Source: Treponema sp. (lineage in GTDB: Bacteria; Spirochaetota; Spirochaetia; Treponematales; Treponemataceae). Taken from it: a DNA stretch of 47,970 nucleotides. Made by a program: the position numbers and the translations under genes. The DNA is taken from contig JAILFZ010000077.1 of the NCBI GenBank assembly GCA_024697295.1, positions 1-47,970 on the forward strand. The letters are read 5' to 3'. This document shows, piece by piece, positions 1-47,970 of this stretch (position 1 is the stretch's first letter; each line of letters opens with the position of its first letter). The notes beneath the pieces were generated by a model. It was not told where the DNA came from. It did not search any database and was given only the letters and a program-made list of their open reading frames with translations.

Positions 1-349
1 AGCCGTCGATCATTACAGAAGAAAATCCGCTTTCGATACAGTCCTTGCAGAGCTCAAAAGAACTTCCGTGGTCAAGGTGAAGAACTACAGGAATGTCATA
101 GCCGAGTTCGTGTGCATATTCAACTGCACCGCGTGCCATGTTTTTGAGAAGGTTTTTGTTGGCATATTTGCGTGCACCGGCAGAAACCTGGAGAATAACT
201 GGTGATTTTGTTTCTACGCAGGCCTGGATGATGGCCTGGAGCTGTTCCATATTGTTGAAATTGTAGGCAGGAATTGCGTATCCGCCTTTTATGGCCTTTG
301 CAAACATGTCTTTTGTGTTTACAAGCCCCAGTTCTTTGTAACTTGTCAT
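1..349 (-). CDS. fba: Class II fructose-bisphosphate aldolase, N-terminal part (cut by window edge)
   Basis: The reverse strand reads an open frame of 116 codons that begins MTSYKELGLVNTKDMF and runs off the left edge. It contains AIPAFNFNNMEQ near residue 25 and VVLHLDHG near residue 90, the segments that in class II aldolases line the active site and carry a zinc-ligand histidine and catalytic aspartate. The enzyme cleaves fructose-1,6-bisphosphate to dihydroxyacetone phosphate and glyceraldehyde-3-phosphate in cytoplasmic glycolysis. The ATG at 349 is preceded on the minus strand by AAGGAGA at a normal distance, which fixes the start. The rest of the protein lies outside the window. The family call is firm; the sugar specificity (fructose- versus tagatose-bisphosphate) cannot be settled from this fragment. 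Confidence 0.9.
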   Translation of the reverse strand, partial: MTSYKELGLVNTKDMFAKAIKGGYAIPAYNFNNMEQLQAIIQACVETKSPVILQVSAGARKYANKNLLKNMARGAVEYAHELGYDIPVVLHLDHGSSFELCKDCIESGFSSVMIDG

Positions 350-387
350 GAATAATCTCCTTTTAAAAATTAGTGTTTTACACGCTA

Positions 388-416
388 ATTATGATGTTGA
401 AAGTGCTAAAAATCAA
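388..416 (-). promoter_or_regulatory. Sigma-70-type promoter of the aldolase gene
   Basis: Reading the minus strand, TTGATT (416-411) and CATAAT (393-388) are separated by exactly 17 bases and point at the aldolase start, leaving a leader of about 30 bases that carries the Shine-Dalgarno site. A small palindrome, GTGT-AAA-ACAC, falls close to the predicted transcription start and could be an operator; that part is speculation. Confidence 0.55.
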
Positions 417-498
417 GTTGAATTGAAAATAAAATAAAAATATTCAAACAAAGAGTTTGACAAAGACGAAAGAGGAAAATATAATCAAAATGTTATTA

Positions 499-524
499 TA
501 ATTATTTTGATAATTGACCGATAA
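499..524 (+). promoter_or_regulatory. Sigma-28-like (flagellar) promoter for the flaA pair
   Basis: CCGATAA at 518-524 is a perfect flagellar sigma-28 -10 element. A weak -35 (TAAT, 499-502) lies 15 bases upstream, one base short of the usual 16. Transcription would start near 531, downstream of the in-frame ATG at 514, so translation must begin at a later ATG. The Shine-Dalgarno-led ATG at 568 fits. Confidence 0.6.
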
Positions 525-567
525 TAAAATGTCGTTTTGTAAAAAAAAACACATGAAGGAGTTTTTA

Positions 568-1353
568 ATGAAAAAAGGCGTAGTTCTTTTAACTAGTCTT
601 GCTCTTCTAGCAGCTTTCTGTGCTCCAGTTGTAGCTCAGCCTAGCAGTAGAGCAGTTGAAACTTTTATTGTTGATGATTTTGACAATAAGGGCGAAAAAA
701 ACGCTTACCAGCAGATGTCTGGCAGCGAACAGTGGACCTGGAACATCCAGACAAGCCGCAACATCAATAAAGATGGCGGTTTTCCAAAAATGGATTATTT
801 TGATGGTCAGCCTAATTCTCTTAAGGCACTTAATAAAGATAAAGAGTCTTCTCCAAAAGTTCTCGGCGTTAAGACAAGTTATCTGCGCAAAGGAGAAAAC
901 TGGTTCGAAGTTTATCCTGAACTTGACGGCAAGGCTTACGAAATTCCGTTCGTAGGAACAGCTACACAGATTGACTTCTGGGTTTGGGGGGCAAATTACC
1001 TTTACTATATCGATCTTCTCGTTCGTGACGCTGATGGTCGTGTTCATACTCTTCCTGCTGGAAATCTTGCATTCAACGGCTGGAAAAACCTTGTTGTAAC
1101 AGTTCCTGGTTATATCCGCCAGCACTCAAGACTCCGCTCAGGCCCGACAGAAATGACATTTGTAGGATTCAGAGTTCGTACAGATCCTGATGAATATGTT
1201 GATGATTTCAATATTTTCTTTGATCAGTTGAAGTATACAACCAACACATTGAGCAATATCTTTGACGGTTATGAACTTAAAGATATTGAATTCGGTGATT
1301 CAAGTTCAAAATCAAGCAGTTCTGGTTCTAGTTCTGCGGGAGATGCAAAATAA
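568..1353 (+). CDS. flaA: FlaA-family flagellar filament outer-layer protein
   Basis: Secreted protein of 261 residues: a signal peptide (MKKGVVLLTSLALLAAF, ending near AQP) and a FlaA domain with the typical stretches VLGVKTSYLRKGENWFEVYP, IDFWVWGANYLYYIDLLVRD, GNLAFNGWKNLVVTVP and FVGFRVRTDP. FlaA forms the outer sheath layer of the periplasmic flagellar filament of spirochaetes, around the FlaB core. The C-terminus is an unusual serine-rich tail (about 15 residues, SSSKSSSSGSSS). The start at 568 is preferred over the upstream in-frame ATG at 514 because 568 has AAGGAG upstream and begins the signal peptide, and 514 lies before the predicted transcript start. It overlaps the next gene by one base. 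It is shorter than classical FlaA, and resembles the tandem FlaA2-type pair of T. pallidum. Confidence 0.85.
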   Translation: MKKGVVLLTSLALLAAFCAPVVAQPSSRAVETFIVDDFDNKGEKNAYQQMSGSEQWTWNIQTSRNINKDGGFPKMDYFDGQPNSLKALNKDKESSPKVLGVKTSYLRKGENWFEVYPELDGKAYEIPFVGTATQIDFWVWGANYLYYIDLLVRDADGRVHTLPAGNLAFNGWKNLVVTVPGYIRQHSRLRSGPTEMTFVGFRVRTDPDEYVDDFNIFFDQLKYTTNTLSNIFDGYELKDIEFGDSSSKSSSSGSSSAGDAK

Positions 1354-2066
1354 TGAAAAAGTTACTTACAGCAGTTCTTGCTTTAACAGTTTCCGGCCTG
1401 GTGTTTGCACAGACTTCAAGCCTCTCAGAGCCTGATCCGACAGTAATCGGTGCAGATTCTGCAAAACAGGCCCTCCGCGAAATTTCTGTTGACCGCTTTG
1501 AAATTGAAGGTTCATGGAATTCGCATATTTCGCCAGACTATGGTGTAATCGCTTCAAGACTTTTTGATGGCAGTCCTGCAATGAAGGAACCTCTTAAAGG
1601 TGAAGAAGACGCAGAAGATACAAAGGTTCTTGGTGTAAAAGTTGAATTCTTCCGCCGTGGAGTTAACTCATTCTACATCAAGTCAGCACGCCCGATTCCA
1701 ATCGAAGGTGTTACTAAAACAATCAGCGTTTGGTGTGCAGGACGTAACATGAACCATGAAATTTACATCCTCGTTCAGGATTACTTTGGAAACAATTTTG
1801 AATTGTATCTCGGTAACCTTGGATTCAGCGGATGGAAAAAACTTACTGTAGCTGTTCCACCAACTCCGGATGGAGAACATGGAATTATCCAGCAGAGTGC
1901 TTACAATGGAGTTAAACCTGGACTTCGTATCCTTGGTTTCCGCATCGATTGTAACCCGATGCTCGCACGCGGTCAGTATTACTTATACTTTGACGACCTT
2001 CGCGCTGTAACAGATCTTTACGATCTTGAAAACCGCGACGAAGACGATATTATGGACGACTGGTAG
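1353..2066 (+). CDS. flaA: FlaA-family flagellar outer-layer protein, second paralogue
   Basis: A 237-residue FlaA paralogue, beginning with a signal peptide that ends at VFAQ near residue 20. It shares with its upstream neighbour the core segments VLGVKVEFFRRGVNSFYI, ISVWCAGRNMNHEIYILVQD, GNLGFSGWKKLTVAVP and ILGFRIDCNP. The ATG overlaps the stop codon of the first flaA gene (TAATG), so the two are translationally coupled and are probably made in a fixed ratio. It lacks the Ser-rich tail and ends in an acidic segment (NRDEDDIMDDW). By analogy with other treponemes it should sit in the periplasmic flagellar sheath; which paralogue is the major sheath protein cannot be told here. A full-length FlaA1 gene is probably elsewhere in the genome. 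Confidence 0.83.
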   Translation: MKKLLTAVLALTVSGLVFAQTSSLSEPDPTVIGADSAKQALREISVDRFEIEGSWNSHISPDYGVIASRLFDGSPAMKEPLKGEEDAEDTKVLGVKVEFFRRGVNSFYIKSARPIPIEGVTKTISVWCAGRNMNHEIYILVQDYFGNNFELYLGNLGFSGWKKLTVAVPPTPDGEHGIIQQSAYNGVKPGLRILGFRIDCNPMLARGQYYLYFDDLRAVTDLYDLENRDEDDIMDDW

Positions 2067-2080
2067 TCGTAACTTCTTCA

Positions 2081-2110
2081 AAAAAGGCCTGCGATGCAGG
2101 CCTTTTTTTT
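2081..2110 (+). terminator. Rho-independent terminator after the flaA pair
   Basis: Stem AAGGCCTGC / GCAGGCCTT with a three-base loop followed by eight T. A run of A precedes it, so it can also work for the convergent gene that ends at 2114. Confidence 0.9.
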
Positions 2111-2113
2111 GCT

Positions 2114-2854
2114 TTAAATCACTGTGTATAGTTTTGCCCGGCCGCTCATTCCGCTTTGTCGGATTAATCCCATTTTTAATAAAAGCCAGACTAAGAGCGG
2201 GTGGTAGGAGGCGTTTTTGGCCGCTCCTGCTTTTGAGTGTCCTTCATTCATCAACTGTTCGGCAAGTGCCTTCTGTAATTGCGGCTTTGTAAACTGGTTC
2301 CGGCATTCAACCGGAAGAAGTTTAATCCAGTCGGCCTTTGTTTTAAAAACCTTTTTTTCGTAAATCTGAACAAGCTGCCTGTCAAAAATAATCCAGTCTT
2401 TTAAATGACGCCTGCTTTTATTCAGTGTCTGAACCTTTTCTTTTGTCTTTTTTCTTATTTCCAGTTCTTCAATGTACAAAACTTCAAGCGTAAATCCTTT
2501 CTGTAAAAAATACGGATACATTCCGGTCATTGAGCGCAGGGCGGGGTAAATTGTCGGATGGTTTGCGCTTTTTCGGTTAGAAACCAGACTGCCGTCGGCC
2601 TGTATCGTTTTTATGGTTTTGTTTAATGCAACCGGATGAACGATTTTAATCTTTTTTTTATTTTGCAGCATGTATGCGGTCTTTTTGGCAAGTGACGAAA
2701 GGTTTGCGGTTTGAATCTCAATGGCGTCTCCGTTTCTGGTCTGAATGTCCAGAATAAAGGGTCCGTATTTTTGCTCTGTAAGTGAATCGTCTTCGAGTGC
2801 GTACATCTTTTTCAGCACTGCGTGAAGTGAAGTTTCGTTGTATGTATTTATCAT
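2114..2854 (-). CDS. Unrecognised 246-residue cytoplasmic protein
   Basis: I do not recognise this family with confidence. The 246-residue protein has no signal peptide or membrane segment. It has a predicted alpha/beta N-terminal half containing ILDIQTRNGDAIEIQTANLS (residues about 34-53), whose D...EIQ spacing faintly recalls PD-(D/E)XK nuclease-like cores, a basic middle (RKKTKEKVQTLNKSRRHLKDW), and a helical C-terminus rich in Leu (HPLLVWLLLKMGL). It stands alone between convergent flaA and divergent mraZ, with its own promoter. The nuclease idea is only a lead; a DNA- or RNA-binding role would fit the basic middle equally well. Confidence 0.7.
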   Translation of the reverse strand: MINTYNETSLHAVLKKMYALEDDSLTEQKYGPFILDIQTRNGDAIEIQTANLSSLAKKTAYMLQNKKKIKIVHPVALNKTIKTIQADGSLVSNRKSANHPTIYPALRSMTGMYPYFLQKGFTLEVLYIEELEIRKKTKEKVQTLNKSRRHLKDWIIFDRQLVQIYEKKVFKTKADWIKLLPVECRNQFTKPQLQKALAEQLMNEGHSKAGAAKNASYHPLLVWLLLKMGLIRQSGMSGRAKLYTVI

Positions 2855-2865
2855 TTTTACAAGTA

Positions 2866-2894
2866 ATTATAGCCGTTCTGATTAATTTGTTCAA
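2866..2894 (-). promoter_or_regulatory. Sigma-70-type promoter of the 2114-2854 gene
   Basis: On the minus strand TTGAAC (2894-2889), a 17-base spacer and a perfect TATAAT (2871-2866). The -10 ends 11 bases before the ATG, which leaves a predicted 5' leader of only four or five bases and no room for a Shine-Dalgarno site. Confidence 0.65.
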
Positions 2895-2931
2895 AATCTT
2901 AAAAAAAAGTTATTTTCGGAGAAAAAAGTGG

Positions 2932-2959
2932 TTGACTTTATGAATTTATTGGTTAAAAT
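2932..2959 (+). promoter_or_regulatory. Promoter of the division and cell-wall operon
   Basis: TTGACT (2932-2937), 16-base spacer, TAAAAT (2954-2959). The predicted start near 2966 places the MraZ repeats immediately downstream, in the untranslated leader. Confidence 0.6.
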
Positions 2960-2968
2960 ATTAATTAA

Positions 2969-3003
2969 GTGGGAAAAAGTGGGACAAAGTGGTAAATTAG
3001 TGG
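2969..3003 (+). promoter_or_regulatory. MraZ operator: GTGG repeats at 10-base period
   Basis: AAGTGGGA-type repeats recur with GTGG at 2969, 2979 and 2989 (exact 10-base spacing, one helical turn) and a fourth at 3000. MraZ is known to bind direct repeats of TGGG with 5-base gaps upstream of its own gene, so this predicts autoregulation of the whole operon. A further GTGG lies at 2928 next to the -35 box. Confidence 0.75.
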
Positions 3004-3004
3004 T

Positions 3005-3460
3005 ATGGAACTGTTAACAGGAGAATACAGGAATACGCTTGATGAAAAGGGACGAATCCTTTTTCCGTCAAAGCTTAGAACTGAGTTATTCAAAGATTCA
3101 GAAAAAAATGTTCTCATTGTTACACAGTCTTTTGACCGCTGTTTATGGCTTTATACTGTTGATGAATGGAAGACCCTGTCTTCTAAAATCATGGAAACAG
3201 CTTCTCCTTTTAACAAACAGAACCGACTTGTTTTGCGCAGTTTGATCGCTCCTGCCCAGGAAATTGAACTTGATAAAGCCGGCCGTCTTTCTGTTCCCCA
3301 GAGTCTGCGCGATTACGCGGGACTTTCCAAAGATTGCGTAATTCTTGGAATTAACAAGTATATGGAACTTTGGGACGCAGACACTTACGCTAAGTACCTT
3401 GAAGAAAACGATGACAGCATTAAGGATGCTGCAGAGGCTCTTAGTACAATAAGTCTGTGA
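3005..3460 (+). CDS. mraZ: MraZ transcriptional regulator
   Basis: A 151-residue MraZ with two SpoVT/AbrB-like swapped-hairpin repeats: GEYRNTLDEKGRILFPSKLR near the N-terminus and EIELDKAGRLSVPQSLRDYAG near residues 80-100. The second DKAGR motif matches the first DEKGR motif. MraZ proteins form ring-shaped oligomers that bind repeated TGGG elements upstream of the mra/dcw cluster and control it. The gene is the first in the operon and sits directly after four such repeats, a self-consistent autoregulatory unit. The start codon at 3005 lacks an obvious Shine-Dalgarno site (TTAGTGGT precedes it). The length is close to the 140-155 residues usual for the family. Confidence 0.95.
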   Translation: MELLTGEYRNTLDEKGRILFPSKLRTELFKDSEKNVLIVTQSFDRCLWLYTVDEWKTLSSKIMETASPFNKQNRLVLRSLIAPAQEIELDKAGRLSVPQSLRDYAGLSKDCVILGINKYMELWDADTYAKYLEENDDSIKDAAEALSTISL

Positions 3461-3509
3461 TTTTAACCGATCTGGTTTTACCGGTGCGGTTTATCGCGAG
3501 GAAAAGGTT

Positions 3510-4508
3510 TTGGAAGTTGTTCATACTCCGGTTTTGCTAAAGGAATGTTTGTCTTATTTAAGTCCTGCAGGCGAAAAGTTTGAGAGTGATGGCCTTATGA
3601 TTGATTCCACATTGGGTGAGGGTGGACATTCAAATGCGTTTCTTACGAAATTTCCAGGACTTCATATAATCGGTTTGGACGCTGATAAGACGATTCAATT
3701 GCGTGCCAGGGAGAGACTTGCTCCGTTTGGCGAACGTATGAATTTCTTTAACGGCTGGTTCAACGATTTTTACGAGAATTATGACATGTCTGCAAGAAGA
3801 CCTGACTTAATTCTCTTTGATTTAGGCATTAGTGTTTATCACTATGAAAAAAGTGGGAGGGGATTTTCTTTCCGTTACGACGAAGAGCTTGATATGCGGC
3901 TTAATACCGCTGAGGGGGAAAGCGCCAGTGACGTCGTTAATAACTGGAAAGAGAAGGAGCTGGCAGATGCAATCTATCTGTACAGCGATGAAAAATACAG
4001 CCGCCGGATTGCAAGAGCGATTGTAGAGGCCAGAAAGGGTGGAAAAATTACCTCTTCAAAAGCATTGGCCGGCATTATTTATGACTGTGTCCCTGGTGAT
4101 TACCGCCATGGACGCATTCATCCTGCAACCAGAACTTTTCAGGCGTTGCGAATCATCGTCAACAGCGAGTTGACCCGATTGCCTAAAGCGTTGCACAGGG
4201 CATTCAATGTCCTTAACGATGGCGGAAAAATGGGCGTGATTACTTTTCACAGCCTGGAAGACAAAATCGTTAAAAATTATTTTAGAAATCTTGGGCGCAA
4301 GTGTGTTTGTCCGCCTCAGCAGGCTGTGTGTACCTGCGGGGGAACCCCTTGTGCCGAAGTTTTAACAAGAAAACCGGTTGAGCCTACTGATGAGGAAGTG
4401 AAGGTAAATTCACCGAGCCGCAGTGCAAAGCTTCGGGTTGTCAGGAAGATCCGTGACGCGGGCGATGAAAGGATTGCCGGTGTTGGAATTGACGGCGGGA
4501 ATGAGTAA
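3510..4508 (+). CDS. rsmH: 16S rRNA (cytosine-1402-N4) methyltransferase RsmH
   Basis: A 332-residue S-adenosylmethionine-dependent methyltransferase (formerly MraW) that modifies C1402 in the decoding centre of 16S rRNA. Visible motifs are HTPVLLKECLSYL at the start, the SAM-binding loop DSTLGEGGHSNAFL near residue 33, the DLGIS motif near residue 105 and the C-terminal VITFHSLEDKIVKNYF segment. It starts with TTG at 3510, supported by the purine-rich GAGGAAAAGG upstream and by alignment to the conserved VxHxPVLL start. It follows mraZ by 49 bases and overlaps ftsL by one base (TAATG). Confidence 0.95.
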   Translation: MEVVHTPVLLKECLSYLSPAGEKFESDGLMIDSTLGEGGHSNAFLTKFPGLHIIGLDADKTIQLRARERLAPFGERMNFFNGWFNDFYENYDMSARRPDLILFDLGISVYHYEKSGRGFSFRYDEELDMRLNTAEGESASDVVNNWKEKELADAIYLYSDEKYSRRIARAIVEARKGGKITSSKALAGIIYDCVPGDYRHGRIHPATRTFQALRIIVNSELTRLPKALHRAFNVLNDGGKMGVITFHSLEDKIVKNYFRNLGRKCVCPPQQAVCTCGGTPCAEVLTRKPVEPTDEEVKVNSPSRSAKLRVVRKIRDAGDERIAGVGIDGGNE

Positions 4509-4807
4509 TGAAAAAACGTGAATTCAAAGTAAAAATGATTGCACTGATTGCAACTCTTTTGATTCCACTGCTGCTCGTCCTGCAGGCTTTTCAGGCGCAC
4601 AGATACAAAAAACTGCGTGCCGAAATACGCAGTCTTGAAGACAAACAGGTTGAACTTGTTGAACAGAATAAAAAGCTGATTTCAGAAATCAGTGTGCTGT
4701 CGAGCTCGGAACGAATTGAAAAAATTGCCGAAGACGAGCTTGGAATGCACAAAGCGGGCACAAATGATATTGTCCGCGTAGAAATAAAAGGGGAAGAAAA
4801 AAAGTAA
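4508..4807 (+). CDS. ftsL: FtsL/DivIC-like septum protein
   Basis: A 99-residue bitopic membrane protein: basic N-terminus, one membrane segment (about residues 10-27, MIALIATLLIPLLLVLQAF), then a coiled coil with heptad character (LRAEIRSLEDKQVELVEQNKKLISEI) and a short tail (ERIEKIAEDELGM). This plan, and the position between rsmH and murF, identify FtsL, which pairs with DivIC/FtsB and FtsQ at the division site to activate septal wall synthesis. The ATG overlaps the rsmH stop. The family diverges strongly in sequence, so context carries much of the weight; the ELGM end resembles DivIC/FtsB too. Confidence 0.8.
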   Translation: MKKREFKVKMIALIATLLIPLLLVLQAFQAHRYKKLRAEIRSLEDKQVELVEQNKKLISEISVLSSSERIEKIAEDELGMHKAGTNDIVRVEIKGEEKK

Positions 4808-4811
4808 GTTT

Positions 4812-6284
4812 ATGGGTGTTCTTGCTGCTGACACAAATCATCAAAATTCTCTTCTTGATATGGCGTCTTTACTGGATGCCGTTGACGGTTCTGTCATCGG
4901 GGACAGTTTTGATTCATCTTTTTTTTATTTTTCTTCCGTTGTAACTGACAGCAGAAATGTTGTAAAAGGCTCTCTTTTTGTTCCTCTTATTGGAACTCAG
5001 CAGGACGGTCACAAATACATTCCTTCAGCTCTGGAAAAGGGTGCGTCAGTTGTTTTTGTCCAGAAATGTGCATTTAAAGCTGATGCAGAAACTTTTGAAA
5101 ATTATTCGGTTCAAAATCCGGAAACTGCATTCATTCTCGTAAAAGACTGCATGAAGGCCCTTCAGGACGCTGCCCGTGCCTACGTAGAAAAATTCCCTGA
5201 CCTTATCAGAATCAGCGTTACAGGCTCGAGCGGAAAAACTACTACCAAAGAAATTCTTGCTTCAATCATGAAGAACAAATATAACCTTGTCTGCAATAAG
5301 GGTAACCTGAACAGCGAGACAGGACTTCCGTTGTCATGTTTTGAGATCAGGGCTGAACACCAGATGGCCATTCTCGAAATGGGAATGAACCGCAAAAACG
5401 AAATCAAAGAAATTGCCTCTGTCTTTAAGCCGCAGCACGCGATTATTACAAACATCGGCCGTGCTCATATCGGCATTTTAAAAACCCGCAAAAATATCGC
5501 CCGCGAAAAGAAAAATGTATTCAATTACATTAAAAAGGACGGCTTTGCCGTTATTCCATACGCTGACGATTTTGTAAAATTCTTAGGTCGCGGCGTAAAG
5601 GGCAAAAAAATCTACTACGGATATGACTGTCCCGGCGATGAAGTAAAACTGCTTGAAGACCGCGGAATCTTTGGTACTGATTTTGAAGTTTGCGGCACAA
5701 AAATGAATATAGCCCTTCCGGGTAAGTACAACTTTTTGAATGCGCTTTCCTGCGTAAAACTTGCACTTGCTCTTGGAGTTGATGCTGATTCAATTAAAAA
5801 AGGTGTTGAAGAAGTAAAAGCCCTCGGCGGAAGAAGCCACATTATCAAAGGTTATTACACAATTCTTGAAGACTGCTATAACGCAAATCCAGATTCTATG
5901 GAAAAGGTTCTGGAATTGTCTTCAGGTTTGACTGGATTTAAAAATAAGATTTTTGTTCTGGGAAGTATGCTCGAACTTGGCACACTGTCCGAAGAAGCTC
6001 ACAAAAAGGCAGGTCAGCAGGCACTTCAAGGCGGTGCAAATCTGATTGCATTTGTGGGTAAGGATATGCGTGCAGGTTATGATGAAGCTCTTAAATTATC
6101 TTGCGGTAACAAAAATCTTCGCCTTGAATATTTTGAAAATCACGACGATGAGTCGATTAAAAATATTGCTGAACTCGTAAAAGGCTTTGCCTGTAAAGGT
6201 GATTTGATTCTTTTAAAGGGCAGTAACGGAATCGGTTTGAGCCGTCTTGTACCTCTTTTGGACAAGGAGGGCAGCGGTGTCTGA
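4812..6284 (+). CDS. murF: UDP-MurNAc-tripeptide--D-Ala-D-Ala ligase MurF
   Basis: A 490-residue Mur ligase that adds D-Ala-D-Ala to the UDP-MurNAc-tripeptide in the cytoplasm, using ATP. Seen are the N-terminal substrate domain (VVTDSRNVVKGSLFVPL near residue 43), the ATP-binding GSSGKTTTKE (about 138-147), AILEMGMNRKNEI, the NIGRAHIG segment, NALSCVKLALALG and the C-terminal-domain EDCYNANPDSM near residue 355, all typical of MurF rather than MurE or MurD. It lies four bases after ftsL, and its 3' end overlaps ftsW by eight bases. The neighbouring dcw members ftsI, murE, mraY, murD, murG and murC are absent here and must be elsewhere. Confidence 0.95.
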   Translation: MGVLAADTNHQNSLLDMASLLDAVDGSVIGDSFDSSFFYFSSVVTDSRNVVKGSLFVPLIGTQQDGHKYIPSALEKGASVVFVQKCAFKADAETFENYSVQNPETAFILVKDCMKALQDAARAYVEKFPDLIRISVTGSSGKTTTKEILASIMKNKYNLVCNKGNLNSETGLPLSCFEIRAEHQMAILEMGMNRKNEIKEIASVFKPQHAIITNIGRAHIGILKTRKNIAREKKNVFNYIKKDGFAVIPYADDFVKFLGRGVKGKKIYYGYDCPGDEVKLLEDRGIFGTDFEVCGTKMNIALPGKYNFLNALSCVKLALALGVDADSIKKGVEEVKALGGRSHIIKGYYTILEDCYNANPDSMEKVLELSSGLTGFKNKIFVLGSMLELGTLSEEAHKKAGQQALQGGANLIAFVGKDMRAGYDEALKLSCGNKNLRLEYFENHDDESIKNIAELVKGFACKGDLILLKGSNGIGLSRLVPLLDKEGSGV

Positions 6285-7443
6285 TTTTAAGTTTTTTGCT
6301 GATAAGCCGACTTCAACTTACCGCAAAAGTGATACAACTCTTGTTATTCTGACCTTTTTGCTTTGGGCTGTAGGTATTGTAACGTTGTATTTCTGTTCAT
6401 CGGGATACGGAACACGCGCATTCAACAATCCGTTCCACTTTGTCCAGAGGCAACTGATTGCTTCTCTGGTTGGTTTTTGTGCAATGATTTTTCTTGCGTG
6501 CCTTGATGTTGAAAAACTTAGAAAAATTCTTCCGATAATTGTAATTGGAAGTGTAATTTTGTGCCTGTTGACCTTTGTGCCTGGAATCGGTGTAGAGCGT
6601 AAGGGTGCAAGACGCTGGCTGAGAATCCCGTATTTTTCGACATTCCAGCCTTCTGAAGCAATTAAGTTTGCCATGGTTTTGTATCTGGCAAACCTTTTTG
6701 ACAAACAGGAAAAACTTCCTGAAGAAGAAAAGTCTGTTTTTCCGGCATTTTTGGGTCTGATAATTTTTACCCTGATAATTTTTGCCCAGCAGGATTTTTC
6801 TACAGGTGTTTTTGTTTTGTGCGTGGGGCTCGTTATGTTCTACGCAACAGGAGCCAAACTTGCGTGGTTTATTCCGTTTGCAGGTCTCGGCCTTCCTGCT
6901 GCAGCGCTCATGATTCTTTTAAAACCGTACCGCGTTCATCGTTTGACAGCTTTTCTGGCTCAGGACGATTATCAGCAGAGTTACAATTATCAGATAATCA
7001 ATGCCAAAAAGGCCATCACACACGGTGGATTTTGGGGCCAGGGCGTCGGAACGGGCTTAACAAAAATTACAAATGTTCCGGAAATTCAGTCGGACTATGT
7101 TTTTGCCGGCTGGAGCGAAGCCATGGGACTTGTTGGAGTTGCAATTTATTTTGTTCTCCTTGGTCTTTTTGCATGGAGAATTATAAAAGTAAGTTTGTCA
7201 TGCGGAAACAGATTTGCTGCAATCGCATGTTTTGGATTTGGAGTAACTATTGTTGCGCAGTCCATTCTGAATATTGCTGTTGTCGGCGGTGCTCTGCCTT
7301 CAACGGGAATCCCACTCCCGTTCTTTAGTTCGGGTGGTTCATCAATAATTTTCACACTCGCAATGTGTGGATTTATTATAAATGCGTCAGGAATTGAAAA
7401 AAGTGATGTATACGAAAATGTAAGCGGAGAATTTAATATATGA
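6277..7443 (+). CDS. ftsW: FtsW septal peptidoglycan polymerase
   Basis: SEDS-family membrane protein of 388 residues with about ten hydrophobic segments. Family signatures are GIGVERKGARRWL, FQPSEAIKFAMVLYLA, QQDFSTGVFVL, and near the C-terminus GGALPSTGIPLPFFSSGGSS. FtsW polymerises lipid II glycan strands at the septum together with a class B PBP. The frame extends further upstream, but the GTG at 6277 is chosen because AAGGAGG lies six bases before it and the encoded start SDFKFFADKP precedes the first membrane segment sensibly. The gene overlaps the murF end. RodA is the close relative; the location between murF and ftsQ favours FtsW. Confidence 0.92.
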   Translation: MSDFKFFADKPTSTYRKSDTTLVILTFLLWAVGIVTLYFCSSGYGTRAFNNPFHFVQRQLIASLVGFCAMIFLACLDVEKLRKILPIIVIGSVILCLLTFVPGIGVERKGARRWLRIPYFSTFQPSEAIKFAMVLYLANLFDKQEKLPEEEKSVFPAFLGLIIFTLIIFAQQDFSTGVFVLCVGLVMFYATGAKLAWFIPFAGLGLPAAALMILLKPYRVHRLTAFLAQDDYQQSYNYQIINAKKAITHGGFWGQGVGTGLTKITNVPEIQSDYVFAGWSEAMGLVGVAIYFVLLGLFAWRIIKVSLSCGNRFAAIACFGFGVTIVAQSILNIAVVGGALPSTGIPLPFFSSGGSSIIFTLAMCGFIINASGIEKSDVYENVSGEFNI

Positions 7444-8273
7444 GTGACTTTGCCTTTAAAGCCTATGATGGATTTGAAACTTCTCAAAAAAAAGCAGATT
7501 CAAAAGGTAAGATTTTAAAAATTTTATTTGCCATTCTGCTCTCTCTTTTACTCATTGAGGTTGTTGTTTATCTCTTTGTAGTTCCTGCACTCGGCAATGT
7601 TAGAATTTCAATCAGCGGCCTCAACAACTGCTGTGAACAGGAAATTGTCAGGGCTTGCGGCGAACGTCTTGCAAACAATTATTTAAAATTCAACGCTGAA
7701 GAAATCCGCTCTGTAGTTGCAAGCATTCCTGGAGTTGAAGACGTAACAGTCAGCAGAAGGTTTCCAGACCGAGTTTTTATCAACGTAGTGGAAAGAAAAC
7801 CTGTTGCAGTAACATTTATTAACACAGAAGACCGCACAATACCTATTCAAATTGATAAAAATGGAGTATTATTTCCTATAAAGTCTGCAGCTGTTCCTAA
7901 GGACGGTTCAGTACCAATTATTTCCGGAATTCCTGTTGATAATATTCCGGAGGGAATGCGAATTCCGTCAAAATATCATTTGCTGATTGATCAGATTACT
8001 CAGATTCAATCGATTAACAAAAAGTATTTTGCCGCTGTTTCAGAAATTCGTGTAGTTCCAAGAGAATTTGGTAATTATGAACTTGAACTTTTTCCGGTTC
8101 GGGCTCATTTGAAAGTGCTCGCTGACCGTGTTCTTAACGAAGAAACTCTGCAGAAAATGATGGTTACTCTGGATGTTGTACGTGGCCTGGACTCAGGCGT
8201 AGATCAGATTGATCTGCGTTACGGTTCGGTTTCTTACCACTCAAACGGGTCCAGAACAGGAGTATTTTTTTGA
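7440..8273 (+). CDS. ftsQ: FtsQ/DivIB cell-division protein
   Basis: A 277-residue bitopic protein: about 23 cytoplasmic residues, one membrane segment (ILFAILLSLLLIEVVVYLFV), then a POTRA domain (VRISISGLNNCCEQEIVRA to VVERKPVAVTFI) and a FtsQ beta domain. FtsQ links the FtsL-DivIC pair with the cytoplasmic division ring from the periplasmic side. The start overlaps the ftsW stop as ATGA, and the stop overlaps the TTG start of ftsA, so the three are tightly coupled. The sequence VSRRFPDRVFINVVERKP is the characteristic end of the POTRA domain. Confidence 0.9.
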   Translation: MSDFAFKAYDGFETSQKKADSKGKILKILFAILLSLLLIEVVVYLFVVPALGNVRISISGLNNCCEQEIVRACGERLANNYLKFNAEEIRSVVASIPGVEDVTVSRRFPDRVFINVVERKPVAVTFINTEDRTIPIQIDKNGVLFPIKSAAVPKDGSVPIISGIPVDNIPEGMRIPSKYHLLIDQITQIQSINKKYFAAVSEIRVVPREFGNYELELFPVRAHLKVLADRVLNEETLQKMMVTLDVVRGLDSGVDQIDLRYGSVSYHSNGSRTGVFF

Positions 8274-9511
8274 ACAACATAGTCGTAGGTCTTGACCTTG
8301 GTACGAGTTTTGTCCGCGCAGTAATCGGCGAAGTCCTTGATGATAATCGCGTAGAAATCATCGGTATCGCCCAGAAACCGTCTACCGGTCTGCGTAACGG
8401 CGTAATCGTCAACCGCGAAAGTGCCATGGACTGTATAAAAAACTGTATCGAAGAAGCAGAGCAGAAGGCAGGCTACGAAGTTCTTTCCTGTGTAACTGCT
8501 ATCGGCGGTCTCCAGATTGAAAGCGTAAACTCAACCGGTCTGGTTGCAATTGCAACTCATGGAAAAGGTCCCCGCGAAATCAACCGCAGCGATATTGAAC
8601 GTGTTCTTGACGCGGCTAACGCCGTAAATATTCCGATGGACAGAAAAATGCTGCATGTAATTCCTCAGAATTATATCGTAGACGACCAGACTTCCTACAA
8701 AAATCCGCTCGGTACAATCGCTGTCCGTCTTTCTGCCGAAGTGCACATTGTGACGGCTTCTAAAACTGCCATTGCAAATATTACCCAGTGTATTGAACGC
8801 TCAGGTTACCGGCTCGACAACGTTATGCTCAAAACGCTTGCAGGAATGCATGCTGTTATGGCACAGGACGAACGCGAACTCGGTTCTGTTTTGATTGACC
8901 TTGGCGGCGGAACAACGGACGTAATTGTAATCAATAAAGATGCCCCGATTTGTACAGTTTCAATTCCTGTGGGCGGAAAACTTGTAACCAATGATATTTC
9001 GATTGTAAAAGGCATTTCAACTGCAACTGCTGAACAGATTAAAATCCAGAACGGATGCTGCTGGCTCGGCCTTATCGAAAACGATGATGAAGTAATTATT
9101 CCTGGCGCAGGCGGCCGTGACCCTGAAGTTTCGAGCCGCACTGAAATCTGTCAGATTATTGAACCGCGAATGCGCGAAATCTTTACAATGGTTAAAGACC
9201 AGATTGTTAACCGGGCAAACACGACCCTTGCCGGCAATATCATTCTTACAGGCGGCGGTGCCCTCATGCCTGGTGCTGTTCAGCTTGCAGAAGATGTTTT
9301 TGGCACAACAGCGGTTCGCCTGGGAATTCCGGGAGACTTTGGCGGCCTTCAGGAAGAATACAGAAAGCCTGACTATGCAACGGCCGTAGGTCTTGTAATA
9401 GGTTCAATAAATCAGGTTGGCGGTGAAGGTGCCTCTGATTTTAAGCGGCGCGAAGAAAAATCTTCGTCAAACGGCAATGCCTGGTCGCGTTTTTTAAAAA
9501 AGTTTTTTTAA
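8270..9511 (+). CDS. ftsA: FtsA, actin-like membrane tether of FtsZ
   Basis: A 413-residue actin-fold ATPase. The phosphate-1 motif VGLDLGTSFVRAVIGE is at the N-terminus, the phosphate-2 motif SVLIDLGGGTTDVIVI lies near residues 205-220 and the adenosine motif IILTGGGALMPG near 325. The 1C subdomain unique to FtsA lies between the first two. The C-terminus NAWSRFLKKFF is the amphipathic helix that binds the membrane. FtsA recruits FtsZ and later division proteins. The start is TTG at 8270, with AGGAG about eight bases upstream; an ATG start is not available at the conserved N-terminus. Confidence 0.95.
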   Translation: MNNIVVGLDLGTSFVRAVIGEVLDDNRVEIIGIAQKPSTGLRNGVIVNRESAMDCIKNCIEEAEQKAGYEVLSCVTAIGGLQIESVNSTGLVAIATHGKGPREINRSDIERVLDAANAVNIPMDRKMLHVIPQNYIVDDQTSYKNPLGTIAVRLSAEVHIVTASKTAIANITQCIERSGYRLDNVMLKTLAGMHAVMAQDERELGSVLIDLGGGTTDVIVINKDAPICTVSIPVGGKLVTNDISIVKGISTATAEQIKIQNGCCWLGLIENDDEVIIPGAGGRDPEVSSRTEICQIIEPRMREIFTMVKDQIVNRANTTLAGNIILTGGGALMPGAVQLAEDVFGTTAVRLGIPGDFGGLQEEYRKPDYATAVGLVIGSINQVGGEGASDFKRREEKSSSNGNAWSRFLKKFF

Positions 9512-9530
9512 CAAATAAAACGATATAAAA

Positions 9531-9548
9531 AGCAGAAGGGGATCTGCT
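9531..9548 (+). promoter_or_regulatory. Small hairpin upstream of ftsZ
   Basis: AGCAGA / TCTGCT, six base pairs with a six-base loop AGGGGA, lies 21 bases before the ftsZ start and before its Shine-Dalgarno sequence (GGGAGG). It may set ftsZ translation or mRNA stability independently of ftsA; this is inferred from position only. Confidence 0.4.
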
Positions 9549-9569
9549 GATTATGGGCGGGAGGAAATT

Positions 9570-10913
9570 ATGATTGATATTCTGGATGTAAATGACTCGG
9601 GAAACACAACTGACTTTGTCAGCCCGACAAAGATTAAAGTAATCGGTTGTGGTGGATGTGGCGGTAACGCCGTAAACACAATGATTGAATCCGGTATTCA
9701 GGGGGTTCAGTTTATTGCGTTGAACACCGATGTTCAGCATCTTGCTGTTTCTAAAGCAGAGTATAAAATTCAAATCGGTAAAAAACTTACAAATGGTCTT
9801 GGTGCCGGAATGCATCCGGAACGCGGTGAAGCTGCTGCAAAAGAAGAGGAAGAAACAATCCGTTCCCTCCTCGATGGCAGTGATATGGTATTTATTACCG
9901 CCGGAATGGGTGGTGGTACCGGTACCGGTTCTGCGCCGATTGTTGCAAACATTGCCCGCGAACTTGGTATTTTGACCGTTGCTGTCGTAACAACTCCTTT
10001 CGTTTTTGAAGGTCCTATCCGTATGCAGATTGCAGAAGAAGGCATCAAAAAACTCCGTGCAGAAGTAGACTCCCTCATCGTAATTCCTAATCAGCGTGTA
10101 TTTGACGGCGCTGATAAAAAACCATCTGCTGTTCAGGCATTTAAAACTGTAGATGACATTTTGCGCCAGGGCGTAAAAGGAATCTCAGAAATCATCACAA
10201 AAACCGGTCTCATCAACCGCGACTTTAAAGATGTAGAAACTGTAATGAAAGGTCAGGGGGATGCAATCCTCGGAATCGGCGAAGGCTCGGGCGAAAACCG
10301 TGCCGTAGATGCTGCAACTGACGCAATCAACAACAAACTCCTCGCAGACACACATATTGACGGCGCTAAAAACATCCTTATCAAAATCAGCGGCAACGAA
10401 GATGTAGGTATCGATGAATGCGACGAAATCGTAAAAGTAATCACTGCAAGCGCAGACCCGCAGGTTCGCGTACTCTGGGGACTTTATATCGAACCGGAAC
10501 TTGAAGATAAAATCACAGTAACTGTTATCGCAACAGGATTCAATTCACCTAATTCTTCAATTCCAGCAGAAGATGCTGCGGTTGTAGAAGAAAAACCTCA
10601 GGCAGATTCAAACATCTTCTCCCAGGGTGATTTTGAAAAAGTTCTTAATCCAGGCAAATTTACTTCTCCAGCAACAGCAAGAGAAGCAGTTACTCCTGCT
10701 GAAGAAAATGCACTCTTTGGAAGAACTCCGCAGCCTGCCGCAAATAAGGACAGCGGACTTGGAAGTCTGTTTGACTCGGCAGCACGGGAACCTGCAAAAC
10801 CTTCTTCAATCGTGCCGCCTGCAAATTTTAAAAACGACGGCGACTTGAACAAGCCTGCCTGCTGGAGAAATCTTGATAATTTATCAAGATCCATTGACCT
10901 TACAAAAAAATAA
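9570..10913 (+). CDS. ftsZ: FtsZ, tubulin-like division ring GTPase
   Basis: A 447-residue FtsZ. GTP-binding signatures are IKVIGCGGCGGNAVNTM (about 21-37), the tubulin motif GMGGGTGTGSAP (about 111-122) and NRDFKDVETVM with the catalytic-loop Asp near 215. A variable linker of about 100 residues, rich in Pro, Ala and Glu, follows the GTPase core. The C-terminus is LDNLSRSIDLTKK rather than the usual DIPxFLR-type peptide, so the FtsA-binding tail appears diverged. Start ATG at 9570 has GGGAGGAAATT in front. The gene is separated from ftsA by 58 bases including a hairpin, and xerD follows after three bases. Confidence 0.97.
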   Translation: MIDILDVNDSGNTTDFVSPTKIKVIGCGGCGGNAVNTMIESGIQGVQFIALNTDVQHLAVSKAEYKIQIGKKLTNGLGAGMHPERGEAAAKEEEETIRSLLDGSDMVFITAGMGGGTGTGSAPIVANIARELGILTVAVVTTPFVFEGPIRMQIAEEGIKKLRAEVDSLIVIPNQRVFDGADKKPSAVQAFKTVDDILRQGVKGISEIITKTGLINRDFKDVETVMKGQGDAILGIGEGSGENRAVDAATDAINNKLLADTHIDGAKNILIKISGNEDVGIDECDEIVKVITASADPQVRVLWGLYIEPELEDKITVTVIATGFNSPNSSIPAEDAAVVEEKPQADSNIFSQGDFEKVLNPGKFTSPATAREAVTPAEENALFGRTPQPAANKDSGLGSLFDSAAREPAKPSSIVPPANFKNDGDLNKPACWRNLDNLSRSIDLTKK

Positions 10914-10916
10914 AAA

Positions 10917-11828
10917 ATGACTGTAGAGCTGCTGATTCAAAAATTTTATACAGATTTGATGACTGTCGAAAGACTGAGCAGCAATACTGCAGGTACATAT
11001 TCTGAAGGGGCAGTTTTGTTTTTGCGCTGGCTTGAAGACCAGAAGCTGAAACTAAAGGAAGTTACCGTTCAGAATATTATTTACTACTTTGCCCAGCGCC
11101 GTACAGAAGGTGTGGATGAACTTACTGTTGCAAAACAGATTTCCAGCCTTCGCTCGTTTGGTTTCTTTCTTGTACGCGAAGGCTACTGGAAAGAAAACCT
11201 TGCACTCCAGCTGGACCGCCCCAAAGCCGTCAGGGCCCTTCCGCGCGTGCTTAGCGTTGAACAGGTTGATGCACTTCTGGGGTGTATTGATGTTTCTAAG
11301 CCTCTGGGCGTACGGGACAGAGCCTTATTTGAATTGATTTACAGCTGCGGTCTTCGCATCAGCGAAGCCGTAGAGTTAAAAATTGCAAATCTGCATCTTG
11401 CAGAGAGAGTTTTAATTGTCCACGGAAAAGGGGACAAGGAGAGAATGGTTCCGTTTGGAGAAGCGGCTCAGAAGCGTCTTGTGACCTATCTTGAGGAAGT
11501 AAGACCGCTTCTGGTGGGTGTCAGAGTTGTTGACGAGGTTTTTGTCAATTACGAAGGCAATCCGATTACCCGGAAGGGGATCTGGAAGAGATTCCAGGAA
11601 TATAAAAAGTTGAGTGCAGTAAATGCAAAAGTTCATACTTTGCGGCATTCATTTGCAACTCATCTTTTGTCGGGTGGAATGGATTTGCGTTCTGTGCAGG
11701 AACTTCTGGGGCACTCTGATCTTGCGACTACAACAATTTATACCCATATCGAAGACAAACAGCTTCGCGAAGGGCATAAAAATTATTTTCCTGGCCATGG
11801 AGGTAGTGGAAATGAAAACAACAAGTAA
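10917..11828 (+). CDS. xerD: Tyrosine recombinase, XerD-like
   Basis: A 303-residue tyrosine recombinase with the N-terminal SAM-like DNA-binding domain (LSSNTAGTYSEGAVLFLRWL) and the catalytic domain carrying Arg in CGLRISEA, Lys in HGKGDKER, His/Arg in HTLRHSFATHLL, His in LLGHSDL and the nucleophile Tyr in TTTIYTHI. With the second recombinase at 15763 it should resolve chromosome dimers at dif. The XerD assignment rests on the [23 protein letters not shown] pattern and the LREGHKNYFPGHGG end; the C-terminus differs from XerC/CodV-type AHP ends. The pair could be named the other way round. It directly follows ftsZ and overlaps the next gene. Confidence 0.85.
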   Translation: MTVELLIQKFYTDLMTVERLSSNTAGTYSEGAVLFLRWLEDQKLKLKEVTVQNIIYYFAQRRTEGVDELTVAKQISSLRSFGFFLVREGYWKENLALQLDRPKAVRALPRVLSVEQVDALLGCIDVSKPLGVRDRALFELIYSCGLRISEAVELKIANLHLAERVLIVHGKGDKERMVPFGEAAQKRLVTYLEEVRPLLVGVRVVDEVFVNYEGNPITRKGIWKRFQEYKKLSAVNAKVHTLRHSFATHLLSGGMDLRSVQELLGHSDLATTTIYTHIEDKQLREGHKNYFPGHGGSGNENNK

Positions 11829-12570
11829 AACTAACTGCAAAAAAACTGTATTCAAAAGCATTTTGAACGTTTTTTTAATCTGTATGATTTTGTGCGGCTG
11901 TTCGGGAAGGTCTTCAAAGACAATCATCCGAATGCAGAAAATCGAAGAAGGCGTTGACTCTCCGACTACCGAGGCAGAACTCAAGGATGCCATCAAAAAA
12001 TACCAGGACCGCGTTGCTGACATCCAGCTTGCAAATGCCCAGATAGGAATCTGGTACAAAATCCTTGGAACCCGTTATCTTGACGCAAAAATGTATGGAG
12101 AAGCCTTAAAAACTTTCCAGACAGCAATTCAATATTATCCGACAAACCAGAATCTTTATTATTACGTAGGTGTTTGCGCCGGCTACATGGCACATGCAAG
12201 CCTCGACTACAATGCTACAGGTTCAACAGCCGAAAAATTCAACTATTTAAAACTTGCTGAAAGTGCGTACCTTCGTGCCATTGAACTTGAAGAACGCTAT
12301 GTAAGGGCACTTTATGGACTTGGAGTCCTGTATGTTTTTGAACTCGACGACTGTGCAAAGGCAATTCCTTACCTTGAAAAAGCCCTGACAATCGAAACAA
12401 AAAACACAGACATTATGTTTGTTCTTGCGCGCGCATATTATGTTCAGCAGAATTTTGACGGAGCCGTTGAAATCTATGACAGAATTATTTCGACAACCCG
12501 TTCTGAGCAAAAGAAAAAAGAAGCTGAAGCAAACAAAAAAATTGTTTTAGATACCTCTTATGCAAACTGA
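11812..12570 (+). CDS. TPR-repeat lipoprotein
   Basis: A 252-residue lipoprotein. A basic N-terminus and hydrophobic stretch (FLICMILCGC) end in a lipobox cysteine near residue 30, followed by SGRSSKT. The mature part has tetratricopeptide repeats, e.g. YLDAKMYGEALKTFQTAIQY, AESAYLRAIELEERYVRALYGL, AIPYLEKALTIETKNTDIMF and AYYVQQNFDGAVEIYDRI. It should sit on the periplasmic side of a membrane and mediate protein-protein contacts. The start at 11812 follows GGAGG and overlaps the xerD end by 17 bases; a longer frame exists upstream within xerD but has no signal sequence. Function within this division/recombination operon is unknown. Confidence 0.8.
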   Translation: MKTTSKTNCKKTVFKSILNVFLICMILCGCSGRSSKTIIRMQKIEEGVDSPTTEAELKDAIKKYQDRVADIQLANAQIGIWYKILGTRYLDAKMYGEALKTFQTAIQYYPTNQNLYYYVGVCAGYMAHASLDYNATGSTAEKFNYLKLAESAYLRAIELEERYVRALYGLGVLYVFELDDCAKAIPYLEKALTIETKNTDIMFVLARAYYVQQNFDGAVEIYDRIISTTRSEQKKKEAEANKKIVLDTSYAN

Positions 12571-13603
12571 CATTAAAGAATTTGTTAAGCGTCTGATGAT
12601 TGCAGACGCTTCTTTTTTGACCTTCAAAGAAAAAACTGTTTTGGAAAAAAAACTTGACAGTCCCGACTCGCTTGCGATAATGTCAATTGGTGATATCGGT
12701 TCCATGGTAAAACGTACCTTTGCAAAAGCCCACTGGAATGCAAAGTACAGTCTGGAGCAGGCGACCAAAAATTCAATCCTTTTACAAAAACTAGGAATCA
12801 GCTGTGTTTTTTACGACAGCGAAGATTATCCTGCAATGTTTAAGGAAATGACAGACCCGCCGTTTGCAGTTTTTTACCGCGGAGACATAAACTGCCTTAA
12901 AAACAACTGCGTTTCCGTTGTCGGAACCCGCCGTGCGACAAACGACGGAAGAAAGGCCGCCTTTGACTTTGGAAAGGATGCCTCTGACAACGGCACTGTA
13001 ATTGTAAGCGGTCTTGCTTTTGGAATTGACATTGCAAGCCACAAAGGTGCATTGAGCGGAAAGCTTGGCAAAACCGCTGCGGTTCTTCCGGGCGGAATTG
13101 ACAGAATTGTTCCGGGCGCACACACAAAGGAGGCGGCAAAAATCATCGAAAAGGGCGGCTGTGTTTTAAGCGAATACACGCCTTTGACCGAAGTTCAGCC
13201 TTTCCGTTACATCCAGCGGAACCGGCTTATTGCAGCGCTCAGTCCTGCAACGGTTGTAATTCAGGCGCCTGCCGGAAGCGGGGCTATGACTACAGCTTCT
13301 CTTGCACTGGATTACAACAGATATGTTTTTTTTAGTCAGGCTTGTTTTGGAAAAGAAAGCGAACTCCTTTACAGTGTTGTAGAGGGCGAATTAAAGAAAA
13401 CAGCAATGATTCAAAAAAATAAAGAAAAATTAATTGCAGGTAAATTGAATAATAGTCCAAAAAACTATATACAAGAAGGAGCACCTGTGATAAAGAATTA
13501 TACAGAATATGCTGAATACATGCATAACGGCTCAGAGCCGCTCAAAAAGGTAAATACGGACGGTCAGCTGGATCTTTTTAATGCTGACAGTCAGAAGGAA
13601 TAA
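12560..13603 (+). CDS. dprA: DprA/Smf DNA-processing protein
   Basis: A 347-residue DprA. Its Rossmann-like core carries VSVVGTRRATNDGRKAAFDF, IVSGLAFGIDIASHKGAL, TAAVLPGGIDRIVPGAHTKEA, FRYIQRNRLIAALSPATVVIQAPAGSGAMTT (named in pieces, residues about 115-260). DprA loads RecA on incoming single-stranded DNA in transformable bacteria and is widespread also where competence is unproven. The N-terminal SAM-like part is short, and the C-terminus lacks a clear winged-helix (DML1) domain. It overlaps the end of the lipoprotein gene by 11 bases and precedes topA by one base, as in other treponemes. Confidence 0.92.
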   Translation: MQTDIKEFVKRLMIADASFLTFKEKTVLEKKLDSPDSLAIMSIGDIGSMVKRTFAKAHWNAKYSLEQATKNSILLQKLGISCVFYDSEDYPAMFKEMTDPPFAVFYRGDINCLKNNCVSVVGTRRATNDGRKAAFDFGKDASDNGTVIVSGLAFGIDIASHKGALSGKLGKTAAVLPGGIDRIVPGAHTKEAAKIIEKGGCVLSEYTPLTEVQPFRYIQRNRLIAALSPATVVIQAPAGSGAMTTASLALDYNRYVFFSQACFGKESELLYSVVEGELKKTAMIQKNKEKLIAGKLNNSPKNYIQEGAPVIKNYTEYAEYMHNGSEPLKKVNTDGQLDLFNADSQKE

Positions 13604-13604
13604 A

Positions 13605-15743
13605 ATGGCAGTTACAAAGAAGAAGTCAAAGAAAGCAGAAAAAACTCTTGTAATCGTAGAGTCTCCTGCAAAAGCAAAAACAATTGAAAAATATCTCGGA
13701 AGCGGTTTTACAGTCAAAGCCAGTATGGGACATTTGATTGACCTTCCAAAAAGCCGCATGGCAATCAAAATTGAAGAAAACTTTGAACCTGAATATATTA
13801 CCGTCCGTGGACGCGCAAAACTTTTAAAGGAACTGCAGAAAGACGCTAAAAAAAGCGATCACGTATTGCTCGCATCCGACCCTGACCGTGAAGGAGAGGC
13901 AATCGCATGGCACCTGAACAATGCCCTCAAAGATAAAACGGAAGCAGATATCAAGCGCGTTGTTTTTAACGAAATTACTCCAAATGCAATCAAAGAAGCC
14001 GTAAAAAATCCGCGCGACATTTACGAAAGCCTTGTAAATGCTCAGAAAGCACGCCGCGTTCTTGACCGCCTTGTTGGTTACAACCTGAGTCCGCTCCTGT
14101 GGGAAAAGGTAAAAAACGGACTTTCAGCAGGCCGCGTTCAGTCGGTTGCGCTCAGCCTTATCTGTCAGCGCGAGCAGGAAGTAGAAGACTTTATCCCTGA
14201 AGAATACTGGTCGCTCGAAGCTGACTTTGTAAAGGGCAAGTCTCAGTTTACGGCGCAGCTTGTTCAGTACAAGGGCGAAAAACCTGACCTTAAAAACGAA
14301 GCTCAGGTAAAAGAGATTATCGAAGAAATCAAGAATTCTGAATGCAAAGTTACGGATATTAAAAATACAGATAAAACCGTAAAACCAAAGCCTCCTTTTA
14401 CAACAAGTAAACTTCAGCAGGCGGCTGCAAACAGACTCGGTTTTACTTCGCGCAAAACAATGCAGATTGCACAGCAGTTGTACGAAGGCGTGCAGATTGG
14501 TTCAAGCCGTGTCGGTTTGATTACATACATGCGTACTGACTCAGTTCGTATTGCACAGAGCGCCCTCGATGAAGTGCGTGCTTGGATTGGAAAAAACTAT
14601 CCGGAGGATTTGCCGAAGGAGCCGATTCATTATGCAGTCGGCAAAAGCGCACAGGACGCCCACGAATGTATCCGTCCGACTTATATTGAATACACGCCGG
14701 ATTCAATCAAAGATTCATTGAGCCGTGACCAGTTCAGGCTTTATTCAATTATCTGGGAAAGATTCTTCTCAAGCCAGATGAATAACGCAAAAACCCGCAC
14801 AACAAGCGTAGACATTCAGGCAGGAGACGCAGTATTCCGTTTAAGCGCTTCCAAACTGATTGAAAAAGGTTTTTATAAAGTAATCAAACTTTTGTCTTCA
14901 AAAGAAGAAGTTACAGGAAACATCCCTGCTTTGAAAGAGGGCGAAATTCTCGACAGTGCACACAAGTTCTATCCGGAACAGCACTTTACACAGGGACCTG
15001 CCCGATACACGGACGCCAGTATTGTAAAAATGCTTGAAGAAAAGGGAATCGGTCGTCCTTCAACATACGCTCCGATTATTTCTGTTCTTTTGGACCGCTA
15101 CTATGTTACAAGAAGCAACAAGCAGCTTGTTCCGACAGTGCTTGGCAAGATGATTTCAAAGATTCTTACAGAAGCCTTCCCTGAAGTTATCAACGAACAT
15201 TTTACGGCAGAAATAGAAAACAAACTCGACGAAGTAGAACAGGATAAAATTGTCTGGAACAATATGATCGGTGAATTCTACGGACCGTTCAAAAAGCGCG
15301 TTGATGAAGTTGAACAGACGGCGCAAAGCGTAAAAGGCTTTCTGGACGAACAAACTGACATTGTCTGCGATAAATGCGGCAAAAAAATGGTTAAAAAACT
15401 CGGCCGTTTTGGATTTTTCCTTGCATGTTCCGGATTTCCGGAGTGCTACAACACAAAATCGATTCCTCTTGCAAAATGTCCTGTAAAAGGCTGCGACGGC
15501 GAAATCGTTGCACGTAAAACAAAGGGACGCGGCAAGGAATTTTACGGTTGTACCAATTATCCAAAGTGCAGTTTTATTTCTCACTTTAAGCCGATTGACG
15601 CAACCTGTCCAAAATGCGGATGGTTTATGGTCGAAAAATACGACAAAAAGAACGGCACCTACAAAAGCTGTATCAACCCGGACTGCGATTACCTGCATTC
15701 ACAGGACGATACTTCTGACATTGTACCTGCCGGAGAAGAGTAA
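13605..15743 (+). CDS. topA: DNA topoisomerase I (type IA)
   Basis: A 712-residue type IA topoisomerase that relaxes negatively supercoiled DNA. The N-terminal Toprim domain has LVIVESPAKAKTIEKYLG and LLASDPDREGEAIAWHL; the catalytic tyrosine is in GLITYMRTDS (about residue 308); KGIGRPSTYAPIISVL follows. The C-terminal part has three cysteine clusters (CDKCGKK...CSGFPEC, CPVKGCDG...CTNYPKC, CPKCG...CINPDC), i.e. topoisomerase zinc ribbons. The start MAVTKKK at 13605 has AAGGA seven bases upstream and is preferred to the ATG at 13581 that lies inside dprA. A lysine-rich N-terminus (KKKSKKAEK) precedes the Toprim domain. Confidence 0.96.
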   Translation: MAVTKKKSKKAEKTLVIVESPAKAKTIEKYLGSGFTVKASMGHLIDLPKSRMAIKIEENFEPEYITVRGRAKLLKELQKDAKKSDHVLLASDPDREGEAIAWHLNNALKDKTEADIKRVVFNEITPNAIKEAVKNPRDIYESLVNAQKARRVLDRLVGYNLSPLLWEKVKNGLSAGRVQSVALSLICQREQEVEDFIPEEYWSLEADFVKGKSQFTAQLVQYKGEKPDLKNEAQVKEIIEEIKNSECKVTDIKNTDKTVKPKPPFTTSKLQQAAANRLGFTSRKTMQIAQQLYEGVQIGSSRVGLITYMRTDSVRIAQSALDEVRAWIGKNYPEDLPKEPIHYAVGKSAQDAHECIRPTYIEYTPDSIKDSLSRDQFRLYSIIWERFFSSQMNNAKTRTTSVDIQAGDAVFRLSASKLIEKGFYKVIKLLSSKEEVTGNIPALKEGEILDSAHKFYPEQHFTQGPARYTDASIVKMLEEKGIGRPSTYAPIISVLLDRYYVTRSNKQLVPTVLGKMISKILTEAFPEVINEHFTAEIENKLDEVEQDKIVWNNMIGEFYGPFKKRVDEVEQTAQSVKGFLDEQTDIVCDKCGKKMVKKLGRFGFFLACSGFPECYNTKSIPLAKCPVKGCDGEIVARKTKGRGKEFYGCTNYPKCSFISHFKPIDATCPKCGWFMVEKYDKKNGTYKSCINPDCDYLHSQDDTSDIVPAGEE

Positions 15744-15762
15744 TTATAAGAAGGCGTAGGAT

Positions 15763-16677
15763 TTGACAGTAAAAGAAGCAGCGGAAGAATTTATTGTTTA
15801 CATAAGCTCTGTTCGAGGCCTCTCGCAAAACACCGTTGTCGCATATCAGAATGATCTTTCGATTTTTGAAGGAATGCCGTCCATCGGTGCCCAAAAGTCA
15901 ATTGATTTGATTGGTGCCGATGACATACGCCTTTGTATTGGTGTCCTTTCCAGAAAAAAGTTTGAAGCCTCTTCAATAAACCGCTTTATTGCCTCCGTAC
16001 GCGGCCTGTTCGGTTACTGCAAAAAATTCAATTACATTCAGATAAATCCGGCCCTGGAAATTAAAACCGTAAAGCTTCCAAAGCGTCTCCCTCATTTTTT
16101 GACCGGCGCCGAGGTAGACAAACTCTGCTCTGAGCCAAAAAAAAATGAACTCTTATGGGAAAAACGGGACACGGCGATTCTTGAATTTATGTATTCGAGC
16201 GGGTGCCGTGTGAGCGAAGCTGCTTCTCTGAAAGTTTGTGACCTTTCGACAGATTTATCCTGCGCAATTGTAACCGGTAAGGGCAGCAAGGACAGGAAGG
16301 TTTATCTTGAAGACGATGCAAGAAAAGCCATGCGCGAATACATTGCCGACCGTAACCGGCGCTTTGGCGACAACAAAGTTCATAACCCCAGAAATTTTCT
16401 TTTTGTTAACCAGAACGGGACTCCCATCACAGCCCGCGGAATCCGCTTTATAATTGACAGGTACAGCGGTTCTCAGGGTACAGGCCACCACGTAAATCCT
16501 CATGCGCTGCGCCACACCTTTGCCACGGGAATGATTGCAGGCGGGGCAGACGTAAGGCTTGTCCAGGAACTTCTTGGACACTCAAGCATCAGCACAACCC
16601 AGCGCTACACCCACATTACAACCGACAAAATGATAGAAATGTACAATAAGGCACATCCGCACGGCGGCAGGGAATAA
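15763..16677 (+). CDS. xerC: Tyrosine recombinase, XerC/CodV-like
   Basis: A 304-residue tyrosine recombinase with the N-terminal core-binding domain ([15 protein letters not shown]) and catalytic Arg in SSGCRVSEA, Lys in [21 protein letters not shown], the LLGHSSI His and Tyr in TTQRYTHI. The end, [13 protein letters not shown], matches the CodV/XerC C-terminal pattern, and the position after topA and before hslVU is that of codV in treponemes and Bacillus. It should act with the XerD-like protein at dif. The start codon is TTG at 15763, preceded by AAGGCGTAGGA. Both Xer proteins lack the extra alpha-helix insert of integron integrases, so neither is the integrase for the cassette array downstream. 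Confidence 0.87.
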
Positions 16678-16688
16678 TAGTTTTTTAG

Positions 16689-16717
16689 TTGCCCACACAA
16701 TTTATTTTTTGTATATT
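16689..16717 (+). promoter_or_regulatory. Promoter of hslVU, leaderless type
   Basis: TTGCCC (16689-16694), 17-base spacer, TATATT (16712-16717). Six bases separate the -10 from the hslV ATG, so transcription should start at or next to the A of the start codon. Confidence 0.5.
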
Positions 16718-16723
16718 TTAAAA

Positions 16724-17263
16724 ATGGAAAAGGTTGAAATTCGAAGTACAACAGTAATAGCAGTTAAAAAAGACGGCAAGGTTGCAATGGCCGGAGACGG
16801 ACAGGTAACACTTGGTAACACAGTGTGCAAAGGTAACGCAAGAAAGGTCCGAAAAATCTACAACGGCCGGATTTTGACCGGTTTTGCCGGCAGCGTGGCT
16901 GATGCTTTTACACTTCTTGATAAATTTGAAGAAAAGGTTAAGGAATTTAACGGTGACTTAACCCGCAGTGCAGTTGAACTTGCAAAACTCTGGCGTACAG
17001 AACGCTCATACCAGAAACTCGAAGCAATGCTCATTGTTGCCGACAGTTCAAAAATTCTTTTAATCAGCGGCGACGGAAACGTAATCGAACCTGAAAACGA
17101 TGTTCTTGCAATCGGTTCGGGCGGAAACTACGCTTACTCGGCAGCACTCGCTTATCTTGACTGCAGCAGTCTGTCTGCAAAAGAAATTGCAGAACGCTCA
17201 CTCAAAATAGCCGGCAACATCTGTATTTACACAAACGGCAACATTACTTCAGAAGAAATATAG
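16724..17263 (+). CDS. hslV: HslV, protease subunit of HslUV
   Basis: A 179-residue peptidase of the T1 family, the proteolytic core of the ATP-dependent HslUV (ClpYQ) protease. After a short propeptide (MEKVEIRS) comes [20 protein letters not shown], where the first or second Thr becomes the N-terminal nucleophile; [22 protein letters not shown] and [13 protein letters not shown] are further family motifs. The start at 16724 is chosen over the ATG at 16709 because the latter overlaps the -10 box; there is no Shine-Dalgarno site, consistent with a leaderless message. It is followed after ten bases by hslU. Confidence 0.95.
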
Positions 17264-17273
17264 GACTAAAAAA

Positions 17274-18671
17274 ATGGCAATCGAAGGCTTAACACCTAAA
17301 CAGATAGTAGAAAAACTTGACCAGTACATCATTGGTCAGGAAAAAGCTAAAAAGGCCGTGGCAGTTGCTCTGCGTAACCGCCTGCGCCGAATTCACCTGG
17401 CAGAAGATATCCGCGACGAAGTTGCGCCAAAAAATATCCTGATGATTGGACCGACCGGTGTCGGAAAAACAGAAATCGCCCGCCGGCTTGCAAAACTTGT
17501 TAATGCTCCTTTTATCAAAGTCGAAGCAACCAAGTACACAGAAGTCGGTTATGTCGGACGCGATGTTGAATCTATGATTCGTGATTTGATGGCAGTAGGT
17601 TACAATAATGTTAAGTATGAAATGGAAGAACAGCTCAAAGAAGTTTGCGCGCCGAAGGTAGAAGAAAAACTTCTTGATTTGCTTCTTCCGGGCACTGACA
17701 AAAAAGCGGCCCCACAGGAAAGTAAACCTGCCGCAGGAGACGTAATTATTCTTCCTTCGCCAGATGGAACTGCAGTAAATAATGAAAATTCAACAAGAGA
17801 AAAATTCCGCCAGATGCTCAGGGAAGGCAAACTCGAAGACCGTGAGGTCGAAGTTACAGTTAAACGTACTCCGCGCGGACCAAGCATGGAAATTATTGCC
17901 GGCGGCAGTATGGATGATCTGCAGGCCGGAATGCAGGAACTCCAGAACATGATGATGGGCGGACGCTCAAAGAAAAAGACTGTTACAATCAAAGAAGCCC
18001 GCAAAATTATCGAAGAAGAAACTCTTGAATCGATGATTGATACCGACAAGGTTGCTGACATTGCAAAAGAGCGTGTAGAGCAGAGCGGAATTGTATTCAT
18101 CGACGAAATTGATAAAATTGCCACAAAGGGAAACTCAGGCGGCGGACGCGATGTAAGCCGCGAAGGTGTTCAACGCGATATTCTGCCGATTGTTGAAGGT
18201 TCAAAGGTAAATACAAAATTCGGCGTTGTAGACACAACTCACATTCTGTTTATTGCGGCCGGTGCATTCAGTTTGAGTGCGCCAAGCGATTTGATTCCTG
18301 AATTGCAGGGACGCTTTCCGCTCAGGGTTGAACTTGAAGCACTTACAAAAGACGAGTTTAAGCGCATTCTTCTGGAACCAAAAAATGCGCTTACAAAGCA
18401 GTACACGGCGCTTTTGGAAACAGAAGGGCTTAAAATTCAATTTTCAGACGATGCAATTGACCGCATGAGCTTTCTGGCCGCAGATGTTAATTCAAGAAGC
18501 GAAAACATCGGAGCGCGCAGACTCCACACAATCATGGAAAAAGTTCTTGAAGAAGTAAGTTTTACTGCCGACGAACATTCAGGCGAAAACCTGGTGATTG
18601 ACGCAGCCTTTGTTGATGAGCGTCTTAAGGGCGTTGTCGCTGACCAGGACTTATCAAGATACATCCTGTAA
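17274..18671 (+). CDS. hslU: HslU, ATPase subunit of HslUV
   Basis: A 465-residue AAA+ unfoldase that feeds substrates to HslV. Visible are LTPKQIVEKLDQYIIGQEKAK at the start, Walker A GPTGVGKTE (about 59-67), the pore loop region KYTEVGYVGRDVES, the I domain (about 110-235), Walker B IVFIDEIDKI (about 278-287), sensor 1 and the C-terminal RRLHTIMEKVLEEVSF and LSRYIL end that inserts into HslV. In Borrelia, and probably ancestrally in spirochaetes, hslVU lies directly upstream of flgB; here about 11 kb of amino-acid genes separate them. Confidence 0.97.
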   Translation: MAIEGLTPKQIVEKLDQYIIGQEKAKKAVAVALRNRLRRIHLAEDIRDEVAPKNILMIGPTGVGKTEIARRLAKLVNAPFIKVEATKYTEVGYVGRDVESMIRDLMAVGYNNVKYEMEEQLKEVCAPKVEEKLLDLLLPGTDKKAAPQESKPAAGDVIILPSPDGTAVNNENSTREKFRQMLREGKLEDREVEVTVKRTPRGPSMEIIAGGSMDDLQAGMQELQNMMMGGRSKKKTVTIKEARKIIEEETLESMIDTDKVADIAKERVEQSGIVFIDEIDKIATKGNSGGGRDVSREGVQRDILPIVEGSKVNTKFGVVDTTHILFIAAGAFSLSAPSDLIPELQGRFPLRVELEALTKDEFKRILLEPKNALTKQYTALLETEGLKIQFSDDAIDRMSFLAADVNSRSENIGARRLHTIMEKVLEEVSFTADEHSGENLVIDAAFVDERLKGVVADQDLSRYIL

Positions 18672-18691
18672 ACGCAAAGGGAGATTGTAAA

Positions 18692-18846
18692 AAAAAACAG
18701 CTCCCAGTCGCATTTCTGGAAGTCAGGACCGTGCGTTAACGCACTGCACGCTGTTTGTGGCATAGGAACTTATAAACTTGCCGCTTTCGCGGCAGCCACA
18801 AACAGAGCGCTCCTGCTTCCAGTTCTGCTCCTTCGCGCTGTTTTTT
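18692..18846. repeat. Nested inverted-repeat element between hslU and ilvB
   Basis: About 155 bases folding on itself in nested layers: outer arms AAAAAACAGC (18692) and GCTGTTTTTT (18837), then CTGGAAGTCAGGA (18716) with TCCTGCTTCCAG (18811), then GCTGTTTGTGGC (18750) with GCCACAAACAG (18795), and at the tip TGCCGC-TTTC-GCGGCA (18779-18794). A separate perfect palindrome GTGCGTTAACGCAC lies at 18731-18744. The outer 3' arm ending in six T could terminate hslU transcription. The layered structure is more than a terminator needs and looks like a small mobile palindromic element (MITE-like), but I see no target duplication. Confidence 0.6.
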
Positions 18847-18874
18847 GATAATTTACCCTGCGTTTACAAGGATA

Positions 18875-20626
18875 TTACCTTATGCTGTCAACATTTGCCT
18901 TGCCGCCCGGAACGTATGGCAGAACCTCTTCTTCCGGGTCAACTTTTACACGTACAAAGAACGGTTTGTTTTTGCGGTTTGCGTCAAAAGCTTTTTTATA
19001 CCAGTCTTTGTCGGTAAGAGCGTCTGCGGTTTCTATTCCAAAACCTTCTGCGATTTTTAACAAATCAACCTTAGTGTCAAAAATACTTGCGCTGAAGTTT
19101 TTATCAAACAAAAACTTCTGCTGCTGATAAACCATGCCCAACGTTCCGTTTTCAAAAACGATGACTGTTACAGGAAGATTGTTTTCTGCAAGTGTTGAAA
19201 GTTCCTGGATGTTCATCATGATAGAGCCGTCGCCTGAAAAACAGATTGTGCGTTTTTCAGGATTTGCGATTGCGCTGCCGATGGCCGCCGGAAGACCAAA
19301 GCCCATTGTACCGAGCGAGCCCGAAGTCAACAAAGTCATCGGCTTTAAAACCGGGTAATACTGGGCAACCCACATCTGGTGCTGGCCAACGTCTGTCGCA
19401 ATAAGAAGGTCTTCTTTTTTGGTGCCTGCCTTTTCTGCCAGGTCCGGAACGCTTTTGATAAACTCGCGTGGATTTACGCTGTCCATAAAGTCCTTGTTTT
19501 TCTTATCTTTGTCAGGGCTTCCGAGAGTGATGGAAAAGTTCTTCTGTTTTAATTCAACAATCTGCTTCAACCATCTGGCCTTTGCTTTTGAATTGGCATC
19601 TTTTTTGTTTTTCAATTGAATGCAGAGTTCCGGCAGTACGGATTGAACTTTTGCAACGAAAGAGATTGATGCTTCGAGAATTTTGTTGATTTCTGCGGCA
19701 TCGATGTCAATGTGGATAATCTTTGCATCGGGACAGAATTTATTAACAACCCCGGTTGCACGGTCATCAAAGCGGGCGCCGCAAACGATTACAAGGTCGC
19801 TTTCGTGCATTGCCCGGTTTGCGCAGTAAGAGCCGTGCATACCGACCATTCCGGCGTAAAGTTCGTCTTCTGAGGCGATACAGCCGATTCCCATCAGAGA
19901 ACTTACAACAGGCATAGGGCAGAGTTTTAAAAAGTCTTTGACTGCTTTTGATGAATCAAAATTGTTTGCTCCTCCACCAACGTACAGAACAGGTTTTTTG
20001 GATTCAATAATTGAATTGACTGTGCCGTCCAGAAGTTTTGCCTGTTCATCGTCTGTCGTGTGGAACCTTACGTCTTTTTCCTGCGGAATATATTTCTGTA
20101 AATCAGGCCATTCGTCAAATGTACAGCTTGCAAGCTGAACATCGCGAGGAACGTCGATTAAAACCGGTCCGCGGCGGCCATCCATTGCAATTTTAAATGC
20201 TTCGGGGATTGCGGTCAGAAGTTCTTCCGGCTTTTTTACGGCGATACTGTGTTTTGTAATCGGAAACGAAAGTCCAAAGGTGTCGGCTTCCTGGAAGGCG
20301 TCTGTACCAATCAAAGTTGTGTTAACCTGACCTGTGATTGCGATGATTGGAACTGAGTCACAGCGTGCGTCTGCAATCGAAGTCAAAAGGTTCATGGCAC
20401 CAGGTCCGCTGGTAGCCATACAGACAGCCGGGAGCCCTGTTGTGCGGGCGATTCCCTGCGCGATAAAACCTGCGGCCTGTTCCTGACGCACGAGGACGTG
20501 ATGAATTGAAGATTTGTTTAATTCATCATAGAGCGGCAAAATCGAGCCGCCCGGAATTCCTGCAACTACTTTGATTCCTTCCATTTCGAGAAGGGTAGTG
20601 ATAATTTGCGAGCCTGTGCGTTTCAT
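18875..20626 (-). CDS. ilvB: Acetolactate synthase, large subunit (copy 1)
   Basis: A 583-residue thiamine-diphosphate enzyme condensing two pyruvates (or pyruvate with 2-oxobutyrate), the first common step to valine, leucine and isoleucine. The N-terminal domain has VVAGIPGGSILPLYDEL and the catalytic Glu in RQEQAAGFIAQG; the middle FAD/regulatory-type domain has VVSSLMGIG; the C-terminal domain has the ThDP motif CFSGDGSIMMNIQELSTL with the later N of ENG. The ATG at 20626 follows AAAGGAGG; the frame extends to 20740 only through the hairpin-rich leader. It is under a Val/Leu attenuator. No regulatory small subunit (ilvN) gene is present nearby. A second, divergent copy lies at 24445. Confidence 0.93.
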   Translation of the reverse strand: MKRTGSQIITTLLEMEGIKVVAGIPGGSILPLYDELNKSSIHHVLVRQEQAAGFIAQGIARTTGLPAVCMATSGPGAMNLLTSIADARCDSVPIIAITGQVNTTLIGTDAFQEADTFGLSFPITKHSIAVKKPEELLTAIPEAFKIAMDGRRGPVLIDVPRDVQLASCTFDEWPDLQKYIPQEKDVRFHTTDDEQAKLLDGTVNSIIESKKPVLYVGGGANNFDSSKAVKDFLKLCPMPVVSSLMGIGCIASEDELYAGMVGMHGSYCANRAMHESDLVIVCGARFDDRATGVVNKFCPDAKIIHIDIDAAEINKILEASISFVAKVQSVLPELCIQLKNKKDANSKAKARWLKQIVELKQKNFSITLGSPDKDKKNKDFMDSVNPREFIKSVPDLAEKAGTKKEDLLIATDVGQHQMWVAQYYPVLKPMTLLTSGSLGTMGFGLPAAIGSAIANPEKRTICFSGDGSIMMNIQELSTLAENNLPVTVIVFENGTLGMVYQQQKFLFDKNFSASIFDTKVDLLKIAEGFGIETADALTDKDWYKKAFDANRKNKPFFVRVKVDPEEEVLPYVPGGKANVDSIR

Positions 20627-20629
20627 AAT

Positions 20630-20748
20630 GCCTCCTTTAAAATCTCCGCGATAGCGGTCGTGCAGGAGGCACGATATCGCAGTTTTGCCAACGGCAAAAT
20701 CTGCATGTGCTAAAAAGTACACGGAAGTACTTTTTAGCACGCCTCCTT
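20630..20748 (-). repeat. Three-hairpin insert flanked by duplicated GCCTCCTT
   Basis: Three perfect or near-perfect hairpins stand in line between the attenuator and ilvB: GTGCTAAAAAGTAC with its complement (20707-20740, 14-base arms), GCAGTTTTGCC with GGCAAAATCTGC (20679-20704), and GCGATA..TCGTGC with GCACGATATCGC (20648-20680). The block is bounded by direct repeats GCCTCCTT (20630-20637 and 20741-20748), which read on the transcribed strand as two copies of the AAGGAGGC ribosome-binding sequence. This looks like a palindromic insertion of about 103 bases that duplicated the Shine-Dalgarno site. Confidence 0.6.
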
Positions 20749-20751
20749 ATA

Positions 20752-20792
20752 AACAAAAAAAGCCCTCCAAAACCGTTAGTTCGGAGAGCTTT
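20752..20792 (-). terminator. Attenuator terminator of ilvB
   Basis: On the transcribed strand AAAGCTCTCC (20792-20783) pairs along all ten positions with GGAGGGCTTT (20768-20759), one pair being G-U, followed by a run of seven T. It sits 32 bases after the stop codon of the Val/Leu leader peptide, the arrangement of a ribosome-controlled attenuator. Confidence 0.85.
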
Positions 20793-20823
20793 GATTTTTT
20801 GCGTTTTATATTGAATTTATATT

Positions 20824-20907
20824 CTACGCAGAAAAATGTACCAGCTTTCCGGTTAGATGGACCACCACGAGAAGAACTAGTACTGTAACGACTGCGTTAA
20901 AATTCAT
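20824..20907 (-). CDS. Branched-chain leader peptide (ilvB attenuator)
   Basis: A 27-codon frame containing VVTVLVLLVVV at residues 6-16; in total eight Val and five Leu, with no Ile. Such a run of regulatory codons followed by a terminator hairpin is the hallmark of ribosome-mediated attenuation, as in the E. coli ivbL leader of ilvBN, which is likewise Val- and Leu-rich. When charged tRNA-Val or tRNA-Leu is scarce the ribosome would stall here and allow an alternative fold. An in-frame ATG six bases upstream (20913) is possible, but 20907 coincides with the predicted transcript start. There is no Shine-Dalgarno site. The annotation would usually be missed because the frame is so short. Confidence 0.85.
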   Translation of the reverse strand: MNFNAVVTVLVLLVVVHLTGKLVHFSA

Positions 20908-20913
20908 AGTCAT

Positions 20914-20942
20914 ATAATGCAGAAAAAGAGCGGGACTGTCAA
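20914..20942 (-). promoter_or_regulatory. Promoter of the ilvB leader
   Basis: On the minus strand a consensus TTGACA (20942-20937), 17-base spacer, CATTAT (20919-20914). Six bases then lead to the ATG of the leader peptide, predicting a leaderless leader-peptide transcript. Confidence 0.65.
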
Positions 20943-21058
20943 GAAGTATAAAAATCACCGGGAAAGGACCGGGCCGGGCATGGCTCTGAAGATACCGGCT
21001 GCACTCCTGTTTGTTTTAATGTTGCAATTCTGTCACTTATCAATTTCTTTTATTTCAC

Positions 21059-21087
21059 TTTACGCAATTACGCTCTGCCGCTATAAT
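21059..21087 (+). promoter_or_regulatory. Promoter of ilvD
   Basis: TTTACG (21059-21064), 17-base spacer, perfect TATAAT (21082-21087). The leader of about 23 bases carries AGAGG before the ATG at 21117, so this gene has a conventional leader. Between here and the ilvB promoter (20943-21058) I see no other signal. Confidence 0.6.
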
Positions 21088-21116
21088 TTACTTACTTTAT
21101 TTTTAGAGGTACTTAA

Positions 21117-22805
21117 ATGAAAAAATCAGACAATGCAATAAAGGGAGCTGCACGCGCTCCTCACCGTTCACTTTTTTACGCATCCGGATACACCGACGAA
21201 GAATTGAACCAGCCGATGGTTGGTATTATCTGCGCCAAGAACGAACTTATTCCGGGTCATATTGAACTTGACCGTATTTCAGAAGCCGTAAAGGCAGGTG
21301 TTCGCCTGGCTGGTGGTACTCCAGTTGAATTCCCGGCAATCGGTGTTTGTGACGGCATTGCCATGGGTCACGAAGGAATGAAATATTCTCTGGTTACCCG
21401 CGAGCTTATTGCTGACAGCGTTGAATGTGTTGCAAAGGCTCATCAGTTTGACGCCCTCGTTATGATTCCAAACTGCGATAAAATCGTTCCTGGTATGCTT
21501 ATGGCTGCCGCCCGCCTTGACCTTCCGACTGTATTTGTCAGCGGCGGTCCTATGATGCCTGGTCACCTGCCTGGTCACGACGCAAATAACCCGTATTCTG
21601 ACAAAAACCTTTCTCTTACTGATATGTTTGAAGCTGTAGGCGGTCTTGCCGTTGGTAAGGTTACTGAAGATCAGTTGAACGAGCTTGCCCAGTATGCATG
21701 TCCTGGATGCGGCGCATGCTCTGGTATGTTTACTGCAAACTCAATGAACTGTCTTACTGAAGTCCTCGGTCTTGGTCTTCCTGGCAACGGTACAATTCCT
21801 GCCGTAACAGGCCGACGCATTCAACTTGCAAAACATGCCGGAATGCAGGTTATGGAAATGTACAGGCGCGGAATCACTGCCCGCAAAATGATGACTAAAG
21901 AAAACTTTGAAAACGCCCTGACTGCCGATATGGCACTCGGCTGTTCTTCAAATACAATGCTTCATGTTCCTGCCATCATGCACGAAGCAGGTTTGAGCCT
22001 TGACCTCCACGAAGTAAACGAAATTTCAAACCGCACTCCAAACCTCTGCCACCTGGCTCCGGCCGGCCATACATTTATGTGCGAACTCGACGATGCAGGC
22101 GGTGTTCAGGCGGTTCTGGCAGAACTTGCAAAGAAAAAGCTTATTCATACTGATTTGATTACTGCAACTGGCAAAACAATTGCAGAAAACATCAAAAACG
22201 TACGCAACCGCAATCCTGAGATTCTGCGCCCGATTGAAAACCCATATTCTGACAATGGCGGTATCGCAGTTCTCTTTGGTAACCTTGCTCCAAACGGAAC
22301 TGTTGTTAAACGTTCTGCCTGTGCCAAAGAATTAATGAAGCACACAGGTCCTGCCCGCGTATTCAACGGAGAAGAAGAAGCAATGGAAGCTGTTCAGAAC
22401 CGTAAAATCAATCCGGGTGACGTTGTTGTAATCCGTTACGAAGGTCCAAAGGGCGGTCCTGGTATGCGCGAAATGCTCGCCGTAACTGCCGCTCTTGCAG
22501 GTCAGGGAATGGACAAACAGGTTGCTTTGATTACTGACGGACGATTCTCCGGTGCTACCCGCGGGGCTTCTCTCGGACACTGTTCTCCGGAAGCTGCTGT
22601 CGGCGGTCCAATCGGTCTCGTAGAAGAAGGCGATAAAATTACCCTCGATATCAATAACTATAAAATTACTCTTGAAGTAAGCGATGAAGAACTTGAACGC
22701 CGCCGTGCTTCATGGAAGCCGATTGAACCAAAAGTTAAAACCGGTTACCTTGCACGCTACGCAAAACTCGTTTCTTCTGCTGACAAGGGTGCGATTTTAC
22801 AGTAG
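21117..22805 (+). CDS. ilvD: Dihydroxy-acid dehydratase
   Basis: A 562-residue iron-sulfur dehydratase that converts 2,3-dihydroxy-isovalerate and -methylvalerate to the 2-oxo acids, third step of valine/isoleucine synthesis. Cluster-binding cysteines are visible in [13 protein letters not shown] and [17 protein letters not shown]; the end has [13 protein letters not shown] and [14 protein letters not shown], both typical of IlvD. The length is normal for the family (about 550-620). It is transcribed away from ilvB and is followed ten bases later by a 51-residue gene. ilvC, ilvE and ilvN are not in the window, so the pathway is dispersed. Confidence 0.96.
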
Positions 22806-22814
22806 TCTTGAATT

Positions 22815-22970
22815 ATGAAGATGGAATTTAACAGCTGGACAGATTACGACGACTGGCTGATTCAAAATTACAATGATTTTGCCGTTACTTCCGTAAATGA
22901 AGCTGACGGTAAAATCGTAGTTGAATACATGAATAAAGCCGACTGGGACAGCCAGCAGAAAGGTAAATAG
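22815..22970 (+). CDS. Small acidic protein of 51 residues downstream of ilvD
   Basis: A short frame beginning MKMEFNSWTDYDDWLIQNYN and ending in WDSQQKGK, ten bases after the ilvD stop. It is acidic, has three Trp and four Tyr, no signal or membrane segment, and codon usage like its neighbours. A beta-hairpin-like middle (FAVTSVNEADGKIVVEYM) suggests a folded mini-domain. There is no strong Shine-Dalgarno site, so it may be translated by coupling to ilvD. I recognise no family. The clean amino-acid composition and placement in the operon argue it is real, but this is inference. Confidence 0.6.
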   Translation: MKMEFNSWTDYDDWLIQNYNDFAVTSVNEADGKIVVEYMNKADWDSQQKGK

Positions 22971-22992
22971 TGCAGCATTAACCGTAAGCTTT

Positions 22993-24315
22993 TTACAGTT
23001 TTTGAATCAATTCTTCTGCATTGCCGGTAAATGCGTTCTCGAGTTTTTGCGGGAACGCATTTTTTATTGCTTCAAGATTGTGCAGTAATTCTTTTTTACT
23101 TTTTGCAGTGATTACAACCTCGCAGTAGCCTGATTCGCGTAATTGAAGGGCGGCAAGATTCTTTATCTGGTGAACTTTTTTTACAAAGCCGTATTTTTTT
23201 AATTCAATTAATTCTGCTTCTTCGAGCAGATTAAATTTGATGTTTACGCTTAAAAGTGAGCGGCGTTTTTTATTCAGCACGGACTTTTCAAAAAGCGACT
23301 CAAGCACGCCAAGACCCTGACTGAAGGCGCAGGTTGTGCTCATCCCTGAAAGGCGGGGATTAATTTCTATTACGTACCAGTCTTTTCCGTCAAAAACAAG
23401 GTCAATCTGCGCGCTTCCGTTAAAGTTTAAGGCGCGGCACATTTTTTTAAGCATTGAATTCAATTTTGCAATTTTGTAACCGTGCTTTACGGGACCAGCT
23501 TTTACCGACTGCTTTGGGCTTGTAATTCCATATTTGTTTACGGAAAAGAAAAATGGTTTTTCTATTATGATTTTTTTTGGGGTCGAGACAAGTTCAACTC
23601 CGGCCTGCTGTCCCAAAATCATTTCTTCTGCAATACGGTCCGAGGTGTTTCTTTTTGAAAGCAGAAAGTTCCGTGCTTCGTCAAAATTCTGTACAACTTC
23701 CATTCCGTATGAACTTAAGCCGACTGTGTCCTTGATTACGACAGGGTAGCGGAGGGCCTTTAACTGTTCATAAACTGCGCTCTTGTACACGTTGCTCTTG
23801 ATTTGAGGGCGGTTTCCTGCGTTGATAAAAAGCGCGTGGTGGATGTAAACGGATTTTGGACATCTGATCCCGGCACGTTCGAGGGCGCGGTGTGTAAGCT
23901 GTTTGTCAAAGCAGGCAAGGCTTGCGCCCACAGGATGGCAGATTGTCTTTATGTTTTTCTGCCTCAAATAATCTGCAACAATCGAGTCCTTTACGCTGAA
24001 CCAGTCGAGCGGTTTGTCGTAAAAAGAGGCTGCGATTGCAATATCAGGCTCAAGGTTTTCCAAAAAGTCTGCAATTTCTGTTTCTTTGTCGGATTCAATT
24101 ATGTGATATTCAATTTGCGGCGCTTTTTGAATTATCTGTGCGCCTTTTAAGTCGAGCAAAAACATTCCGGGCAGTTGTGTTGCAACGATAAAATGGTGCT
24201 CGGGATATTTTTGTGCAAGTTGAATCAATTCATCGGCGCAGGAAGGGCTGTCATAGATATCAAAATCTTTTCCTTCGTAAATATTTGAACTTGTCGAATA
24301 AAACAAAATGCGCAT
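22993..24315 (-). CDS. ATP-grasp family ligase of unknown substrate
   Basis: A 440-residue ATP-grasp enzyme. The N-terminal Rossmann-like domain starts MRILFYSTSSNIYEG; the ATP-grasp core has YPVVIKDTVGLSSYGM (nucleotide lysine), EEMILGQQAGVELV and AQIDLVFDGKDWYVIEINPRLSGM with the metal-binding Glu and Asn of EINPR. Such enzymes join a carboxylate to an amine through an acyl phosphate. The EINPRLSG motif groups it with the carboxylate-amine ligases and carbamoyl-phosphate-synthase-like proteins rather than with biotin carboxylases. It is divergent from ilvB copy 2/argH and shares their promoter region, so an amino-acid ligase role is plausible. The start at 24315 is chosen because the -10 box lies just before it. 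Confidence 0.8.
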   Translation of the reverse strand: MRILFYSTSSNIYEGKDFDIYDSPSCADELIQLAQKYPEHHFIVATQLPGMFLLDLKGAQIIQKAPQIEYHIIESDKETEIADFLENLEPDIAIAASFYDKPLDWFSVKDSIVADYLRQKNIKTICHPVGASLACFDKQLTHRALERAGIRCPKSVYIHHALFINAGNRPQIKSNVYKSAVYEQLKALRYPVVIKDTVGLSSYGMEVVQNFDEARNFLLSKRNTSDRIAEEMILGQQAGVELVSTPKKIIIEKPFFFSVNKYGITSPKQSVKAGPVKHGYKIAKLNSMLKKMCRALNFNGSAQIDLVFDGKDWYVIEINPRLSGMSTTCAFSQGLGVLESLFEKSVLNKKRRSLLSVNIKFNLLEEAELIELKKYGFVKKVHQIKNLAALQLRESGYCEVVITAKSKKELLHNLEAIKNAFPQKLENAFTGNAEELIQKL

Positions 24316-24322
24316 GGCAACT

Positions 24323-24351
24323 ATTATATACGAGTGATTTTTCTTACTCAA
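24323..24351 (-). promoter_or_regulatory. Promoter of the ATP-grasp gene, leaderless type
   Basis: On the minus strand TTGAGT (24351-24346), 17-base spacer, perfect TATAAT (24328-24323), then seven bases to the ATG with no Shine-Dalgarno sequence. Its -35 abuts the -35 of the divergent ilvB promoter. Confidence 0.7.
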
Positions 24352-24393
24352 TTGAACTAATATCGAAAAAACGGTAAAATTGAATTCAATTTT
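24352..24393 (+). promoter_or_regulatory. Promoter and palindromic operator of ilvB copy 2
   Basis: TTGAAC (24352-24357), 17-base spacer, TAAAAT (24375-24380). A perfect 18-base palindrome AAAATTGAATTCAATTTT (24376-24393) covers the -10 and the predicted start site, the position of a repressor operator. The regulator is unknown; it lacks the spacing of an ARG box. Confidence 0.6.
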
Positions 24394-24444
24394 TTTTGGC
24401 GCCAATTGTATTTGTCTGCGCAGATTTTAAGAGGTAAATATTAA

Positions 24445-26178
24445 ATGAAAATTACTGGTTCACAGGTTGTCGTTGAATGTTTGGTTGAACAGGGGGTTGA
24501 TACTGTTTTTGGTTACCCTGGAGGAAACATCCTTAATATTTATGATGCACTTTACAAAAATTCAGACCGAATCAATCACATTTTGACCGCACATGAACAG
24601 GCCGCAGCACATGCCGCTGACGGTTATGCACGTTCAACCGGAAAAGTCGGTGTCTGTATGGCAACAAGTGGTCCTGGAGCTACAAACCTCGTAACAGGAA
24701 TTGCAACTGCCTACATGGATTCATCTCCAATCGTTGCAATTACATGTAACGTTGCAAACAGCCTCCTTGGAAAAGACACCTTCCAGGAAATCGACATTAC
24801 CGGTGTAACTATTCCAATTACAAAACACAACTTCCTTGTACGCGATGTAAACGAACTTGCAACTGTTCTCCGCGAAGCCTTCGAAATCGCACGTTCAGGT
24901 CGTCCAGGTCCGGTTCTTGTTGATATTCTTAAAGACGTTACAGCAGCCGAAGTTGAATTTGAGCCTCTTCCAAAAACTGCTGACAAGGGTAAACTCCTTG
25001 CAAAAAATCACGACAACTTTAAGCGCGTAATGGACGTAAATGTTCCGTCAGATGCCGAACTCAAGGCTGCCGCAGAACTTATCAACAGCGCAGAAAAGCC
25101 TGTAATCTATGCCGGCGGCGGTATCAAAATCAGCGGTGCAGAAAAAGAACTTCTGGACTTTGCAGAAAAGGGCGGTATCCCTGTCTGCGAAAGCCTTATG
25201 GCACGCGACTGCTTCCCTTCAAATCATCCTCTCTGTACATGGATGGTTGGTATGCACGGAACAAAAGCAAGCAATATGGCAATCACAGAAAGCGACCTTG
25301 TAATTGCACTGGGTTCACGCTTTTCTGACCGCGTAATCGGAGACCCTTCAAAATTTGCACAGAAGGCAAATGTTCTTCACATTGACATTGACCCTGCAGA
25401 AATCAATAAAAACATTCCGACTGATGACAGCCTTATCGGTGACCTTAAGTCAATCCTCAAACGTCTTATACCGGGCATCAAAAAGGACAAGCACACCAGC
25501 TGGAACCAGCAGATTGCAGAATGGAAAAAAGAAGTTCCGTCTACCTACAATGTAACTAAAAAAGACTCAATCAATCCTAAGGCACTTTGCGAAATTATCA
25601 ACAAAATTGCCGGAGACGATACATTCATTACAACAGAAGTAGGTCAGCACCAGATGTGGACTGCCCAGTTCTATCCGTTCTCAAAGCCACGCACTTTTGT
25701 AACAAGCGGCGGTCTTGGAACCATGGGTTTTGGTACCGGTGCTGCTATGGGTATTCAGGTTGCAAATCCCAAGGCAAGAGTTGTTCATATCGCAGGCGAC
25801 GGTTCGTTCCGCATGAACTGTAACGAACTTGCAACTATTGAACATTACGGTCTTCCGATTGTAATCGTGCTCGTAAACAACGGTGCCCTCGGTAACGTCC
25901 GCATGTGGCAGAGGCTTTTCTACGGAAAACGCTTTAGCCAGACAACCCTCGACTTTGGTCCTGACTGGCTCAAACTCGCAGATGCCTACGGAATCGACGG
26001 CTACAAGGCCACAAACAAAGACGAATTTGAAAAGGTATTTAAAACTGCCTTTGAAAGTCATAAACCATGCATCATTGATGCACGCGTAGACATCGACGAA
26101 ATGGTTCTCCCGATGGTTCCTGGAGGAAAGCCTGTTTACGCTCAGATTATGGAACTTTCTCAGGATATAATGAACTAG
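24445..26178 (+). CDS. ilvB: Acetolactate synthase, large subunit (copy 2)
   Basis: A 577-residue acetolactate synthase, distinct from the copy at 18875. Motifs are FGYPGGNILNIYDALYK, catalytic Glu in AHEQAAAHAADGYAR, CMATSGPGATNLVTGIATAY, the ThDP motif HIAGDGSFRMNCNELATIEH and VNNGALGNVRMWQRLFY. It starts at an ATG with AAGAGGTAAA upstream and is followed after nine bases by argH, an unusual operon partner. There is no leader peptide; instead a palindrome overlaps the promoter, so the two synthases are regulated differently. Whether one is anabolic and the other feeds fermentation cannot be decided; the FAD-binding-type middle domain looks like that of anabolic enzymes. Confidence 0.93.
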   Translation: MKITGSQVVVECLVEQGVDTVFGYPGGNILNIYDALYKNSDRINHILTAHEQAAAHAADGYARSTGKVGVCMATSGPGATNLVTGIATAYMDSSPIVAITCNVANSLLGKDTFQEIDITGVTIPITKHNFLVRDVNELATVLREAFEIARSGRPGPVLVDILKDVTAAEVEFEPLPKTADKGKLLAKNHDNFKRVMDVNVPSDAELKAAAELINSAEKPVIYAGGGIKISGAEKELLDFAEKGGIPVCESLMARDCFPSNHPLCTWMVGMHGTKASNMAITESDLVIALGSRFSDRVIGDPSKFAQKANVLHIDIDPAEINKNIPTDDSLIGDLKSILKRLIPGIKKDKHTSWNQQIAEWKKEVPSTYNVTKKDSINPKALCEIINKIAGDDTFITTEVGQHQMWTAQFYPFSKPRTFVTSGGLGTMGFGTGAAMGIQVANPKARVVHIAGDGSFRMNCNELATIEHYGLPIVIVLVNNGALGNVRMWQRLFYGKRFSQTTLDFGPDWLKLADAYGIDGYKATNKDEFEKVFKTAFESHKPCIIDARVDIDEMVLPMVPGGKPVYAQIMELSQDIMN

Positions 26179-26187
26179 GAAAAAACG

Positions 26188-27597
26188 ATGGAAAGTCACG
26201 GAACAATAACTGATAATAATCACGCAGCACTCTGGCACGGACGCTTTGCAGAAGGTCCAGACGCAGCCGCCGTTGAATTTGAAACTTCAATTTACGTTGA
26301 CGAGAGAATGGCCCTCGACGATATTGCAGGTTCAAAAGCGCACGCAAAAATGCTTGCCGCACAAAAAATTATCAGCGATAAAGAAAACAAAGAAATTCAG
26401 GAAGGGCTTGATTCAATTAAAAACGACCTCCTGAGCGGCTCTTTAAAAATTGATTACAGCGCCGAAGACATCCACTCGTTTATCGAAGCAACCCTGACAG
26501 ACCGCATTGGAGAAAGCGGACGCAAACTCCACACCGGTCGCAGCCGCAACGATCAGATTGCTCTGGACGAGCGTCTTTATCTGCGCCGCGTTCTTCCTGA
26601 TCTTGCAGGCAATATCCGTTCACTTATCAAAACCCTCGCAAATATTGCGTCAAAACATACCGATTCACTTTTGACCGGCTACACCCACATGCAGCACGCT
26701 CAGCCGGGCACTTTGGCCCAGCATTTGTGCGCCTGGGCCTGGATGCTTGTCCGCGACTGCCAGCGCCTTGAACAGGCTGTTGACCGCCTTAATCTGAGCC
26801 CTCTCGGAAGCGGTGCCCTTGCAACTTCTTCTCTTCCGTTAAACCGCGAACTTGTTGCAAAGGAACTTGGCTTTGAAGGCGTTACACAGAATTCACTGGA
26901 TAGTGTTGCAGACAGAGATTACTGTATTGAATTTACTTCGATTTTTTCTATTCTTCAGATGCACCTGAGCCGCATGTGCGAAGAAGTAGTATTGTGGTCT
27001 ACAACTGAATTCGGTTTTGTTGAACTGAGTGAAAAGTGGTCTACAGGCTCTTCAATCATGCCTCAGAAAAAGAACCCTGACTTTGCTGAATTAATCCGCG
27101 GACGCACAGGAAAGGTTTACGGCGATTTGATCAACCTCCTCGTAATGATGAAGGGGCTTCCTTTGAGTTACGACCGTGATATGCAGGAAGACAAGGCTCC
27201 GTTGTTTGACGCCCTTGATTGTGTTCAGCGCAATCTCGTTGTGTTTGAAGCAATGATTGCCTCTGCAAACTGGAATAAAGAAAAAATGAGCGCAAGCTGC
27301 TTTGGCGGTTTTGCAAACGCAACTGACGTTGCAGAATATCTTGTACGCAAGGGAATGCCTTTCCGCACTGCACACGGAGTTTCTGCAAGATGTGTCAGAC
27401 TTGCAATTGATACAGACCGTTCAAGTCTTGAAGAACTTACACTTGACGAATTTAAGGCAATCAGTCCGCTTTTTGAAAAGGACATCTTTGATCTTATTAC
27501 ACCACAGGCTTGTATGAGCGCACGCAATGTAACGGGCGGTCCGAGTCCTGAACAGACCAAAAAGCAAATAAAAGCCCTTTTGGACTTTTGTAAATAA
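26188..27597 (+). CDS. argH: Argininosuccinate lyase
   Basis: A 469-residue fumarase/aspartase-superfamily lyase splitting argininosuccinate to arginine and fumarate, last step of arginine synthesis. Visible are LWHGRFAEGPDAA at the start, EDIHSFIEATLTDRIGE, HTGRSRNDQIALDERLYL, TGYTHMQHAQPGTLAQHL and the flexible catalytic loop TGSSIMPQKKNPDFAE. It lies nine bases after ilvB copy 2 and is probably co-transcribed. argG is not in the window. No ARG box is visible at the operon promoter although an ArgR gene is present at 38935. Confidence 0.96.
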   Translation: MESHGTITDNNHAALWHGRFAEGPDAAAVEFETSIYVDERMALDDIAGSKAHAKMLAAQKIISDKENKEIQEGLDSIKNDLLSGSLKIDYSAEDIHSFIEATLTDRIGESGRKLHTGRSRNDQIALDERLYLRRVLPDLAGNIRSLIKTLANIASKHTDSLLTGYTHMQHAQPGTLAQHLCAWAWMLVRDCQRLEQAVDRLNLSPLGSGALATSSLPLNRELVAKELGFEGVTQNSLDSVADRDYCIEFTSIFSILQMHLSRMCEEVVLWSTTEFGFVELSEKWSTGSSIMPQKKNPDFAELIRGRTGKVYGDLINLLVMMKGLPLSYDRDMQEDKAPLFDALDCVQRNLVVFEAMIASANWNKEKMSASCFGGFANATDVAEYLVRKGMPFRTAHGVSARCVRLAIDTDRSSLEELTLDEFKAISPLFEKDIFDLITPQACMSARNVTGGPSPEQTKKQIKALLDFCK

Positions 27598-27599
27598 AA

Positions 27600-27628
27600 A
27601 ATCTCAAACGTTCTTGCTGTTTGAGGTA
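27600..27628 (+). promoter_or_regulatory. Hairpin between argH and the ABC transporter genes
   Basis: CTCAAAC / GTTTGAG with a nine-base loop, followed by GGTAAAAAGGAG rather than a T-run. It is therefore not a classic terminator; it might be an mRNA-processing or stability element that lets the binding-protein gene downstream be expressed at a different level. Confidence 0.45.
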
Positions 27629-27644
27629 AAAAGGAGATGCACTG

Positions 27645-28451
27645 ATGAAAAAGACAGTACTTACAGTGTTGGCAATCGTTGCTATGATCAGCGTTGTTGC
27701 CGGATGTAAAAAGAAGAGCGCTCAGGACAATTCTTTGAACGACCTTCTTGCACGCGGAGAATTTGTTCTTGGTTTGGACGATTCTTTCCCACCGCTGGGA
27801 TTCCGTGATGACAACAATGAAATCGTTGGATACGACATTGACCTTGCAACAGAAGTTGCAAAACGTCTTGGCGTAAAATTCCGTGCTCAGCCAATCAGCT
27901 GGGATGCCAAGGAACAGGAACTTGCTACAGGCAATATCGACTGTATCTGGAATGGTCTTACAATCACTCCGGAACGCCTTGAAGCACTCTCATTTACAAA
28001 GCCATATCTTGACAATGAACAGGCTGTTGTAGTTACACAGGCTTCAGGTTATACAACCCTCGCAGAACTTGCAGGAAAAACAATCGGTCTCCAGGCCGGT
28101 TCATCTGCTGCAGATGCAGTAGAAGCTTCTCCGGAATTCAAAGCATCATTGAATTCAATCACTGAATTCAAAGACAATGTTACAGCCCTCAATGACCTTG
28201 AAATCGGTGGCGTTGACGGTGTTGTAATGGACAGTGTTGTTGCTAACTATGTAATCAAAACCACTGGTAAACCATTCACAATCATCCATGATACACTTGC
28301 TTCTGAACAGTACGGTGTTGCATTCCGCAAAGGCGATGTAAAACTTGCAGAAAAAGTACAGGCTGTTCTCGAAGAAATGGAAGCAGACGGTACAGTTGCT
28401 GAATTGAGCCGCAAGTGGTTTGGTGCCAACATTTCTGTAATTGGAAAATAA
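27645..28451 (+). CDS. Amino-acid ABC transporter, substrate-binding lipoprotein
   Basis: A 268-residue family-3 solute-binding protein: signal peptide with lipobox VVAGC (Cys at about 21), then ARGEFVLGLDDSFPPLGFRD, EIVGYDIDLATEVAKRLG, CIWNGLTITPERLEALSFTKPY, GKTIGLQAGSSA and EQYGVAFRKGD, the standard polar-amino-acid binding-protein landmarks. Anchored to the membrane, it should hand an amino acid to the permease encoded next. A strong AAGGAG precedes the start. The ligand (Gln, His, cystine, Arg) is not decidable by eye; the neighbouring argH hints at a basic amino acid but does not show it. Confidence 0.92.
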   Translation: MKKTVLTVLAIVAMISVVAGCKKKSAQDNSLNDLLARGEFVLGLDDSFPPLGFRDDNNEIVGYDIDLATEVAKRLGVKFRAQPISWDAKEQELATGNIDCIWNGLTITPERLEALSFTKPYLDNEQAVVVTQASGYTTLAELAGKTIGLQAGSSAADAVEASPEFKASLNSITEFKDNVTALNDLEIGGVDGVVMDSVVANYVIKTTGKPFTIIHDTLASEQYGVAFRKGDVKLAEKVQAVLEEMEADGTVAELSRKWFGANISVIGK

Positions 28452-28454
28452 ATT

Positions 28455-29123
28455 ATGATAAGGCAAATATCCACATTGTTTGACGGTTGTATCATTTCTC
28501 TTGAGGTATTTGCCTTAACACTGCTGTTTTCAGTTCCCCTCGGATTTCCGCTGGCGGCCGGACGCATGAGCAAAAACAAATTCGTTTCAGGCGTTGTAAA
28601 TGCCTTCCTCCTTGTTATCCGGGGAACTCCACTGATGTTGCAGCTGATTCTGGTTTACTTTACACCGGGATTTATCATCAAATATTTAAACGAAGCATAC
28701 GGTCTTGGCATTACTGCCCGGCTTGACCGTTTTGCTGCTGCAATCATCGCGCTTTCTGTAAACTACGCGTGCTATTTTGCAGAAATCTACCGCGGAGGCT
28801 TTCAGTCTATTGCGCAGGGGCAGTACGAAGCGTCTAAGGTTTTGGGTTATACCGAAAGACAGACCTTTTTTAGAATCATTCTTCCACAGGTAATCAAACG
28901 CATAATTCCACCGATGGGCAACGAAGTTATCACTTTGGTAAAAGACACAGCCCTTGTTTCTGTAATTGGTGTAGTTGAATTACTGCGAACCGCCCAGACA
29001 ATTTCGAGCAAGTTTTTTTCTACTACTCCGATTTTTGTCGCCGGCCTTTTTTATTTTGTTATGAACTGGGTTGTCAGCACAGCCTTTATTGCACTCGAAA
29101 AAAAATTGAATTATTACAAATAG
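28455..29123 (+). CDS. Amino-acid ABC transporter, permease
   Basis: A 222-residue HisMQ-type permease, with five or so membrane segments and the cytoplasmic EAA loop EASKVLGYTERQTFFRIILPQ, where the ATPase docks. RGTPLMLQLILVYF and NYACYFAEIYRGGFQSI are further family motifs. A single permease gene is present, so the transporter probably uses a homodimer. It begins three bases after the binding-protein stop and is followed by the ATPase gene nine bases later. Confidence 0.92.
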   Translation: MIRQISTLFDGCIISLEVFALTLLFSVPLGFPLAAGRMSKNKFVSGVVNAFLLVIRGTPLMLQLILVYFTPGFIIKYLNEAYGLGITARLDRFAAAIIALSVNYACYFAEIYRGGFQSIAQGQYEASKVLGYTERQTFFRIILPQVIKRIIPPMGNEVITLVKDTALVSVIGVVELLRTAQTISSKFFSTTPIFVAGLFYFVMNWVVSTAFIALEKKLNYYK

Positions 29124-29132
29124 GAATTTAAA

Positions 29133-29888
29133 TTGGCACCGGTTATTCAAGTTCAGCATATACAAAAAACTTTTTCAGACGGCGTTCAGGTTTTAAAAGA
29201 TATTTCTTTTGACGTAAACGAAGGTGAAGTTCTGGGAATCATCGGACCTTCAGGTTCCGGAAAATCAACGCTGCTCCGCTGTATCAGCCAGCTCGAAAAG
29301 GCCGACAACGGAACAATCTGTATATGCGGCAAGGATTTGCTTAAAGACGGTGTATACACAGACAAAAAAAACGCCCGCCTCATCAACTTGAACCTGGGCT
29401 TTGTGTTCCAGAATTTTAACCTTTTTCCTCATCTGAGCGTCCTCAAAAATATCGTTGACCCTCAGGTTGCGGTCCTCAAAACACCAAAGGACCAGGCCGT
29501 AAAAAAGGCTCAGGAACTTCTGGAGCGGGTAGGGCTTTTGGAAAAACAAAATAACTACCCGTGCGAACTTTCAGGCGGTCAGCAGCAGCGGGTTTCCATT
29601 GCCCGTGCACTTGCCTTAAATCCGCGTGTTCTTTTGTTTGATGAACCGACATCGGCCCTTGACCCGGAGCTCACCGGCGAAATCCTTGCCGTAATCCGCG
29701 GTCTTGCCAGACAAAAAATGACCATGGTCGTAGTAACACACGAAATGGCCTTTGCCCGCGATATCAGCGACAAAATCATTTTTATGGATGGCGGCGTAAT
29801 CGTAGAGCAGGGGGATCCTGTCGAACTTATCAATAATCCTAAAACTCCGCGCATGGCAGAATTCCTCCGCCGTTTTAACGAAAAATAG
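29133..29888 (+). CDS. Amino-acid ABC transporter, ATP-binding protein
   Basis: A 251-residue ABC ATPase of the GlnQ/HisP type: Walker A GPSGSGKST (about 37-45), Q-loop GFVFQNFNLFPHLSVLKNI, signature LSGGQQQRVSIARAL, Walker B VLLFDEPTSALDPE and the H-loop VVTHEMAFARDI. It drives import through the permease encoded before it. The start is TTG at 29133, with AGGAATTT upstream. The stop codon sits three bases before the sigma-28-like promoter of flgB. Confidence 0.94.
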   Translation: MAPVIQVQHIQKTFSDGVQVLKDISFDVNEGEVLGIIGPSGSGKSTLLRCISQLEKADNGTICICGKDLLKDGVYTDKKNARLINLNLGFVFQNFNLFPHLSVLKNIVDPQVAVLKTPKDQAVKKAQELLERVGLLEKQNNYPCELSGGQQQRVSIARALALNPRVLLFDEPTSALDPELTGEILAVIRGLARQKMTMVVVTHEMAFARDISDKIIFMDGGVIVEQGDPVELINNPKTPRMAEFLRRFNEK

Positions 29889-29890
29889 TA

Positions 29891-29918
29891 TAAACTTCTC
29901 AATTCAAATTCCGACAAT
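29891..29918 (+). promoter_or_regulatory. Sigma-28-like promoter of the flgB operon, leaderless type
   Basis: TAAA (29891-29894), exactly 16 bases, then CCGACAAT (29911-29918); the sigma-28 pattern is TAAA-N16-CCGATAA. Six bases follow before the flgB ATG, so transcription should begin at the start codon; no Shine-Dalgarno sequence is present. Confidence 0.7.
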
Positions 29919-29924
29919 AGAAGT

Positions 29925-30341
29925 ATGAATACTTTTACACGGTCAGTTGAATTATTACACCGCGCAATGGACGTTAACCAGTTGCGCTATCAGGTTGCAG
30001 CAAACAATATTGCAAACTCAGAAGTTCCTAACTATAAAAGGCAGGAAGTGAACTTTGAGAGCGAATTAAAACGCGCTTTTGAAGACGAAGCTGATACAAC
30101 ACATCGTTTTCAGCTGACAAGAACTGACAGCCGCCATATTCAAATCAACTCTCCGCTTGACTGGCGCACAGTTGAGCCTCGCCGTGTAACAGACTGGACA
30201 ACTACAGCAAATGCCAACGGAAACAACGTAGACGCTGAATTTGAAGCAGCAAACATTCTCCGCATGCAGATGAATTATAGACTTCTGACCCAGTTGCAGA
30301 GTTTTGAATTCAGTCAGATGAAAATCGCGATGAAAAAGTAG
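29925..30341 (+). CDS. flgB: FlgB, proximal flagellar rod protein
   Basis: A 138-residue rod protein: N-terminal helix MNTFTRSVELLHRAMDVNQL, the rod-family motif VAANNIANSEVPNYKRQEV, and a C-terminal coiled-coil helix MQMNYRLLTQLQSFEFSQMK. It forms part of the proximal rod that crosses the periplasm of the flagellar basal body, exported by the flagellar type III system. The start agrees with FlgB homologues even though there is no ribosome-binding site, supporting leaderless translation. First gene of the eight-gene flagellar operon. Confidence 0.94.
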   Translation: MNTFTRSVELLHRAMDVNQLRYQVAANNIANSEVPNYKRQEVNFESELKRAFEDEADTTHRFQLTRTDSRHIQINSPLDWRTVEPRRVTDWTTTANANGNNVDAEFEAANILRMQMNYRLLTQLQSFEFSQMKIAMKK

Positions 30342-30375
30342 TAACTAGAGGATAAAAAACGGAGGTTTTCAGAAT

Positions 30376-30837
30376 ATGGGTATGTTTACATCGATTAACA
30401 TTGCAGCAACAGGAATGAGCGTAGAAAGACTCCGCTCGGATGTTATTTCAAATAATATTGCAAACGCAAGCACAACCCGTACTCCTGAAGGCGGTGCATT
30501 CAAGAAGAGTATGGTTATCCTTGAACCGATTGCAAGTGCTCATCCGACATGGCGTATGCCTTTTGTAAACGCCGAACAGGACAATGGTCCTGGAAAAGGT
30601 GTCCGCGTTCGTGAAATCAAAAAAGATACATCACAGGGCCGTATGGTTTATGACCCGACAAACCCGGATGCCATTCAGAGCGGTCCTAACAAGGGTTATG
30701 TTGAATATCCTAATGTTAATATCGTAAACGAAATGGTAAATCTTATCAGTGCAAGCCGCGCTTACGAAGCTAACTCAACTGTAATTCAGGGGGCAAAAGA
30801 TATGTTCAGTGCGGCCCTCGAAATCGGCAGAGTTTAG
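30376..30837 (+). CDS. flgC: FlgC, proximal flagellar rod protein
   Basis: A 153-residue rod protein with the N-terminal signature INIAATGMSVERLRSDVISNNIANAST and the C-terminal rod-family helix VNIVNEMVNLISASRAYEANSTVIQGAKDM (named in part, residues about 115-145), the region that packs in the rod's helical core. It assembles with FlgB and FlgF/FlgG. ACGGAGG precedes the ATG at 30376. Spacing in the operon is 34 bases from flgB and 53 bases to fliE. Confidence 0.95.
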   Translation: MGMFTSINIAATGMSVERLRSDVISNNIANASTTRTPEGGAFKKSMVILEPIASAHPTWRMPFVNAEQDNGPGKGVRVREIKKDTSQGRMVYDPTNPDAIQSGPNKGYVEYPNVNIVNEMVNLISASRAYEANSTVIQGAKDMFSAALEIGRV

Positions 30838-30890
30838 GTCTTTACACAGTAATTTTTTTGATATAAAATTTCTGATAAGGGGATAATTGA

Positions 30891-31235
30891 ATGAATGTAA
30901 TGCAGATTATGGCAGGTCCTGAAATGATTCGCACAAATCCTGCGCACTCAGGCACTGCACCACTTACACCGGTTTTTCCAAGTCAGAATAAAGAATCTTC
31001 TTCCGTTAAAAAAACAGGAACTTTTGAATCTTATCTTCTCGAAGCCGTAAATACTGTCAACGACAATCAGCTTGATCTGGGCCGTGTTCAGGAACAGCTT
31101 GTAACTGATCCGGATTCAGTTGATGTACACGATGTTACAACTGCAATGGCCAAGGCTCAGATGTCACTGAACCTCGCACAGACTGTAATCGACAGGCTCT
31201 TAACCGGCTGGCAGGAAATCCAGACAACCCGTTGA
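30891..31235 (+). CDS. fliE: FliE, MS-ring/rod junction protein
   Basis: A 114-residue FliE. The C-terminal two thirds are diagnostic: FESYLLEAVNTVNDNQLDLG, DPDSVDVHDVTTAMAKAQMS and LNLAQTVIDRLLTGWQEI. FliE joins the FliF ring to the rod and is an early substrate of flagellar export. AAGGGGATAATT precedes the start. The first 35 residues are Pro/Ser/Thr-rich and probably disordered. Confidence 0.93.
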   Translation: MNVMQIMAGPEMIRTNPAHSGTAPLTPVFPSQNKESSSVKKTGTFESYLLEAVNTVNDNQLDLGRVQEQLVTDPDSVDVHDVTTAMAKAQMSLNLAQTVIDRLLTGWQEIQTTR

Positions 31236-31311
31236 TAGCTGAATTATGGCTGAATTCTGTCAAAAAAAACAGAAAATTAAAATTTTGCTTTTCTTTGTTC
31301 GGAATGTATGC

Positions 31312-31317
31312 TATAAT
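31312..31317 (+). promoter_or_regulatory. Possible internal promoter before fliF
   Basis: A perfect TATAAT at 31312-31317 is preceded by TGC (extended -10) in the 128-base gap between fliE and fliF; the -35 (TTTCTT, 17 bases upstream) is weak. It could give fliF-fliJ a housekeeping-level supply independent of sigma-28. Confidence 0.4.
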
Positions 31318-31363
31318 TATTTGAATTTAATTTTCATTAGAAATTCGTTCACGGGAGGGTCAG

Positions 31364-33145
31364 ATGAACGAATGGCTTAAAAATACCATTGCCAATTTAA
31401 AGGAACTTTGGGCAAAATGGAAACCTGTTCAAAAGGCAATCCTTATCGGAATTGTCGTTGCAATTATCATTGCTGTTGTTGCAATGTTCAGGGTTTCTTC
31501 TGCACCGACAGGAGTTCCGCTCTTTAGAACCGTTATCCGGGATGAAGATGCCCGAGATGCCATCACACTCAGACTTGATGAAGCTGGAGTCAATTACTCC
31601 ATCAATCAGGATGGTCTTATCATCGTCGACAATAAAGATGTTGCCGAAAAGATGAAGTCCACTCTGCTTCTCGAAGGTCTTGTTCCAAAAAACGTTGATG
31701 CCTACGACATTTTTGACACTACAAGCTGGTCAGAAACCGACTTTGAACGTAATGTCAAACTTCAGCGTGCACAGGAACGTCAATTAAAGCAGCATATTCT
31801 TTCAATCGATGACATTGCAGACGCAAATGTTATCGTAACCGCTCCTAAAAAAGAACTCTTTTCAACTGATCAGAAGCCAGTTACATGTTCTGTAAGCGTT
31901 ACATTCAGACCAAACAGTGACATGATGAACAACCGCAAGCAGTTAAAAGGTTTGCAGGACTTGATTTTAAGATCTGTTGTCGGACTTACCGCAGAAAATC
32001 TTACCCTCCAGGACAATCACGGTAACGTTCTCAATGATTTTGAAGGTCTTGCAGAAAGCGAGCGTATTGATAATCTTAAAAAAGAAGCCAAACAGATTTC
32101 TGCAGAAGAAGCTGAACTTCGTAAAAAAGTCCTTGAATTTTTGCAGAAAAACTTTAACGGCGCAGAACGCGTGCGCGACCTTAACATCAAAATCGAAAAG
32201 GATATGTCAAAGGTTACCCGCGACCAGACCATTTATACTCCGGTAATGATTACCGAGCAGGATCCTGATAAACCTTACGATACAACGGAAAAGAGAGACT
32301 ACCTCCCGATCTCTTCTCAGACTGTAACAAAGGAATGGACAGGAACCGGCTACAATCCGGAAGGACCTGCAGGAGTTGAGGGACAGAACCCTCCTGTATA
32401 CTCTGACATGTCAAACGTTATCGGTAAATCAACCGAAACAGGCGTAACCCAGAACAATGTTGTAAATACAGAAATCCGTCACACCGATCAGAATTCAACT
32501 CTGTTAAGGATTACGGCATCTGCCAATATTGACGGCAAATGGGAAACTCAGACTGATAAAAACCGCAATCCGATTGTCGTAACTGACCAGAATATCGAAC
32601 AATTGCGAGAATATTGTCGTTCTGAGAACATTATTTCCGATAATTATCGTATAAGCATTGGAAAATTCTTCCGTGTTTATTATCCGGTATCTCAGACTGT
32701 AGTTGAACAGGTAACTTCTCTTGTTCAGGATGCAATCGGATACAATAAAAAGCGTGGTGACAGCGTAACCATCACAAGTTTTGGCATACCACGCGATAAT
32801 GAATGGGAAGCAGAAGAAATTGCCTACTTTAAGGCACAGCAGACACGCCGTACAGTTCTCCTGCTTCTGGCTGGAACTGCAGTTGTTCTTCTCGCATTCA
32901 TTATCTTTAGATTTATCAGCCGTGAACTTGAACGACGCAAGAGACTGCGCGAAGAGGAACTTTTGCGACGTCAGCAGGCAGAACGAGAAAAGGCCCTCTG
33001 GGATGCAAAACAGGACGGCATGGAAGTTACCATGTCTGTCGAAGAGCGCAAACGTGCGGAACTTCAGGAAAACGCAATTGCTATGGCAAAGGAACATCCG
33101 GAAGATGTTGCAATGCTCATCCGCACATGGTTGATGGAGGAATAG
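31364..33145 (+). CDS. fliF: FliF, flagellar MS-ring protein
   Basis: A 593-residue protein with a membrane segment near residues 25-45 (KAILIGIVVAIIIAVVAMF), a long periplasmic part with the ring-building motifs (LVPKNVDAYDIFDTTSWSETDF, VIVTAPKKELFS, ITASANIDG), a second membrane segment near 495-515 (VLLLLAGTAVVLLAFIIF) and a basic cytoplasmic tail ending in EDVAMLIRTWLMEE, the FliG-binding sequence. About 26 copies form the base of the flagellar motor. GGGAGGG precedes the ATG. The length is normal. Confidence 0.96.
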   Translation: MNEWLKNTIANLKELWAKWKPVQKAILIGIVVAIIIAVVAMFRVSSAPTGVPLFRTVIRDEDARDAITLRLDEAGVNYSINQDGLIIVDNKDVAEKMKSTLLLEGLVPKNVDAYDIFDTTSWSETDFERNVKLQRAQERQLKQHILSIDDIADANVIVTAPKKELFSTDQKPVTCSVSVTFRPNSDMMNNRKQLKGLQDLILRSVVGLTAENLTLQDNHGNVLNDFEGLAESERIDNLKKEAKQISAEEAELRKKVLEFLQKNFNGAERVRDLNIKIEKDMSKVTRDQTIYTPVMITEQDPDKPYDTTEKRDYLPISSQTVTKEWTGTGYNPEGPAGVEGQNPPVYSDMSNVIGKSTETGVTQNNVVNTEIRHTDQNSTLLRITASANIDGKWETQTDKNRNPIVVTDQNIEQLREYCRSENIISDNYRISIGKFFRVYYPVSQTVVEQVTSLVQDAIGYNKKRGDSVTITSFGIPRDNEWEAEEIAYFKAQQTRRTVLLLLAGTAVVLLAFIIFRFISRELERRKRLREEELLRRQQAEREKALWDAKQDGMEVTMSVEERKRAELQENAIAMAKEHPEDVAMLIRTWLMEE

Positions 33146-33149
33146 GCAG

Positions 33150-34241
33150 ATGGCAGATGAAAAAGCCTCGGCTCCAAAGCCGGCCGCTAAACCTGGCAGC
33201 TTAAAACCTGCAGGAAGTAAAAAAGGCGGTGCAAAAGATTATAAGAGTTTAACCGGCCGTCAAAAAGCCGCAATCTTTCTTGTTTCTCTCGGTAGTGATG
33301 TTTCTTCAGAAATCATGAAGCATCTTCGGGAAGACGAAGTAGAAACCCTGACATTTGAAATCGCCCGTCTGGAAACCGTAGACGCAGACTTTAAAGATCA
33401 GGTTCTGGAGGAATTCCAGGAACTGATGAATGCGCAGAACTTTATTTCTACCGGTGGTATTGATTATGCCCGCGAACTTCTGGAAAAATCCCTCGGTTCA
33501 CAAAAGGCAATCGATATCATCAACCGTCTTACTTCAAGTCTGCAGGTTCGTCCGTTCGACTTTATCCGCCGCACAGACCCGGCTCATCTTTTAAACTTTA
33601 TTCAGCAGGAATATCCTCAGACAATAGCTTTGATTCTGGCTTATCTTGAACCTGGAAAGGCCGCTGTTATACTCCAGAACCTTCCTCCGGAAATTCAGCC
33701 TGAAGTTTCAAAGCGCCTTGCAACCATGGACCGTACTTCTCCGGACGTTTTGCGTGAAGTTGAACGCGTTCTTGAAAAGAAACTTTCTACTCTGTCTTCA
33801 GAAGACTATACTGCAGCCGGTGGTGTTGAATCCATCGTTGAAATCCTCAACCTTGTTGACCGTTCTTCAGAAAAGTCAATTATCGAATCTCTCGAAGAAG
33901 ACGATCCGGACCTGGCAGAAGAAATCAAAAAGCGAATGTTCGTATTCGAAGATATCGTTATGCTCGACGACCGTGCTATCCAGAAGGTACTGCGCGAAGT
34001 CGACACCCAGGAACTTGCAAAGGCCCTCAAGTCTGTCGATACGGAAGTTCAGGACAAGATTTTCCGAAATATGTCAAAGCGTGCCGCAAGTATGCTTAAG
34101 GAAGATATGGAATTCATGGGACCTGTCCGCTTGAAGGACGTTGAAGAAGCCCAGCAGAAAATCGTATCTACAATCCGTCGTCTCGAAGACGCCGGAGAAA
34201 TCGTTATTGCCCGCAGCGGCGAAGACGAACTTGTTGTATAA
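33150..34241 (+). CDS. fliG: FliG, flagellar motor switch protein
   Basis: A 363-residue rotor protein. After a low-complexity Ala/Lys/Pro-rich N-terminus of about 30 residues come the FliF-binding domain (LTGRQKAAIFLVSLGSDVSSEIM), the middle domain with the EHPQ-type motif as QQEYPQTIALILAYL, and the C-terminal torque domain with the charged ridge LDDRAIQKVLREVDTQELAKAL and RAASMLKEDMEFMGPVRLKDVE. It couples stator force to rotation and switching. Spirochaetes often carry two FliG genes; this is the one in the flgB operon. It starts four bases after fliF. Confidence 0.97.
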   Translation: MADEKASAPKPAAKPGSLKPAGSKKGGAKDYKSLTGRQKAAIFLVSLGSDVSSEIMKHLREDEVETLTFEIARLETVDADFKDQVLEEFQELMNAQNFISTGGIDYARELLEKSLGSQKAIDIINRLTSSLQVRPFDFIRRTDPAHLLNFIQQEYPQTIALILAYLEPGKAAVILQNLPPEIQPEVSKRLATMDRTSPDVLREVERVLEKKLSTLSSEDYTAAGGVESIVEILNLVDRSSEKSIIESLEEDDPDLAEEIKKRMFVFEDIVMLDDRAIQKVLREVDTQELAKALKSVDTEVQDKIFRNMSKRAASMLKEDMEFMGPVRLKDVEEAQQKIVSTIRRLEDAGEIVIARSGEDELVV

Positions 34242-34261
34242 TAAAAAAAGAGGAACTATAA

Positions 34262-35194
34262 ATGGCAAAAAATTTATTTCAACCTGGAGAACTCAAAAAG
34301 AAAGAAGGCGAATTCAAACTTGGCCTTGTTCATAATTTTGTTGTGCCGGAAGAAGAAGTTGAAGTCGAAGAAGTTCCAGAATACACAGGTCCAACTATAG
34401 AAGATTTGCAGCGCGAAGCTGATGAGTACAAGGCACGCTGGGAAGAACAGAAACAGCAGATGCTGGAAGAAGCCCAGTCTTCTGCCGATGAAATCGTAAA
34501 TAAAGCAAAAGAAGCTGCCTTTGCAGAAGTTAAGAGACAGAGTGACGAAGCTCAGGTTATCAAAAACGATGCAGAGCAGAAAGCACAGGAAATAATTAAA
34601 AAAGCCCAGGAAGAAGCCGCAATTATCCGGGAAAAGGCCGAAGCCGAAAAAGAAGACATTAAAAAGAATGCTTACGACGAAGGCTATAAAAACGGTCAGG
34701 AAACAGGCTTTGATACCGGTAAAGAAGAAGTTACACGACTTATTGAACGAAGCCATAAAATTCTTGAAGGCGTAATGAACCGCCGCGAAGAAATCCTCAA
34801 CGAAACAGAACAACAGATTGTTGAACTTGTACTTTTGATGAGCCGCAAGGTTGTTAAAATTATGAGCGAAAACCAGAAACAGGTTGTAATGGCAAATGTA
34901 CTTCAGGCGCTCAAAAAGGTTAAAGGCCGCGGGGACGTTACTCTGCGTGTTAATCTGGAAGACGTCAAACTTACAACAGAACATATTTCTGATTTTATTC
35001 AGCAGGTAGAAAACATAAAGGGAATTACAGTAATCGAAGACAGCTCTGTCGAAAAGGGCGGATGTATTGTCGAAACCGACTTTGGTGCAATCGATGCCAG
35101 AATTTCCAGTCAGCTCACTGAGCTCGAAACAAAAATCCTCGAAATTTCTCCTGTTAAGACGATGCAAAAAAACGATAGCCTGACTGCAAACTGA
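34262..35194 (+). CDS. fliH: FliH, flagellar export ATPase regulator
   Basis: A 310-residue protein with a long charged coiled coil (about residues 50-150, Glu/Lys/Ala-rich, e.g. [21 protein letters not shown]) and a C-terminal globular domain ([39 protein letters not shown]) characteristic of FliH/YscL. It forms the peripheral stalk of the FliI ATPase in the cytoplasm, and in spirochaetes it makes the spokes linking FliI to the rotor. The N-terminus, [16 protein letters not shown], is typical of spirochaete FliH. It is longer than enterobacterial FliH (about 235), mostly through the coiled coil. Confidence 0.93.
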
Positions 35195-35217
35195 TAAAAA
35201 TTCTTGAGGGTGGGGCT

Positions 35218-36738
35218 ATGGAAGATTTTTTTGAAAAATACATTAACACGGTAAAAGAAACAGAAACCATTTTGTATACAGGTTCCGTTACGGCTGTAAA
35301 AGGTTTGATGATTGAATGCAACGGGCCTTATTCAAAAATCGGTGAAATGTGCACTGTAAAAAACTCTGACGGACAGGATATCATCGCGGAAGTTGTCGGG
35401 TTTTCTGACAAGACGGTGCGCCTCATGGCCTACGGAGAAACCAAGGGAATTCAGGCTGGATGTGAAGTTGTCGCTTCGGGCAAGGTTCTTCAGGTTCCTG
35501 TCGGAAATAAAATTCTTGGCCGCGTAATCGACGCACTCGGCCACCCTTACGACAACAAAGGTCCTCTCGAAAACACAGGTTATTATCCGATTCTCGCTTC
35601 GGCTCCGGATCCTTATACAAGAAAAGAAATCGACAGACGGATTGTAACAGGCGTACGTGCAATAGACGCACTTCTTGCCTGCGGAAAAGGACAGCGTCTC
35701 GGTATTTTTGCCGGCTCAGGCGTCGGCAAGTCGACCCTCATGTCCATGATTGCCCGCAACACAAATGCCGACATCAACGTAATTGGTTTGATTGGTGAAC
35801 GTGGCCGCGAAGTTATGGACTTTATCAACCGGGATCTTGGTGAAGAAGGAATGAAACGCTCAGTCGTAGTTGTTGCGACAGGCGACCAGAGTTCAATCTG
35901 CCGTATGCGTGCAGCTTATACTACCACAGCAATCGCCGAATACTTCCGTGACCAGGGCAAAGACGTAATGCTTATGATGGACAGCGTTACACGTTTTTGC
36001 CACGCTCAGCGCGAAATAGGAACTGCAACCGGTGAACCTCCTACACAGAGCGGTTATCCTGCAAGCGTTTGGGATATGTTGCCAAAACTTCTTGAGAGAA
36101 GCGGTACAAATTCAAAAGGAAGCATCACTGCATTCTATACAGTTCTTGTAGACGGCGATGATTTGAATGAACCTGTTTCCGACAAGGTACGCGGTACTCT
36201 GGACGGACATATTGTTTTGAGCAGAAAACTTGCCCAGGAACGCCATTATCCCGCAATCGACGTTATGGCCAGCATCAGCCGTCTCTGGCACCGTGTTACA
36301 GGCCCAAAAACCCAGGAAGCAGTTGATAAGGTGAGCCGGCTCATTGCATTGTACGAAGAAAATAAAGATTCAATCACTCTCGGAATGTACGAAAAAGGTT
36401 CAAATGCAGAAATTGACGAAGCAATTGAAAAGCACGCCGCAATAGAAGCTCTTTTGACCCAGAAAGAAACCGATCATTGTACTTTGGAAAATACGCTTAA
36501 GATTCTTTCTGCAGTCAGCGGAATTGAAATTCCTGACGAAGAGAGTGAAGAAGAAACGACAATCAAAACTAAATCTACCGTAGAAATTATCCGTGAAAAT
36601 AAAATGGACGATGTTGCAACAGAAAACGCGCAGTCAACCGATGATTCAACAGACGCTGATACAGAAAACGCAATGGCTGATGCGGCAAAGGCAATCAATC
36701 TTTTGGGCAGTGTAAGCCCGCAGACATCAAATCTTTAA
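35218..36738 (+). CDS. fliI: FliI, flagellum-specific export ATPase
   Basis: A 506-residue F1-beta-like ATPase. Motifs are Walker A GIFAGSGVGKST (about 163-174), VIGLIGERGREVMDFI, Walker B VMLMMDSVTRF and the GYPASVWDMLPKLLERSG segment. It powers early substrate release at the flagellar export gate. Unusual is an acidic tail of about 65 residues after the conserved helical end (from EEESEE... to SPQTSNL), rich in Asp, Glu, Ser and Thr and likely disordered; usual FliI ends near 440-455. GAGGGTGGGGCT precedes the ATG. Confidence 0.96.
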   Translation: MEDFFEKYINTVKETETILYTGSVTAVKGLMIECNGPYSKIGEMCTVKNSDGQDIIAEVVGFSDKTVRLMAYGETKGIQAGCEVVASGKVLQVPVGNKILGRVIDALGHPYDNKGPLENTGYYPILASAPDPYTRKEIDRRIVTGVRAIDALLACGKGQRLGIFAGSGVGKSTLMSMIARNTNADINVIGLIGERGREVMDFINRDLGEEGMKRSVVVVATGDQSSICRMRAAYTTTAIAEYFRDQGKDVMLMMDSVTRFCHAQREIGTATGEPPTQSGYPASVWDMLPKLLERSGTNSKGSITAFYTVLVDGDDLNEPVSDKVRGTLDGHIVLSRKLAQERHYPAIDVMASISRLWHRVTGPKTQEAVDKVSRLIALYEENKDSITLGMYEKGSNAEIDEAIEKHAAIEALLTQKETDHCTLENTLKILSAVSGIEIPDEESEEETTIKTKSTVEIIRENKMDDVATENAQSTDDSTDADTENAMADAAKAINLLGSVSPQTSNL

Positions 36739-36757
36739 AAGGCTGCACTAAAACCGG

Positions 36758-37180
36758 ATGAAAAAATTTGTTTTTTCAATGCAAAAGGCCCTTGATTATC
36801 GAGAAATGCTTAAGCGGAAGGCTGAGGCAGAACTCGGTAAAGCTGTTTCTGAAGAGACAAAAATCAAGGATACTCTCGAACTTGTCGCCAGGGAACGTGT
36901 TCAGACAATTCAATATGCAGACACGCTAAATGATTTAAGTTCTCTTGCCAAAATGAATCAGTACCTTCTTGCACTGGACAGCAAAAAAGAAATGCTTCTT
37001 GAACAGCTGGCCGAGGCAAAACTTGTTACAGAACAAAAACGCAAACTGATGCAGGAAGCATTGAACAAGGTCCGCGCTCTCGAAAAACTCCGCGACAGCC
37101 AGCAGGCAGAGTGGAAAAAGCAGATGCAAAAGGCCGAAGCTAAAGAAGTTGACGATATTATTAATTCAAGATACAGATAA
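36758..37180 (+). CDS. fliJ: FliJ, flagellar export chaperone
   Basis: A 140-residue protein that is almost entirely an antiparallel coiled coil (KFVFSMQKALDYREMLKRKAEAELGKA at the N-terminus; EKLRDSQQAEWKKQMQKAEAKEVDDI near the end). FliJ is the central-stalk-like subunit of the export ATPase and a chaperone-escort factor. Sequence conservation of the family is low, so the call leans on the KFxFxxQKALDYRE start and on its place after fliI, as last gene of the operon before a strong terminator. Confidence 0.9.
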   Translation: MKKFVFSMQKALDYREMLKRKAEAELGKAVSEETKIKDTLELVARERVQTIQYADTLNDLSSLAKMNQYLLALDSKKEMLLEQLAEAKLVTEQKRKLMQEALNKVRALEKLRDSQQAEWKKQMQKAEAKEVDDIINSRYR

Positions 37181-37214
37181 AAAAACGCAGCTTAAAAAAG
37201 CTGCGTTTTTTTTT
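37181..37214 (+). terminator. Bidirectional terminator after fliJ
   Basis: AAAAACGCAGCTT / AAGCTGCGTTTTTTTTT: a GC-rich stem flanked by A and T runs on both sides, so it can stop the flagellar operon and the convergent kinase gene that ends at 37213. Confidence 0.92.
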
Positions 37215-38856
37215 AGTAGTGGAATGAACTTCCGCCGATAAACTCTCGGACTATAGACTGTTTAGGAATATAAGTTTCAGGAATTTCATCAAAGTTTCCG
37301 AGGAATCTCAGCAGCCGGCAGGCTTCTGAGTATTCTGGTTCGGTTGGTTTTACGGCGCGCAAAAGTGGTGCGGCGTATACTTTGAGAACAGGAAGTTCGT
37401 AGTCCAGGGCTGTGTTCAAAACTGCATCTGCGTTGTTCTGGAACGGGAAGATGTGCAGAAGTTCTCCTTTTTGTACAGAAGGCCACATGCTGATTGTTGC
37501 AGCAGCGCTCTTTCCGCGGAAACGTGCGTCACGGACGATGCGGCGGATAAGGCGGTTGTCGCTTGAACCGATGCGGTTGTGTTCATCAAGGTTGAGCTGT
37601 GTAAGGGCAGAAAGATAAATTTTGAACTTGTACTTGCTTTTTACCTTTGGAGTAAGTTTGTCATTCAAGCCGTGGATTCCTTCCATGATGAGAATGTCAT
37701 TCTTTTCCAGCTTCATGGTTTCGCCGGTGTAATACCGTTCACCAAGGTCAAAGTTGTATGAAGGAACCTGGATTTCTTTTCCTGCAAAAAGGTCGTTCAG
37801 GTTTTCGTTCAAAAGAGGAACGTCAAGGGCTTCAAGACATTCATAGTCGTAGTTGCCGTTCTCGTCCTTAGGGTTTTTGTCGCGTCCAACATAGTAGCAG
37901 TCGAGACTGATTACTTTTGGATTATAGCCGAGTGCCTGAAGATGAAGGGCGAGTTTTTTTGCAGAAGTTGTCTTTCCTGAAGAAGAAGGTCCTGCAATCA
38001 AAACGACCTTTACGTCCGATTTTTCAGAAATCTGTTTTGCAACGCGTGCGTAGTTCTGTGCCTGGTAAGTTTCGGTGATGTCGATAAAGTCGTTAATCTT
38101 TCTGTGAAGAATTCTTTCATTCAGGTCGCAGATAGTTCTTACGCCGATTCTTTTACCCCAGTTTTTGTATTCATGATAAATCTGGAATATTTTTGGATTG
38201 TCTTCAAATTTTGCAAGTTTTTCAGGATCGTGGTATGAAGGAAATCTCAAAAGGAAGCCGTCTTCGTAGTTTACGAGGTCAAAGCAGTTGATGATTCCTG
38301 TGTGACATGCCATCGGACCGTAGTAAATGTCGTAGTAGCCTTCGAGTGAATTTACGAGGACTGTCGGTGGACATTTGTAGTTCATCTGGTTGCGTGTCTG
38401 AACAAGATTTTCCTTTTCAAAAATACTGCATGCCTGTGTGTATGAAAGAATTTCTGTTTTAATCGGAAGATCCTTTTTTACGATAGCAGACATTTCGTCC
38501 TTGAGTTTTTTGAGTTCAGCATCAGAAAGAGGTTTGCCGTCATCAAATGAATAAAAATAAGATTTTCCAAGACTGTGTCCAATTTTAAGAATCCGCTTTG
38601 GAAAGAGTTTTGCTGCGGCAGCTACGAGAATAAAAGAAAGTGTGTGGCGGTAAACAACCTGTCCTTCCTTTTGATCTGTGTATACACCTTCTACAGATGC
38701 AGAAATTTCAATCTGGCTTGTAAGAGACTGTGTAACGTTTCCGACTTTAAGTGCAATGAGTCTGTCGGAAGGTTTTGTCAGTTTTTCTGCTACTTCACCT
38801 GCCGATACAGGGGTTTCATAGTCATAAGTTTTATTATCAATAGTAATTTGTATCAT
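37213..38856 (-). CDS. TGS-domain nucleoside (uridine) kinase-like protein
   Basis: A 547-residue fusion. The first 60 residues look like the TGS domain of threonyl-tRNA synthetase (MIQITIDNKTYDYETPVSAGEVAEKL); residues about 60-250 resemble the ThrRS second additional domain (FILVAAAAKLFPKRILKIGHSLGKSYFY, YYGPMACHTGIINCF); from about 280 a P-loop kinase domain of the uridine kinase/phosphoribulokinase family follows, with Walker A VVLIAGPSSSGKTTSAK, SLDCYYVGRD and DILIMEGIHGLND. Proteins of this architecture occur in Firmicutes, Thermotoga and spirochaetes; the kinase phosphorylates a nucleoside or related substrate, but the true substrate here is unknown. There is no Shine-Dalgarno site. 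Confidence 0.88.
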   Translation of the reverse strand: MIQITIDNKTYDYETPVSAGEVAEKLTKPSDRLIALKVGNVTQSLTSQIEISASVEGVYTDQKEGQVVYRHTLSFILVAAAAKLFPKRILKIGHSLGKSYFYSFDDGKPLSDAELKKLKDEMSAIVKKDLPIKTEILSYTQACSIFEKENLVQTRNQMNYKCPPTVLVNSLEGYYDIYYGPMACHTGIINCFDLVNYEDGFLLRFPSYHDPEKLAKFEDNPKIFQIYHEYKNWGKRIGVRTICDLNERILHRKINDFIDITETYQAQNYARVAKQISEKSDVKVVLIAGPSSSGKTTSAKKLALHLQALGYNPKVISLDCYYVGRDKNPKDENGNYDYECLEALDVPLLNENLNDLFAGKEIQVPSYNFDLGERYYTGETMKLEKNDILIMEGIHGLNDKLTPKVKSKYKFKIYLSALTQLNLDEHNRIGSSDNRLIRRIVRDARFRGKSAAATISMWPSVQKGELLHIFPFQNNADAVLNTALDYELPVLKVYAAPLLRAVKPTEPEYSEACRLLRFLGNFDEIPETYIPKQSIVREFIGGSSFHY

Positions 38857-38862
38857 TCTTTA

Positions 38863-38891
38863 ATTATATAACAGCGGATTGAATAATACAA
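38863..38891 (-). promoter_or_regulatory. Promoter of the TGS-kinase gene, leaderless type
   Basis: On the minus strand TTGTAT, 17-base spacer, perfect TATAAT (38868-38863), then six bases (TAAAGA) to the ATG. No ribosome-binding site is available. Confidence 0.6.
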
Positions 38892-38934
38892 ATTTTGTTC
38901 TATCCATATTGTGTAAAACGCAGGATTTGATCTG

Positions 38935-39405
38935 CTAGTCTTCTAAATCAGGAATATGTTTTTTGAGCGCACTCATAAACTGTTCGCCGCTTACGCCCTG
39001 TCTGAGGCTTGCAAAAATACAGTTGTCCCCTGCAACGGTTCCGAGGATTTCGTCCATGTTGAGGGTGTCAAGGGCGTTTGCAACTGAGTTTGCCTGTCCG
39101 CCGAATGTTTTGATTACAACAGTAGAATTGTTCCACTCGATGCTGACGTAGCCGCGCAAAAAGTCCTGGACAAAGAGTGATTCGTTTTCGCTCCGGTCTT
39201 CTTCGCTTGGAAGAGTGTAAACATAGCCTGCGTGACCGTCGCTTATTTTGCCGACTTTTAGAAGTTTAAGGTCACGTGAAAGGGTTGCCTGAGTTACTTC
39301 GTAGCCTTCGTTGAGAAGGTGCTTTAAAAGTTCTTCCTGGCTTTCGATGCGGTTATTTTTAATGAGTTTACGAATTGCCTTGAGGCGTGTATTGCGTTCT
39401 TTCAC
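38935..39405 (-). CDS. argR: ArgR-family arginine repressor
   Basis: A 156-residue ArgR/AhrC protein. The N-terminal winged helix has RLKAIRKLIKNNRIESQEELL and VTQATLSRDLKLLKV, the recognition helix; the C-terminal hexamerisation and arginine-binding domain has NALDTLNMDEILGTVAGDNCIFASL, with GTxAGDN being the arginine-binding signature. It should sense arginine and repress synthesis genes. The start is GTG at 39405 with AAAAGGAACC upstream. Its own promoter contains an ARG box, so it is probably autoregulated. The only visible arginine gene in the window is argH. Confidence 0.93.
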   Translation of the reverse strand: MKERNTRLKAIRKLIKNNRIESQEELLKHLLNEGYEVTQATLSRDLKLLKVGKISDGHAGYVYTLPSEEDRSENESLFVQDFLRGYVSIEWNNSTVVIKTFGGQANSVANALDTLNMDEILGTVAGDNCIFASLRQGVSGEQFMSALKKHIPDLED

Positions 39406-39435
39406 GGTCGGTTCCTTTTTTATATTTATGCATAA

Positions 39436-39464
39436 ATTATGAATAAAAATACAAGGACTGTCAA
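39436..39464 (-). promoter_or_regulatory. argR promoter with ARG box operator
   Basis: On the minus strand a consensus TTGACA (39464-39459), 17-base spacer, CATAAT (39441-39436). Plus-strand TATGAATAAAAATACAAG (39438-39455) nearly matches the Bacillus-type ARG box (CATGAATAAAAATTCAAG) and covers the -10 and spacer. A perfect palindrome ATTTATGCATAAAT (39424-39437) lies directly next to it and may be the second box. Confidence 0.75.
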
Positions 39465-39508
39465 CAGACGGCTCTGCGGGGGAAAGACCGTCTTCTGCGG
39501 TTGGGGGT

Positions 39509-42097
39509 CTAGTTCAACTCCACGTAGGTTTTTCCGGTACCGCCGTCTTCGGGGCGCGCAAAGTAAAACTTTTTTACGCCGGGATACTCACCGAGGTAGT
39601 CCCAGACTGCCTGCTGGAGGATGCCGTTACCTTTTCCGTGAATTATGCTGAAGGTTTTAAAATTATTCATGCGGCACAGTGCGAGCTGGCGCTCAAGTGC
39701 CTTGATTGCTTCTTCTTCTCTCTGGCCAAGAAGGCGCAGTTCAAACTCAGGGCGGCTTTTAAGTCCGTCAGTGTCGGCCATTTCTACGCTTACTGTGGTA
39801 ACGCTCTGGCCTTCGTATGTCAAAACAAGATCCTTTTCTTTTACAGTCATTCTCATCGAGCCGAGCTGAACCTGCCAGACGTTTCTTCCGGACTTTTCGA
39901 TTAAAGTTCCCTTTGTTTTTGTCGCAACATGAATTACTGCGGCGCCCGGTACAAATTCAAGTTTTGGCGGTTTTGCCATATTTTTTATACCCACAGCCAT
40001 TGTTGAATTTGATTTGGCGTACAAAAGGGCGGCTTCTTCTTCCGTGTACGAAACTTTTGCGTTTGCAAAGGCTTCTTTTGTGCTGGGTTTTTTCTTTGTC
40101 TTTTTTTTGCTCGAACCGTGTTTTGAATTGTCTTTTGAAATCAAAATACCGTTTTCGCTTCTAAAACTCATTTCTTTTTCAAAAGCTTCTTTTTGTGCGT
40201 CGAGTTCGTTCTTTTTCTGTTCAAGGGAAAGTTCTTCTTCGGCAAGGTTATCCTGCATGTTATGAATAAAACTTTTTACGCCGAGAGTTTTTTCGCGTGT
40301 AATTTCGCCTTCGCGCAGTGTGCGGACAAGGTTTTCAAGTTCCTTCCTTGTTGAACTTACAAAGTCTGCGCTTTCGCGGTTCTGACGTTCTTTAAGTTCA
40401 ATTTCTTTTTCGTGCAGGCGGATTAACTTCTGCTCGAATTTTAATTCCTTTTCGGCTAAGAGCGCCTCGCGTGAGCGTGCGGACTTTTCAAGTTCAAGAA
40501 CTTCATTGTGTTTTTGCGTAAGCCCCTGAATCAGCGTGCTTACGTCGGTCTGATTGTTTGTAATAAAAGCCTGTGCCTTTTTGATTATGTCAGAAGGCAG
40601 TCCGCTCCTCTTTGCAATGTCCAGGGCGTGGCTTTTTCCGGGAATGCCCATCAGAAGACGGTAAGTGGGACGGAGGCTTGTATCGTCAAAATCAACACTT
40701 GCATTTGTGCAGAACTCGTTTGTGTAGCCGAAGTTTTTGAGTACGCCCTGATGGGTTGTAACAAGAACAAAGGCTTTTTTTTGTATGAGTTCGTTGAGGA
40801 CGGCCATTGAAATTGCGCTGCCTTCCTGCGGATCGGTGCCGCTTCCAAGTTCGTCCAGCAAAACAAGGCTTTTTGAATCGGCGTGTCTGCAGGCAGCGGC
40901 AATATTTTTTATGTGTGCAGAAAAAGTTGAAAGCGACTGGTCGATAGACTGCTCATCACCGATATCTGCAAAAATCGAATTGAATACCGGAAGCCGGCTT
41001 CCTTCTCCGCACGGAACTGCAAAGCCGCTCTGGTTCATCATTGCGAGCAGGGCAAAGGTCTTTATTGCAACGGTTTTACCGCCGGTGTTTGCGCCCGTGA
41101 TAATTAAAACCCGCTTACCCTTAAAAAACTCCATTGTGATTGGAACGGCTTCTGTGCCGAGCAGGGGATGACGCGCATTTATAAGAGCGGGTGGTTCGTC
41201 GTCCATGCAGGCGCCGGTATAAATGCAGTCGTACTGGCGGGCCCATTTTGCAGTTGCGCAGGTCTGGTCCAGCTGTTCCATTGTTAAAAGGGCTTCCTTT
41301 AATTCAAGGGCGAAGGGGGCAATTTTTGCCGTCAAATCGGTTAAAATTTTACGCATTTCGCTCTGCAGATGAAATTCTTCCTGAATCAGTTCGTTGTTTT
41401 TTCTGACCGCTTCTTCAGGTTCAATATACAGGGTCTGGCCCGAAGCGCTTACTTCGTGCACGATGCCGTTGATTCTGTTGCGCTGGTTTGCCTTGACCGC
41501 AATGAGCTGTCTGTCTCCCTTCAGAACCGGAACGTTTGAAGCAAGGGCCGGGGCCAGTGTAGTGTCAGACGTGAATTTTTTGAGTGAGGCGGCAATTTCT
41601 GAGCGGATTGATGCGATTTTTGCCCGTATCTCCCGGATCACTGGAAGATCTTTTAGTGAACCGTCTTTGTTGATTACACGTGAAAATTCATTTAATGCAA
41701 GATTTAAAGTCTGAACAGGAAGTTTTTCTGAGAGGGAAAGAAGGTTTTTGACCGGCAGACTTTTTGACGCTGAATTGATTGAATTTGCGGCGCTGATTGC
41801 TGCGTTGCAAAAACCGTAAATTGCAAAAAGCTGTTCGAGTTCAAGGCTTGCTCCCTGGGCCTGGCAGAGTTTTAAAAATGTGTGTATCGGAAGCCAGTTT
41901 TGAATTGTTGCGTAGTTTCCGTCATTTAAGATTGTTGACCATTCGCGGCCGAGAGACTTTAAAAATTCAATCTGTTCGGAATCTGTGAGAGGTTTTTTAT
42001 GAATAAAAAGTTCGTAGGATTCTTCCGAGGCACAAAAAGAGGCAATCTGGTCACGGATTCTAAAGTAAGCAAGTTCTTCGAGAGTTTTATCGTGCAT
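39509..42097 (-). CDS. mutS2: MutS2 endonuclease / collided-ribosome factor
   Basis: An 862-residue MutS2. The ATPase core has Walker A ITGANTGGKTVAIKT (about residue 335), DIGDEQSIDQSLSTFSAHI, Walker B LVLLDELGSGTDPQEG and the VTTHQGVLKNF His loop. A long coiled coil (about 520-640) is followed by a KOW-like part and a C-terminal Smr domain (LERQLALCRMNNFKTFSIIHGKGNG in pieces, end near PEDGGTGKTYVEL). MutS2 proteins suppress recombination in some bacteria and split collided ribosomes in Bacillus; the Smr domain provides nuclease activity in several. It lacks the mismatch-recognition domain of MutS. The start overlaps the stop of rsgA by one base, which itself is a ribosome factor. Confidence 0.94.
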   Translation of the reverse strand: MHDKTLEELAYFRIRDQIASFCASEESYELFIHKKPLTDSEQIEFLKSLGREWSTILNDGNYATIQNWLPIHTFLKLCQAQGASLELEQLFAIYGFCNAAISAANSINSASKSLPVKNLLSLSEKLPVQTLNLALNEFSRVINKDGSLKDLPVIREIRAKIASIRSEIAASLKKFTSDTTLAPALASNVPVLKGDRQLIAVKANQRNRINGIVHEVSASGQTLYIEPEEAVRKNNELIQEEFHLQSEMRKILTDLTAKIAPFALELKEALLTMEQLDQTCATAKWARQYDCIYTGACMDDEPPALINARHPLLGTEAVPITMEFFKGKRVLIITGANTGGKTVAIKTFALLAMMNQSGFAVPCGEGSRLPVFNSIFADIGDEQSIDQSLSTFSAHIKNIAAACRHADSKSLVLLDELGSGTDPQEGSAISMAVLNELIQKKAFVLVTTHQGVLKNFGYTNEFCTNASVDFDDTSLRPTYRLLMGIPGKSHALDIAKRSGLPSDIIKKAQAFITNNQTDVSTLIQGLTQKHNEVLELEKSARSREALLAEKELKFEQKLIRLHEKEIELKERQNRESADFVSSTRKELENLVRTLREGEITREKTLGVKSFIHNMQDNLAEEELSLEQKKNELDAQKEAFEKEMSFRSENGILISKDNSKHGSSKKKTKKKPSTKEAFANAKVSYTEEEAALLYAKSNSTMAVGIKNMAKPPKLEFVPGAAVIHVATKTKGTLIEKSGRNVWQVQLGSMRMTVKEKDLVLTYEGQSVTTVSVEMADTDGLKSRPEFELRLLGQREEEAIKALERQLALCRMNNFKTFSIIHGKGNGILQQAVWDYLGEYPGVKKFYFARPEDGGTGKTYVELN

Positions 42098-43062
42098 CAG
42101 TCGTCCCAGCGCCCTGTTTTAATTTCTTCTGTGATTCGCTTCCAGCTGTCGTAGCGTTCTTCGCTTATAACGCCTGAATATACTGCCTCGAGAATTTTAC
42201 AGCCGCGTTCGTTTGTGTGGGTGCAGCTCATTCCAAAGGTGCACTGGCCTAAAAGCGGCTGCATTTCGCGGAAATACAGTGCAAGGTCAGAAGCCTCGAT
42301 CCCGTGGAGGACAAAACGGCGTACCCCGGGAGTGTCGATTACCGAGCAGGTTTCTTCCTGAGAAAGTTGAATATGGAGAAGGGTTCCCTTTGTGGTTGTG
42401 TGACAGCCCTTTCCGTATTTGGTGCTCAATCCGCCGGTTTTTAATCCGTAACTTGAATCGAGGGCGTTGATTAAGGAAGACTTTCCGACACCGCTTTGTC
42501 CGACAAAGGCGCAGAGCTTTCCGTTGAGGTAAGTTTTTAATTCATTAATTCCAAAGCCTGTTTTTGAAGACACGCGGAAAACCTTGTAGCCGAGTTCTTC
42601 CCAGCCTGTAAGACGTGCCATAAAGTCGGGGTTTTCGCTTTCTTCAAGATCACATTTGTTTGCAATAATTACGCATTCGATATTCTGGTATTCGGCCTGG
42701 GCAAGCTCCCGGTCGATAAAGCGCGGTCTAAAGTCCGGCTGAGCGGGAGTTGTTACGAGAATTATATTGTCCAGGTTAGCGGCTAAAAGCTGTGGGCAGC
42801 GTCCTTTTACGTTCCAGCGCACAAATGAGTTTTTGCGTTCGATAAGGTCTGTAATAAGGCCTTTGCCGGAATCTATATTTTCTACTTCTATTTTAACCCA
42901 GTCGCCGGGAGCAAGGGGGTTATAATATTTTTTATCAGATTTAAGTCTTTTGCTTTTAAGAGGACATAAAAATATAGACGAAACTTTAGCTTCTGGAGAG
43001 TAAGTTTCAACTTCAAAAGTGTTGTTTGAGCCAGAGAGGATGGTTCCAGTCAAAATAGCCAT
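42097..43062 (-). CDS. rsgA: RsgA, small-ribosomal-subunit biogenesis GTPase
   Basis: A 321-residue circularly permuted GTPase: an N-terminal OB-fold, then G4 as IIANKCDL, G1 as VGQSGVGKSSLINAL (about residue 190), the TTTKGTLLH switch, G3 as VIDTPGVRRF, and a C-terminal zinc knuckle CTFGMSCTHTNERGC. RsgA assists late assembly of the 30S decoding centre. It has its own promoter with the -10 five bases from the ATG and no Shine-Dalgarno site. It is upstream of and overlaps mutS2. Confidence 0.95.
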   Translation of the reverse strand: MAILTGTILSGSNNTFEVETYSPEAKVSSIFLCPLKSKRLKSDKKYYNPLAPGDWVKIEVENIDSGKGLITDLIERKNSFVRWNVKGRCPQLLAANLDNIILVTTPAQPDFRPRFIDRELAQAEYQNIECVIIANKCDLEESENPDFMARLTGWEELGYKVFRVSSKTGFGINELKTYLNGKLCAFVGQSGVGKSSLINALDSSYGLKTGGLSTKYGKGCHTTTKGTLLHIQLSQEETCSVIDTPGVRRFVLHGIEASDLALYFREMQPLLGQCTFGMSCTHTNERGCKILEAVYSGVISEERYDSWKRITEEIKTGRWDD

Positions 43063-43067
43063 AGTTA

Positions 43068-43096
43068 ATTTTACGTAAGATTTAATGAATTTTCAA
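43068..43096 (-). promoter_or_regulatory. Promoter of rsgA-mutS2, leaderless type
   Basis: On the minus strand TTGAAA (43096-43091), 17-base spacer, TAAAAT (43073-43068), then five bases to the ATG at 43062. From 43097 to 43320 I see no gene or clear signal. Confidence 0.6.
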
Positions 43097-43320
43097 CAGG
43101 GGTTAAAAGGAGAAAGAAAAGGGCTTTTAAAAGAATTATCTGTGACAATCTGGATTGCAGGGAGTACGAACTGCACCCAAATATGTGTAAAAAAACAGTT
43201 AGTTTTCCAAAACTGGATTTAAGCCTATCGCTGCTTTCTTTGTGAAGAATCTAAACTGCTTAAAAGACGGCTGTCTTATCAAAATAAAAGAGGATGTGAA
43301 AGTAAAGAATTAAAAAAAAT

Positions 43321-43430
43321 CAGGGCCTTCCCGCCGCCGGCTGCGCCATCGCCGGTCGCTACGTCCAGGGTTCCGCTTCCGCTCCATCCCCGGCAGACTG
43401 CCGTGGACGGCTCCGCCGCCCTTCCCATCG
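43321..43430. repeat. GC-rich island before the integrase remnant
   Basis: By my count 82 of these 110 bases are G or C (about 75 percent), against clearly AT-rich flanks. It contains short runs such as GCCGCCGG, CATCGCCGGTCGCTACGTCC and GGACGGCTCCGCCGCCC. No convincing protein is encoded in any frame. It looks like a foreign or repeated element that interrupted the integrase gene; identity unknown. Confidence 0.5.
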
Positions 43431-43433
43431 CTA

Positions 43434-43591
43434 AGGCAAAAGAGTGCCAGCTGCCACACCTTCCGTCTTTCCTTTGCCACACATCTATTGGAAATCGGCT
43501 ACGATATCCGTACCATTCAAGAGCTGCTGGGACAACACATGTGTTGAACCGTGGTGCTGGTGGAGTAGTGAGCCCTTTGGACCGTCTGTGA
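43434..43591 (+). pseudogene. Integron integrase (intI) remnant, C-terminal part
   Basis: Two adjacent frames together spell the end of an integron integrase: [20 protein letters not shown] and TIQELLG in one frame (43452-43532), then [18 protein letters not shown] in another (43535-43591). The HxxR pair (HTFR) survives, but the following His is Leu. About ten codons between LLG and THVLNR, which should hold HKDVxTTxIY including the nucleophile tyrosine, are deleted out of frame. Everything upstream, including the integrase-specific extra helix, is missing. It is on the same strand as the cassettes, not divergent as in class 1 integrons. [12 protein letters not shown] and VLNRGAGG are specific to IntI and not found in the two Xer proteins of this window. 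Confidence 0.85.
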
Positions 43592-43727
43592 GTTTACATG
43601 GACCCGTGTAAAATATATGGCTAATGGTGTAAAAGTATGGTATAGTGAGATTTAACTTATTAACGGTACAGTTTACACTGACACTTTTTGCAGTGGGAAA
43701 GGGGTACGGTGGATAGGGGGAAGATAT

Positions 43728-43734
43728 GTTAGGC
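43728..43734 (+). other. Probable attI core site
   Basis: GTTAGGC matches the integron core GTTRRRY and is the exact complement of the R'' box GCCTAAC of the first attC site. The sequence in front lacks an attC stem, so this is more likely the attI of the dead integrase than another attC. The stretch 43592-43727 between the remnant and this core should contain attI and any cassette promoter; I could not pick a convincing promoter. Confidence 0.65.
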
Positions 43735-43754
43735 GGACGCCCGCACTGGGGCGC
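43735..43754 (+). repeat. Cassette-start block, copy 1
   Basis: GGACGCCCGCACTGGGGCGC directly after the core site; identical to 45249-45268 and related to 46618-46637. CGCCC and GGGCG can pair as a small hairpin with a six-base loop. Confidence 0.7.
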
Positions 43755-43823
43755 TTATTGGTAATAAGTAAAGTCTTCCAACATTTTTTTCAAAAATTAT
43801 TATTAAAATCTTAGGAGGATTTT

Positions 43824-44387
43824 ATGAAAAAAATATTTTTATTAATTGGAATCATTTCTTTTGTATTAATGGGATGTCAAACTACATCTGTAACAACATC
43901 TTCATCAGATGATGGTTTTAAAACATACTATGATGAAGTTAGAGGTGTAAGTTTTATCACTCACAAAGACCTTGAACGTGGATATTTTTATAATTTAAAA
44001 GACTCTTTGTCTGGCGAAAGAGAAAATATTTCTATATATATTACCGATAAAGATTTAGTAGCATGGGCAGACTATCAAGGAAGTGATTGGATATTTATAA
44101 ATGGAATTGTTTTCCTTGATTCAAATGGAAATAGATTAGCGTTGGATTATGGTTCAAGAACGGATTCAGATGTAAAATCTGGAGCACTGAAAAATGTTTA
44201 CGTTAGAGAAGATTATGGCGTTAAAATAAAAAAATCCGATATAGAAAAATTAGAAGCAATATTAAATTCTTCTAAGGTTTATGTTGCTTTTTTAGGTAAA
44301 AAATCTACAGGAAAAATGGAACTAAAATCCAAATATATAAACGCAATGAAACTTACCTTTGAGAAATGGAAATCAATTAATGAATAG
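43824..44387 (+). CDS. Cassette 1: putative lipoprotein of unknown function
   Basis: A 187-residue protein with a lipoprotein signal (MKKIFLLIGIISFVLMGC, Cys at 18) followed by a Ser/Thr-rich spacer and a globular domain of about 155 residues containing VRGVSFITHKDLERGYFY, LVAWADYQGSDWIFINGIVF and YVAFLGKKSTGKMELK. TAGGAGG precedes the ATG. I recognise no family; the mix of beta-strand-like segments suggests a small periplasmic domain. AT-rich codon use contrasts with the chromosomal genes to the left and matches the other cassettes. It is the first gene after the attI core, the position of best expression in most integrons. Confidence 0.75.
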   Translation: MKKIFLLIGIISFVLMGCQTTSVTTSSSDDGFKTYYDEVRGVSFITHKDLERGYFYNLKDSLSGERENISIYITDKDLVAWADYQGSDWIFINGIVFLDSNGNRLALDYGSRTDSDVKSGALKNVYVREDYGVKIKKSDIEKLEAILNSSKVYVAFLGKKSTGKMELKSKYINAMKLTFEKWKSINE

Positions 44388-44393
44388 AATATG

Positions 44394-44426
44394 AAAATCC
44401 AGCCAAGTCAAGCTTGTCTGGATTTT
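44394..44426 (+). terminator. Terminator after the cassette 1 lipoprotein
   Basis: AAAATCCAG-C-CAAG, loop TCAAG, CTTG-T-CTGGATTTTTT. The centre CAAGTCAAGCTTG is repeated in the hairpin at 47204-47236. Confidence 0.8.
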
Positions 44427-44452
44427 TTAGTTTCAGTATATTTAATTTACAC

Positions 44453-44481
44453 TTGACTTTGTAACAGTATATTGTTACACT
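44453..44481 (+). promoter_or_regulatory. Toxin-antitoxin promoter with palindromic operator
   Basis: TTGACT (44453-44458), 17-base spacer, TACACT (44476-44481). The inverted repeat TGTAACA-GTATAT-TGTTACA (44460-44479) fills the spacer and part of the -10, as expected for a site bound by the XRE-type antitoxin. Six bases lead to the GTG start of the toxin gene, with no Shine-Dalgarno site. Confidence 0.65.
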
Positions 44482-44487
44482 TTTAAT

Positions 44488-44886
44488 GTGGATAAAGAAA
44501 AGAAAGAATATGTTTTATACAAAGGCGAGAAGTTCACTGTAGAATGGTACTATACTGAGAAAAACAAAAGTCAGCCTTTTGATTATTTTAATTCTCTTGA
44601 TTCACAACAACAAATGAAACTCTTGTATTTGGTAAAGCGTATGGGAGACTTTGGAAAAATTTCGGATAAAACGAAATTTAACTTTGAAGAGGATGGTATT
44701 TGGGCATTTAAGCCTAAGCCAGATAGATTTCTTTCATTTTTTACCAGTGGAAAGAAAATAATCATAACAAATGCATTTGAAAAGAAATGCCAGAAACTTC
44801 CACCTGCAGAAAAAGAGAAAGCTGAAAAATGCAGAGAAGATTATGAAAACCGAGTAAAAGGAGGAACATACTATGACAACATTTGA
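44488..44886 (+). CDS. higB: Cassette 1: RelE/HigB-like toxin (Gp49 type)
   Basis: A 132-residue protein with the layout of phage-derived Gp49-like HigB toxins: YNSLDSQQQ-like helix (DYFNSLDSQQQMKLLYLVKRM), then GIWAFKPKPDRFLSFFTSGKKIIITNAFEKK, where an Arg followed by Phe and a late KK pair match the RelE-fold mRNA-interferase core, and a helical end (KLPPAEKEKAEKCREDYENR). Such toxins cut mRNA on the ribosome. The GTG start at 44488 coincides with the predicted transcript start. It is followed, with 14 bases of overlap, by an XRE-type antitoxin: toxin first, antitoxin second, the HigBA order. Activity is inferred, not shown. Confidence 0.85.
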   Translation: MDKEKKEYVLYKGEKFTVEWYYTEKNKSQPFDYFNSLDSQQQMKLLYLVKRMGDFGKISDKTKFNFEEDGIWAFKPKPDRFLSFFTSGKKIIITNAFEKKCQKLPPAEKEKAEKCREDYENRVKGGTYYDNI

Positions 44887-45145
44887 CCGACTTATGCAAG
44901 ATCAAAAATTCAAGGATGAATTTGAAAAAGGATATAATGAATTTTTAATATCAGAATTCATGATTGAAAAAATGGAAGAAGAAAATATCTCAGTAAGAGA
45001 ATTAGCAAAAGTAGCTAAAGTTTCTCCAACTACTATCCAGAACTTACGCAGTGGAAATGCGGAAAGTGTAAAATATAAAACCCTTTCAAATATAATGCAA
45101 AAATTAGGATATGCCTTGCAGCCTGTAAAAATGGCGACAATGTAA
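44873..45145 (+). CDS. higA: Cassette 1: XRE-family antitoxin (HigA-like)
   Basis: A 90-residue protein with a central helix-turn-helix (ISVRELAKVAKVSPTTIQNLRSGNAESVKYKTLSNIM) and an N-terminal helical part. GTAAAAGGAGG precedes its ATG within the toxin gene, so it gets strong independent translation, as antitoxins require. It should neutralise the toxin and repress their promoter at the palindrome 44460-44479. Its stop lies about 40 bases before the attC site, making the pair the last genes of cassette 1. Toxin-antitoxin pairs are known to stabilise large cassette arrays. Confidence 0.87.
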   Translation: MTTFDRLMQDQKFKDEFEKGYNEFLISEFMIEKMEEENISVRELAKVAKVSPTTIQNLRSGNAESVKYKTLSNIMQKLGYALQPVKMATM

Positions 45146-45185
45146 TGTATAAAGAAATATGCTTGCTTGGGAAGTAAGCTGTATC

Positions 45186-45248
45186 GCCTAACAAAGGTTC
45201 GTAGCCGACAGCGGGTCAGGCCCGCTGCGGTACAACCAATTGTTATGT
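45186..45248 (+). other. attC site 1 (integron recombination site)
   Basis: R'' GCCTAAC (45186-45192) and R' GTTATGT (45242-45248) enclose a stem GGTT-C-GTA-G-CCG-A-CAGCGGG, loop TCAGG, CCCGCTG-CGG-TAC-AACC. The lone C, G and A on the left arm have no partner: these are the extrahelical bases that integrase reads in folded attC. Confidence 0.88.
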
Positions 45249-45268
45249 GGACGCCCGCACTGGGGCGC
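45249..45268 (+). repeat. Cassette-start block, copy 2
   Basis: GGACGCCCGCACTGGGGCGC, identical to 43735-43754, immediately after attC site 1. Confidence 0.8.
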
Positions 45269-45335
45269 TGTTTTAGTGAAATAAAATATATTTTTTTAAG
45301 TTTTTAAATTCCATTATCACCTGTCTAAACAGAAT

Positions 45336-45983
45336 ATGATAATGTTTGAATTTTTTAATATAAGGATTAATCGAAATATGAGTATTACTGTAAAAAAAGT
45401 AATGAATAATTATATTCAAGAAGAAAATCAAAAAGTAATTTATGTTCACAATTTAGATAGGCGTTTCCGATTTTCAACAAGAGACTGTTATATGAGAATC
45501 AATCAATACTGGGAAATACGTTTATTTATAAATAATGATGAAATAGAAATGAACAAAGTTATGTACTTTAATAGAAACCCTTTATATGATAGTTCAAATC
45601 GTTTATATATCATTCTATTTAATGATTCTCTTTACCAGGTTACTCTTAATAAATCTGAAAGTGAATACGAATTAAAAGACTTAGCAATTCTAATTAAAGA
45701 GAAAATCTACAAAGAAAATAAAAAGTTTGAACAAATAAAAAAACAAGTAGAACTTTACGAGAAATTTGAAGAAGCCCCTCAACCTGAAAAAAGAGAGCCA
45801 ATCCCTGAAGATGTAAAATTTGAAGTATGGAGACGAGATGGTGGAAAATGTGTAATTTGCGGGTCTCAGAAGAATCTGGAGTTTGATCATATTATTCCAT
45901 TTTCGAAAGGTGGTTCTTCCACTGCTCGAAATTTACAGTTACTTTGTCAGGATTGTAATAGGCATAAATCTGATAAGATTTAA
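45336..45983 (+). CDS. Cassette 2: HNH endonuclease with unknown N-terminal domain
   Basis: A 215-residue protein. Residues about 160-215 are an HNH/McrA-like nuclease: VWRRDGGKCVICGSQKNLEF, DHIIPFSKGGSSTARNLQLL and CQDCNRHKSDKI, with the zinc-ribbon cysteines CxxC twice and the catalytic His of DHI. The first 150 residues are a beta-rich domain of unknown type with a Lys/Glu-rich linker. Such proteins act in phage defence or as homing-type nucleases. No Shine-Dalgarno site precedes the ATG at 45336; in-frame ATGs at 45342 and 45378 are alternatives. AT-rich composition matches its cassette neighbours. Confidence 0.8.
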   Translation: MIMFEFFNIRINRNMSITVKKVMNNYIQEENQKVIYVHNLDRRFRFSTRDCYMRINQYWEIRLFINNDEIEMNKVMYFNRNPLYDSSNRLYIILFNDSLYQVTLNKSESEYELKDLAILIKEKIYKENKKFEQIKKQVELYEKFEEAPQPEKREPIPEDVKFEVWRRDGGKCVICGSQKNLEFDHIIPFSKGGSSTARNLQLLCQDCNRHKSDKI

Positions 45984-46026
45984 CCAAATTAATGTATGAA
46001 ATAAATTTAATTGTAAGGAAAGTTTT

Positions 46027-46215
46027 ATGTATATTAGTAAATCAGAAATTACCTGTAAAAATTGTGGAGAAAAATACTATCTCATTGAAGAAAGCTATCC
46101 GATGAGAGATAAAGATAAACTTTTTTGCGAGAAATGTAACTATATTTTAAAAGAATGGGATGCAGCTGTAGTATATTCTTTAGAAAAAATTTCTGCTAAA
46201 GAAGATAAAAAATAA
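46027..46215 (+). CDS. Cassette 2: small double-CxxC zinc-ribbon protein
   Basis: A 62-residue protein with CKNC near residue 10 and CEKC near residue 35, a spacing that builds a single zinc ribbon, followed by a short helix (YILKEWDAAVVYSLEKI) and a lysine-rich end. TAAGGAAAG precedes the ATG. Its position 43 bases after the nuclease gene in the same cassette suggests it works with it, perhaps as a DNA-binding or control subunit; that is a guess from location. Its stop lies one base before attC site 2 begins. Confidence 0.7.
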   Translation: MYISKSEITCKNCGEKYYLIEESYPMRDKDKLFCEKCNYILKEWDAAVVYSLEKISAKEDKK

Positions 46216-46216
46216 C

Positions 46217-46283
46217 ACATAACATGCAGTTCAAATCCGACAAACCGGTCAAACCGGTTTGCGGTTTAACTGCGTAGTTACAC
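46217..46283 (+). other. attC site 2
   Basis: R'' ACATAAC (46217-46223), R' GTTACAC (46277-46283). Stem GCAGTT-C-AAA-T-CCG-A-CAAACCGG, loop TCAAA, CCGGTTTG-CGG-TTT-AACTGC. The stem bases differ from the other sites but the pairing and the three unpaired bases are at the same places. R'' is the exact complement of the R' GTTATGT at the start of this cassette. Confidence 0.85.
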
Positions 46284-46309
46284 ATGGATTTGATTTTAAT
46301 AAAAAAATA

Positions 46310-46555
46310 ATGTGGCCGAATAATGTAAGATATAATCAGTTAACTTCTAATCAGACGCAATTATCTAGAAATACAATTTATGCATTACATGGTTATCATT
46401 TTCAAAAAGGTGAGTTAAGAAATTATTTTGAATCACAATATTGGTATAAAATGGATCCAAATTATAAACAAAATAAATTGTCCTTAATAGAAAATATTAA
46501 TGTAAAAATATTATTATATAAAGAAAAGAAATTAAAGAAAAAATATATAAATTAG
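46310..46555 (+). CDS. Cassette 3: YARHG-domain protein
   Basis: An 81-residue protein whose core SRNTIYALHGYHFQKGELRN and YFESQYWYKMDPNY matches the YARHG domain (usually RNxIYARHGxxF...YFxxxxWY), an extracellular peptidase-associated or binding domain. The Arg of ARH is Leu here. Unlike most YARHG proteins it has no signal peptide: the whole cassette is only about 334 bases. A frame continuing upstream to 46259 would run through attC site 2, so I take the ATG at 46310. That ATG overlaps the stop of a tiny frame starting at 46284 (TAATG). It may be a truncated remnant or a domain-only cassette. Confidence 0.6.
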   Translation: MWPNNVRYNQLTSNQTQLSRNTIYALHGYHFQKGELRNYFESQYWYKMDPNYKQNKLSLIENINVKILLYKEKKLKKKYIN

Positions 46556-46617
46556 CATAACATAGGTTCGTAGCCGACAGCGGGTCGAGCCCGCTGCGGT
46601 ACAACCAGTTGATATGT
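46555..46617 (+). other. attC site 3, with altered R' core
   Basis: R'' GCATAAC (46555-46561), stem identical to attC site 1 except in the loop (TCGAG), but the R' position reads GATATGT (46611-46617) where GTTATGT is expected. The changed second base of the GTT crossover triplet should weaken recombination here. Confidence 0.83.
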
Positions 46618-46637
46618 GGACGCCCGCACTGGCCTGC
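46618..46637 (+). repeat. Cassette-start block, copy 3 (variant)
   Basis: GGACGCCCGCACTGGCCTGC: identical to the other copies for the first 15 bases, then diverged so the small hairpin is weakened. Confidence 0.7.
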
Positions 46638-46654
46638 TTTTTTAGGAAGGAATA

Positions 46655-47194
46655 ATGAATGCATTAATAATTAATTGTAGTCCTGTAAAAAATGGCGCAA
46701 CTGCTGAAATTGTAAAAATCGCTGAAGAGTGTATTAAAGAAAAATATGACACAACCACAGTTTGTATTGATGACTATAAATTTAATTTTTGTAAAGGCTG
46801 CAGGACCTGTCATTCAACAGCAGAATGTATTCAACATGATGATTTTGATTCTTTAATAAAAGAATTTGAAAAGGCAGATATAATAATCAGTGTAGCGCCA
46901 TCATATTGGGCAGATGTTCCCGGCCAATTTAAAGCATTCATAGACAGGTGTACACCATGGTGCAATACTCATGAACCGCATGCAAGTCTTTCAAAAGGAA
47001 AAAAAGGTTATTCCATAGTTTTGCGAACAGGTCCAAACATGAAAGAGTGCGAAAGATTAATATCAACAATAGAACATTTTTATGGTCACATGGAAATTGA
47101 GAGCGTTGATAGAATTGGTTTCTGTTCAATAGAATTTAAAGAAGCCGTTAATGGCATAAAGAACGAAATTATTAAATTCTGCAAGAAAATATAA
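46655..47194 (+). CDS. Cassette 4: flavodoxin-fold NAD(P)H-dependent reductase
   Basis: A 179-residue flavoprotein of the FMN-reductase/iron-sulfur-flavoprotein family. MNALIINCSPVKNGATAEIV is the phosphate-binding loop for FMN, FCKGCRTCHST is the typical cysteine cluster, and SVAPSYWADVPGQFKAFIDR is the isoalloxazine-binding segment. It probably reduces a quinone, nitro compound or ferric/thiol substrate in the cytoplasm, a detoxification role common among cassette genes. AGGAAGGAATA precedes the ATG. Its composition is AT-rich like other cassettes. The exact substrate and whether the cysteines bind a cluster are unknown. Confidence 0.88.
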   Translation: MNALIINCSPVKNGATAEIVKIAEECIKEKYDTTTVCIDDYKFNFCKGCRTCHSTAECIQHDDFDSLIKEFEKADIIISVAPSYWADVPGQFKAFIDRCTPWCNTHEPHASLSKGKKGYSIVLRTGPNMKECERLISTIEHFYGHMEIESVDRIGFCSIEFKEAVNGIKNEIIKFCKKI

Positions 47195-47203
47195 AAAAGA
47201 ATA

Positions 47204-47236
47204 TTTCATAAAGCAAGTCAAGCTTGCTTTATGAAA
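47204..47236 (+). terminator. Perfect hairpin after the reductase gene
   Basis: TTTCATAAAGCAAG, loop TCAAG, CTTGCTTTATGAAA: 14 perfect pairs. No T-run follows, so it is at best a weak terminator. The loop equals that of attC site 4 and of the terminator at 44394. Confidence 0.6.
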
Positions 47237-47248
47237 TGAAATTAAACT

Positions 47249-47306
47249 ATAGGGCTTGGACGAAGTAGCGTTAGTACGCGGCTTTACGCCGCTTGGAAAA
47301 TAAATA
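47249..47306 (+). repeat. Modular repeat, copy A
   Basis: AGGGCTTGGACGAAGTAGCG, then GCGGCTTTACGCCGC (hairpin), then GGAAAATAAATAA. The same three pieces occur in a different order at 47485-47577. The rest of 47307-47393 contains no gene that I can see. Confidence 0.55.
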
Positions 47307-47393
47307 ATAATAGAAGCATTCGCTTCAAATGGTTGTACAGAATCTTCTAAAAGAAAAAAGGAATTAAGAAATCTGATTCTGTATAAGAAATAG

Positions 47394-47456
47394 CCATAAC
47401 AAAGGTTCGTAGCCGACAGGCGGTCAAGCCGCCTGCAGTACAACCAGTTGTTATAC
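47394..47456 (+). other. attC site 4
   Basis: R'' CCATAAC (47394-47400), R' GTTATAC (47450-47456). Stem GGTT-C-GTA-G-CCG-A-CAGGCGG, loop TCAAG, CCGCCTG-CAG-TAC-AACC; relative to site 1 the tip stem changed from CAGCGGG/CCCGCTG to CAGGCGG/CCGCCTG with pairing kept. Confidence 0.86.
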
Positions 47457-47476
47457 CGACACGCCTGTAGGCGTGC
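47457..47476 (+). repeat. Cassette-start block, copy 4 (hairpin kept, sequence changed)
   Basis: CGACACGCCTGTAGGCGTGC: CACGCC-TGTA-GGCGTG is a perfect six-pair hairpin at the same place as the blocks at 43735, 45249 and 46618, though the sequence is different. Confidence 0.65.
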
Positions 47477-47484
47477 TCGTATTT

Positions 47485-47577
47485 AGGGCTAGGACGAAGA
47501 AGCGGTAATATCGAAATCGTCAAAAACAGTTAAAGCCTGATTTTTGAAAATAAATAAAGGACGTGGCTATACGCCGC
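47485..47577 (+). repeat. Modular repeat, copy B
   Basis: AGGGCTAGGACGAAGAAGCG, then GAAAATAAATAA, then GTGGCTATACGCCGC, i.e. the pieces of 47249-47306 with the last two swapped. It fills most of the gap before the acetyltransferase gene. Confidence 0.55.
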
Positions 47578-47592
47578 TAAAAAAAAATTAAT

Positions 47593-47970
47593 ATGAAATT
47601 ACGAGAATATAAATCAGAAGATTCAAAAATAATATGCAGCTGGGTAAAAGATGAAAAAACGTTGTTTCAATGGTCTGCCGACAGAATCGGAAAATTTCCT
47701 CTGCTTGGAAAAGAATTAAATGAAAGTTACGACCAAGCAAATATATCAAAAGATTTCTTTCCCCTAATTGCAATAGATGAAAACAATAATGTAATCGGCC
47801 ATTTATTTATCCGCATTCCAGATCCTAAAAAAAAAGAAATTGTCCGTTTTGGTTTTGTAATAATCGCTCCAGAACTGAGAGGATCTGGAAACGGAAAGAA
47901 AATGCTTGAACTTGCACTTGAATACGCTAAAATTAATTTAAAAGCAACTAAAGTAACTCTTGGTGTTTTT
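47593..47970 (+). CDS. Cassette 5: GNAT acetyltransferase, N-terminal part (cut by window edge)
   Basis: An open frame of 126 codons running off the right edge. It begins MKLREYKSEDSKIICSWVKD and has NNVIGHLFIRIPDPKKKE, VRFGFVIIAPELRGSGNGKKM and LELALEYAKINLKATKVTLGV. The APELRGSGNGKKML stretch is the acetyl-CoA pyrophosphate-binding motif (R/Q-x-x-G-x-G/A) of GNAT enzymes, which transfer an acetyl group to an amine. The substrate cannot be named. The start is the first ATG after the repeats; no good Shine-Dalgarno site is visible. It is the fifth cassette of the array, and its attC would lie beyond the window. Confidence 0.87.
   Translation, partial: MKLREYKSEDSKIICSWVKDEKTLFQWSADRIGKFPLLGKELNESYDQANISKDFFPLIAIDENNNVIGHLFIRIPDPKKKEIVRFGFVIIAPELRGSGNGKKMLELALEYAKINLKATKVTLGVF

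Follow-up and report, generated by a model that had tools for sequence, protein, structure and literature searches.

In this treponeme, a transcription attenuator that works through a translating ribosome, as in ivbL-ilvB, very probably controls the acetolactate synthase gene ilvB. The gene is preceded by a short leader frame with many Val and Leu codons, an intrinsic terminator and an alternative antiterminator; from their arrangement we predict the transcription start, the translation of the frame, its coupling to the polymerase and a response to the supply of amino acids. Proteobacteria and Actinobacteria provide well-documented examples of ribosome-mediated attenuation, and the mechanism proposed here would be the classical one. 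What appears to be new is its presence in the spirochaete phylum, for which we found no earlier report in the literature searched, and the apparently leaderless form of the leader message.

The leader and its parts

The window, by which we mean the whole stretch of DNA analyzed (47,970 nucleotides), belongs to a draft assembly that is 83%-complete and consists of 205 contigs. The leader is flanked by the divergent genes ilvD (plus strand, from 21117) and ilvB (minus strand, start 20626). As ilvD is divergent, the terminator ends no neighbouring upstream gene on the minus strand. The following features were assigned.

20937..20942, minus strand: -35 box TTGACA; this hexamer or a close match is present in nearly all orthologous leaders
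20914..20919, minus strand: -10 box CATTAT, with an N17 spacer between the -35 and -10 boxes
20905..20908, minus strand: predicted transcription start, at or adjoining the A of the leader ATG, placed by the spacing from -10 box to ATG
20824..20907, minus strand: leader peptide frame MNFNAVVTVLVLLVVVHLTGKLVHFSA plus stop codon, 27 codons; orthologous Val/Leu frames occur in the genus
20860..20892, minus strand: control codons 6-16 (GTC GTT ACA GTA CTA GTT CTT CTC GTG GTG GTC), containing region 1 of the protector hairpin
20843..20851, minus strand: region 2 (CGGAAAGCT), 5' side of the antiterminator, nt 57-65 of the leader
20795..20836, minus strand: inner helix of the antiterminator (TTTTTCTGCGT ... 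ACGCAAAAAA); covariation of the inner helix alone is weak
20779..20792, minus strand: region 3, 5' arm of the terminator (AAAGCTCTCCGAAC), partner of region 2 or of region 4
20759..20774, minus strand: region 4, 3' arm of the terminator
20752..20758, minus strand: T7 tract (TTTTTTT) of the intrinsic terminator
18875..20626, minus strand: ilvB, acetolactate synthase large subunit of the AHAS I (IlvB) type according to profile scores and tree, the putative regulated gene

A preliminary description of this DNA had pointed out the promoter TTGACA-N17-CATTAT, a 27-residue frame with 13 Val or Leu residues and no Ile, and ilvB downstream. We recovered all three: the promoter at 20942-20914, the frame at 20907-20824 and ilvB with its ATG at 20626 and a product above the TIGR00118 cutoff. 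The terminator that it described does end in seven T residues (20758-20752), whereas its stem, given there as ten pairs, comprises 13 pairs in our scan when G-U is allowed (20792-20759). A second in-frame ATG (20913-20911) directly adjoins the -10 box and probably falls outside the transcript, so the ATG at 20907 was taken as the leader start.

Short open reading frames with at least nine Val or Leu in 12 codons were represented by the leader frame alone in the whole window, against a chance level of 0.15 per window (mean of 20 dinucleotide shuffles). The leader RNA, for which a folding analysis had been suggested, folded with z = -4.4 relative to shuffles. Together with the repetition of the same layout in dozens of relatives, these data place the leader beyond chance.

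Conservation of the leader among relatives

The sequences upstream of ilvB were compared for 90 loci of the same GTDB genus. A Val/Leu leader frame was present in 47 of the 90, and a recognized terminator accompanied it in all but a few of these 47. Examples are MKFNALVKVVAVLVLVVNK, MNAKLLVTVVTVLVLKVFR and MFNSNLVKVSVLLVVVSI, while the leader MNTKLLVTVVTVLVVKVFR is identical in a contig of Treponema sp. RUI115 (L163, same GTDB genus) and in G053. Three loci in further genera of the family also have Val/Leu leaders, as does a less closely related 'Spirochaetes bacterium' (MKITLALNKALLVSVVVTL...). The comparative search that the preliminary description had called for thus found a conserved frame, and its proposal of ivbL-like ribosome-mediated attenuation is supported by a frame, a terminator and a geometry that are conserved both inside the genus and elsewhere in the family. 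In the sister species G156, the leader shows 2 differences in 153 nt versus 130 in 1749 nt for ilvB.

At the search threshold applied, the IlvB protein was matched in 187 of 196 genomes of the genus, a count that takes in genomes carrying only the paralogue. In roughly half of the ilvB orthologues within the genus (~40), no leader can be recognized, so the attenuator is not essential to the gene.

A promoter directly ahead of the leader start codon

Bacterial transcription usually starts about 7 nt past the -10 box. When the best-scoring -10 box was taken for each species, its end was 6-7 nt from the leader ATG in 33 of 46 species; a distance of 5-8 nt covers 39 of the 46. TTGACA or a close match was located 16-18 nt further upstream in the orthologous leaders. 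This spacing predicts an RNA that begins at or near the A of the ATG, and such an RNA would have no space for a ribosome binding site. We also saw no obvious Shine-Dalgarno sequence ahead of the leader ATG. The leader frame is therefore probably translated from a leaderless mRNA, with a start site that we infer from promoter spacing.

One might argue that the attenuator is right and that transcription starts further upstream, with a weak ribosome binding site ahead of the frame. This would be a variant of our explanation and compatible with it, and we regard it as unlikely. In its favour, the -10 boxes were assigned by consensus, and in a few species the best-scoring one ends 1-3 or 9-10 nt before the ATG. 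The narrow spacing in 39 of 46 species, the correctly spaced TTGACA and the lack of an obvious Shine-Dalgarno sequence argue against it, as do other fusions of promoter and ATG in the same genome, which precede long open reading frames.

Such fusions, with a promoter-like -10 box 5-8 nt before the ATG, are seen for example at seven loci of genome G000, and the open reading frames behind them are 118-501 codons long. Judging from these loci, leaderless mRNAs may be common in the window's treponeme. TTGAC-N-ATG patterns were slightly more frequent genome-wide than in the control (87 vs 74), an excess too slight for the count to serve as proof of leaderless genes in general.

Alternative RNA pairings and their covariation

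The leaders contain every RNA element of a classical attenuator: the alternative pairings 1:2, 2:3 and 3:4 occur in nearly all leader-bearing species, with compensatory changes. The 5' portion of the RNA forms the protector hairpin 1:2 in 43 of 45 distinct leaders. When the first 54 nt were masked, region 4 was treated as not yet made and regions 2 and 3 were anchored by their consensus, the antiterminator 2:3 paired in 43 of 45 distinct leaders as well (mean z -3.4). Terminator 3:4 is part of the MFE fold of the unbound full leader in all 45.

In the window, the antiterminator consists of CGGAAAGCU (20851-20843) paired with AGCUCUCCG in the 5' arm of the terminator, plus the inner helix. The antiterminator suggested earlier, AACCG with CGGTT, was not retained: AACCG overlaps the 5' end of region 2, whereas CGGTT is not the conserved partner. 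Energies of -16.4 kcal/mol for the window's antiterminator (20851-20843 with 20792-20779, inner helix 20836-20795) and -16.6 kcal/mol for the terminator were computed, and by these model values the leader is a balanced switch.

RNAalifold returned no structure from the gappy MAFFT alignment A1, and a covariance model was built from a clean alignment subset instead. In the resulting 28-leader alignment, which is fitted to the structure, 8 of the 10 base pairs in helix 2:3 have changed on both sides, compared to 2.6 in shuffles. A value this high was reached in 0 of 2000 shuffles, controls that ignore species relatedness, and sliding the partner destroyed the pairing. In the unfitted alignment A3, two-sided changes were present in 4 of 10 pairs of the helix, and 12 of 20000 shuffles scored as high in the consensus-anchored 2:3 test. 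The antiterminator covariance model matched 27 of 200 genomes, all of them close relatives of the model's seed, with one element per matched genome besides reverse-strand echoes of the same palindromic site.

In nearly all species, the distance from the A of the ATG to the start of region 2 is 56-62 nt. A ribosome stalled at codon 13 would be expected to end just short of this point, and this applies whether the frame stops ahead of region 2 or behind it. The element directly follows the stop codon in most species; in the window's species and at five other loci it lies inside a longer frame, at a similar distance from the control codons. A stop codon located after region 2, as in the window's species, counts against the model, as a released ribosome could re-expose region 2.

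Control codons and the nature of the frame

CTC followed by GTN occupies codon 13 in 39 of 45 leaders. This CTC is paired with region 2 in 36 of 40 leaders, a pairing that may explain its persistence. In codon 11 (ACA, TCA or GCA), the first position covaries with a nucleotide ~40 nt downstream, past the stop codon and outside the frame (A-U 12, U-A 8 and G-U 4 of 27).

Attenuators typically use rare control codons. In six long open reading frames of the window, GTC and GTG make up 13% and 3.5% of Val codons, respectively, and CTA accounts for 0 of 253 Leu codons. The window leader contains two CTA codons, located before region 2 or at its boundary, and two GTG codons; among the Val codons in the leaders of the genus, 43% are GTC.

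Could the frame instead encode a functional small hydrophobic (membrane) protein, with a terminator that merely ends its gene? Its conservation and hydrophobicity would suit such a protein, which we nonetheless consider very improbable. Across 42 distinct leaders, Val contributes 33% and Leu 17% of residues, about 51% together, whereas Ile is avoided (3.8%), which favours codon sensing over general hydrophobicity. In addition, the C-terminal part varies in length and sequence between species, codons 13 and 11 are constrained at the level of RNA, and the alternative antiterminator spans the end of the frame and the terminator.

Regulation by a riboswitch, a T-box or a leader-RNA-binding protein with an incidental Val/Leu frame is the least credible explanation: the leader is highly structured and a T-box is present upstream of a related ilvB in Fusibacter, but no Rfam family reached its threshold, either in the window or in 20 orthologous loci lacking the leader, and conservation is strongest in the frame, the position of the control codons and the 1:2, 2:3 and 3:4 pairings. 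The best sub-threshold cis-regulatory Rfam match was Phe_leader (23.8 bits vs 55), and His_leader was likewise sub-threshold.

Proposed mechanism

According to the attenuation model, transcription from the strong sigma-70 promoter would begin at the leader AUG or no more than one or two bases from it. A ribosome would load at the 5' end of the RNA and read the Val and Leu codons while RNA polymerase moves ahead. With ample charged Val- and Leu-tRNA, the ribosome would pass region 2, the terminator 3:4 would form and ilvB would be off. A shortage of Val or Leu would stall the ribosome at about codons 9-16, where it would cover region 1 and leave region 2 (nt 57-65) free. Free region 2 would then pair with region 3, and the polymerase would read into ilvB. 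If the leader was not translated at all, protector 1:2 and terminator would form together, and the default state would be off.

Such a device would give treponemes a predicted Val/Leu-responsive control of the branched-chain pathway and would offer a compact natural setting for testing how attenuation works on a leaderless message. With ~45 distinct leaders at hand, each helix of the switch can be traced through evolution.

Comparison with known attenuators

The preliminary description had equated the layout with that of enterobacterial ivbL. The parts agree: E. coli IvbL (b3672), MTTSMLNAKLLPTAPSAAVVVVRVVVVVGNAP, is likewise a Val-rich frame followed by a terminator and an AHAS I type ilvB of the same tree clade. 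The agreement ends at the untranslated stretch, which precedes the frame in enterobacterial ivbL, whereas the ATG of the Treponema leader, probably leaderless, lies 6-7 nt past the -10 box. Unlike ivbL, the Treponema leaders mix Val and Leu codons, and the ilvB of the window has no small-subunit gene directly after it. The string NAKLL is common to E. coli IvbL and some Treponema leaders (MNAKLLVTVV...) and is too short to indicate peptide homology.

The ilvBNC operon of Corynebacterium glutamicum (IlvL MTIIRLVVVTARRLP) resembles the Treponema locus in having a leader frame with Val codons, and its leaderless message would match the one predicted for Treponema. In PMC11857589 (citing Morbach et al. 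2000; also PMC4046766), transcription is reported to start one nucleotide from the leader start codon and the leader to be translated without a ribosome binding site. The C. glutamicum system differs in phylum, in leader sequence, in the additional use of Ile codons and in the operon ilvBNC. In Mycobacterium tuberculosis, an upstream frame rich in branched-chain amino acids (LVVI control codons) and an antiterminator/terminator switch are located before ilvB1 of ilvB1NC (PMC13236596). Frame and switch are thus shared with Treponema, and phylum, control codons and sequence differ.

We found neither ribosome-mediated attenuation of ilvB nor leaderless leader peptides reported for Treponema or other spirochaetes in the literature searched, which does not extend to some older surveys. 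One survey tallies leader genes near structural genes in Spirochaetales, and its main text mentions no example of this kind (PMC4833913). A scan of relatives for Leu frames ahead of leuA-like genes gave nothing convincing.

The IlvB enzyme and Val leaders in other phyla

IlvB (583 aa) scored 605 bits with TIGR00118 (cutoff 538), and its top bit score was obtained with PRK08155, acetolactate synthase large subunit. By these profiles, the product is a biosynthetic acetolactate synthase. In a tree of 116 rows made with a quick method, IlvB of Treponemataceae grouped with IlvB of Enterobacteriaceae (support 99, 69 rows), with a support of 80 at the inner fork. The clade also holds rhodocyclacean IlvB and single members of Fibrobacterota, Myxococcota, Bacteroidota and Bacillota. 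The ilvG-like clade and the second acetolactate synthase of the window (24445-26178) are placed apart from Treponemataceae IlvB.

Val-rich leaders precede most of the AHAS I relatives in the tree. A Val-rich frame and a GC-rich hairpin were found before same-clade ilvB genes in Fibrobacterota, Myxococcota and Bacteroidota (the last with two in tandem) and at three loci of Rhodocyclaceae and relatives; none of these leaders can be aligned by eye with that of Treponema. This distribution suggests that dedicated Val attenuators go along with the AHAS I type of ilvB in several phyla. More speculatively, and with more doubt than confidence, we consider that attenuator and AHAS I gene might form an old, partly horizontally moved module in at least five phyla that turned leaderless in spirochaetes. 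There, the loading of 70S ribosomes onto the 5' end of the growing RNA, not Shine-Dalgarno initiation, would set the coupling of ribosome and polymerase, perhaps as a general design of attenuation in Treponemataceae.

Two of the related loci deserve mention for their architecture. In the bacteroidote Breznakibacter xylanolyticus (L202), two Val frames, MTMHFFNNLLSVVVVVVSL... and MNIHLSTIVLSVVVVVVCQPPQG, are found between ~361 and 120 nt ahead of ilvB. With a terminator-like hairpin and a T tract behind each frame, the arrangement looks like a tandem attenuator. In Fusibacter paucivorans, a T-box leader (L167, 1182-1406; 136.7 bits), a different device, is located upstream of an ilvB of the AHAS I clade.

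Neighbouring sequence

Between the T tract of the attenuator and ilvB, the window carries a dispersed repeat of ~110 bp (20640-20752) that has 30 genomic matches, many of them 86-97% identical. It is missing in the sister species G156, and its opposite strand bears a weak likeness to the Rfam TD-2 RNA (32.1 bits, cutoff 48.7). On the other side of the leader, the gene at 24445-26178 encodes a second acetolactate synthase large subunit that is 45% identical to the first and has no upstream Val/Leu leader frame. Between ilvD and this second ilvB, an ATP-grasp protein is encoded (22993-24405, minus strand) that is weakly similar to D-Ala-D-Ala ligase and carbamoyl phosphate synthase-like families.
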